Below, piece by piece: positions 1 through 35,088 of a stretch of 35,088 bases of DNA. The notes below the pieces were generated by a model. The model worked only from the letters and a program-made list of their open reading frames with translations, was not told the origin of the DNA and did not search any database. A program made the translations under genes and the position numbers. The first letter of the stretch is position 1, and every line of letters starts with the position of its first letter. The stretch is from an uncultured bacterium. Its GTDB lineage: Bacteria > Chloroflexota > Anaerolineae > J036 > Brachytrichaceae. The stretch spans positions 1 to 35,088 of the forward strand of contig CAIXPS010000491.1 of the NCBI GenBank assembly GCA_903921365.1, in the 5' to 3' direction.

Positions 1-25
1 CTCAACCTCAATCACAAGTCACCTC

Positions 26-50
26 GTAGCGCACGGGCGCCGTCCCGCGC
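26..50. repeat. Dispersed GC-rich repeat, copy 1
   Basis: This 25-base segment matches positions 11823-11847 at 21 of 25 bases, around the shared core CGGGCGCCGTC. Both copies lie outside genes. The second copy is part of a hairpin with GTAGTGC and GCACTAC arms; here only the GCGC ends can pair. It is probably a low-copy intergenic repeat, but two copies are too few to define a family. Confidence 0.4.
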
Positions 51-109
51 AGGTAAAGCAAGAAATCAGTAACACCTATTAGGATTATAATAATCTGCGT
101 AGGTATAAA

Positions 110-1579
110 ATGAAATTCCTGGACAGAGCTCGCGAGATTGAATTTCTGAACAGCACGTTGAATCGCCGGCATCCCACGCCTGCCAACCTGCTGCTGATCT
201 ATGGTCGCAGACGCGTGGGCAAGACGCTGCTTTTGCAGGAATGGTCCAGGCAGACAGGTCTTCCGACGCTGTATATGTCATTCGAAAAAGACCCGGCAGC
301 GTTGCAGCGAAAGAAGCTCGCGGCCCAGGCGCTGGGCGTCAGTCTTGACGCCGCGCCAAACTTCCCGGCATGGTCAGAACTGTGGCAGTGGCTGGCCCGG
401 CACTGGGGGCTGGGTGCGGAAGACGCACCGCGCCGCATCCTGGTCCTGGACGAAATAACCTATGCATCCGAGTCCGACCCAGCAATGCTCTCGTCGTTGC
501 AACACGCGTGGGATGCCGTTTACCGGAACACCAATCTGTCAATCGCATTATGTGGCTCTCACGTGCACACCATGGAGTCCATCATGACCGGGGGATCGCC
601 TTTGTTTGGCCGCATGACGGGGCAGTGGCATGTGCAGCCGTTCGACTTTGGCGTGCTGAAGGAGGCGCTGCCGGGCTGGTCCGCTGAAGAACGAATTGCG
701 GCTTACGCCATGGTTGGTGGTGTGCCCGCGTACCTCGACTGGCTGAATCCCGAGTTGGGGCTAATCGAGAACATCCGGCAGGTGGTGCTGAGTCCCGGTG
801 GGATGTTCACGGCTGAGCCGCTCTTTCTTCTGTATGACGAACTGGAAACCATTCACACCTATCTGGCCATCATCCGCTCGATTGGCAACGGCAAGGCGAC
901 GCTCGATGAGATCAGCAATGACGCGCTGGTCGGCAAGAACAACCTGACGGCATACCTGGCGCGCCTGCAGCAGTTGCGGATTGTCGAACGCCGGCTTCCA
1001 GCGACCATTCCACCCAGCCGTATCCGCATCGTCAGGCGTGGTCGATATCATCTGAGCGATGCGTTCTTTCGTTTCTATTTCGAATTCCTCGCCCCTCGCC
1101 CGGGAGAGCCGGTAGATGACCGCGAAGCGAAACTGGCGCGCGTCCGCGCGAACCTGCGAGCATTTGTGGGCAGGACTGCATTTGAACAACTCGCACAACA
1201 ATGGGTGCGGCAGCAGGGTCTGCTGGGGCGATTGCCGCTGAAGCCCGAAGTGATCGGTCAGCATTGGAGCAGACAGGTGCAGGTGGATGTGGTTGCCATC
1301 AACTGGGCCGAACGACGCATCCTCGTCGGCGAATGCAAGTGGACGGAGGACAGAATTGATCGGCAGGTGGTGCTGGATCTGATCGACGTCAAGACCCCTA
1401 AGTTGCTTCTTGACATGACCGCTGACGGCGCGGGATCGGACTGGCAGGTCAGTTATATCTTCTTCGCCCGGCGTGGTTTTACGCCGGCGGCGCAAACAGA
1501 GATCCAAAAGGCAGGGGCACTGGCAGTCGACATGGTAAGGTTGGATGCCGACTTGTCGATACCATACGCCATGTCGTGA
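110..1579 (+). CDS. Archaeal-type AAA ATPase with DUF234 / nuclease-like C-terminus
   Basis: A 489-residue ATPase of the archaeal ATPase family (PF01637 type) joined to a DUF234-like C-terminal part. The P-loop GRRRVGKT is at about residues 32-39 and the Walker B segment LVLDEI at 111-116. A GS-containing sensor-like stretch follows near 148. A winged-helix-like middle region leads to YHLSDAFFRFYFEF. Near residue 400 the pattern D-VVAI...GECKW resembles the D...ExK core of PD-(D/E)XK nucleases, as known for DUF234 proteins. The physiological role of the family is unclear; links to DNA transactions or toxin-like behaviour have been suggested. It stands alone, and the next gene converges on it 14 bases downstream. 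An AGGT lies a few bases before the ATG. A TATAAT at 86-91 could be a -10 element, but no convincing -35 is visible. Confidence 0.85.
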   Translation: MKFLDRAREIEFLNSTLNRRHPTPANLLLIYGRRRVGKTLLLQEWSRQTGLPTLYMSFEKDPAALQRKKLAAQALGVSLDAAPNFPAWSELWQWLARHWGLGAEDAPRRILVLDEITYASESDPAMLSSLQHAWDAVYRNTNLSIALCGSHVHTMESIMTGGSPLFGRMTGQWHVQPFDFGVLKEALPGWSAEERIAAYAMVGGVPAYLDWLNPELGLIENIRQVVLSPGGMFTAEPLFLLYDELETIHTYLAIIRSIGNGKATLDEISNDALVGKNNLTAYLARLQQLRIVERRLPATIPPSRIRIVRRGRYHLSDAFFRFYFEFLAPRPGEPVDDREAKLARVRANLRAFVGRTAFEQLAQQWVRQQGLLGRLPLKPEVIGQHWSRQVQVDVVAINWAERRILVGECKWTEDRIDRQVVLDLIDVKTPKLLLDMTADGAGSDWQVSYIFFARRGFTPAAQTEIQKAGALAVDMVRLDADLSIPYAMS

Positions 1580-1597
1580 CTAATACGGCCGCATTAG
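1580..1597. other. Near-palindrome between converging genes
   Basis: An 18-base inverted repeat (CTAATACGG / CCGCATTAG, one A-C mismatch) begins right after the ATPase stop. It overlaps the stop codon of the converging nucleotidyltransferase gene. It could act as a bidirectional stem, but no T-tract follows on either strand, so a terminator call would be weak. Confidence 0.35.
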
Positions 1598-2412
1598 AAC
1601 CCGCGCAGCTGGGTGCTCTCGCGCCGGGGCAGTCCTTCCTTCGGTGCCCGTTTCAACACGGCATACTGTAACCCGTGCGCCGCGCAGAACGCGCGCTTCT
1701 CGGGCTTGTCGCCATCTTCATTCACCGCGTAAATCTCCGGCTTCAACCATGCGATCTCCGGCTCGGCGTCCATCCAACCCATGCCCGACGTCATGAGCGC
1801 CTGATGCACGTAGCGGATCGCCTGCACCATATAGCGCCGTTCGTCCTGTGAGAACAAAGGGTGCCCGGGGCCTTTCAGGTGCGTCACGTTGGCGTCGTTG
1901 CCCACAGCGACATACAGGTCGCCCAGCCCGGACACTTCCTCGAAGAAGCGCACATGGCCGGAGTGCAGCCAGTCGTAGCAGCCGGTGACGATCACCTTTG
2001 GTTTATCCGATGCGCTCGCCTTGATGTTCACCAGGGGGAACCCGCGCAAGGCATCGTCGGGGATCACGTGATACCCGATCCCTTTTTGTTTGCACCATGC
2101 TGCTTTGTCGGGTGAGTGCCCAGCCTCATCTACAACCCATAGATCGGGAAGACCGCTGGCGATAGTGTCAAGGTACTGGATTCCGGCATTTGCGGGAATG
2201 ACGGAGGTCCGCGACACGTAGCGAATGGCCTGGACGAAGTACAGGCGCTCCGCCAGCGGGAACTTTGGCTCTTTTCCGGTGTGCAGGCGTATAGCGTCAT
2301 CCGACCACAGGAGTGCGGTGACCTCGCCGAGTTTTGCAGCTTCTTCGAGGAAACGCGCGTGCCGCGAGCGCAGGTCGTCAAAGCTGCCGCTGACTGCGAC
2401 TTGTTTGTTCAT
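1594..2412 (-). CDS. Tandem nucleotidyltransferase-fold protein (cytidylyltransferase-like)
   Basis: The 272 residues contain two consecutive nucleotidyltransferase (HIGH superfamily) domains. The C-terminal one, from about residue 138, has an intact HSGH at 150-153 in GCYDWLHSGHVRFFEE, and LFSQDERR in the place of the second nucleotide-binding motif. The N-terminal one has RSRH at 15-18 where HxGH is expected, so it has probably lost catalysis. Known relatives transfer a nucleotide to a sugar phosphate, phosphocholine or glycerol phosphate; the substrate here is unknown. The gene is last in the LacI/epimerase/kinase operon, which suggests it activates the sugar phosphate made by the kinase. 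GAGGAAG gives a good ribosome site before the ATG. Residues 70-79 (SVIPANAGIQ) come from a palindromic repeat inserted in frame. Confidence 0.8.
   Translation of the reverse strand: MNKQVAVSGSFDDLRSRHARFLEEAAKLGEVTALLWSDDAIRLHTGKEPKFPLAERLYFVQAIRYVSRTSVIPANAGIQYLDTIASGLPDLWVVDEAGHSPDKAAWCKQKGIGYHVIPDDALRGFPLVNIKASASDKPKVIVTGCYDWLHSGHVRFFEEVSGLGDLYVAVGNDANVTHLKGPGHPLFSQDERRYMVQAIRYVHQALMTSGMGWMDAEPEIAWLKPEIYAVNEDGDKPEKRAFCAAHGLQYAVLKRAPKEGLPRRESTQLRGF
2175..2204. repeat. REP-type palindrome inside a coding sequence
   Basis: About 30 bases match the widespread bacterial repeat that reads CCGTCATTCCCGC...GCGGGAATCCAG on the minus strand. The arms ATTCCGGC and GCGGGAAT pair with one mismatch. 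In the minus-strand gene it is translated as SVIPANAGIQ, the familiar peptide produced by this repeat class. It lies at the end of the N-terminal nucleotidyltransferase domain and keeps the frame open. Confidence 0.85.
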
Positions 2413-2448
2413 TCTTCCTCAGTCCTTGTCAAAATCCTTGTCAATCAA

Positions 2449-2501
2449 CCTTGTGAGGGGTCTTATACGGATGACGTTTTAGCACAGCACCCCTCGCAAG
2501 G
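2449..2501. other. Long-armed stem between kinase and nucleotidyltransferase genes
   Basis: The 13-base arms at 2449-2461 and 2489-2501 pair with a single G-T wobble around a 27-base loop. The stem starts 6 bases after the kinase stop and lies upstream of the nucleotidyltransferase gene. There is no T-tract on the minus strand, so processing or attenuation is more likely than simple termination. A TTGACAAGGA direct repeat sits between the stem and the next start codon. Confidence 0.4.
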
Positions 2502-2506
2502 GATTT

Positions 2507-3289
2507 CTATTGCTTTACACGGACAGCGACCTTGAACGCGCCGGGGACGGGGGTCTCTGACACGACAAACAGATACCCGCCGCCGCAGCCCGAATACATC
2601 GCGCCCGGGTAATGCGCCTGATAATAATGCAGCAGCCCAACCAGGTCCATCTTGATCGTCGAGTGGCGCACCGTGCCCGGCAGGATCGCCTCCCAGCAAC
2701 GCATGCACTCGTTCATCGATTCGCCCAAGCCACGCAGGTCTTTGGCCAGGATGGCGTCGTAGCAGTCCTTGCCGGTCTGGCCCAGACGGCGGATCCACTC
2801 GCGGTCGAGGTTCTTGACCTCCAGCGGGTTGTAGCCGTCAGCGCGCGGCGTCACGGGGATCAGGTGGATGACCCGCTCCAGCCAGCGCGCCACGTCTGGG
2901 TCATTGTTGGATTCAACGTGACACGGGAAGTACCCGCCCTCGACGTCCGCGTCGAAGTCCAGCCGGTTGACGCCGGGATAGATCAACCCAGCCATGTCCT
3001 GTGCGCCCGACGGCTCTGGCTTGTCGCGGTTCTCGGCGTTGTATAGCTCGCGCACCAGTTCCGCCGGATCGCGATCGGGCAGAGCATCGCCCCACAGTTG
3101 CATCGCAATTCGGCGCGTCGAGGTGGCCATCCCGCAGCGATCCATGTAGCGCAGTGTGGGCTCCAGGCCAACCACCACCATCGAGCCGGGCGAGGTGGGG
3201 TTCAGGCGCGAGGTGAATGGCTGGTCGATCCATCCACCCGCCAGCGCCATGCGATAGGGCATGCGGCCAATGACATCAGTGATATCCAC
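2507..3289 (-). CDS. GHMP-family sugar kinase
   Basis: GHMP kinases phosphorylate small metabolites, often sugars, with ATP. The N-terminal MPYRMALAGGWIDQPF corresponds to the family's PxRxxxxGGGTD start. CGMATST fits the glycine/serine-rich ATP-binding motif. PSGAQDMAGLIYPGVNRLDF resembles the QDQYAAAxGG block of heptose-7-phosphate and fucose-type kinases, and YSGCGGGYLFVV fits the C-terminal glycine motif. The frame is open up to a TTG at 3364, but that would translate the hairpin repeat at 3311-3341 and overlap the epimerase stop. I prefer the GTG at 3289, which has AGGA six bases upstream and gives 260 residues. Gene order suggests it acts on a sugar that the neighbouring nucleotidyltransferase then activates. 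The true substrate cannot be read from the sequence. Confidence 0.78.
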   Translation of the reverse strand: MDITDVIGRMPYRMALAGGWIDQPFTSRLNPTSPGSMVVVGLEPTLRYMDRCGMATSTRRIAMQLWGDALPDRDPAELVRELYNAENRDKPEPSGAQDMAGLIYPGVNRLDFDADVEGGYFPCHVESNNDPDVARWLERVIHLIPVTPRADGYNPLEVKNLDREWIRRLGQTGKDCYDAILAKDLRGLGESMNECMRCWEAILPGTVRHSTIKMDLVGLLHYYQAHYPGAMYSGCGGGYLFVVSETPVPGAFKVAVRVKQ

Positions 3290-3310
3290 GATAGTCCTCG
3301 CTTGCGCGAA

Positions 3311-3341
3311 GATGTCAGACTTCTTGGAGAAGTCTGACATC
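3311..3341. repeat. 31-base perfect hairpin repeat, copy 1
   Basis: Perfect 14-base arms (GATGTCAGACTTCT / AGAAGTCTGACATC) enclose a 3-base loop. The repeat lies 10 bases after the epimerase stop and just upstream of the likely kinase start. The same palindrome recurs at 19300-19332 and 25451-25483. If translated it reads MSDFSKKSDI on the minus strand. Confidence 0.85.
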
Positions 3342-3350
3342 ATTCGCGTC

Positions 3351-4388
3351 TTAGTCACGCACAACGGCTTTGCCGGCCTTGCGGTCGTTGTATTGCTCTT
3401 TGATCCACGCGTATGTGGTCTTCAGTCCTTCCTTCAGCGGCGTGCTGGGTTCCCACCCGAGCATCTGTTTGATGAAGGTGTTGTCGCTGTTGCGACCGGC
3501 CACGCCACGCGGGGCGTCCAGCTTGTAGGTGCGGTTCATCGTAATGCCCGCGATTTCTTCGATGTAGTCCACGAGTTGGTTGATCGAGACGAGTTCGCTG
3601 GTGCCGAGGTTAATCGGTGTGGCGATCAGTTCGTCGCTGTGCATGATGCGGTCGATGCCATAGACGCAGTCGTCGATGTACATGAAGCTGCGCGTCTGAT
3701 GGCCGTCGCCCCAGATGTCGATCTCGTATTTGCCGCTGTCAAGCGCCTCGACGGCCTTGCGGCATAGCGCTGCCGGGGCTTTCTCGCGCCCGCCGAACCA
3801 GGTGCCGCACGGGCCAAAAACGTTGTGAAAGCGCGCGATATGCGTTTCCAGGCCGCGTTCGGCGGTGTATTCCTGGCAGAACATCTCGCTCATCAGCTTC
3901 TCCCACCCGTAACCACGCTCAGCCATGGCTGGATAAGCATCGGACTCTTTGAGCGCGCGCACGTTCGGATCCTGTTGCAGCGTGATGTTGTAGGCGCACG
4001 CCGACGACGAATAGAAGAAGCGCGTCACGCCGGCGCGATAGGCGGCTTCGATCATGTGCGTGTTGATCAGGATGCTGCGCAGACAGTCCACGCGGTTGTT
4101 CTCGATGAATCCCATCCCGCCCATGTCAGCGGCCAGGTTGTATACCTCGACTGCGCCCTCGACAGCCTTGACCGCGTTCTCCTGCACGCTCAGGTCCATC
4201 GAGATCGACTCGACCCCCGGCACGCGCTGGTACCATTGCGGAATTGGTTTACGGTCGATCGCGCGAATACGGGTAAAGCCTTTGTCGTGGAAATAGCGCG
4301 TGAGCGCGCCAGCGATGAAACCGCCGGCGCCGGCGATGACGATCAGGTCGTCCTTGTTGAGAACGTCGATTGCTAGTGTTGTTTTCAT
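3351..4388 (-). CDS. GDP-mannose 3,5-epimerase-like NAD-dependent epimerase
   Basis: A 345-residue extended short-chain dehydrogenase/reductase very like plant GDP-mannose 3,5-epimerase, which converts GDP-D-mannose to GDP-L-galactose and GDP-L-gulose. Visible features are the NAD-binding GAGGFI at 20-25, MGGMGFIENN at 89-98, SSSAC at 127-131, YGWEK with Tyr160 and Lys164, FHNVFGPCGTWFGGREKAP, GDGHQTRSFMYIDD, and GRNSDNTFIKQMLGW near the end. Ser129, Cys131, Tyr160, Lys164 and Lys203 are offset by a constant 14 from the catalytic residues I recall for the Arabidopsis enzyme (Ser143, Cys145, Tyr174, Lys178, Lys217). The full active site is therefore kept. It starts 3 bases after the regulator stop, so the two are surely cotranscribed. 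The true nucleotide sugar could differ. Confidence 0.88.
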   Translation of the reverse strand: MKTTLAIDVLNKDDLIVIAGAGGFIAGALTRYFHDKGFTRIRAIDRKPIPQWYQRVPGVESISMDLSVQENAVKAVEGAVEVYNLAADMGGMGFIENNRVDCLRSILINTHMIEAAYRAGVTRFFYSSSACAYNITLQQDPNVRALKESDAYPAMAERGYGWEKLMSEMFCQEYTAERGLETHIARFHNVFGPCGTWFGGREKAPAALCRKAVEALDSGKYEIDIWGDGHQTRSFMYIDDCVYGIDRIMHSDELIATPINLGTSELVSINQLVDYIEEIAGITMNRTYKLDAPRGVAGRNSDNTFIKQMLGWEPSTPLKEGLKTTYAWIKEQYNDRKAGKAVVRD

Positions 4389-4391
4389 TTT

Positions 4392-5408
4392 CTACCTCTG
4401 ACTGATTGAATCCCCACTGGAACGGCGGACAATGATCTGTGTGGGAAAGATCACTTCCTTATGGCTGTTGTTAATGCTCCGCGACTTCAGGCGTTGCAGG
4501 AGTATTTCTGTTGCTTTACGACCCATCTCATAAGCCGGTTGTAAGGCTACAGTGAAGAAAGGGAAGGTGACCATTGCCGGCGGCAGGTCGTCGAACCCGA
4601 CCAGCGCCATGTCCTGCGGCACCTGCACGCCGGCTTCCTGCAGGGCTCGCATCGCGCCGATGGTGATGAAGTTATTCGCGGCCAGAATAGCAGTTGGGCG
4701 CTGCGGTAACTGGAGCGCCTGCTGCGCCATCTGGTAGCCGCCGTCCTGCGTCAGTTCACCGCGTAGGATCAGTCCCGCGTCCGGCGTGATACCAGCATCC
4801 TGCAAGGCGCGCCGATACCCGGCGACGCGGTCGTCAGCGGTGGACACGCCTTCCGGCCCGCTCAAGCTTGCGATGCAGCGATGCCCCAGCGAGATGAGCA
4901 ATTGGGTGAGCTGGTGCGCGCCGCCTTCCGAATCGCACCGCACGACATCGACCGCCATACCCGGCACTGCGCGGTCAAGCACGACCACCGGCACGTCGCG
5001 CGAGCGGATCAGTTCGATGGCGCTGGTTTTGCTCTGTGCCGGGACGAGCAGAAAGCCATCCACCTGTTTTTGCAACAGGATAGTGACATAGGTGGATTCC
5101 TTAATGGCAGATTCATCGCTGTTGCAAAAGATCAGCGTATAGCCCGCCGCGCTGGCGGCGTCTTCGACGCCGCGCGCGAGCGTGGTGAAAAACGGGTTCG
5201 TAATGTCGGTGAGCAGGAGTGCGAGCGTGTTGGTGCGCTTCGAGCGCAGGCTGCGCGCCAGCGTGTTTGGCACATAGCCGAGTTCGACGATGGCTTTCTC
5301 TACGCGGTCGCGCGTGTCCGAGCTGAAATAGCCGGAGTTGTTAATCACGCGCGAGACAGTGATAGAACCCACCCCGGCGCGTTTGGCGACATCGTGAATC
5401 GTTGGCAT
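4392..5408 (-). CDS. LacI-family transcriptional regulator
   Basis: The 338 residues have typical LacI/GalR organisation. The N-terminal helix-turn-helix is MPTIHDVAKRAGVGSITVSR, followed by the hinge helix region near PNTLARSLRSKRT. A periplasmic-binding-protein-like effector domain follows, with NPFFTTLARGVEDAA, DGFLLVPA, DRVAGYRRAL and VGFDDLPPA. It is the first gene of the sugar operon, and a palindromic operator lies 18 bases before its start. Autorepression together with control of the epimerase, kinase and nucleotidyltransferase is the simplest model. The effector is probably a sugar or sugar phosphate of that pathway (inference). Confidence 0.95.
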   Translation of the reverse strand: MPTIHDVAKRAGVGSITVSRVINNSGYFSSDTRDRVEKAIVELGYVPNTLARSLRSKRTNTLALLLTDITNPFFTTLARGVEDAASAAGYTLIFCNSDESAIKESTYVTILLQKQVDGFLLVPAQSKTSAIELIRSRDVPVVVLDRAVPGMAVDVVRCDSEGGAHQLTQLLISLGHRCIASLSGPEGVSTADDRVAGYRRALQDAGITPDAGLILRGELTQDGGYQMAQQALQLPQRPTAILAANNFITIGAMRALQEAGVQVPQDMALVGFDDLPPAMVTFPFFTVALQPAYEMGRKATEILLQRLKSRSINNSHKEVIFPTQIIVRRSSGDSISQR

Positions 5409-5425
5409 CGTTAAACATCACTCTC

Positions 5426-5447
5426 GATATGGTACCGTTACCATATC
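5426..5447 (-). promoter_or_regulatory. LacI-type operator
   Basis: A 22-base palindrome has perfect 9-base arms, GATATGGTA and TACCATATC, and a CG centre. That symmetry and centre are typical of LacI/GalR operators. It lies 9 bases downstream of the -10 element and 18 bases upstream of the regulator start, so bound repressor would cover the transcription start. Confidence 0.85.
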
Positions 5448-5456
5448 GTTGTCAGA

Positions 5457-5485
5457 ATGATAAAGGCTGTGCGTCAGAATGTCAA
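5457..5485 (-). promoter_or_regulatory. Sigma-70-type promoter of the sugar operon
   Basis: On the minus strand a consensus -35 TTGACA (5480-5485) and a -10 TATCAT (5457-5462) are separated by exactly 17 bases. The operator begins shortly downstream. This is the clearest promoter in the window. Confidence 0.85.
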
Positions 5486-5545
5486 TAGCCTCGACCTCCC
5501 GGCGAACCAAGCGGAGACCGACGCTTTAGCGGGTTGCGCCCGTGC

Positions 5546-5569
5546 ATCCGCCAATCCGCCAATCCGCCA
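5546..5569. repeat. Three tandem 8-base repeats
   Basis: ATCCGCCA occurs three times head to tail in the intergenic region between the LacI promoter and the CBM9-like gene. No function is evident. It may be a slippage-prone tract. Confidence 0.6.
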
Positions 5570-5626
5570 GTTGCCAACACCGCACATCGGGTGCACAATA
5601 GAAGAGTATTAGCAGAAGGGTGAACG

Positions 5627-6316
5627 GTGATTACCATGATGTATCTCGTTCGTAGAGCGCAAGCAATCCCCGCTCTCGATGTGCATTCAACTGAAGATTG
5701 GGTCGACCCGGCTTGGCAGCACGCCGAAGTCTTGGAAGTTTCGCATTTCCGGCCCGAAAGCGTTGCGACGCACCGCCCGGTGACGCAGGTCAGAGTGTTG
5801 CATGACGATCACGCCATCTACGTCATGTTCCGCGTGCAGGATCGCTATGTGCGCAGCGTTCAGACCGAGTACCTCGGCGCGGTGTGCACTGATAGCTGTG
5901 TCGAATGGTTCGCCCAACCCCGACCAGACGCCGGCTACATCAACTTTGAGATCAACTGTGGCGGCACACTGCACAGTTCCTACATCGAAGACCCGGCGCG
6001 CATCCCCGGCGGATTCAAAAAATTCACCTATGTCCCGACTACGCTCGCGGCGCAGATCACCATCGCCCACTCCATGCCCGCAGTCGTCGATCCCGAAATC
6101 GCTGACGCCGTGACCTGGATGGTGCAATATCGCGTGCCGCTGACAGTGTTCGAAAACTACGTTGGCAAGTTGGGCGCGTTATCGGGTCAGGAGTGGCGGG
6201 CCAACTTCTACAAGTGTGGAGACCTCACGTCGCACCCGCACTGGGCAGCATGGTCGCCTGTTCAGGATCTGAACTTCCACCGACCGCAGGATTTCGCGTT
6301 GATTCGCTTCGAATGA
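5627..6316 (+). CDS. CBM9-like carbohydrate-binding domain protein
   Basis: The 229 residues match the carbohydrate-binding family 9-like fold: a single beta-sandwich of the kind that binds ends of sugar chains or sits in uncharacterised sugar-related proteins. Supporting stretches are VTQVRVLHDDHAIYVMFRVQDRYV, DSCVEWFAQP, YINFEINCGGTLHSSYIED and GQEWRANFYKCGD, ending in FALIRFE. No signal peptide is visible, so it is probably cytoplasmic. The GTG start is supported by GAAGGG six bases upstream. It lies 18 bases before the DUF116 gene on the same strand, which suggests cotranscription. Confidence 0.75.
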   Translation: MITMMYLVRRAQAIPALDVHSTEDWVDPAWQHAEVLEVSHFRPESVATHRPVTQVRVLHDDHAIYVMFRVQDRYVRSVQTEYLGAVCTDSCVEWFAQPRPDAGYINFEINCGGTLHSSYIEDPARIPGGFKKFTYVPTTLAAQITIAHSMPAVVDPEIADAVTWMVQYRVPLTVFENYVGKLGALSGQEWRANFYKCGDLTSHPHWAAWSPVQDLNFHRPQDFALIRFE

Positions 6317-6334
6317 TACGAAGGGGCAAAAGCC

Positions 6335-7501
6335 ATGGCAAAAATCATTACTTACTCGTTGTGTGCCGACAATGACACGTCCGACGGATATTACGAGGCT
6401 GTCTGCGATCTGGTTGATCAGTGGCTCCCCGGCGCCATCCAGTCGATGTCCGAAATAATTGCTGGCTTTCGCCAGTACCGTAGTGACCTTGGACACCCTG
6501 ACCGCACTGACGCCGAATATGCCTTTGAATTGCTGGTGATTGGCGCCATGTTGCGCGAGCATGGCGGCGAGGCTGAGCGATGGCCGTTCTGGGCGACTTG
6601 GTCGCTGGATCTCGTCCAGAAACTGCCCCAACACTGGGCGAAGCTCGAACACGCTAGTAAACAAGCGCGTGGGTTCGTAGGTGGGCTGGCGCGCACTATC
6701 GCCGGTGGAACTCATCAGGCCGGGATGAATTTAGATCGGGTGGCGGCGTGGATGCGCGCCAACGGTCAGGCGTCGCGCGCCAACCGGATCGATGAGTGGC
6801 GCGACTATTTCGAACCTGCGGCATCGGCCACAAGCCAACGCGCATTGGTCATGGCGCTGGCGCTGGCGGATGACTTTGAGCGGGTCAGCAGTCGCGTCCT
6901 GCGCCCCTTTACTGAAGGGGTGGAACTTTTTCGCGCTGTCGCTGCGCGTAAGTACGCGAAACGCTACGACGCTGAACTGGTCATGCGCACTCCGCTGGAG
7001 TATCACCTCGGCATGGCGGGCACTGAAATCCTCAACCGCGTCAATCGCGAGCGCTTCATGGCGACTAAACGGCGCGTGGTCATCCTGCCGCCGTGCATGC
7101 GCACCCGCTCCGACGAGGAATGCAAGGCGATCCCGACCGACCTGGGCGCGAAGTGCCAGGGCTGCACGCCTGGTTGTCATGTCCACCAGGTCACGAAGTT
7201 GGGTGAGAAACGCGGCTTCGAGGTGTACATGATCCCGGGCGAAATGCACCACATCGGCGCCGCGTCCGCTGGCACGACCGGCGGGCTGGGATTGGTCGGT
7301 GTCTCTTGTGCGTTGACGAACTGGAGCGGCGGTTGGGATGCCGAGGGACTGGGTGTGCCTGCGCAGGGCGTGCTGCTCGATTACGTCGGCTGCAAGTATC
7401 ACTGGGACGACACAGGGATTGAGACCAATGCCAACCTGCGGCAGATCGGTGCCATGGCATCGCAGCAGCAGCCTGTCGCGCCGGTAATGGAAGTTGCATA
7501 A
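6335..7501 (+). CDS. DUF116 domain protein
   Basis: The 388 residues carry a C-terminal DUF116 domain whose biochemical role is unknown. The domain starts near residue 246 with RRVVILPPCMR. It has a cysteine cluster at 254, 263, 274, 277 and 281 (CQGCTPGC), and Cys325 and Cys353 further on. The pattern suggests a metal site or iron-sulfur cluster, which is an inference. The N-terminal 240 residues are mostly helical and have no motif I recognise. Here it follows a CBM9-like gene. The start has a modest GGGGC upstream. Confidence 0.72.
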   Translation: MAKIITYSLCADNDTSDGYYEAVCDLVDQWLPGAIQSMSEIIAGFRQYRSDLGHPDRTDAEYAFELLVIGAMLREHGGEAERWPFWATWSLDLVQKLPQHWAKLEHASKQARGFVGGLARTIAGGTHQAGMNLDRVAAWMRANGQASRANRIDEWRDYFEPAASATSQRALVMALALADDFERVSSRVLRPFTEGVELFRAVAARKYAKRYDAELVMRTPLEYHLGMAGTEILNRVNRERFMATKRRVVILPPCMRTRSDEECKAIPTDLGAKCQGCTPGCHVHQVTKLGEKRGFEVYMIPGEMHHIGAASAGTTGGLGLVGVSCALTNWSGGWDAEGLGVPAQGVLLDYVGCKYHWDDTGIETNANLRQIGAMASQQQPVAPVMEVA

Positions 7502-7524
7502 AGGTGTTTGTTCCTGCTTTTGTT

Positions 7525-7549
7525 CATCCGGTAGTTGCACTGCCGGATG
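7525..7549. terminator. Hairpin between converging genes
   Basis: Eleven-base arms, CATCCGGTAGT and ACTGCCGGATG, pair with one G-T wobble around a 3-base loop, 24 bases after the DUF116 stop. There is no clear T-tract on the plus strand. Its position between converging genes favours a bidirectional transcription-end stem, but the evidence is structural only. Confidence 0.5.
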
Positions 7550-7588
7550 CGGGTCGATGCAGGGCTGAATTTGGTTGCTGGCCGCAAT

Positions 7589-8158
7589 TCACAGTAGCAT
7601 GCCAATCGTTTGCACGAGACCATCATAATTAATAGTATCGAATTGGCTCGTATCCACGACAATCTGTGGACCATCGAGCACAAGTGGATCAAAATATCCG
7701 CGTATAGAGTTTGCATCAAGCAGGTCTAAATCTTCATGGTCAGCATGACCAGGATGTCGTTCCCCGGATTCTGTGCGATGGCGTAGCCGGGCTATCAGCA
7801 CACTTGGTGAGGTGCGACACTGGATTTGCAGGAGTTGATATTGGTACTGTTGCACCAATTTGCGTAACTGTGTGGCAGCCGATTCACCGTGAAAGTTGGT
7901 TTCCACGATACAAGGCTGCCGAGTTTGCATGAGGAGTCCAAGCGTATAGTAGAGCACTTCAAAACTCGCCCCGCCAAGTTGGCGTGACCAAGCGCGGTCA
8001 CCGATACCAAGAGTATCGAAAAGCCGCTCTTTAATGGCATCACGATTGACTACGGGAAGGCTGAGAAGTGTGCCAAGTCGGAGACTTAACGTCGTTTTAC
8101 CCGTTCCTGGCGGGCCAGTAACAATGACGAGAAGAGACTTCCGCAAAGTATCGCTCAT
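7589..8158 (-). CDS. P-loop kinase / AAA-family ATP-binding protein
   Basis: A small P-loop phosphotransferase of about 189 residues, similar in style to zeta-toxin, shikimate-kinase and gluconate-kinase relatives. Walker A GPPGTGKT is at residues 15-22, followed by VVNRDAIKERLFD, where the aspartate could bind the phosphate acceptor. QPCIVETNFH is the likely Walker B-like strand, and arginine-rich LIARLRHRTESGERHPGH is the likely lid. The substrate is unknown. The open frame extends to 8317, but the ATG at 8158 (MSDTLRKS) places the P-loop at the usual distance. It is transcribed divergently from the gamma-glutamyltransferase gene. Confidence 0.75.
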   Translation of the reverse strand: MSDTLRKSLLVIVTGPPGTGKTTLSLRLGTLLSLPVVNRDAIKERLFDTLGIGDRAWSRQLGGASFEVLYYTLGLLMQTRQPCIVETNFHGESAATQLRKLVQQYQYQLLQIQCRTSPSVLIARLRHRTESGERHPGHADHEDLDLLDANSIRGYFDPLVLDGPQIVVDTSQFDTINYDGLVQTIGMLL

Positions 8159-8168
8159 TGCGATCTGC

Positions 8169-8186
8169 CTTGTTTGTACTAACAAG
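8169..8186. promoter_or_regulatory. Operator-like palindrome upstream of the P-loop kinase
   Basis: An 18-base palindrome, CTTGTTTGT / ACTAACAAG with one mismatch, sits 10 bases before the kinase start. It could be a repressor site. No matching regulator gene is adjacent. Confidence 0.4.
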
Positions 8187-8286
8187 TATCGGTTGGTAGG
8201 AGTATAGCAGACAGGTCCATCTGCGATGAAATAAAACCTTGCAATGCCACATGTTGCCGGTGCGACTCGTGAATGATGGCGACACG

Positions 8287-8309
8287 CCGCAGCAGTGCAA
8301 CTGCTGCGG
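8287..8309. other. Perfect hairpin in the gamma-glutamyltransferase leader
   Basis: Perfect 10-base arms, CCGCAGCAGT and ACTGCTGCGG, surround a 3-base loop about 40 bases before the gamma-glutamyltransferase start. It lies in the divergent intergenic region. It may be an mRNA leader stem or an insulator between the two genes. Confidence 0.5.
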
Positions 8310-8350
8310 AAACACACACGGGTGTATTCGTCCGGCTATATACTCTGCCC

Positions 8351-10183
8351 ATGCCTAATTTCACTACTCGCCCGGTTATCATGGGTGCCCGAGGCGTTGT
8401 CGCATCGGGTCATTATCTGGCCAGCGTTGCTGGGTTTCGCATCATGGAGCAGGGCGGTAACGCCATTGATGCCGCCGCCGCAATGTGTTTTGCGCTCAAC
8501 CTGCTCGAACCGCAGAACAACAGCACGGGCGGTGAAGCGCCGACCCTGGTCTATTCTGCCAAAGAGAAGAAGACGTATGCCGTCAGCGGCCAGGGCTGGT
8601 CGCCAGCGGCATTCACGATTGACTGGTGCCGCGCTCACGACGTGGATATGATCCCCGGCGACGGCTATCTACCGGCTTGTGTGCCGGCGGTCGTGGATAC
8701 ATGGGCGGTGGCGCTCGCGCATTTTGGCACGATGAGTTTCGCGCAGATTTTGCAGCCGACCATCGAACTGGCCGAATTTGGCTTCCCGGTTTATGAGAAC
8801 CTGCACAACTACCTGGTTGCCAACCACGACAAGTTCTCCGAACGCTATCCCACCACCGCTGCGCTGTATTACCCCAATGGCCGCGCGCCTGAGACAGGCG
8901 CGCTGTGGCGCAACCCCGATTACGCCGCCCTGCTCAAGCAACTCGTCGCTGCCGAAGAAGGCGCCAAAGGTAAGGGGCGTACTGCCGGGCTGGAGGCTGC
9001 GCGCGACACGTTTTACAAGGGCGAAATCGCGCACCGCATCGTCGACTTCATCAACCAGAACCCCGTGATCGACGCAACTGGCGTTGCGCGCACCGGGCTG
9101 TTGTCGGTTCAGGATTTTGCCGACTGGTATGGCGGCATTGAGGAACCAGTCACTGTAAACTACCGCGGATTGGACGTGCACAAATGCCCGTCATGGACAC
9201 AGGGGCCTGTCTTCCTGCAACAACTCACGCTGCTTGAGGGATTTGACCTGGCCGCGATGGGTCATAACAGCGCAGACTATCTGCACACCGTTCTTGAATG
9301 TGCCAAGCTGGCGTTCGCCGATCGTGAAGCCTATTACGGCGACCCGCTTCTGGATCGCGTGCCGATGGATGTGCTGCTCTCGAAGGAGTACGCCGCCGAA
9401 CGGCGCAAACTGGTCGGGGCGACGGCTTCGCGTGAACTGCGCCCGGGCGATGCCGGAGGCGGCATCCCAGCCTATGCCACGATGGATGTTTTGGCCGACA
9501 ACCGGCGCGCCTTGCAGTCGGCACATGCGGCGCGTACCTATGGCGCGCGCGGCAGTGGCGACGATCTTCCCGATGACCTGCGCGTGAAAAGCCACTTGGG
9601 CGATACCACCCACCTCGACGCGATCGACCGCGCTGGCAACATGGTAGCGTCAACCCCCAGCGGCGGATGGATCGGAACGTCGCCTGTCATCCCCGGCTGC
9701 GGCTTCCCCCTCGGCACGCGTGGGCAGATGTTCTACCTGAACGCGAAGCGCCCGAATGCGCTCCAACCGCACAAGCGCCCGCGCGCAACGCTGACGCCGT
9801 CGCTGGTGACGCGCGAGGGCGAACCGTGGATGGCCTTTGGCACCCCGGGCGGCGACTCGCAGGATCAGTGGACGCTGCAACTCTTCCTCAATGTGGTGGA
9901 CTTCGGCATGAACATCATGGAGGCGCTCGACGCGCCCACAGTAGATTCAATCCATTTCCCATCCTCTTTCTACCCGCGCGAGGCCTTCCCGGCGCGGCTG
10001 GGCGCGGAGAACCGCATTGCGCCCGAGGTGATTGCTGAATTGCGCCGCCGCGGGCACGAGGTCGGGCTGGTGGACGGCTGGAGCAATGGCAAGTGTATGG
10101 GCATCCGCTACGTTAAGGAATTGGGTGTGATGATGGGTGGCGCGGCTGCCAAGGGCAATGTGGGTTATGCGATTGGCTGGTGA
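8351..10183 (+). CDS. Gamma-glutamyltransferase family protein
   Basis: The roughly 610 residues belong to the N-terminal-nucleophile gamma-glutamyltransferase family, which cleaves or transfers gamma-glutamyl groups, for example from glutathione. The family is made as a precursor that cuts itself before a catalytic threonine. Here GDTTHLDAID places that threonine at about residue 419. The N-terminal GVVASGHYLAS, GGNAIDAAAAM and NNSTGGEAPTLVYS match the family, as does the late GTPGGDSQDQWTLQ. No signal peptide is visible from the ATG at 8351, so this looks like a cytoplasmic type. An upstream in-frame ATG at 8273 would translate the leader hairpin and is unlikely. Many members of this broad family have unknown substrates. 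Confidence 0.92.
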   Translation: MPNFTTRPVIMGARGVVASGHYLASVAGFRIMEQGGNAIDAAAAMCFALNLLEPQNNSTGGEAPTLVYSAKEKKTYAVSGQGWSPAAFTIDWCRAHDVDMIPGDGYLPACVPAVVDTWAVALAHFGTMSFAQILQPTIELAEFGFPVYENLHNYLVANHDKFSERYPTTAALYYPNGRAPETGALWRNPDYAALLKQLVAAEEGAKGKGRTAGLEAARDTFYKGEIAHRIVDFINQNPVIDATGVARTGLLSVQDFADWYGGIEEPVTVNYRGLDVHKCPSWTQGPVFLQQLTLLEGFDLAAMGHNSADYLHTVLECAKLAFADREAYYGDPLLDRVPMDVLLSKEYAAERRKLVGATASRELRPGDAGGGIPAYATMDVLADNRRALQSAHAARTYGARGSGDDLPDDLRVKSHLGDTTHLDAIDRAGNMVASTPSGGWIGTSPVIPGCGFPLGTRGQMFYLNAKRPNALQPHKRPRATLTPSLVTREGEPWMAFGTPGGDSQDQWTLQLFLNVVDFGMNIMEALDAPTVDSIHFPSSFYPREAFPARLGAENRIAPEVIAELRRRGHEVGLVDGWSNGKCMGIRYVKELGVMMGGAAAKGNVGYAIGW

Positions 10184-10223
10184 GGCTTGAGAGCGGGCGA
10201 GTACAATCAGTGCTGGAGACAAC

Positions 10224-10745
10224 ATGAACGAATATGTGCCGGATGGGTCAGATGGTGATGAACTGCCGGATGATGAACTCTCCTCGGAGCAGTATCGCGA
10301 AGCCGCAGAAGCCACGTTGCAGCGTCTGATGGCCTATCTCACGCCCTTCGGGAAGAATCTGCCGTTGCAGACGAGTGTGGCGGATCTGGATGACCCGCAC
10401 CTGGTAGGAGGCGCACTCTACTCCGTCCCGGGGAGCGAAAAGGCCACCTACCAGATTCTCAAGGTCTTGCTGCTGGACGATTTCGGCGTGCACGTGCGCC
10501 TGTACGGCAATGGGTTTTCACACCGGCCCGCAACGGTCGCGCCGGATCTACTGGATACATCGCCCTTCTTCTCGCTCGCGCCCGAAGATGCCGGACAGGA
10601 ATGGCCATTGAGTGTAGGGCATCTGCCGCTTTTGGCGCGCACCTTCCTGGGGATGCACGCGGTGTTTATCGCGCAGACGGACGTGGAAACCGAGGAGTTG
10701 GAGGATTACCGCGAATGGAAGGAGGCCGGCGGCGGCTATTTATAG
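10224..10745 (+). CDS. Acidic hypothetical protein
   Basis: I do not recognise this 173-residue protein. The first 30 residues are strongly acidic (DGSDGDELPDDELSSEQ). A mixed alpha/beta region follows, with TYQILKVLLLDDFGVHVRLYG. The C-terminus is again acidic (VETEELEDYREWKE). There is no signal peptide or membrane segment. TGGAGA lies a few bases before the ATG. It lies 40 bases after the gamma-glutamyltransferase gene on the same strand and may be cotranscribed with it. Confidence 0.7.
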   Translation: MNEYVPDGSDGDELPDDELSSEQYREAAEATLQRLMAYLTPFGKNLPLQTSVADLDDPHLVGGALYSVPGSEKATYQILKVLLLDDFGVHVRLYGNGFSHRPATVAPDLLDTSPFFSLAPEDAGQEWPLSVGHLPLLARTFLGMHAVFIAQTDVETEELEDYREWKEAGGGYL

Positions 10746-10776
10746 GTAATCGGCTGAATTGACAATTGCACTATTC

Positions 10777-10824
10777 CCCGGCAGGTTGCACACTAAGAAC
10801 ATATTGACAACCAGGCCTGCCGGG
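10777..10824. other. Intergenic stem upstream of the ADP-ribosylglycohydrolase
   Basis: Perfect 9-base arms, CCCGGCAGG and CCTGCCGGG, are 30 bases apart. An inner TTG/CAA pairing extends the stem with a bulge. TTGACA occurs twice in this region (10759-10764 and 10804-10809), but neither is followed by a convincing -10. It could be a terminator for the upstream pair or a leader stem. Confidence 0.4.
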
Positions 10825-10870
10825 TTGCGTGAGTTCATGCGCTCCGCGACATTCGGTAAAGGGGAATACA

Positions 10871-11797
10871 TTGGAAGAACTACGACGATATACGGGTTGT
10901 TTGCTCGGGCTTGCGACAGGCGACGCTGTCGGCACGACGCTCGAATTCCGTCTGCCCGGCGGTTTCAAGCCAATCAGCGATATGCTCGGCGGCGGACCGT
11001 TTCAACTCAAACCCGGGCAGTGGACCGACGACACCTCGATGGCGTTGTGCCTGGCGGACAGCCTGATCGAACGGCGCGGTTACGACCCTGCGGATCAAAT
11101 GGAGCGCTATGTGCGCTGGTGGCGCGATGGGTATCTGAGCAGCACCGGGACCTGTTTCGATATCGGCGGGACAACCAGTCAGGCGCTCGGACGCTATCTT
11201 GAAACAAGCGAACCCTACGCGGGTTCGACCGACCCGCATAGCGCGGGCAATGGGGCGCTGATGCGGCTGGCGCCAGTGCCGTTGTTCTTTGCGCAACATC
11301 CGCTCGATGCGCTGCGCCTGGCCGGCGATAGCTCGCGCACCACGCATGGGATTGACTTGTCGATTGACGCATGCCGGTATTATGCCGGACTGCTGGTGGG
11401 CGCTGTGACAGGCGCGTCGAAGGATGAGTTTCTGGCGCCACGGTATAGCCCCGTTGCGGGATACTACGAGCAGCACCCATTGGTTGCGGAAATCGACGAA
11501 GTCGCCGCTGGATCGTTTACGACGCGCCAGCCGCCCGAGATCAAGGGCAGCGGGTATGTGGTCAAGTCGCTCGAAGCCGCGTTGTGGGCATTCTATAACA
11601 GCGCTGACTTCCGCAGCGGTTGCCTGATGGCGGCCAACCTGGGCGACGACGCCGACACGACCGCGGCGATTTACGGCCAACTGGCCGGCGCGTACTATGG
11701 GCGCGACGGCATTCCGTCCGACTGGCTGGCCAAACTCGCATACAGCGACACCATTGAGTCTTTCGCGACCAGGCTATACGAACTCTCGCGCCATTAG
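10871..11797 (+). CDS. ADP-ribosylglycohydrolase (DraG-like)
   Basis: The 308 residues (from the TTG) match ADP-ribosylglycohydrolases, which remove ADP-ribose from proteins, nucleic acids or small molecules using a two-magnesium centre. [18 protein letters not shown] is the family opening. WTDDTS at about 51-56 and GDDADTT at about 258-264 supply the metal-binding acidic residues, and NGALMR lies between them. All key acidic motifs are intact, so the enzyme should be active. An ATG at 10829 is in frame. AAAGGGG five bases before the TTG at 10871, and the usual start of the family, favour the TTG. No ADP-ribosyltransferase gene is nearby, so the substrate is open. Confidence 0.92.
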
Positions 11798-11822
11798 CTC
11801 ATCTGCTGCATCGATCCGTGAT

Positions 11823-11847
11823 GTAGTGCGCGGGCGCCGTCTCGTGC
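11823..11847. repeat. Dispersed GC-rich repeat, copy 2, inside a hairpin
   Basis: This segment matches positions 26-50 at 21 of 25 bases. Its outer GTAGTGC pairs with GCACTAC a little further on, so it forms a stem shortly after the ADP-ribosylglycohydrolase stop. It could serve as a transcription-end structure. Confidence 0.45.
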
Positions 11848-11932
11848 ACTACGTCTGCAACCGCGTCATGCACATACTCGCTCTTCACCCTTATCCCCCA
11901 ACTGGCGAAGCGAAATACTCCCCGTGTAGCTG

Positions 11933-12000
11933 ATGACGCCGTGAGATGTGGGGCACACAATGATCATGTAGGAAAACCTTACACAGGAGTGTGGCGTCAT
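11933..12000. other. Intergenic inverted repeat before the DUF1206 gene
   Basis: ATGACGCC (11933-11940) and GGCGTCAT (11993-12000) form an 8-base inverted repeat, with smaller stems nested inside (CACAC/GTGTG and an imperfect GTAGG/CCTTAC). The whole 11798-12028 stretch has no gene that I can support. It may hold the promoter of the membrane cluster, although I see no good -35/-10 pair. A relic of a small mobile element is another reading. Confidence 0.35.
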
Positions 12001-12028
12001 TAGTGTAAATACGAGAGTAAAGGCGCAT

Positions 12029-12877
12029 GTGCAAAGCCTGGAGCAACAGGGTAAAAGAGTCGCTCATGGCGCAGCGGTGAGTCCATTGATGGAAACCCTC
12101 ATGCGCGCAGGTTATGTAACACGCGGTCTGGTATATGGCATCATTGGAGTGCTGGCTTTGCAGGTGTTATTTGGGGGAGGTGGAACACTCACCGATCCGC
12201 AAGGCGCTATCGCGGTCATGGGAAAGACGCCGCTGGGCGGAGTCGTGTTGTACGCGGTACTTATTGGTTTGGTGGGTTATGGCCTGTGGGGGCTGATTCG
12301 AGCTGTTCTTGATCCGCTCCATAAAGGCGCCGATCCCAAAGGGATTACTGAGCGAGTAGGCTATCTGGTCAGCGGAATATCCTATACGTTACTCGCTGTG
12401 TCGACTTACGGCTTGATTACCGGAGGGGCGTCTGGCGCTCGGAGTGGTGCTCAGACCGCGCAAACCCAGCAGGGCGCTGCAACCATTCTGGCACAACCCT
12501 GGGGAGCATGGGTCGTTGGACTCGCCGCTGTAATCATTATCGGGGTAGGTTTGAGGCAGATATACCAGGGACTCCAGAGCAAATTTGATCAGCAATTTAC
12601 ACCCTATGTGTTGAACAGTAACCAGCGCAATTGGATTACCCGATTGGGGCAGTTTGGCACAGCGGCACGCGGACTGGTCTTCACACTGATCGGTGTGTTT
12701 TTGTTCCAGGCGGCTTACACCAATGATGCGAGTCGCGCTCAGGGTATTGATGGGGTTCTCACTACACTGTTACGCCAACCCGCCGGCCCCTGGTTGCTGG
12801 GCATAGTGGCGCTGGGTCTGATCGCCTTCGGACTGTATTCGGTCATGAGCGGCGTCTGGCTGCGGTTAAAGCGATAA
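12029..12877 (+). CDS. DUF1206 membrane protein
   Basis: A 282-residue integral membrane protein of the DUF1206 family. Three related units each contain a pair of hydrophobic helices and a conserved G-x-x-x-RG turn: MRAGYVTRGLVYGIIG near residue 25, VGYLVSGISYTLLAV near 110, and LGQFGTAARGLVFTLIG near 210. No biochemical activity is established for the family. The gene opens a run of membrane and lipid-related genes, so a membrane-stress or lipid-linked role is plausible. The start is a GTG with weak ribosome-site support. Confidence 0.85.
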   Translation: MQSLEQQGKRVAHGAAVSPLMETLMRAGYVTRGLVYGIIGVLALQVLFGGGGTLTDPQGAIAVMGKTPLGGVVLYAVLIGLVGYGLWGLIRAVLDPLHKGADPKGITERVGYLVSGISYTLLAVSTYGLITGGASGARSGAQTAQTQQGAATILAQPWGAWVVGLAAVIIIGVGLRQIYQGLQSKFDQQFTPYVLNSNQRNWITRLGQFGTAARGLVFTLIGVFLFQAAYTNDASRAQGIDGVLTTLLRQPAGPWLLGIVALGLIAFGLYSVMSGVWLRLKR

Positions 12878-12893
12878 ACGCCGAAGGGGGAAT

Positions 12894-13670
12894 ATGAAGG
12901 GGGATATATTGAGCCAGACCAGTGATATCGCAATCACGAAGCCTTTTCATGGTAAAGGATTGGACAAGCGCGGCTTGCCCAGGATAGGTCTCCAGACACC
13001 GGGGCTTCTGGCGCGTTTGCCAATAATCGGCGCGTTGATGGTTTTGCTGGGCGTTATCGCGTTCGGCGTGATTGCTTACAGTCTGCAAACCAACGGCCCC
13101 CTCATACAGGTGGATGTCCCGGTAGCGAACTATACCCATGCGGTCGCGTTGCAGAGTTCGCCATTTATTCGGGATGCAATGATTTTTGGCTTTTACCTGG
13201 GCGAACACGGCATCCTGGCGATTGGCATCTTGTTGGTGTTGTACTTTGTTTATAAGCGATTCTGGCCTGAACTGTGTATGGTCGTGGTTGCCTGGGCCGG
13301 CGAAGGGACTATATGGCTTGTTCTCTCGGGTTACTACAATCGGTCGCGGCCCATCTTTGACACACCGGTATGGCATCAAATGACCGCGCCGGGTTTCCCA
13401 AGTGGACACAGTATCAGCGCCGTGATGTGTTTCGGTTTGCTCGCTTACCTGCTGATCCCGCGGATGCCCCAGCGCATTTGGAAAGTAGTGGTGATCACAG
13501 CTTCCGTGCTGGTCATTCTCTATATCGGTTTCAGTCGGATCTTCGTTGGCGACCATTACCTTATGGATGTTGTGGCTGGTTATGCGTTAGGCATTGCCTG
13601 GTCTGGTTTGGCTTATACGTTCGTAGAGCTGATTTTTAAGAAAAGGATTACAAAATATGTCAAAGAATGA
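12894..13670 (+). CDS. PAP2-family lipid phosphatase, first copy
   Basis: A 258-residue membrane phosphatase of the PAP2 superfamily, which removes phosphate from phosphatidate, undecaprenyl pyrophosphate or related lipids. Five to six hydrophobic helices are visible. FPSGH at 168-172 and SRIFVGDHYLMD at 214-225 supply the catalytic histidines. In the first motif (KxxxxxxRP) the RP at 152-153 is present, but the lysine position (145) is a serine. GAAGGGGGA occurs twice around the start, before the ATG at 12894 and before a TTG at 12909, so the exact start is uncertain. The end overlaps the next gene by 14 bases, indicating translational coupling with the lipid kinase. Confidence 0.85.
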   Translation: MKGDILSQTSDIAITKPFHGKGLDKRGLPRIGLQTPGLLARLPIIGALMVLLGVIAFGVIAYSLQTNGPLIQVDVPVANYTHAVALQSSPFIRDAMIFGFYLGEHGILAIGILLVLYFVYKRFWPELCMVVVAWAGEGTIWLVLSGYYNRSRPIFDTPVWHQMTAPGFPSGHSISAVMCFGLLAYLLIPRMPQRIWKVVVITASVLVILYIGFSRIFVGDHYLMDVVAGYALGIAWSGLAYTFVELIFKKRITKYVKE

Positions 13671-14706
13671 TAAAAGAAAGCGCACCTTATTGATTGCTAA
13701 CCCGGGTTCCGGGAAGGCTTCAGACAGAACTGCGCTTATTGAGAAAGTGACCGGCTATTTGCAGGACCAGGGCGTTAAACTCGATGTCGCCATTGCAAAG
13801 CCAAAGGAGAAGGCAATACCAATCGCCCGAAAAGCGGTCAAAGCCGGCTACAAGGTGGTGATTGCCCTGGGTGGGGATGACACGGTCGAAGCGATCATCC
13901 GCGGCATGACGGGTTCCAAGACAAAACTGGGTATTATTCCTGCCGGCACGGCGAACAATCTCGCGATAAGCATGGGCATACCGGCGGACCCCAAAGAGGC
14001 CTGCGCTTTAATCGCTTCCGGAAAGAGTCGCAAGCTGGATATGGGAATGATACAGGTGAAGAAAGGGAAGAAATTCCCATTCTTCGAGATGGCTTCCGTC
14101 GGGATTCTGTCAGCCCTCTATCCTGATGCGGAAGACATCCGGAAGGGAAAGCTGTCGAAGATCGGACATGCCGTTAAGACCTTCCTGACTCATGAAACCA
14201 AGCCAAAAGTATCGATGCAGATGGATGGTGATAGCAATATCGCGGTGGAGACGATGCTGGTGACCATCTCAAACGTGCCACTGATTGGAATGAACTTCCT
14301 TGTAGCTCCAGCCGCCCGAATGGATGATGGGCTTATGGATATTTCCGTTTACCCGGACTTCAGCAAGACAGAACTGACCGCCTATTTTGGTAAAGTGATA
14401 AACCGGGGCGAAACCAAAGATGGGTCTATACAACGCTACCGCACAAGCAAGTTGAAGATAAAGTCATCCCCAAAGCTCGTTGTCATGGCAGATGGGACCA
14501 TGCTGGGCAAAGGCACAGTACGGATCAAGGTGCTCCCTGGCGCGCTCCGGGTGATCGCGCCGAAGCCTGGCGCCGGGGTCGAAAAACCACAGACAGAGGT
14601 GATCAAGGACCTGCCCGCCCCCGTTTCCCCGGTGGTGGTTGACCTTGATCTTAATCTTAATAGAAATGGGACAGAACCAGTTACAGCGCTGGGAACTACC
14701 CAATAA
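13657..14706 (+). CDS. Diacylglycerol-kinase-like lipid kinase with altered GGDGT motif
   Basis: The 349 residues match the DAGK/YegS/DgkB catalytic fold, which phosphorylates diacylglycerol or similar lipids. TLLIANPGSGK starts the fold. GGDDT at 72-76 occupies the place of the invariant GGDGT nucleotide-binding loop, with Asp75 for glycine. LGIIPAGTANNLA at 91-103 follows, and DDGLMDISVYP is the later substrate-domain motif. The last 40 residues are proline- and valine-rich and poorly conserved. It overlaps the upstream PAP2 gene and ends 2 bases before the second one, so all three are probably made together. The glycine-to-aspartate change may reduce or alter ATP use, but other conserved motifs remain. 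Confidence 0.87.
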   Translation: MSKNDKRKRTLLIANPGSGKASDRTALIEKVTGYLQDQGVKLDVAIAKPKEKAIPIARKAVKAGYKVVIALGGDDTVEAIIRGMTGSKTKLGIIPAGTANNLAISMGIPADPKEACALIASGKSRKLDMGMIQVKKGKKFPFFEMASVGILSALYPDAEDIRKGKLSKIGHAVKTFLTHETKPKVSMQMDGDSNIAVETMLVTISNVPLIGMNFLVAPAARMDDGLMDISVYPDFSKTELTAYFGKVINRGETKDGSIQRYRTSKLKIKSSPKLVVMADGTMLGKGTVRIKVLPGALRVIAPKPGAGVEKPQTEVIKDLPAPVSPVVVDLDLNLNRNGTEPVTALGTTQ

Positions 14707-14708
14707 TT

Positions 14709-15527
14709 ATGGCTGACAGCGTCGAGACAGGAAAGATAAAAACGACAGATGCCGTTGCCGCCGTTGCCGCCGTTGCGGCGGTCACGAAACCGGTGAACAC
14801 CTGGCGGAGAATGATCGCCGGAGCCGGCGCAATTGTCGGGAAACCGTGGCGTCGTTATCGCGCAACTGTTTTCCTGGGGTATATGGTTGTCGCAGTGGTC
14901 GTCTTTCTGATCCTGGCGGTGCTCGCGAAAACGGTCGCCTATTTCACCTTAGACGTAACGATCACGCAAGCATTGCAGAAATTCAACCCGGGTTGGTTCG
15001 ACGCGTTGATGGTCGTGTTGACCTGGATCGGGTTTGGCCCACAGGCATATGTGATCACTGTGCTCATACTTCTGGGTCTCTTTGCCAGCGGCTTGAAATG
15101 GGAGACAGTCGTAGCCTTGATCAGCGTCGTCGGCAGCACGAACCTGGGTCTCGGCATCAAAGTTCTGATCGATCGTCCGCGACCCAGCGCCGACCTGGTC
15201 AACGTCATCAGTCAGTTGAGTGATTTCTCGTTTCCGAGCGGGCATGTATTGTTCTTTACGGTGTTCTTCGGCTTTCTGATTTTTCTGGCCTACACGCTGT
15301 TCAAACATTCCTGGTGGCGAACGCTGATACTGGTTATTCTGGGTGTGATGGTGACGCTGATCGGGGTGTCGCGCGTTTATCTGGGACAGCACTGGGCCAG
15401 CGATGTGCTGGCCGCGTATCTGCTTGGAAGCATCTGGCTCACTCTAACCATTGTGGTTTACCGCTGGGGCAAGCCGCGCTTTTTTGTGAACCAGCCGGTC
15501 GCGAAGGAAACGCCCGGCACGCCATGA
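14709..15527 (+). CDS. PAP2-family lipid phosphatase, second copy
   Basis: A 272-residue membrane phosphatase of the PAP2 superfamily with the complete active-site signature: KVLIDRPRP (Lys151 to Pro159), FPSGH at 175-179, and SRVYLGQHWASD at 221-232. About six hydrophobic helices follow a 50-residue cytoplasmic N-terminus. That N-terminus contains a short Ala-Val repeat encoded by a 9-base tandem repeat. Compared with the first PAP2, this copy keeps the lysine of motif one and is the better candidate for an active phosphatase. It directly follows the lipid kinase. Confidence 0.92.
   Translation: MADSVETGKIKTTDAVAAVAAVAAVTKPVNTWRRMIAGAGAIVGKPWRRYRATVFLGYMVVAVVVFLILAVLAKTVAYFTLDVTITQALQKFNPGWFDALMVVLTWIGFGPQAYVITVLILLGLFASGLKWETVVALISVVGSTNLGLGIKVLIDRPRPSADLVNVISQLSDFSFPSGHVLFFTVFFGFLIFLAYTLFKHSWWRTLILVILGVMVTLIGVSRVYLGQHWASDVLAAYLLGSIWLTLTIVVYRWGKPRFFVNQPVAKETPGTP
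14751..14777. repeat. 9-base tandem repeat inside the PAP2 gene
   Basis: Three head-to-tail copies of GCCGTTGCC, the last ending in G, encode an Ala-Val-Ala repeat in the cytoplasmic N-terminus of the second PAP2 protein. Copy-number change would keep the frame. Confidence 0.75.
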
Positions 15528-15559
15528 GCCCCCATTCGTAGAAGGAAATGGCGACATTT

Positions 15560-15601
15560 ATCACCAGCGTGCTGCATAAAAGTGTGCATAACGCCGGTGA
15601 T
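15560..15601. terminator. Stem-loop between PAP2 and DUF4203 genes
   Basis: The arms ATCACCAGCGT and ACGCCGGTGAT pair with one mismatch around a 20-base loop. CTGACTTTTAG follows, a weak T-tract. It lies about 30 bases after the second PAP2 stop and could end the upstream operon. It is also in the leader of the DUF4203 gene, so attenuation is possible. Confidence 0.5.
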
Positions 15602-15621
15602 CTGACTTTTAGAAGGTTACT

Positions 15622-16290
15622 ATGAATATTCTTATTATCGGTGTCCTGTTCGCGATCGTGTTTGGTCTTGTGGCATGCTTTTCAGGCTACCGCATTTTCA
15701 GGTTTCTCTTTGCCATTCTGGGCTTCGTTGTTGGCGCAGTACTCGGCGTGGCCCTGGCAAGCAGCCTGGTGCTGGTTCCTGGCCAGGAAACGGTTATCCG
15801 AATCGTGCTGGGACTGATGGGAGGCCTCATTGGCGCTGCACTGGCATGGTTTCTCTATATCGTCGGCGTATTTCTGTCGGGTGCGTCTATCGGTGCAACG
15901 ATAGGCGCAGGCATCGCATTGGCTGTGCGAGCTGAGAACCCAGTGCAATATATCCTTATCATCGTCCTGGCGATCGCAGTGGGCATTGTAGCGGTTGCAC
16001 TGCAGAAGCCAGTGATAGTCCTGGCAACTGCTTTTGGAGGAGCACAGATTATTGTGACAGCTCTATCGCGCATGGTCGATAGCAGCGGCACGGGTGTTCT
16101 CTTTAACCCATTAGCACTTTTGGAGCAGACGGCACAGCAAGGCTTGCCAACGGTGTATATGCTCATGCTGGCGGGTTGGCTGGTGCTCGGCGTCGTGGGC
16201 GTCCTGGTGCAATACCGAGTCACGGGCAGGGCGACAAGAACGGTCGTAGTGCCAGCGACAGCGGTCACGCCGGTTGTTTCGGTTCCGTGA
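15622..16290 (+). CDS. DUF4203-like multispanning membrane protein
   Basis: A very hydrophobic 222-residue protein with about seven membrane helices, glycine-rich within the helices (VLGLMGGLIGAALAWFLY, GASIGATIGAGIALAV). The pattern fits the DUF4203 / TM198-like family, which has no known activity in bacteria. The C-terminal tail is rich in Val, Thr and Pro. AGAAGG five bases before the ATG supports the start. It lies downstream of the lipid cluster, separated by a stem-loop, and is followed by a strong hairpin. Confidence 0.75.
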   Translation: MNILIIGVLFAIVFGLVACFSGYRIFRFLFAILGFVVGAVLGVALASSLVLVPGQETVIRIVLGLMGGLIGAALAWFLYIVGVFLSGASIGATIGAGIALAVRAENPVQYILIIVLAIAVGIVAVALQKPVIVLATAFGGAQIIVTALSRMVDSSGTGVLFNPLALLEQTAQQGLPTVYMLMLAGWLVLGVVGVLVQYRVTGRATRTVVVPATAVTPVVSVP

Positions 16291-16324
16291 AGTCCGCAAT
16301 TGGTGTCGCGCGCTTTGCTCGATG

Positions 16325-16353
16325 GCAGGCCAGTTGTAAGACAACTGGCCTGC
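16325..16353 (+). terminator. Strong hairpin after the DUF4203 gene
   Basis: A perfect 13-base stem (GCAGGCCAGTTGT / ACAACTGGCCTGC) with a 3-base loop lies 34 bases after the DUF4203 stop. The following GTTGATT is only modestly T-rich. A transcription terminator is the best reading. Confidence 0.7.
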
Positions 16354-16414
16354 GTTGATTACCAGAATGAATTGCGAAAGCCAATGTGGTTACACATGGC
16401 TGCAACGAGGAAAA

Positions 16415-16960
16415 ATGAACGTCCCAGACAAACGTGATCTTTCGGTCTCTATGCTACGCGCGAATATTCTCGGGTTAGCACTCATAATTCCTGTGTTCCT
16501 GATTCTCACCAATATCTACTTCAGGCTGTATGGTTCGGCACAAATTGAGATTAATGGGAGCGCCCTGATTTTCTTCGTCGTGTTGATTGTAAGCGTCGTT
16601 GTGCATGAACTGATCCACGGTCTCACCGCGATGTTTTTTACCAAACAGCCATTCTCAACCGTCAAATTCGGGTTTAACCTGAAAACCCTGACGCCCTATG
16701 CTCATATGAAAACGACGCTGGAAGTAACCCGATACAGGATCGTCGTGTTCCTGCCAGGGCTTATTCTGGGTATCATTCCCTATATTCTGGGCCTTGCGCT
16801 CGGCAACATCGCGCTAGCCTTGTTTGGCGTCATTCACATCATTGCAGCAGGCGGGGACTGGCTGATCCTGTGGCTTATTCGTAAAGTGAAACCTGGAATA
16901 ATGGTAGAAGACCACCCAACCAGAGCAGGGTGTTACGTTCTTGCGAACCCAGTTCCCTGA
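16415..16960 (+). CDS. DUF3267 putative membrane zinc metalloprotease
   Basis: A membrane protein of about 181 residues with HELIHG at 64-69, the HExxH zinc-binding motif. The motif lies within a hydrophobic helix, as in DUF3267 (PF11667) proteins, thought to be membrane-embedded zincins. Four hydrophobic segments are visible: 20-35, 50-66, 105-130 and 135-155. I chose the ATG at 16415 because CGAGG lies four bases upstream. An in-frame ATG at 16355 would start right beside the preceding terminator hairpin. The DUF2277 gene converges on it with a 5-base gap. The substrate is unknown. Confidence 0.75.
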   Translation: MNVPDKRDLSVSMLRANILGLALIIPVFLILTNIYFRLYGSAQIEINGSALIFFVVLIVSVVVHELIHGLTAMFFTKQPFSTVKFGFNLKTLTPYAHMKTTLEVTRYRIVVFLPGLILGIIPYILGLALGNIALALFGVIHIIAAGGDWLILWLIRKVKPGIMVEDHPTRAGCYVLANPVP

Positions 16961-16965
16961 ATATT

Positions 16966-17226
16966 TTAGCGGTTGAAAGCACGCCGTTTAAGCTGGTCTA
17001 TCTCCTCTGCGCGGTTCCGAGGGGCGGCGTCGGTGATAAGCGAGCCGAGTAAGTTGCTGGAAATTGCGGTTATCGCCTCAACGGCAGCAAGGAATGCGGC
17101 TTCGTTGGCTTTCGACGGTTTGTTGTAGCCGCTGATCTTGCGCACAAATTGCAACGAGGCCGCGCGAATATCCTCTTCCGTCACAGGCGGTTCGAAGTTG
17201 TAGAGCGGTTTGATGTTTCTACACAT
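16966..17226 (-). CDS. DUF2277 small protein
   Basis: An 86-residue protein clearly of the DUF2277 family. It starts MCRNIKPLYNFEPPVTEEDI, followed by AASLQFVRKISGYNKPSKAN and EAAFLAAVEAIT. The family is small, cytoplasmic, helical and of unknown function. The reading frame stays open up to 17484, but that upstream part overlaps the beta-helix gene antisense-free region and has no family match. The real start is the ATG at 17226, or the one two codons earlier at 17232. The gene lies on the same strand as, and downstream of, the beta-helix gene. Confidence 0.85.
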   Translation of the reverse strand: MCRNIKPLYNFEPPVTEEDIRAASLQFVRKISGYNKPSKANEAAFLAAVEAITAISSNLLGSLITDAAPRNRAEEIDQLKRRAFNR

Positions 17227-17371
17227 AGTCATCGCATTATCTGCCCATCGTTGCTCATATGGTTGCCGGACTATAGACGATAAGTCGCTTCGGTAAGACA
17301 ATGATTCAGGCAGCCATCGCACGAGCGTGATGGAGGATGTGCTGGTCGCTGGTTTGGTTTGACTGGATTGA

Positions 17372-19000
17372 CTACCTCGACACCATAGGCACATACACGT
17401 ATCTTTGCACATACTCATCATAACCAATATCAAAGCCATTACCATAAGGACGCTGATCGCCATCGATGTCTGTCGTGATGCCAAGATTCACGCCTTTATC
17501 TATCGCCGCACTGCCAACGCTCAAATGATAGTTATCTTGTGCAGCGTTTACGAATTTGGGGTCGGCGCTGACGTTATGAGTTCCACCTGAAGCAGTTCCG
17601 ATAATATCCGAGAGGTTGCTGTAGAAAAGGTTATAGTCCTGGGCGATAGTGCCCCCGCCGATTTGCAACCCTATGAAGTGATTGGCGATGATGACGTCAG
17701 CCATGTAGACGGTGCCAGTCAGTACTTTGACCGCAGTGCCATTTGCCAGAATTGGACTGCCAACCGTGACGTGAGTGAGTTGAACGAGTCCCGTGGAGTT
17801 GAGTGATACGGCCGGTCCCGAAAGTGCGGCGGTATCCCGCGCGAACAGGCTGTTGATGATTACCGCGTTCCCGCTCGCATGCACGAGACCGCCACCACCG
17901 CGTGCAGCCAAATTGCCAGTCAGTAATGTGGCCGACAGGTTCAAGTCGTTATCGGCGTAGATTCCGCCTCCGTCGTTTGCGGTATTACCAGTAAATCGCG
18001 ACCCTGTTACTATCACGCCATTTTTAGCATACAACCCACCTCCGGCGGTAGTCGAATGATTGTTCTGGAACAGTGTGTTACGCAACGTTGCACTATAGAG
18101 TGATGCTCCTCCCCCACCGCTACCGCCATAGTTGTTGACGAACTGTGTATTGTTAAAATATACGTGTCCAATGGCGCCTTGATTCACCCCTCCAGCGTAA
18201 CGACCGCTATTGGTCAGGAACTGCGAATCCACGATATTCCCGGAGCCCGCAAGGGATAGGCCGCCAACTCCATTCCACGCTGACGTCACACTATTGTTCT
18301 GAATCAAGACGCCCTTTAAATCAGCGTTAACAGCCTGCACTCCACCGCTACCACTATAACTGGTGTTGCTCAGGAATTGCGAGTTCTCTATAGTGAGTTC
18401 CTCGAAATCTGAGTGAACACCACCACCGCCACCGGAAGCCGTATTCAAGATGAATGAACTATTCCGTATGGTCAGCGGTCCAGAAGTGTACACACCGCCG
18501 CCTCCATCTGCTCTACTATCACGGATGACACAACTATCAATCAGTAGATTCCCAGAGGCGCCGTTGTAAATGGCGCCGCCTTGTCCATTTGAGACATACG
18601 CATCCCCGGCGGCAATGGTTACACCTGATATGACCACTGTGCCGCTGACGTTAATGTTGAACACACCGCCATGAACGACTTGAGTGGGTGTTCCGCGGAT
18701 GGTTAATACGGCCGCACCAGGGCCGTCAATCGTCAGTGGTTTAGTGATCATATACTGCGAGCTGGTGATTACGCCGCTGACAGCGAAGGTAATGCGATCG
18801 CCGGGTTGGGCGGCGCCGATTGCAGCGCGCAACGAGCCAGTGCCGCTGTCCTTAGTTGTGGTTACGGTGAGTGTCGTCGAGAGGCTTGTAGATTGCGCTC
18901 CACGCGCGCCGATCATACCGATGAAGACGCCGAGAGCTAATACCACTGCAACTACGAATGCGATCGGTGACGGCAGGAAACGAACTGAACTTCGTGACAT
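17372..19000 (-). CDS. Secreted right-handed beta-helix repeat protein
   Basis: The 542 residues begin with a signal peptide or membrane anchor (FVVAVVLALGVFIGMIGARG). TTTKDSGTGSLRAAIGAAQPGD is the start typical of polymorphic outer-surface and right-handed beta-helix proteins. Then come about a dozen turns of 20-25 residues with recurrent GGGG(V/L/I)Y, NSxFxxNTA and GNTAxDGGG. Near the end, AIDKGVNLGITTDIDGDQRP is the choice-of-anchor Q type block. The last residues, YVPMVSR, resemble the short (I/V)YLPLV tail found on many Chloroflexota surface proteins. The likely role is surface adhesion or polysaccharide binding (inference). GAGAGG before the ATG supports the start. Confidence 0.88.
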   Translation of the reverse strand: MSRSSVRFLPSPIAFVVAVVLALGVFIGMIGARGAQSTSLSTTLTVTTTKDSGTGSLRAAIGAAQPGDRITFAVSGVITSSQYMITKPLTIDGPGAAVLTIRGTPTQVVHGGVFNINVSGTVVISGVTIAAGDAYVSNGQGGAIYNGASGNLLIDSCVIRDSRADGGGGVYTSGPLTIRNSSFILNTASGGGGGVHSDFEELTIENSQFLSNTSYSGSGGVQAVNADLKGVLIQNNSVTSAWNGVGGLSLAGSGNIVDSQFLTNSGRYAGGVNQGAIGHVYFNNTQFVNNYGGSGGGGASLYSATLRNTLFQNNHSTTAGGGLYAKNGVIVTGSRFTGNTANDGGGIYADNDLNLSATLLTGNLAARGGGGLVHASGNAVIINSLFARDTAALSGPAVSLNSTGLVQLTHVTVGSPILANGTAVKVLTGTVYMADVIIANHFIGLQIGGGTIAQDYNLFYSNLSDIIGTASGGTHNVSADPKFVNAAQDNYHLSVGSAAIDKGVNLGITTDIDGDQRPYGNGFDIGYDEYVQRYVYVPMVSR

Positions 19001-19129
19001 GATTGCCTCTCTACATCGTGCAATGCTTCATTTCTATAGGGTTGAGATATCTACAGTGTATTACTAAAACGTCTATGTCGGAAAACATGACTAATTGAGA
19101 CAAACCGCGTGGGTCGCCAATGCGTAAGT

Positions 19130-19331
19130 GCACATGGATCGAATCACCGCGCCCAATATCAGCGTGCTGATCATCGTCGCGGGGATGGAAGGCGCATTGC
19201 CCAGCGTCGTGGGCGGGTTGGTGCGCGTGCCGGTGATCGACGTGCCGACGAGTGTGGGCTACGCCGCCAGCGGCATTAACCTCATGAGAGATGTATCTCA
19301 GATGTCAGACTTCTCCGGGAAGTCTGACATC
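19130..19331 (+). pseudogene. Broken 3' fragment of larB
   Basis: This stretch is a degraded copy of the 3' third of the intact larB gene (25179-25483), including the hairpin repeat at its end. It begins at GCACATGGATCGAATCACCG and keeps the frame. The segment equivalent to 25321-25422 (102 bases, 34 codons) is missing. The deletion joins two similar 9-base sequences, GGCGCCAGC and GCCGCCAGC. The 5' two-thirds of the gene is absent, so no functional LarB can be made. Point differences such as PDVSVL to PNISVL and VIAVPT to VIDVPT show that the copy is not recent. Confidence 0.88.
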
Positions 19332-19332
19332 T
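19300..19332. repeat. 33-base hairpin repeat, copy 2
   Basis: The 14-base arms AGATGTCAGACTTC and GAAGTCTGACATCT surround a 5-base loop. It terminates the larB fragment, as copy 3 terminates the intact larB, and it lies 12 bases from the end of the single-domain ChrB gene. Confidence 0.88.
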
Positions 19333-19344
19333 TCCGAAAGTGCA

Positions 19345-19782
19345 TTACTGTCCCTTTGCCACCTGCAGGCGGCACCACGCGTACAGCGCGTCGTAAACCT
19401 CAAACTGGCAGGACAGGTTTTCCTCGTCGTTCGGATATCGCAGGCTGAAGCCGGATGCGATGGCTTCAAGTCCGCGCGCGATTGGATCGGTGTCGATGTC
19501 GGACGAGACGTCTGCGGCGTGGACGATCTTGCCGAGGCGCACCAGTCCGGGTTCGTTCAGGCCGTACTTGAGCATGATCGACTCAAACGAGCAGCGGTTC
19601 TCGTGATGTCCCAGCTCGACGCCGGGCGCATCAAACGGGATCGCCCCGGTCTCCTTTGCAACCCCGTCAATCTCGCTTCTTGGGACGAACAGAAACTCGG
19701 CCTCGTTGTCGACGAAGCGCGAGATCAGCCACGGGCATGCAACGCGATCCACGTGGACATGCGAACGGGTAAGCCATTTCAT
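19345..19782 (-). CDS. Single-domain ChrB-type (chromate resistance) protein
   Basis: The 145 residues correspond to the C-terminal domain of ChrB proteins (PF09828 type). [23 protein letters not shown] and [20 protein letters not shown] closely match the same parts of the full-length ChrB at 23542-24510. The histidine, aspartate and cysteine residues of [10 protein letters not shown] and [11 protein letters not shown] are conserved and could form a metal or active site. ChrB is known as a chromate-responsive regulator in some bacteria; the role of the isolated domain is unknown. AAGGAG eight bases before the ATG supports the start. It follows the ABC exporter on the same strand, but an intrinsic terminator separates them. 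Confidence 0.85.
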
Positions 19783-19825
19783 TGTCAGACTCCTTATATG
19801 CGAACACTGAATTTAGACTATAAAA

Positions 19826-19845
19826 CGACCGGTGCTTACCGGTCG
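19826..19845 (-). terminator. Intrinsic terminator of the ABC exporter operon
   Basis: On the minus strand a perfect 8-base stem (CGACCGGT / ACCGGTCG) with a 4-base loop is followed at once by TTTTATAG. It starts 4 bases after the stop of the 600-residue ABC protein. This is the best classical terminator in the window. Confidence 0.85.
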
Positions 19846-19849
19846 CAAC

Positions 19850-21652
19850 TCACGTTTCAAGCGTCGCCCCGCGCCAGTCCCAGCCAGCGGTCTCCAGTTC
19901 AAGCAGGGCGGCAAAACGACCGCCACGGCGCATGAGGTCGTTCGGCGTGCCCATTTCGAGAATCCGCCCTGCGTCCAGAACGATCACCCGGTCGGCCTCG
20001 CGCGCGGTGGACAGGCGATGAGCCACTGTCAGGATGGCGCGCTCGTGACGGGCCGTCTCCTGGCTCAGCGCCGCGCGGAAATCGGCTTCGCTGGCACTGT
20101 CGATGGCCGAGGTGGCCTCGTCGAACAGCAGCACCGCCGGATTGTGCACCAGAGCGCGGGCGAGCGACAGCAACTGGCGCTGACCCGAAGAGAGGGTAAC
20201 ACCCGCGCCCGATCCATTATTGATGAGTGTGTCATATCCCTGCGGCAGAGACTGGATGAAAGTATCCGCCCCGGCCACATGAGCCGCGTGTTGAACCACT
20301 TCCGATGGGATGGACGAATCGGCCAGCGTCAGGTTCTCCAACACGGTGCCGCTGAAGAGCTGCACGTGCTGCGGCACAACGCCGATCAGTTTACGACGGT
20401 CTTGTTCAGGAACTGCGCGCGGGTCGAGTCCCGCCACACTCAGGCGGCCTGACCAGGGGGCATATAGCCCGCCGAGCAGGTGCAGAATGCTGCTCTTGCC
20501 GGCGCCGGTACGGCCCACAATCGCGACGTGCTCGCCGGGATGCGCGAAGAAGGAGACGCTGTGCAGCACCGCCTGGTCAGGCGTGTAGCCAAAAGTGACA
20601 GCATCAAATTCGATGCCCATATTTTGTGCCGGGGTGAGGGGGTGCTTGATCGAAACTGGTTGTTGCTCTTCCGGCAGTGTCAATACCTGGAAGATGCGTT
20701 CTGCCCCGGAGAGAGCGCTCTGTACGGTTTGCCACTCATCGCCTAAAGCGGTGATGGGGTCGAAGAAGCGCTGGAACAGCAGAACGAACGCCGTCAGCGT
20801 GCCGAGTGTGATGCCAAAGGACGTGAATGTTGCCTGCGCACCGCTCCACAGCAATAGAGCGATGATGGTCGTGGAGAGAATAGCCATCACCGGTGGGTAC
20901 AGTGTCGAGAACACCGTCGACCGGTTGTAGGCCAACAGCACGCTGCGGATGGTGCGACGGAAGCGCGCCACAAAGGCCCACTCGCGCCCGAACGCTCGGA
21001 TGACTTCGACGCCGCCCAGTATCTCCTGCAGGTCGGTGTTCATCTGCCCCACGGCGATGCGATTCTTGCGCTCGGCGTCGCGGATGTTGCGCCTGAACCA
21101 GTTGGTGATCCACAGCAACAGCGGCACGATCAGTGCCGAGATGGCTGCCAGCAGTGGACTCAGCGTGACCATGGCGATGGAAACCGTCACCAGACGCACC
21201 AGGTCGGATACCAAGCCGGCCACGCCGGAGGAGAAAAGGGTGTCTACCGTATCGACGTCGGCGGTGCAGCGGCTGATGATGTCGCCAAGAGGCGTGCGGT
21301 CGTAGTAGCTGAAGGGCAGGCGTTGCAGGTGGCTAAAGAGCCGCACGCGCAGATCACGCAATGCGCTTTGCGAGGCGTACGCAGTCATGTAGTTGGTCAG
21401 GAAGCCGAGTCCTTGTACACACGCTACGGCGGCCAGGTAGAGAACTGCCAGCAGACCCACCCCGTCAGACAGTCGAGGCGTCAGGTGCTCATCCACCAGG
21501 CGTTTGATCAGCAGTGGGGGCGCCAGTTCCAGCGAGGCCCCGACCAGAATTAACACCGCGATCAGCAGGATGACCTGGCGGCGGGGTTTCAGGATCGACA
21601 GAATCTGTTCGCCCGTGGAGCCAGACTGAGGTGTAGATGCGCCGGTCGTCAT
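19850..21652 (-). CDS. ABC exporter half-transporter, catalytic-site subunit
   Basis: A 600-residue half-transporter with an N-terminal six-helix membrane domain (about 20-310) and a C-terminal nucleotide-binding domain. Walker A GRTGAGKS is at 380-387, the signature LSSGQ at 487-491 and Walker B VLLFDE at 507-512, with the catalytic Glu512 present. The LSSGQ signature departs from LSGGQ, as is common in one partner of heterodimeric exporters. It overlaps the upstream half-transporter by 4 bases, so the two are coupled and should form one exporter. The substrate is unknown; ChrB-type neighbours hint at a metal-stress or toxic-anion context, but such exporters more often move drugs or lipids. 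Confidence 0.92.
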   Translation of the reverse strand: MTTGASTPQSGSTGEQILSILKPRRQVILLIAVLILVGASLELAPPLLIKRLVDEHLTPRLSDGVGLLAVLYLAAVACVQGLGFLTNYMTAYASQSALRDLRVRLFSHLQRLPFSYYDRTPLGDIISRCTADVDTVDTLFSSGVAGLVSDLVRLVTVSIAMVTLSPLLAAISALIVPLLLWITNWFRRNIRDAERKNRIAVGQMNTDLQEILGGVEVIRAFGREWAFVARFRRTIRSVLLAYNRSTVFSTLYPPVMAILSTTIIALLLWSGAQATFTSFGITLGTLTAFVLLFQRFFDPITALGDEWQTVQSALSGAERIFQVLTLPEEQQPVSIKHPLTPAQNMGIEFDAVTFGYTPDQAVLHSVSFFAHPGEHVAIVGRTGAGKSSILHLLGGLYAPWSGRLSVAGLDPRAVPEQDRRKLIGVVPQHVQLFSGTVLENLTLADSSIPSEVVQHAAHVAGADTFIQSLPQGYDTLINNGSGAGVTLSSGQRQLLSLARALVHNPAVLLFDEATSAIDSASEADFRAALSQETARHERAILTVAHRLSTAREADRVIVLDAGRILEMGTPNDLMRRGGRFAALLELETAGWDWRGATLET

Positions 21653-23526
21653 TTTGCGCCTCCCGAAACAGACGGGATTACCGGCTCATCACCGCCAGCA
21701 ATGCGTCTTTGCGCCCTGTAGATGCGCGCATATAATCCGCCGGCAGCCATGAGTTGCGCGTGCGTGCCGGCGGCGCTGATCCTGCCCTCCTCGATCACAA
21801 CAACCAGGTCAGCCAGCGGAAAAACAGCCAGACGGTGTGAACACAGGATGATCGTAGCGCGTTGATCGGGCGGCGCTTGCGGCCCGTAAGCCTCACGCAA
21901 GCCGGCAATGATAGATGATTCGGTGTCCAGATCCACCGCGGAGAAGGGGTCGTCGAGGAGCAGTAGCCCGGGGCGACCGGCGCGCGAAGCCGCCAGGCTG
22001 CGTGCCAGCGCGATGCGCTGGCGCTGCCCGCCCGATACTCGCGCGCCCGACTCGCCGATCTGCGTTTCAATGCCGGCGGGAAAGGTTTTAAGGTCGGGTT
22101 CCATGGCGGCGGTATGAATAGCCGCGCGGCGCAGGGCGTCGTTCTCCGCTTGCGAATAACCGAACGCGATGTTGTCCATAATCGAGCCCGAAAACAGATA
22201 AGGGTCCTGGGGCAGGTAGCCGACGCGGGCGGCGCGCGTTTCAGCCGGTATGTCGTTCAGGAGTTGCCCGTCAAACCGGATATCGCCGTTCTGAAGCGGG
22301 TAAATACCAAGTAAGGAGCGCAGCAGGGCGCTCTTGCCGCAACCCACCGGGCCAGTGACAGCCACCAGATGACCGGCTGGGACATTCAATGTGACGCCCT
22401 GCAGCGCGGGTCGGGACGCGCCGGGATAGCTGAAGGTCGCGTCGCGAAGCGAAACCGTGATGGGGCCGGCGGACACCTTGGGTAGCGGCGGCGGCGGCTC
22501 ATTCATTCCGGCAACCATCTTTGGTATGAACGATGCCATAGGCGGTTCGCCCGTGACAGAGAGGGGTTTGGCCAGCAATGGCTTCAAGCGCGCGTAAGCC
22601 GCCCCACCGCCCTGGATTGAGTTGAACATCTGTGGGATGCGGTAACCGCGCCCTGTGAAGCTGAGGAACAATTGCAGGTAGGCCACGAACGCGCCCACAG
22701 TCATGACGCCGTCGATGACCCTCTGCCCGGCGAACGCGACGAGTAACACCACTCCCGCCACCATCATCGTGCCGTACACGGGCTTCAACCCTTCGCGCAG
22801 GCGCACAATCGAGAGGTTGGCGGTTGCCAATGCTTGTGAAAAAGCGCTCACGCGTTGGATCGCCTCTCCGGTGCGGCCGAACAGTCGCAGGACGCGAAGG
22901 CCGGACAGCCGTTCCTGCAGAGCGATGGTTAGCGCGGCATTGGCTTCACGAGCGGTAGTGGTGCGCCCGCGCACCCAGCGACCGGTCGCCTGTGCCAACA
23001 GCATGGCCAACGGTGTTGTGATCAGCACCAGCAAAGTCAACCCGGGATCGTAGACGAACATCGCCGCGACAAAAGAGATGGAGTACAGGACGGTGTCCCA
23101 TGACTCGATGGTGAACTCGCGCACACCGACACCGAGCACCTCCACATCGGCGACAATGCGCGCCATCAGGTCGCCAATGGAAGTGCTGTGCAGCCGTTCC
23201 ATTGGCCAGGCCAACACGCCACGCAATGCGTCGGCGCGCAGGTTAGCCCGTATGCGACCATTTGCCGTCATCAGCCACCAGCGCTTGCCGATGCGCGGCA
23301 ACTGTGTCGCGAGCGTGCCACAGACCAGAAGCAGCGCTGCACTGGTGACATCCGCTAGCACGGCGCGACCCTGGCCGAATGCCAACACTGTGTCGATCGC
23401 GCGCCCAAGTAGCACAGCAGGAAGCACGACGGCTGTGTTCATCACAATACCGCATAACGATCCGAGGATGAGTTGTCCCGCCGTCTGGCGGAAGTAGGGT
23501 CGCAATTCTAAAAGGTATTGCTTCAT
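21649..23526 (-). CDS. ABC exporter half-transporter, degenerate-site subunit
   Basis: A 625-residue half-transporter with a membrane domain (about 15-310) and an ATP-binding domain. Walker A GPVGCGKS is at 392-399, the signature VSGGQ at 497-501 and Walker B LLLLDD at 521-526. Asp526 stands where the catalytic glutamate is expected, which marks the non-hydrolysing site known from heterodimeric exporters such as TM287/288. The partner is the next gene. A proline-rich linker (residues 320-352) precedes the nucleotide-binding domain. The gene starts 16 bases after the stop of ChrB, suggesting a chrB-abc-abc transcription unit. Confidence 0.92.
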   Translation of the reverse strand: MKQYLLELRPYFRQTAGQLILGSLCGIVMNTAVVLPAVLLGRAIDTVLAFGQGRAVLADVTSAALLLVCGTLATQLPRIGKRWWLMTANGRIRANLRADALRGVLAWPMERLHSTSIGDLMARIVADVEVLGVGVREFTIESWDTVLYSISFVAAMFVYDPGLTLLVLITTPLAMLLAQATGRWVRGRTTTAREANAALTIALQERLSGLRVLRLFGRTGEAIQRVSAFSQALATANLSIVRLREGLKPVYGTMMVAGVVLLVAFAGQRVIDGVMTVGAFVAYLQLFLSFTGRGYRIPQMFNSIQGGGAAYARLKPLLAKPLSVTGEPPMASFIPKMVAGMNEPPPPLPKVSAGPITVSLRDATFSYPGASRPALQGVTLNVPAGHLVAVTGPVGCGKSALLRSLLGIYPLQNGDIRFDGQLLNDIPAETRAARVGYLPQDPYLFSGSIMDNIAFGYSQAENDALRRAAIHTAAMEPDLKTFPAGIETQIGESGARVSGGQRQRIALARSLAASRAGRPGLLLLDDPFSAVDLDTESSIIAGLREAYGPQAPPDQRATIILCSHRLAVFPLADLVVVIEEGRISAAGTHAQLMAAGGLYARIYRAQRRIAGGDEPVIPSVSGGAK

Positions 23527-23541
23527 AGGTTCAACGCGTCG

Positions 23542-24510
23542 CTAGCGGGACTTCTTCTTCCCTTTCGGTGGAGTCTGCAGCGACGGATACGGGCGCTTCA
23601 GCAGACTGGCATACAGCCCCTCGAACAGGGCGATGCCGCATGTTTCGAGTTCGGCGTCAGTCAGGTTGCCAGCTAACCAGCCGGTAAGGACAGCATCCAC
23701 ACCGGCGGTCTCCGGCAGTGCATACAGGCCGTCACGCAGGTCGATCTCATGAACCAGCTCTGCCAGGGAGCGCAATCCGGGGGCGTCCAGGCCGAACGCC
23801 AGTCGCATTGTCTCGAACGTGCACAAATTGCCAGAATGACCAAAGTGAGTGCTTTCCATGTCGAAAGTGATCTCATCCGGTTCAGGCTGCACGGCATAGC
23901 GGATCACGGCAAATGGATCGATGAAGCGACGAATCAACCAGGCGCATGCAAGTCGATCTACGTGGGGACGCGGCCGGGTGACCCACTTCTTGCCTTTGTA
24001 GTCAGCAAGGATTGCCTGCGGGACGACAGACGGTGTTGTGATGGGTGAGAGCGCCTGCTTGATGCGCGCCAGATGCGCTGCGACCGGCAATCCTGCCGGG
24101 CATCCAAAGTAATCGACCTCCGCGATATCTGTATACCGCTTCTGTAACGACTGCAACTCCTTGCTTTGAATCTGTGCCTGATCGCTGGCTTTCAGCTTTT
24201 GTTCCAGCACAGCCATGTCTTGATCCAGATCACCGTATTCGGCGGCGCGTTCAGCCTGAAACAGTTCAACTAATTGCCCATCGGTAAGGCCGGCGAAGTG
24301 CTGGATGTGCATGACCACGGCTTGGCCGCCAGCTTGATGGATCTCCTGTGCCAGCCAACCAAAGGCTTCGAGACAGTCGGGACGCTCCGGCAACACCTGT
24401 GGCCCGCCTGCGATGGATACGGCGCCTAGCCGTCTCAGCCGCCGCCACAGGCTGACGCGCGGGCCGGATGCTTTAGATGACAATGAGTAAGAAAGCGCTA
24501 ACCAATCCAT
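23542..24510 (-). CDS. chrB: Full-length ChrB-type chromate-responsive protein
   Basis: A two-domain ChrB. The N-terminal half, MDWLALSYSLSSKASGPRVS and WRRLRRLGAV, is the winged-helix-like ChrB_N. A helical linker rich in Gln and Glu follows. The C-terminal half has RPHVDRLACAWLIRRFID and FGHSGNLCTFETMRLAFGL. ChrB has been described as a chromate-sensing regulator of chrA efflux operons. No chrA is present here; a heterodimeric ABC exporter lies directly downstream instead. An ATG at 24531 is also possible, but it would sit 2 bases from the palindrome at 24533-24567 with no ribosome site. I prefer 24510, which matches the family start. The lysine-rich C-terminus (KGKKKSR) is unusual. Confidence 0.85.
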   Translation of the reverse strand: MDWLALSYSLSSKASGPRVSLWRRLRRLGAVSIAGGPQVLPERPDCLEAFGWLAQEIHQAGGQAVVMHIQHFAGLTDGQLVELFQAERAAEYGDLDQDMAVLEQKLKASDQAQIQSKELQSLQKRYTDIAEVDYFGCPAGLPVAAHLARIKQALSPITTPSVVPQAILADYKGKKWVTRPRPHVDRLACAWLIRRFIDPFAVIRYAVQPEPDEITFDMESTHFGHSGNLCTFETMRLAFGLDAPGLRSLAELVHEIDLRDGLYALPETAGVDAVLTGWLAGNLTDAELETCGIALFEGLYASLLKRPYPSLQTPPKGKKKSR

Positions 24511-24532
24511 ATCATGACTTTCTGATAGCATT

Positions 24533-24567
24533 GTAACACTTGTTTCACTTGATGAAACAAGTGTTAC
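24533..24567. promoter_or_regulatory. 35-base palindrome between chrB and larB, likely operator
   Basis: Perfect 15-base arms, GTAACACTTGTTTCA and TGAAACAAGTGTTAC, flank a 5-base spacer. It is in the divergent chrB-larB intergenic region, just before chrB. Its length and perfection suggest a dimeric repressor site, possibly for ChrB itself. Confidence 0.7.
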
Positions 24568-24617
24568 TGGTAGCAGCCGCCCACATTGAGGCATGGCCTG
24601 GTAGAGGTGATGCGTTG

Positions 24618-24648
24618 TTGAAACTACTGCCGCTGAACTGCGTATAAT
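24618..24648 (+). promoter_or_regulatory. Candidate promoter of the larB-larE-larC operon
   Basis: A perfect -10 TATAAT at 24643-24648 is preceded by TTGAAA at 24618-24623 with a 19-base spacer, longer than ideal. It lies 30 bases before the larB start. Confidence 0.55.
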
Positions 24649-24678
24649 CCGCAACGGCAGGATTGTATAAGATGCATA

Positions 24679-25485
24679 ATGGATGAATCGGCATTAAAAG
24701 AGTTGCTGGCAGGCGTAAAGGACGACAGCGTTTCTATCGCCGAAGCATTGCGACGGCTGCGCGACCTCCCTTTTACCGACCTCGAGTTTGCCAAGCTGGA
24801 CAACCACCGCGCTTTGCGCAACGGGTTTCCTGAAGTGGTGCTGTGCGAGGGCAAGCAGATTGCCCACCTCATCGCGATCATGCAGCAACTCTGCATAACG
24901 AGTGTGCACGGCGGCCCGGTGCTGGCGACGCGCGCGAGCGCCGATGTGGCGCGCCTGGTGCAAACGGCGATTCCTGGCGTGCGCTATAACGACCTGGCGC
25001 GCGCGCTAACCTACGAGCCCAGCCCATTGCCAAAACGCCCCGGTCGCATTCTTGTGATCAGTGCGGGGACGGCCGATCTGCCGGTTGCAGAGGAAGCTGC
25101 GGTGACTGCCGACATTATGGGCAACACCGTCGAACGCATCTACGACGTTGGCGTGGCCGGTCTGCACAGATTGTTGTCGCACATGGATCGAATCACCGCG
25201 CCCGATGTCAGTGTGCTGATCATCGTCGCGGGGATGGAAGGCGCATTGCCCAGCGTTGTAGGCGGGCTAGTGCGCGTGCCGGTGATCGCCGTGCCGACGA
25301 GCGTCGGTTACGGCGCCAGCTTTGGCGGCCTGGCGGCGCTGCTCGGGATGCTGAACAGTTGCGCCGCGGGCGTGACAGTGGTGAATATCGACAACGGCTT
25401 TGGCGCTGGTTTTGCCGCCAGCAGAATTAACCTGATGAGAGATGTATCTCAGATGTCAGACTTCTCCGAGAAGTCTGACATCTAA
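24679..25485 (+). CDS. larB: LarB, nickel-pincer cofactor biosynthesis carboxylase/hydrolase
   Basis: LarB carboxylates the pyridinium ring of nicotinic acid adenine dinucleotide and hydrolyses its phosphoanhydride. This is the first step to the nickel-pincer cofactor of lactate racemase and related enzymes. The C-terminal PurE-like half shows [58 protein letters not shown] and NIDNGFGAGFAAS. The N-terminal half matches the family (EALRRLRDLPFTDLEFAKLD). The natural C-terminus would end near INLMR. The last dozen residues, SQMSDFSEKSDI, and the stop codon come from a hairpin repeat. larE follows closely. Confidence 0.94.
   Translation: MDESALKELLAGVKDDSVSIAEALRRLRDLPFTDLEFAKLDNHRALRNGFPEVVLCEGKQIAHLIAIMQQLCITSVHGGPVLATRASADVARLVQTAIPGVRYNDLARALTYEPSPLPKRPGRILVISAGTADLPVAEEAAVTADIMGNTVERIYDVGVAGLHRLLSHMDRITAPDVSVLIIVAGMEGALPSVVGGLVRVPVIAVPTSVGYGASFGGLAALLGMLNSCAAGVTVVNIDNGFGAGFAASRINLMRDVSQMSDFSEKSDI
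25451..25483. repeat. 33-base hairpin repeat, copy 3, forming the end of larB
   Basis: Perfect 16-base arms (AGATGTCAGACTTCTC / GAGAAGTCTGACATCT) surround a single-base loop. The repeat encodes the last residues of LarB and supplies the first base of its TAA stop. It is intercistronic to larE and could protect or modulate the operon mRNA. Confidence 0.9.
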
Positions 25486-25509
25486 GGACAGCTAAGTGTG
25501 GAGCGTGTG

Positions 25510-26373
25510 ATGTCTGAATTGAACGAAGCGGTGCAACTGAAGTATGACCGGTTGCGCCAGATACTGACCGATATGGGTGATGTGATCATCGGCATGTCGG
25601 GCGGCGTGGACAGTGTGCTGCTGGCGCGCGTGGCGCGCGAGGTGCTGGGCGACCGGGCGCTGGCGGTCACCGCTGATTCGCCCAGCCTGCCACGGCGCGA
25701 ATTGCGCGAGGCTGTGCGGCTGGCTCAACTGGCCGGCATCCGCCATCAGGTCATCAAGACTTACGAGGTGAATGACCCGCGCTACGCGGCCAACCCGAAT
25801 AACCGCTGTTACTACTGCAAGACCGAGTTGTTTACCAACTTGGACGGGCTGGCTGGCGAGCTGGGCTTTCACTGGGTGGCCTACGGCGAGAACCAGGACG
25901 ATATGGGCGACCACCGACCCGGCGCGCAGGCGGCAAAGGAGCACCATGCGCGCGCCCCGCTCAAGGAAGCGCAACTGACCAAGCCCGATATCCGCGCGTT
26001 GGCGCAGTTCTTCGATCTGCCGGTTTGGGACAAACCCGCTTTTGCCTGCCTCGGGTCGCGTTTCCCGTATGGGACTGAGATCACGCCGGAAAAACTGGCG
26101 CAGGTCGAGGCAGCCGAGGATGTGCTGTGGGATCACGGGTTCCGCCAGTTCCGCGTGCGTCATCACGGTGATGTGGCGCGCATCGAGATCGAGAAGGGCG
26201 ATATGCTGCGAATGCTGGAGGCGGCGGACGAGATCACCGCGTCAATCAAAGATCAGGCGCGCTTCACCTACGTGGCGTTGGACCTGGGTGGATACAAGCG
26301 CGGCAGCATGAACCTCGCGCCCCAGGCTGGCGTCATCATCCCAATCGAGATCATCTCGTTGCACACCGTATGA
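25510..26373 (+). CDS. larE: LarE, sulfur transferase for the nickel-pincer cofactor
   Basis: LarE adenylates the carboxyl groups of the LarB product and inserts sulfur. The PP-loop SGGVDS is at 30-35, followed by AVTADSPSLPRREL. Cys180 in KPAFACLGSRFPYG corresponds to the sacrificial cysteine of Lactiplantibacillus LarE. Two further cysteines, Cys100 and Cys103 in NRCYYCK, give a three-cysteine set. This is reminiscent of LarE proteins reported to use an iron-sulfur cluster instead of sacrificing a cysteine (inference). The open frame reaches a GTG at 25498, but GGAG six bases before the ATG at 25510 favours that start. It overlaps larC by 4 bases. Confidence 0.94.
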   Translation: MSELNEAVQLKYDRLRQILTDMGDVIIGMSGGVDSVLLARVAREVLGDRALAVTADSPSLPRRELREAVRLAQLAGIRHQVIKTYEVNDPRYAANPNNRCYYCKTELFTNLDGLAGELGFHWVAYGENQDDMGDHRPGAQAAKEHHARAPLKEAQLTKPDIRALAQFFDLPVWDKPAFACLGSRFPYGTEITPEKLAQVEAAEDVLWDHGFRQFRVRHHGDVARIEIEKGDMLRMLEAADEITASIKDQARFTYVALDLGGYKRGSMNLAPQAGVIIPIEIISLHTV

Positions 26374-27764
26374 AGTGCCTGTACCTGGATTGCTTCGCCG
26401 GCATCAGCGGTGATATGACAGTTGGCGCACTGCTCGATCTGGGGATCGAACTCGCCGCGCTTGAACACGAACTCGCCAAGTTGCACCTGACTGGCTACCG
26501 GCTGGACGTGACGCGCGTGGACAAACGTGGGTTGCAGGCCACGCAGTTCAAGGTTCTATTGACCGATGACGCGCGCGAGCGCCTTGCTGACAGCGATGTG
26601 GTCGAAGCTCCGCCGGGCGCTGACGCTGACGCGCATGATCACGACCATGCACATGCACAAGTTCATGAGCCGAGCCATGAGCACCGCGCGTTGAGCGATA
26701 TCCTGGCGATCATCCATGCGAGCGAGCTGTCCGCGCGGGTGAAGGAGCGCGCGAGCGCGATCTTCACGCGGCTTGGGCAGGCTGAGGCGACCGTTCACGG
26801 CGTCGATATCGAGCACATTCACTTCCACGAGGTCGGCGGCGTTGATGCGATCATCGACATCACCGGCGCGGTGATTGCGCTGGACCTTCTTGGCGTTGAG
26901 CAGGTGCTGGCGTCGCCGTTGCACCTGGGCAGCGGTTTCGTGCGCATGTCACACGGCACATATCCGATTCCCGCGCCGGCGACTGCATTATTGGTGCGCG
27001 GCGTGCCGGTGTACGCGACCGAAGCGAAAGGCGAGCTGGTCACGCCGACCGGCGCAGCCATCGTCACGACGCTGGCGCAGTCGTTTGGGCCGCTGCCAAT
27101 GCTGGCGATCGAGCGGATTGGGTACGGTGCGGGCACGCGCGACCGCGACTTTCCCAATGTGGTGCGCGCCTTTCTGGGTGATTGGGTCGCCAGTGTAAGC
27201 GCGACAACCGTGGCAACCGCGAGAGCCGCCGATCCGCTTCGCGCACCGCGCACGCCTCACCCAGAGCAGCACGCAGTGCCTGTCAACCCGGAGGGGTATC
27301 AGGAACAGACGGCGGTAGTGATCGAAGCCAATATCGACGATATGAACCCGCAGCATTTCGAAGTCTTGCTGGAGGCGTTGTTACAGGCTGGCGCGCTGGA
27401 TGCCATCCTGCTGCCGGCACAGATGAAGAAGCAGCGACCCGGCACGTTGTTACAGGTGGTGGCGCATGCCGAAGGCGTGAACGACCTGATCGAGATCATC
27501 TTCCGCGAATCCACAACAATCGGCCTGCGCACCTATGCCGTCAACCGCTATATGCTGCCGCGCGACACGCGGCAGGTCGTCACACCTTATGGCGTCGTGC
27601 GGGTCAAGGTGGCGCGGCGCGGCAATCGTGTGATGAACGTCGCGCCGGAATATGAGGACTGCCGAGCGCTGGCGCAACAACACGGCGTCGCGCTCAAGCT
27701 GGTGTATGCCGCTGCGCTTGGCGCGGCAATAGCACTCGGTTCTGTGTCCGGCGATCAAGCCTGA
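26370..27764 (+). CDS. larC: LarC, nickel insertion enzyme (fused form)
   Basis: LarC inserts nickel into the pincer cofactor using CTP. The 464 residues are one continuous frame containing both LarC1 and LarC2 parts, so no programmed frameshift like that of Lactiplantibacillus is needed. The opening LYLDCFAGISGDM and HIHFHEVGGVDAIIDI are family hallmarks. A histidine-rich stretch at about 89-105 (AHDHDHAHAQVHEPSHEH) is a probable nickel-binding loop. The later ANIDDMNPQHFEVL and PAQMKKQRPG belong to the LarC2 region. The gene ends in a 10-base overlap with the converging C39-like peptidase gene. Confidence 0.95.
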   Translation: MKCLYLDCFAGISGDMTVGALLDLGIELAALEHELAKLHLTGYRLDVTRVDKRGLQATQFKVLLTDDARERLADSDVVEAPPGADADAHDHDHAHAQVHEPSHEHRALSDILAIIHASELSARVKERASAIFTRLGQAEATVHGVDIEHIHFHEVGGVDAIIDITGAVIALDLLGVEQVLASPLHLGSGFVRMSHGTYPIPAPATALLVRGVPVYATEAKGELVTPTGAAIVTTLAQSFGPLPMLAIERIGYGAGTRDRDFPNVVRAFLGDWVASVSATTVATARAADPLRAPRTPHPEQHAVPVNPEGYQEQTAVVIEANIDDMNPQHFEVLLEALLQAGALDAILLPAQMKKQRPGTLLQVVAHAEGVNDLIEIIFRESTTIGLRTYAVNRYMLPRDTRQVVTPYGVVRVKVARRGNRVMNVAPEYEDCRALAQQHGVALKLVYAAALGAAIALGSVSGDQA

Positions 27765-28519
27765 GTGAACACGCCGCAGTGGTTGTAGGTGTAGGGCAGG
27801 AAACGGCACTGCCACGCGACCAGGAATCGGTCGACCGGCACTTGCGGCGCCCAACTGCAGTTGCCCAAGTAAACCATCCCGCCGTCGATGCGGTACGCAA
27901 TCGGCCAGTGCGCGGTGAACATCGGCCCGCCGATGTCGCCCAGATGGATCAGCACAGGCACGGGGATACCGGCAGCCATGTATTGTTGCAGGCTGTCCCA
28001 GATATTCTGCCAGCCCTGAAACAGAAAGCCCGAATAGGCGGCGTCAGCGCGCAACCCCCACTTGCGCAGGCCATCGCGGACGCGAAATACGGTGGTGCCA
28101 AGGCCGAAGGGATTATCCGCGTCGAGGCCGTCATTCTTGAGCGCATCGATAATGTCGCCGTCAACCCAGTGGGACTTGTTGTCCTGCCCGTCAATATTGG
28201 TGCGCGCCAGTTGATACGGGTCGAGGTTGTGAAAGTCGAGCAGTGTGCCCATCGCCGCCTGGCCACAGGTGTTCCAATCCACTTTTGGGCGGTAGTTGAT
28301 GTAAGCATGGATGTACGACAATTGTGCAAGAGTGGGTGCGGCCGCCAGCAAAGTCTGTGCCGCGGGCGCTGCTGGCGGCACGGCATGTTGATTGGCCGAG
28401 GACTCCTGCGGGGCCGTTTGAACCCAATCTTTGTACGTCGCACTGGTGTGACTGACCTTCTTGTTTCTGGCGTTGCGCGCCGCCGTATTCGCCACATCTG
28501 ATGTCACCGGATTACCCAT
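27755..28519 (-). CDS. C39-like cysteine peptidase domain protein
   Basis: The 254 residues carry a papain-like C39-type domain. The catalytic cysteine is probably Cys85 in VDWNTCGQAAMGTLLD. The likely histidine is His204 in FTAHWPIAYRIDGG, with Asn220 in GNCSW as the third residue. The first 65 residues are low in complexity, rich in Ala, Pro and Gln, and lack a signal peptide. Possible roles are processing of a peptide or inactivation of a target protein; neither is supported by the neighbours. A strong AGGAGGG precedes the ATG. It is divergent from the HtrA-like protease gene. Confidence 0.78.
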   Translation of the reverse strand: MGNPVTSDVANTAARNARNKKVSHTSATYKDWVQTAPQESSANQHAVPPAAPAAQTLLAAAPTLAQLSYIHAYINYRPKVDWNTCGQAAMGTLLDFHNLDPYQLARTNIDGQDNKSHWVDGDIIDALKNDGLDADNPFGLGTTVFRVRDGLRKWGLRADAAYSGFLFQGWQNIWDSLQQYMAAGIPVPVLIHLGDIGGPMFTAHWPIAYRIDGGMVYLGNCSWAPQVPVDRFLVAWQCRFLPYTYNHCGVFTQA

Positions 28520-28782
28520 TTCTCCCTCCTATACACACATAACACACATATCTATAAACAGTAACTGTATTATCCGACACATTCCGTGGTGTTCCGGGCG
28601 CAGTTGCACTGCGCCTTGGTTTCACACATCCAATAATGGCGTATCTACCGTTATTGTCTTGATCGGTGCGGACATGCTGTCATGTTCTAACGATTTCATT
28701 AAAAATTCATCTGCCTGTGCTAAACCTAGACATCTGTTGTTCTGTAGGGATACGCTGCGGGTCTGCGAAATAGTCGCTGTTT
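28520..28782. promoter_or_regulatory. Divergent intergenic region with inverted repeats
   Basis: These 263 bases separate two divergent protease genes and must hold both promoters. An inverted repeat, CAATAATGG (28631-28639) and CCGTTATTG (28648-28656), pairs with one wobble. GGACATG and CATGTTC form another just downstream. For the peptidase gene TATAGA is a possible -10, but with only a weak -35. I see no small open frame that I would support here. Confidence 0.45.
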
Positions 28783-29670
28783 ATGGCAAGAGATCAGGAT
28801 TTTCAAGTACTGTATGAGACGGACGAGAGCGGTCGTGAAGAGCCGGATGTACAGCCGCACTTGTGGAGGCGCAGGTTAACGCGTCTGCGCAAGCGTTCTG
28901 GCGGTGTAGTGCTGTTTGCGTCTGGCGTGATCGCTGCGCTTGCGGCGATTTTTTTGTATACCCTGCTTGCGCCGGCGCCACACCAGCTAACGTCCCGCGA
29001 AGTCAGCCAAGTCGTCGCGCAGGCGATGGCTTCGGCCACACCGCCTCCCGCGTACTCCGAGCAGGTGTACGAGGTCATCAGGCCATCTCTGGTGCTGATT
29101 CAGGTCAAATCGCCCGACGCCAACGGGAAATCAGAAGACGGCGTCGGCAGCGGGGTGGTAATCAACGCGAATGGCGACATCCTCACCAGCCTGCACGTTG
29201 TGACGCAGGCGACAGAGATCAAGCTTACTTTTGCAGATGGGACGGAGTCCGGCGCGATCGTAACAACAATGCAGCCCCAGAATGACATTGCAGTCGTGCG
29301 CGCAACGACCCCACCGGCGCAACTCTTTCCGGCTACACTGGGCAACCCGCAGGCCGTGCGTGTGGGTGATGAAGCTTTCGCGGTGGGAAATCCACTGGGT
29401 TTGTATAGCTCGATGAGCGCAGGCGTGATATCGGGCCTGAACCGTTCGTTTAAGTCGCCAAACAGCGACATTCGCTTGACGGGGTTATTTCAGATCGATG
29501 CGGCAGTGAATCCCGGCAACTCAGGCGGGCCGCTGTTGAACCGTTATGGGCAGGTTATCGGGATCGTCGCCGCGCTGGTGAATCCCACCGGACAGGATGT
29601 GTTTATCGGGATCGGGTTTGCGGTGCCGATTAATGCCGCCGGCGGCGCAGTCGGTGCGCCACTAGATTAA
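28783..29670 (+). CDS. Membrane-anchored HtrA-like serine protease without PDZ domain
   Basis: The 295 residues start with a basic cytoplasmic segment, then a single membrane helix (about 41-63, VVLFASGVIAALAAIFLYTL), then a trypsin-like domain on the outer face. The catalytic triad is His138 (TSLHVV), Asp168 (NDIAVV) and Ser247 (NPGNSGGP). The protein ends at the protease domain, so the PDZ domains of DegP/DegS-type proteases are missing. ATG is the likely start. The MoxR gene starts 8 bases after its stop, so it heads the MoxR-VWA operon. A role in envelope quality control or in processing the VWA proteins is an inference. Confidence 0.9.
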   Translation: MARDQDFQVLYETDESGREEPDVQPHLWRRRLTRLRKRSGGVVLFASGVIAALAAIFLYTLLAPAPHQLTSREVSQVVAQAMASATPPPAYSEQVYEVIRPSLVLIQVKSPDANGKSEDGVGSGVVINANGDILTSLHVVTQATEIKLTFADGTESGAIVTTMQPQNDIAVVRATTPPAQLFPATLGNPQAVRVGDEAFAVGNPLGLYSSMSAGVISGLNRSFKSPNSDIRLTGLFQIDAAVNPGNSGGPLLNRYGQVIGIVAALVNPTGQDVFIGIGFAVPINAAGGAVGAPLD

Positions 29671-29678
29671 GGAGACTA

Positions 29679-30713
29679 TTGATGGATGATCAGTATATGA
29701 ATCCGGAGAACCGGAAACCGATGGAACGCGTTTTGTACGAGGTCAAGAAGATCATCGTAGGGCAGGATCATCTGCTCGAGGGCATGATTGTCGCGCTGCT
29801 GGCGCGCGGTCACATCCTCGTCGAAGGCGTTCCTGGACTGGCTAAGACGATGGCGATCAAGACCCTGGCTGAGGCCATCGGCGGCGAGTTCAAGCGGATC
29901 CAGTTCACCCCGGACCTCGTGCCAGCCGACCTGATCGGCACACGCATCTACAACCAGAAAACCGGTGAATTCAACACCTCGCTCGGCCCGGTGTTCACCA
30001 ACCTGTTGCTGGCGGATGAAATCAACCGCGCTCCCGCCAAAGTGCAAAGCGCGCTGCTCGAAGTGATGCAGGAGCGCCAGGTCACCATTGGGCGCGAGAC
30101 TTACCAGGTGCCTAATCCGTTCCTGGTGCTGGCTACCCAGAACCCGATCGAAACCGAAGGCACCTATCCGTTGCCGGAAGCGCAGGTGGATCGTTTCATG
30201 CTCAAGGTGCTGGTTGGCTATCCAAGCCCCACTGAGGAGTTCGTCATCGTCGAACGAATGACTGCGGCGCTTCAGGCGGTGCAGAAGGTGTTGACCACAG
30301 AACAGTTGCTTGCCTTGCAGAAGGAGGCCGACAAGGTGTACGTGGACCCTGCCATCATCAGCTATGCGGTGCAGATGGTCACGGCGACTCGCCATCCGGA
30401 GGATGTCGGCATGAAGGAGTTGAAGCACTACATCACCTTTGGCGCCAGCCCGCGCGCATCGATCAACCTGATCCTGGCAGGGCGCGCGCTGGCCTATGTG
30501 CGCGGGCGCAACTACCTGTTCCCGCAGGATGTGCTCGATATAGCCTTTGACGTAATGCGCCATCGCCTGGTGCTGTCATATGAGGCGCTGTCGGACAATA
30601 TCAGCAGCGACGACGTGTTAAAGAAGATCATCAGCCGGATTCAGGTTCCCGCAGTGCCATTGCATGAGCACACCAATACCAATAACAACAATCGTTCCCG
30701 CGTCAACGCCTGA
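29679..30713 (+). CDS. MoxR-family AAA+ ATPase
   Basis: A 344-residue MoxR ATPase, a chaperone-like AAA+ that typically works with VWA-domain proteins in metal-centre or complex maturation. Walker A GVPGLAKT is at 49-56 and Walker B LLLADEINR at 108-116. Sensor 1 LATQNPIETEGTYPLPEAQ is complete, as is the C-terminal lid FGASPRASINLILAGRALA. All ATPase motifs are intact. GGAG sits before the start. The end overlaps the DUF58 start by 50 bases in another frame, unusually long but consistent with translational coupling. Confidence 0.95.
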   Translation: MMDDQYMNPENRKPMERVLYEVKKIIVGQDHLLEGMIVALLARGHILVEGVPGLAKTMAIKTLAEAIGGEFKRIQFTPDLVPADLIGTRIYNQKTGEFNTSLGPVFTNLLLADEINRAPAKVQSALLEVMQERQVTIGRETYQVPNPFLVLATQNPIETEGTYPLPEAQVDRFMLKVLVGYPSPTEEFVIVERMTAALQAVQKVLTTEQLLALQKEADKVYVDPAIISYAVQMVTATRHPEDVGMKELKHYITFGASPRASINLILAGRALAYVRGRNYLFPQDVLDIAFDVMRHRLVLSYEALSDNISSDDVLKKIISRIQVPAVPLHEHTNTNNNNRSRVNA

Positions 30714-31581
30714 ACGCATCCTGCAACGCCTCGACTGGCAGGTGGTGCGCCGGCTGGACGGATTGCTGCAGGGTGATTACCGCAGCCTGTTCTATGGCTA
30801 TGGGGTGGACTTCGCCGATTTGCGCGAATATCAGCCGGAAGACGATATCCGCTATATCGACTGGAACGTCACGGCCAGGATGGACGCGCCCTATGTGCGC
30901 CAGTACGCCGAGGATCGCGACATCACCGCGTGGTTTCTGCTCGATCTCAGCCCGTCAATGGATTTCGGCGCGCTGCAGAACCCCAAGCGCAAGGTGCTCA
31001 TCGACTTCGTGACGACGATCTCGCGGCTGCTGACCCGTCACGGCAACAGGGTCGGAGCCATTTTCTATAGCAACGGGGTTGACCGGCAGATACCGGCGCG
31101 CGGCGGGCGGTTGCAAGTGTTGCGTCTATTGAACGACCTGCTCAAGCAACCCCGGCCGCCCAAGTCCGCCTTCACGGACCTGACGCCGATGTTGGGCGCC
31201 GGGTTGAATTCGATCAAACGGCGTTCGCTGGTTTTCGTCGTATCGGACTTCATCTGCGCGCCCGGCTGGGAAAGCACGCTCAGCCTGCTCAATCAGCGCC
31301 ATGAGGTGATGGCGGTGCGCCTGTGGGATCCGCGTGAGGTTGAGTTGCCCGACATCGGGCCGATCCTGATGGAGGATGCGGAGACGGGTGAGCAGCTTTA
31401 TGTGGATACACACGACCGCAAGTTCCGCGCTCGCTACAAAGCGGCGGCAGAAAAGCGCGCAGCCCGGATGGCCGAGTCGTTCAAGCATGCTGGCGTGGAT
31501 GTTCTGTCGCTATCGACAGAAGAAGACATGGTGCGCGCAATCGCGCGCTTTGCGTCGTTGCGGGAGCAGCACAGAAGGTAA
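30664..31581 (+). CDS. DUF58 protein with VWA-like fold
   Basis: The 305 residues are of the DUF58 family that accompanies MoxR ATPases. FADLREYQPEDDIRYIDW and TARMDAPYVRQYAEDRD are the family signature (about 50-86). DLSPSM at 94-99 is a MIDAS-type DxSxS metal site, so the VWA-like fold should bind a divalent ion. No membrane helix is visible, unlike many DUF58 proteins. A start further into the gene is possible, because residues 1-15 overlap the MoxR frame. The next gene follows after 12 bases. Confidence 0.92.
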   Translation: MSTPIPITTIVPASTPERILQRLDWQVVRRLDGLLQGDYRSLFYGYGVDFADLREYQPEDDIRYIDWNVTARMDAPYVRQYAEDRDITAWFLLDLSPSMDFGALQNPKRKVLIDFVTTISRLLTRHGNRVGAIFYSNGVDRQIPARGGRLQVLRLLNDLLKQPRPPKSAFTDLTPMLGAGLNSIKRRSLVFVVSDFICAPGWESTLSLLNQRHEVMAVRLWDPREVELPDIGPILMEDAETGEQLYVDTHDRKFRARYKAAAEKRAARMAESFKHAGVDVLSLSTEEDMVRAIARFASLREQHRR

Positions 31582-31593
31582 GCTGAATTAACT

Positions 31594-32601
31594 ATGTCAT
31601 TCATCTGGCCAGTGGCGTTCGTTTTTCTCGCGCTGATTCCGGTGTGTGCGGCGTTGTACCTGCGCTTGCAGGCGCGCCGACGGCGCATGGTCGCGACTTA
31701 TGGCAGCCTGGGTTTTACGCAGCAAGCGGGCGGCAAAGACATTGGCGCACTGCGCCATATTCCCCCGGCGCTCTTTTTGATCGGGCTGACCATCCTGATC
31801 GTGGCGTTGGCGCGACCACAGGCCATCATCAGTTTGCCGCGTATAGCGGGGACGGTCATCCTTGGCTTCGACGTATCGGGCAGTATGGGCGCCGATGACT
31901 TGAAGCCAACGCGCATGGAAGCTGCCAAGGTTGCAGCGCGCGACTTCGTGCAACGCCAGCCGCTCACCGTGCAGGTCGGCGTCGTCGCCTTCAGCGACAA
32001 TGGTTTCTCGGTGCAGGCGCCCACCAACGATCAGACTGCAATCCTCGCTGCGATCACGCGCCTGTCGCCAGAGCGAGGCACGTCGCTGGGGCATGGGATT
32101 CAGGCGGCGTTGAATAGTATTGCATCGGGTGCGGGTGAGACGACGCATTTGTACAGTAACCTGACCCCCGTGCCGACGCCAACGCCGACGCCTGTTCCCA
32201 AGGGGACGTATACCCCGGCAGTAATGGTGCTGCTATCAGATGGCGAGAACAACGAGAACCCCGACCCGCTGGCAGTCGCGCAGGCGGCGGCTGATCGTGG
32301 CGTGCGTATTTACACCATCGGCATCGGCAGCCCGGGCGGCGCAACCGTGAAGATCAACGGGTTCAGCATGCATACGCAGCTTGACGAACAGACGCTGCAG
32401 CAGATTGCGCAGATCACTGGTGGCGCGTATTACAACGCGCAGAATGAGATGGACTTGCGAGCCATTTATGACAACCTGCAAACCCAGTTGATCGTCAAAC
32501 CTGAACAAACAGAGTTGACCGCGATGTTCGTTGGCGCAGGCGTGCTGGCTCTGTTGTTGGGCGGAATTCTGTCGCTGTTGTGGTTTAGCCGGTTGCCATG
32601 A
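31594..32601 (+). CDS. BatA-like VWA membrane protein, first copy
   Basis: A 335-residue membrane-tethered VWA protein. Two N-terminal hydrophobic helices (3-23 and 57-74) and one at the C-terminus (about 306-330) enclose a VWA domain with the MIDAS motif DVSGSMGADD at 93-102. A proline/threonine insert (about 191-207, with VPTPTPTPVPKG) breaks the VWA fold before VMVLLSDGENN. The second VWA protein has a proline-rich insert at the same place, so the two are paralogues. It is the third MoxR-operon gene and probably forms a complex with the ATPase (inference from family). Confidence 0.92.
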   Translation: MSFIWPVAFVFLALIPVCAALYLRLQARRRRMVATYGSLGFTQQAGGKDIGALRHIPPALFLIGLTILIVALARPQAIISLPRIAGTVILGFDVSGSMGADDLKPTRMEAAKVAARDFVQRQPLTVQVGVVAFSDNGFSVQAPTNDQTAILAAITRLSPERGTSLGHGIQAALNSIASGAGETTHLYSNLTPVPTPTPTPVPKGTYTPAVMVLLSDGENNENPDPLAVAQAAADRGVRIYTIGIGSPGGATVKINGFSMHTQLDEQTLQQIAQITGGAYYNAQNEMDLRAIYDNLQTQLIVKPEQTELTAMFVGAGVLALLLGGILSLLWFSRLP

Positions 32602-32663
32602 AAATGATCAGATTGATCGCGACCGTGTGTTGGTTGAATGCCTCGCGCGAGGTTTGGAGGTAG

Positions 32664-33761
32664 TTGATGGATATGCTTTGGCCGGCATCCCTGTTTCTGT
32701 TGGCAATAATACCCCTCCTGGTCGGGGCATACATTCTTGTCTTGCGCAGGCGGCGGCGCTTCGCGGTGCAGTTTTCCAGTCTGTCGTTGATTCGCGAAGC
32801 GCTGCCGCACCAGTCCTGGTTGCGCCGTCACTTGCCGTTTGTGTTGTTTGTCGCTGCGCTCACCAGCCTGGTGCTTGCGCTTGGCCGGCCGGTGGCGATT
32901 GTCAGTGTCCCGACGAATCAGACAACGATCATCCTATCCCTGGATGTTTCCGGCAGCATGCGCTTTAACGACATCCAGCCGAGCCGCCTGGCCGCGGCCG
33001 AAGATGCGGCTATTTCATTCATCCAGCAACAAGGGGCGCAGACACAGATCGGTCTGGTCGCCTTCTCGGGATATGGGGAATTGGTGCAGCCGCCGACGAC
33101 CGATCAGGAAGCGTTGACAGCTGCCATTGAGAGTTTGACGACTGGACGCGCCACGGCGATTGGAAGCGGCATACTGAAGGCCATCGACGCCATTTCACAG
33201 ATCGACCCCAGTGTCCCGCCGAGTAGCGCCGACCCCTCGTCAGGCACTGAGCCGGCGCCGCCGCCTAAAGGCGCCTATGTCCCAGACATCATCGTCCTAT
33301 TGACTGACGGCGTGAGCAACGCCGGCCCCTTGCCCGTTGACGCGGCGCAACAGGCTGTGAACCGCGGCATTCGCGTTTATACGATCGGCTTTGGCACCGA
33401 TGCAGGCCCGACTAACTTTGGTCGGAATCAGGGCGGGGGTGGGCAATTGGGGAATGGCAACCGTCGTGGCGGCCCAGGGTTTAGCGGTGGCGGCGGCGGA
33501 CAGCAACAGGGCGGTCCAGGTGGCTACGGTGGGCGTCGCGGGATCGACGAAGCTGTGCTGAAGCAGATTGCTGATATGACGGGTGGAACGTACTATGCGG
33601 CGTCGAGCGCCGGCGAGTTGAACGACGTGTTCCGCAACCTGCCCACGTATCTGATCACCAAACATGAAGTCACCGAGATCAGCTTCATCTTCGCGGCCAT
33701 TGGCGCGCTGCTCGCGGCGAGTGCGATTGTGCTGTCGCTGCTCTGGCACCCCATGGGGTAG
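32664..33761 (+). CDS. BatA/BatB-like VWA membrane protein, second copy
   Basis: A 365-residue paralogue of the preceding gene product with the same layout: two N-terminal helices, a VWA domain with DVSGSMRFND at 94-103, and a C-terminal helix (about 339-360). It carries two inserts, a proline/serine-rich one (181-202) and a glycine-rich one (about 252-292, GGGG, GGRRG and GGPGG runs). The glycine-rich insert is absent from the first copy and is probably a flexible exposed loop. GGAGGT before the start is a strong ribosome site. It ends the MoxR operon. Confidence 0.92.
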   Translation: MMDMLWPASLFLLAIIPLLVGAYILVLRRRRRFAVQFSSLSLIREALPHQSWLRRHLPFVLFVAALTSLVLALGRPVAIVSVPTNQTTIILSLDVSGSMRFNDIQPSRLAAAEDAAISFIQQQGAQTQIGLVAFSGYGELVQPPTTDQEALTAAIESLTTGRATAIGSGILKAIDAISQIDPSVPPSSADPSSGTEPAPPPKGAYVPDIIVLLTDGVSNAGPLPVDAAQQAVNRGIRVYTIGFGTDAGPTNFGRNQGGGGQLGNGNRRGGPGFSGGGGGQQQGGPGGYGGRRGIDEAVLKQIADMTGGTYYAASSAGELNDVFRNLPTYLITKHEVTEISFIFAAIGALLAASAIVLSLLWHPMG

Positions 33762-33836
33762 GTCAATGGACTGAATCTGAAAGCTTCAATCAGCATGACG
33801 AAATGATTAGGCACCGTCTCGTAACTTGGGAATGGA

Positions 33837-33878
33837 TTACATGAGCCGATAACGTGCCCGTCGCACGCCCGCATGTAA
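33837..33878. other. Nested stem at the end of the MoxR operon
   Basis: The outer arms TTACATG (33837-33843) and CATGTAA (33872-33878) enclose an inner CGTGC/GCACG stem with a 5-base loop. It lies between the converging VWA and reverse-transcriptase genes, close to the point where the sequence becomes AT-rich. It may be a transcription end or part of an island junction. Confidence 0.4.
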
Positions 33879-33914
33879 ACATGGGGACGTACTTTTCTCA
33901 TGCACATCATCTGT

Positions 33915-35088
33915 TTATGGTTTTGGTTTTTCTAGATAATCACGAAATGCCAGATCTTCTGGATGTATAAACGACTTTTCCAATACTGATTTACCTTTGC
34001 CATCTCGAAGATGACTTAAGAACCTCACTGAATATCGTCGTTCTCGGTAGGATTGATCTGGTTCACTGTTTCCCATGTGTTTTACAATCCTGATGATTTC
34101 AGATGGCTTGTTTTTCTCCAGATAATCCATCTTTGCAATAAAGGCTCTAATACATATACATCGTAAGTACCATTGATCAGCTTGATGTGATCCGAAATAC
34201 CTCTCAATCATAAAATCGACCAAGCTATCATCTTGCAACTTCTCGATAGATTCTGCAAGTAATTCCAATAAAAATATACTTACGTTCGGATAAATATTGT
34301 TCTTACTTTTATAGTACGAGCAGACTAATTCCCGGACTTTGGCGTGTTTGATTACCAATTGGGCAATAAATGCTAATTGCACATTCGTCAACTTTGGAAG
34401 CATTTTTGCGTCTTCAATTATGTTTTTGATGAACATAATTGCTTCGGATTCGGAACTGAATAGACCTAAATTGGTGATGTTACCGGTAATAACTTTTAAC
34501 GCATAGTTGGCAAGCGAAAACCAACGTGTTTCAGTTTCACTACGCTGCAGGATATGCTTGTAGAACTCGAAAACTTTCACCGGATTGGCCTTAATTGCCA
34601 TTAGCTGCTCCAATTCAGAAAAAAGCCAATATTCTACAAATTCCTTCTTATTTAGGATTTTTAACTTGCCTTCATTCGGATGAAGCTTTATTTTTCCCAA
34701 CTCAAGTGCCACTACCTGTATTAATTTCTTTGCGTCGTACTGATCTCCTTTAATGCAGAACCAGAGATCATCAGCATATCTTGTATAGAAATAAGAAGAT
34801 GACTCCAAGTTTACCTTTAGCACGTCGATTATGTGAGAATCAAATGTATGCAGGAAGTAGTTAGCAAGAAGCCGAGACATTTCTCCTATTTCTTCCTGCG
34901 GTATTCCCACGGTCGATTCAACAAAGCCCAAGTCTCGTTTATCAGAGTATTTTAGAAAATAGAATAGCAGGTCGATAAGCTCGTTTTTTTCTAGGGCAGT
35001 AAAGTAAACTAGCGGAATGGCGAGGACAAAAGCGCGGCCGAAGCCGACAGAAGAAAAGGTGCTGAGTTGTGTAAACACGGTGTGTACA
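33915..35088 (-). CDS. Reverse transcriptase, 5' part beyond the window
   Basis: This reading frame is open to the right edge, so the N-terminus is missing. The visible part has GIPQEEIGEMSRLLANYFLHTFD (residues 58-80 from the first GTG in view), matching reverse-transcriptase motif 4. YTRYADDLWFCIKG at 98-111 follows, with the catalytic YADD at 101-104. About 250 helical residues follow, with a HEAT-like alternation (DQWYLRCICIRAFIAK). That layout recalls the reverse transcriptases of AbiK/Abi-P2 or the DRT defence classes, in which a helical repeat domain follows the polymerase. Group II intron maturase domains are not seen. The gene is clearly more AT-rich than its surroundings, which suggests horizontal transfer. 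Confidence 0.8.
   Translation of the reverse strand, partial: VHTVFTQLSTFSSVGFGRAFVLAIPLVYFTALEKNELIDLLFYFLKYSDKRDLGFVESTVGIPQEEIGEMSRLLANYFLHTFDSHIIDVLKVNLESSSYFYTRYADDLWFCIKGDQYDAKKLIQVVALELGKIKLHPNEGKLKILNKKEFVEYWLFSELEQLMAIKANPVKVFEFYKHILQRSETETRWFSLANYALKVITGNITNLGLFSSESEAIMFIKNIIEDAKMLPKLTNVQLAFIAQLVIKHAKVRELVCSYYKSKNNIYPNVSIFLLELLAESIEKLQDDSLVDFMIERYFGSHQADQWYLRCICIRAFIAKMDYLEKNKPSEIIRIVKHMGNSEPDQSYRERRYSVRFLSHLRDGKGKSVLEKSFIHPEDLAFRDYLEKPKP

Follow-up and report, generated by a model that had tools for sequence, protein, structure and literature searches.

A putative UG13b-type defence reverse transcriptase gene cut in two by a 1631-bp transposon in an uncultured bacterium

The window analysed here, that is, the whole 35,088-nucleotide stretch of DNA, carries at its right end the back two-thirds of a UG13b-type reverse transcriptase (RT) gene (Table 1). 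A reading of the sequence alone had described at this end an RT with YADD and GIPQ motifs running up to the window edge, a sharp shift in base composition near 33900, and a long helical tail lacking maturase or endonuclease motifs, and most of this description stands. Both motifs are located on the minus strand at the window end, and GC content falls at about 33900 from 58% in the remaining window to 37% in the RT region. The predicted fold of the tail, for which that reading had called, is an all-helix HEAT/ARM-like solenoid (AlphaFold2 on the window's own C-terminal segment, pLDDT 91.8); neither this fold nor a Pfam search, in which the fragment matched RVT_1 alone and below its cut-off (E 1.3e-4), revealed a maturase or endonuclease domain in the tail. 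Among the PADLOC models, RT_UG13b was the best for the fragment (E 2.3e-54), with UG13a far behind (1e-15). The RT is thus real, but it does not extend to the edge: the last stretch of the window is the end of an insertion sequence (IS), and the first 30-odd residues of the open reading frame (ORF) at the edge are translated transposon.

Table 1 Features of the split RT gene and its immediate surroundings (window coordinates unless a contig is named)
Feature	Position	Strand	Remarks
C-terminal fragment of UG13b RT gene	33915..34991	-	Residues 189-546 of 546 plus stop; PADLOC RT_UG13b profile 180-411
RT motif GIPQ	34896..34907	-	Residues 217-220; the G, P and Q do not vary among 41 aligned relatives
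Catalytic motif C, YADD	34767..34778	-	Residues 260-263; the two aspartates are the same in all of 41 aligned relatives
HEAT/ARM-like all-helical repeat domain, C-terminal (predicted)	33933..34583	-	Approximately residues 325-541; AlphaFold2 on the window's own segment
Gap between RT stop and stop of convergent VWA (BatB-type) gene	33762..33914	.	153 bp; free of partner ORFs, SLATT included
Right end (97 bp) of 1631-bp IS, terminal TAGGGCAG...	34992..35088	-	Identical to C175:1536-1632 and C532:1-90; not RT gene
9-bp target-site duplication GAAAAAAAC	34983..34991	-	Second copy on C247 beside left IS end
N-terminal part of RT gene	C247:34215-34787 (profile match 34224-34787)		Profile 2-183

A search of the genome itself, a draft assembly in 603 contigs without reads, found the edge sequence identical over 91-105 bp on two further contigs, and the complete 1631-bp IS lies at C175:2-1632. 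Its transposase contains a MULE/Mutator-type domain (PF10551), together with an IS256-family match below the cut-off. When the genome was searched with the RT_UG13b profile, the front of the RT gene was recovered on contig C247, the profile positions covered there overlapping almost not at all with those covered in the window. On C247, the RT sequence gives way directly to the left tip of this IS; the RT-gene flanks on its two sides each bear GAAAAAAAC, and fusion of the two parts minus one copy of this duplication gives an unbroken ORF of 546 aa. The UG13b RT gene is cut in two by the 1631-bp transposon; an assembly chimera as the cause of the split is ruled out by the shared 9-bp duplication and the near-complementary profile coverage. 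The IS sits behind codon 191, past motif A (DIAHFYDD, 166-173) and ahead of motif C, and the ORF is no longer intact. Since the IS parts motif A from motif C and thereby splits the catalytic residues, neither fragment holds a full active site and the locus is probably inert. The IS pieces are identical on all four contigs that bear them, and the IS was not found in the 27 other genomes of the same family that were searched, which suggests that the insertion is recent. An uninterrupted allele may persist in part of the population.

The joined 546-aa protein scored 379 bits against RT_UG13b (PADLOC-DB DRT, PDLC03750), matching profile positions 2-404 of 430, whereas the next best profile, UG19, reached 97 bits; UG17 scored 51 bits. 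A genome-wide scan found six full-length relatives with 35-44% identity, from Paenibacillus, Cohnella, Shimazuella, Ignavibacterium, Chlorobaculum, and Winogradskyella, and 36 more distant ones. The joined ORF aligns end to end with the six close relatives, with D166, D263, and D264 (L053 numbering) intact; DIAHFYDD and YADD, now on separate fragments, are both present in it, and their aspartates are invariant across the relatives. RT_UG13b is the best profile for the fragment, the joined protein, and all six close relatives (best E 2e-133), although the tail of the window protein exceeds the 430-position model and the gene is interrupted by the IS. In a maximum-likelihood tree (quick search), these seven proteins form one supported clade (SH-aLRT 95-97). 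Judged from these sequences, the gene is a UG13b DRT by descent and probably not a working system. The assignment to an Abi- or DRT-type defence class made by the sequence-only reading is supported by the profile score, by the layout of an RT core followed by a helical repeat, and by the occurrence of relatives in defence operons. A group II intron RNA or retron msr/msd, which that reading had named as evidence to the contrary, did not appear. A group II intron or retron RT was rejected in view of the lack of any such domain or RNA (no Rfam match) and of model scores well below the cut-offs, for example, 36 bits for the group II intron model with a cut-off of 300. A CRISPR-associated RT was likewise rejected, since the genome's own CRISPR-type RT (C253) is a different protein; that RT (L023:9131-12352) is immediately followed by genes resembling cas1 and cas2.

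Among 400 genomes of the phylum, one had UG13b at E <= 1e-20, and this rarity together with the 37% GC composition points to horizontal acquisition of the RT gene. In G001, the nearest sister genome of the same genus, where an empty site was sought, the two genes flanking the RT lie on separate contigs and have different neighbours. Phage records gave no match to the RT; viral contigs gave none with a single protein as the query and five distant relatives with an alignment. The upstream neighbour of the RT on C247 is a divergent FG-GAP/beta-propeller gene whose start is about 100 bp away, and no partner ORF was found beside the joined gene on either flank, in C247 or in the window. The suggestion that the N-terminus and partner genes might lie beyond the window was therefore right as to the N-terminus, which is located on C247, and found no support as to partner genes and a working locus. 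The sequence-only reading had also proposed a search for a noncoding RNA (ncRNA) beyond the window; the roughly 100-150 bp available on either side are too little for the known size of DRT ncRNAs, and no Rfam match was obtained at the two RT-gene flanks. Elsewhere in the window (24679-27764), three consecutive genes resemble, by eye, larB, larE, and larC of nickel-pincer cofactor synthesis.

The predicted architecture was compared with known RTs by means of a full-length AlphaFold2 model of the relative at L053 (Paenibacillus ihumii; 43% identity to the joined protein), which has a pLDDT of 88 and an all-helix C-terminal half. This model, which represents the relative and not the joined window protein, aligned over its full length with DRT6 (438 aa, Z 18.5), DRT4 (426, Z 16.9), UG15 (427, Z 15.7), Abi-P2 (399, Z 15.4), and AbiK (462, about Z 15.0), whereas DRT2, DRT9, DGR, retron, and intron RTs were aligned mostly over the RT core (about 230-330 residues); some intron RTs reach equal or higher Z values, and the argument lies in the coverage of the C-terminal domain and not in Z. 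When the C-terminal domain alone was used in a fold search, it matched generic HEAT/ARM/alphaRep solenoids without singling out the DRTs. Fusions of the RT with a HEAT-like repeat and template-free polymerisation characterise the Class 1 UG RTs, while Class 2 is ncRNA-templated (PMC13174585); a HEAT-like helical repeat fused to the RT, the Class 1 (alphaRep) trait, is predicted here. Both DRT4 and DRT6 consist of a single gene, and the DRT4 product is random untemplated ssDNA (PMC13213688). The UG13b protein shares with DRT4, UG15, and DRT6 the single-gene layout and, through the relative's model, the alignment over core and helical domain (426-438 residues), but identity in the structural alignment is 11-14% and the profiles are separate. 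AbiK and Abi-P2 are protein-primed, template-independent enzymes that form a hexamer and a trimer, respectively, with the helical domain occupying the place of the template strand (PMC9508834). Their bilobal arrangement of RT and helical domain aligns with the relative's model over 399-462 residues, but at 13-16% identity, and their priming tyrosine was not located in UG13b.

Adjacent conserved ncRNAs are known for DRT2, DRT9, and DRT10 (PMC12632851, PMC12483538), and no conserved ncRNA was recognised next to the UG13b RT. About half of the loci in the lineage rich in restriction-modification (RM) genes leave no more than 80 bp on each side of the RT, often with 4-bp start/stop overlaps. Moreover, the closest pair, L053 and L054, shows 73% DNA identity across the gene that does not reach past the coding sequence on either side. 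As far as these sequences tell, such short gaps and the lack of shared flanking DNA argue against an adjacent conserved ncRNA of the kind found in the three systems above. A single-gene, template-independent polymerase is favoured because there are loci without room for an RNA and because the similarity between L053 and L054 is confined to the gene.

We therefore consider it fairly likely that the window gene is a horizontally acquired single-gene UG13b defence RT that resembled AbiK, DRT4, or DRT6 before the insertion and was inactivated by the 1631-bp transposon. For the intact enzyme, we infer untemplated DNA synthesis and abortive defence. Before the insertion, the RT core would have polymerised DNA without a nucleic-acid template, as AbiK, DRT4, or DRT6, and the C-terminal helical repeat would have held the growing strand and built the oligomer. 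Arrest of the infected cell would then come from the DNA made, or from stabilisation of that DNA while the phage infects, with neither a flanking ncRNA nor a second protein being needed.

An intact UG13b RT might instead be Class-2-like and templated by an ncRNA, as in DRT2, DRT9, and DRT10, its RNA being encoded elsewhere or within a neighbouring coding sequence. What recalls such a mechanism is the neighbourhood in another branch of the family: alphaproteobacterial UG13b loci, on plasmids and chromosomes, often have a convergent SLATT_5 gene, and in UG17/DRT10 SLATT goes with an ncRNA-templated mechanism in which the ncRNA is required (PMC12632851); UG17 is also among the other PADLOC profiles that match the joined protein. 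A UG13b RT with SLATT_5 is possibly an RT-effector pair like DRT10, and the mechanism could differ within the UG13b family, given this branch. The resemblance to DRT10 is, however, one of that other branch. The window locus has no SLATT gene and no room for a 137-nt ncRNA plus a SLATT gene, and the score of the joined protein for UG17 is far below that for UG13b. SLATT_5 is otherwise missing from the window lineage, in which the sister-clade locus L065 has the single example, on the same strand. Given also the many loci without room for a flanking RNA, the lack of an Rfam match, the absence of conserved DNA outside the gene in L053 and L054, and the modelled alignment of the C-terminal domain with template-independent enzymes, we regard an ncRNA-templated UG13b RT as unlikely.

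A SLATT partner for the window RT itself was considered and rejected, as none lies beside the RT and no SLATT_5 gene above the cut-off was found anywhere in the genome; this distinguishes the window locus from the plasmid UG13b loci with their SLATT_5 partner. The convergent SLATT_5-like genes 3' of UG13b-type RTs were observed at L049:5282-5965, L050:5267-5998, L051:3983-4330, L085:6296-6931, L087:6254-7051, and L096:6355-6960, and the hosts of the SLATT_5-bearing loci are alphaproteobacteria, plasmids, and one viral contig.

The intact relatives of the window gene have another type of neighbour. The Ignavibacterium and Winogradskyella RTs occupy the position between hsdM and hsdS of a type I RM operon (hsdM-RT-hsdS-hsdR), and the Shimazuella RT lies beside a divergent hsdRSM cluster. 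When the window clade and its sister clade are taken together, 9 of 21 loci have type I RM genes at a distance of up to 5 kb as compared with 1 of 29 others (Fisher p 0.0009), a comparison confounded by taxonomy and by the length of flanking DNA available. In six loci (L056 of Ignavibacterium, L058, L059, L075, L078, and L081), the RT fits tightly among hsd genes, either overlapping them or separated from them by a few bases. On these grounds, the RT could be an accessory subunit of type I RM that acts on or after restriction, the window copy being a stranded orphan. We consider this improbable, however: RM genes are missing from the surroundings of L053, L054, L057, and the window locus, so that dependence on RM is not general, and defence genes are often found within RM operons with which they share no mechanism. 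A related reading, also unlikely, is that the window's UG13b lineage is functionally coupled to type I RM as an ncRNA-free DNA polymerase within hsdMSR operons, which would add abortive defence as a second layer once restriction has been overcome or its products have appeared. The limited literature searched contained no experimental work on UG13/UG13b or on RTs inside RM operons.

Compared with the window copy, which is a broken gene of little weight by itself, the intact relatives matter more and point to a DRT lineage that lacks both partners and a neighbouring RNA and recurs inside type I restriction operons in several phyla. The window copy does offer a caution, in that a DRT profile match at a contig edge may not mean a working system.

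Re-use of the C-terminal fragment, for which the IS end would supply a start (GTG at 35078) for a 387-aa palm/thumb and helical-repeat protein with a new role, is very improbable even though the frame is open from the IS end into the fragment without a further stop or frameshift, because the fragment lacks the motif A catalytic aspartate and because the insertion looks recent, the IS being identical on four contigs and not found in the 27 family genomes, so that the open frame is likely just young.

As for the IS itself, all three right flanks seen have a 7-bp tract of A or T between G/C, namely, GAAAAAAAC in the window (34983-34991), GAAAAAAAG, and GTTTTTTTC (L004:1633-1641 and L005:91-99), which suggests that the IS targets A/T tracts. 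The further copy on C532 adjoins a gene for a caspase-domain protein (Peptidase_C14) at L005:504-2207. On C175, the transposase is spread over two reading frames, and a GGGGGGC run lies where they overlap (L004:590-640); the split may reflect programmed frameshifting or decay of this copy.
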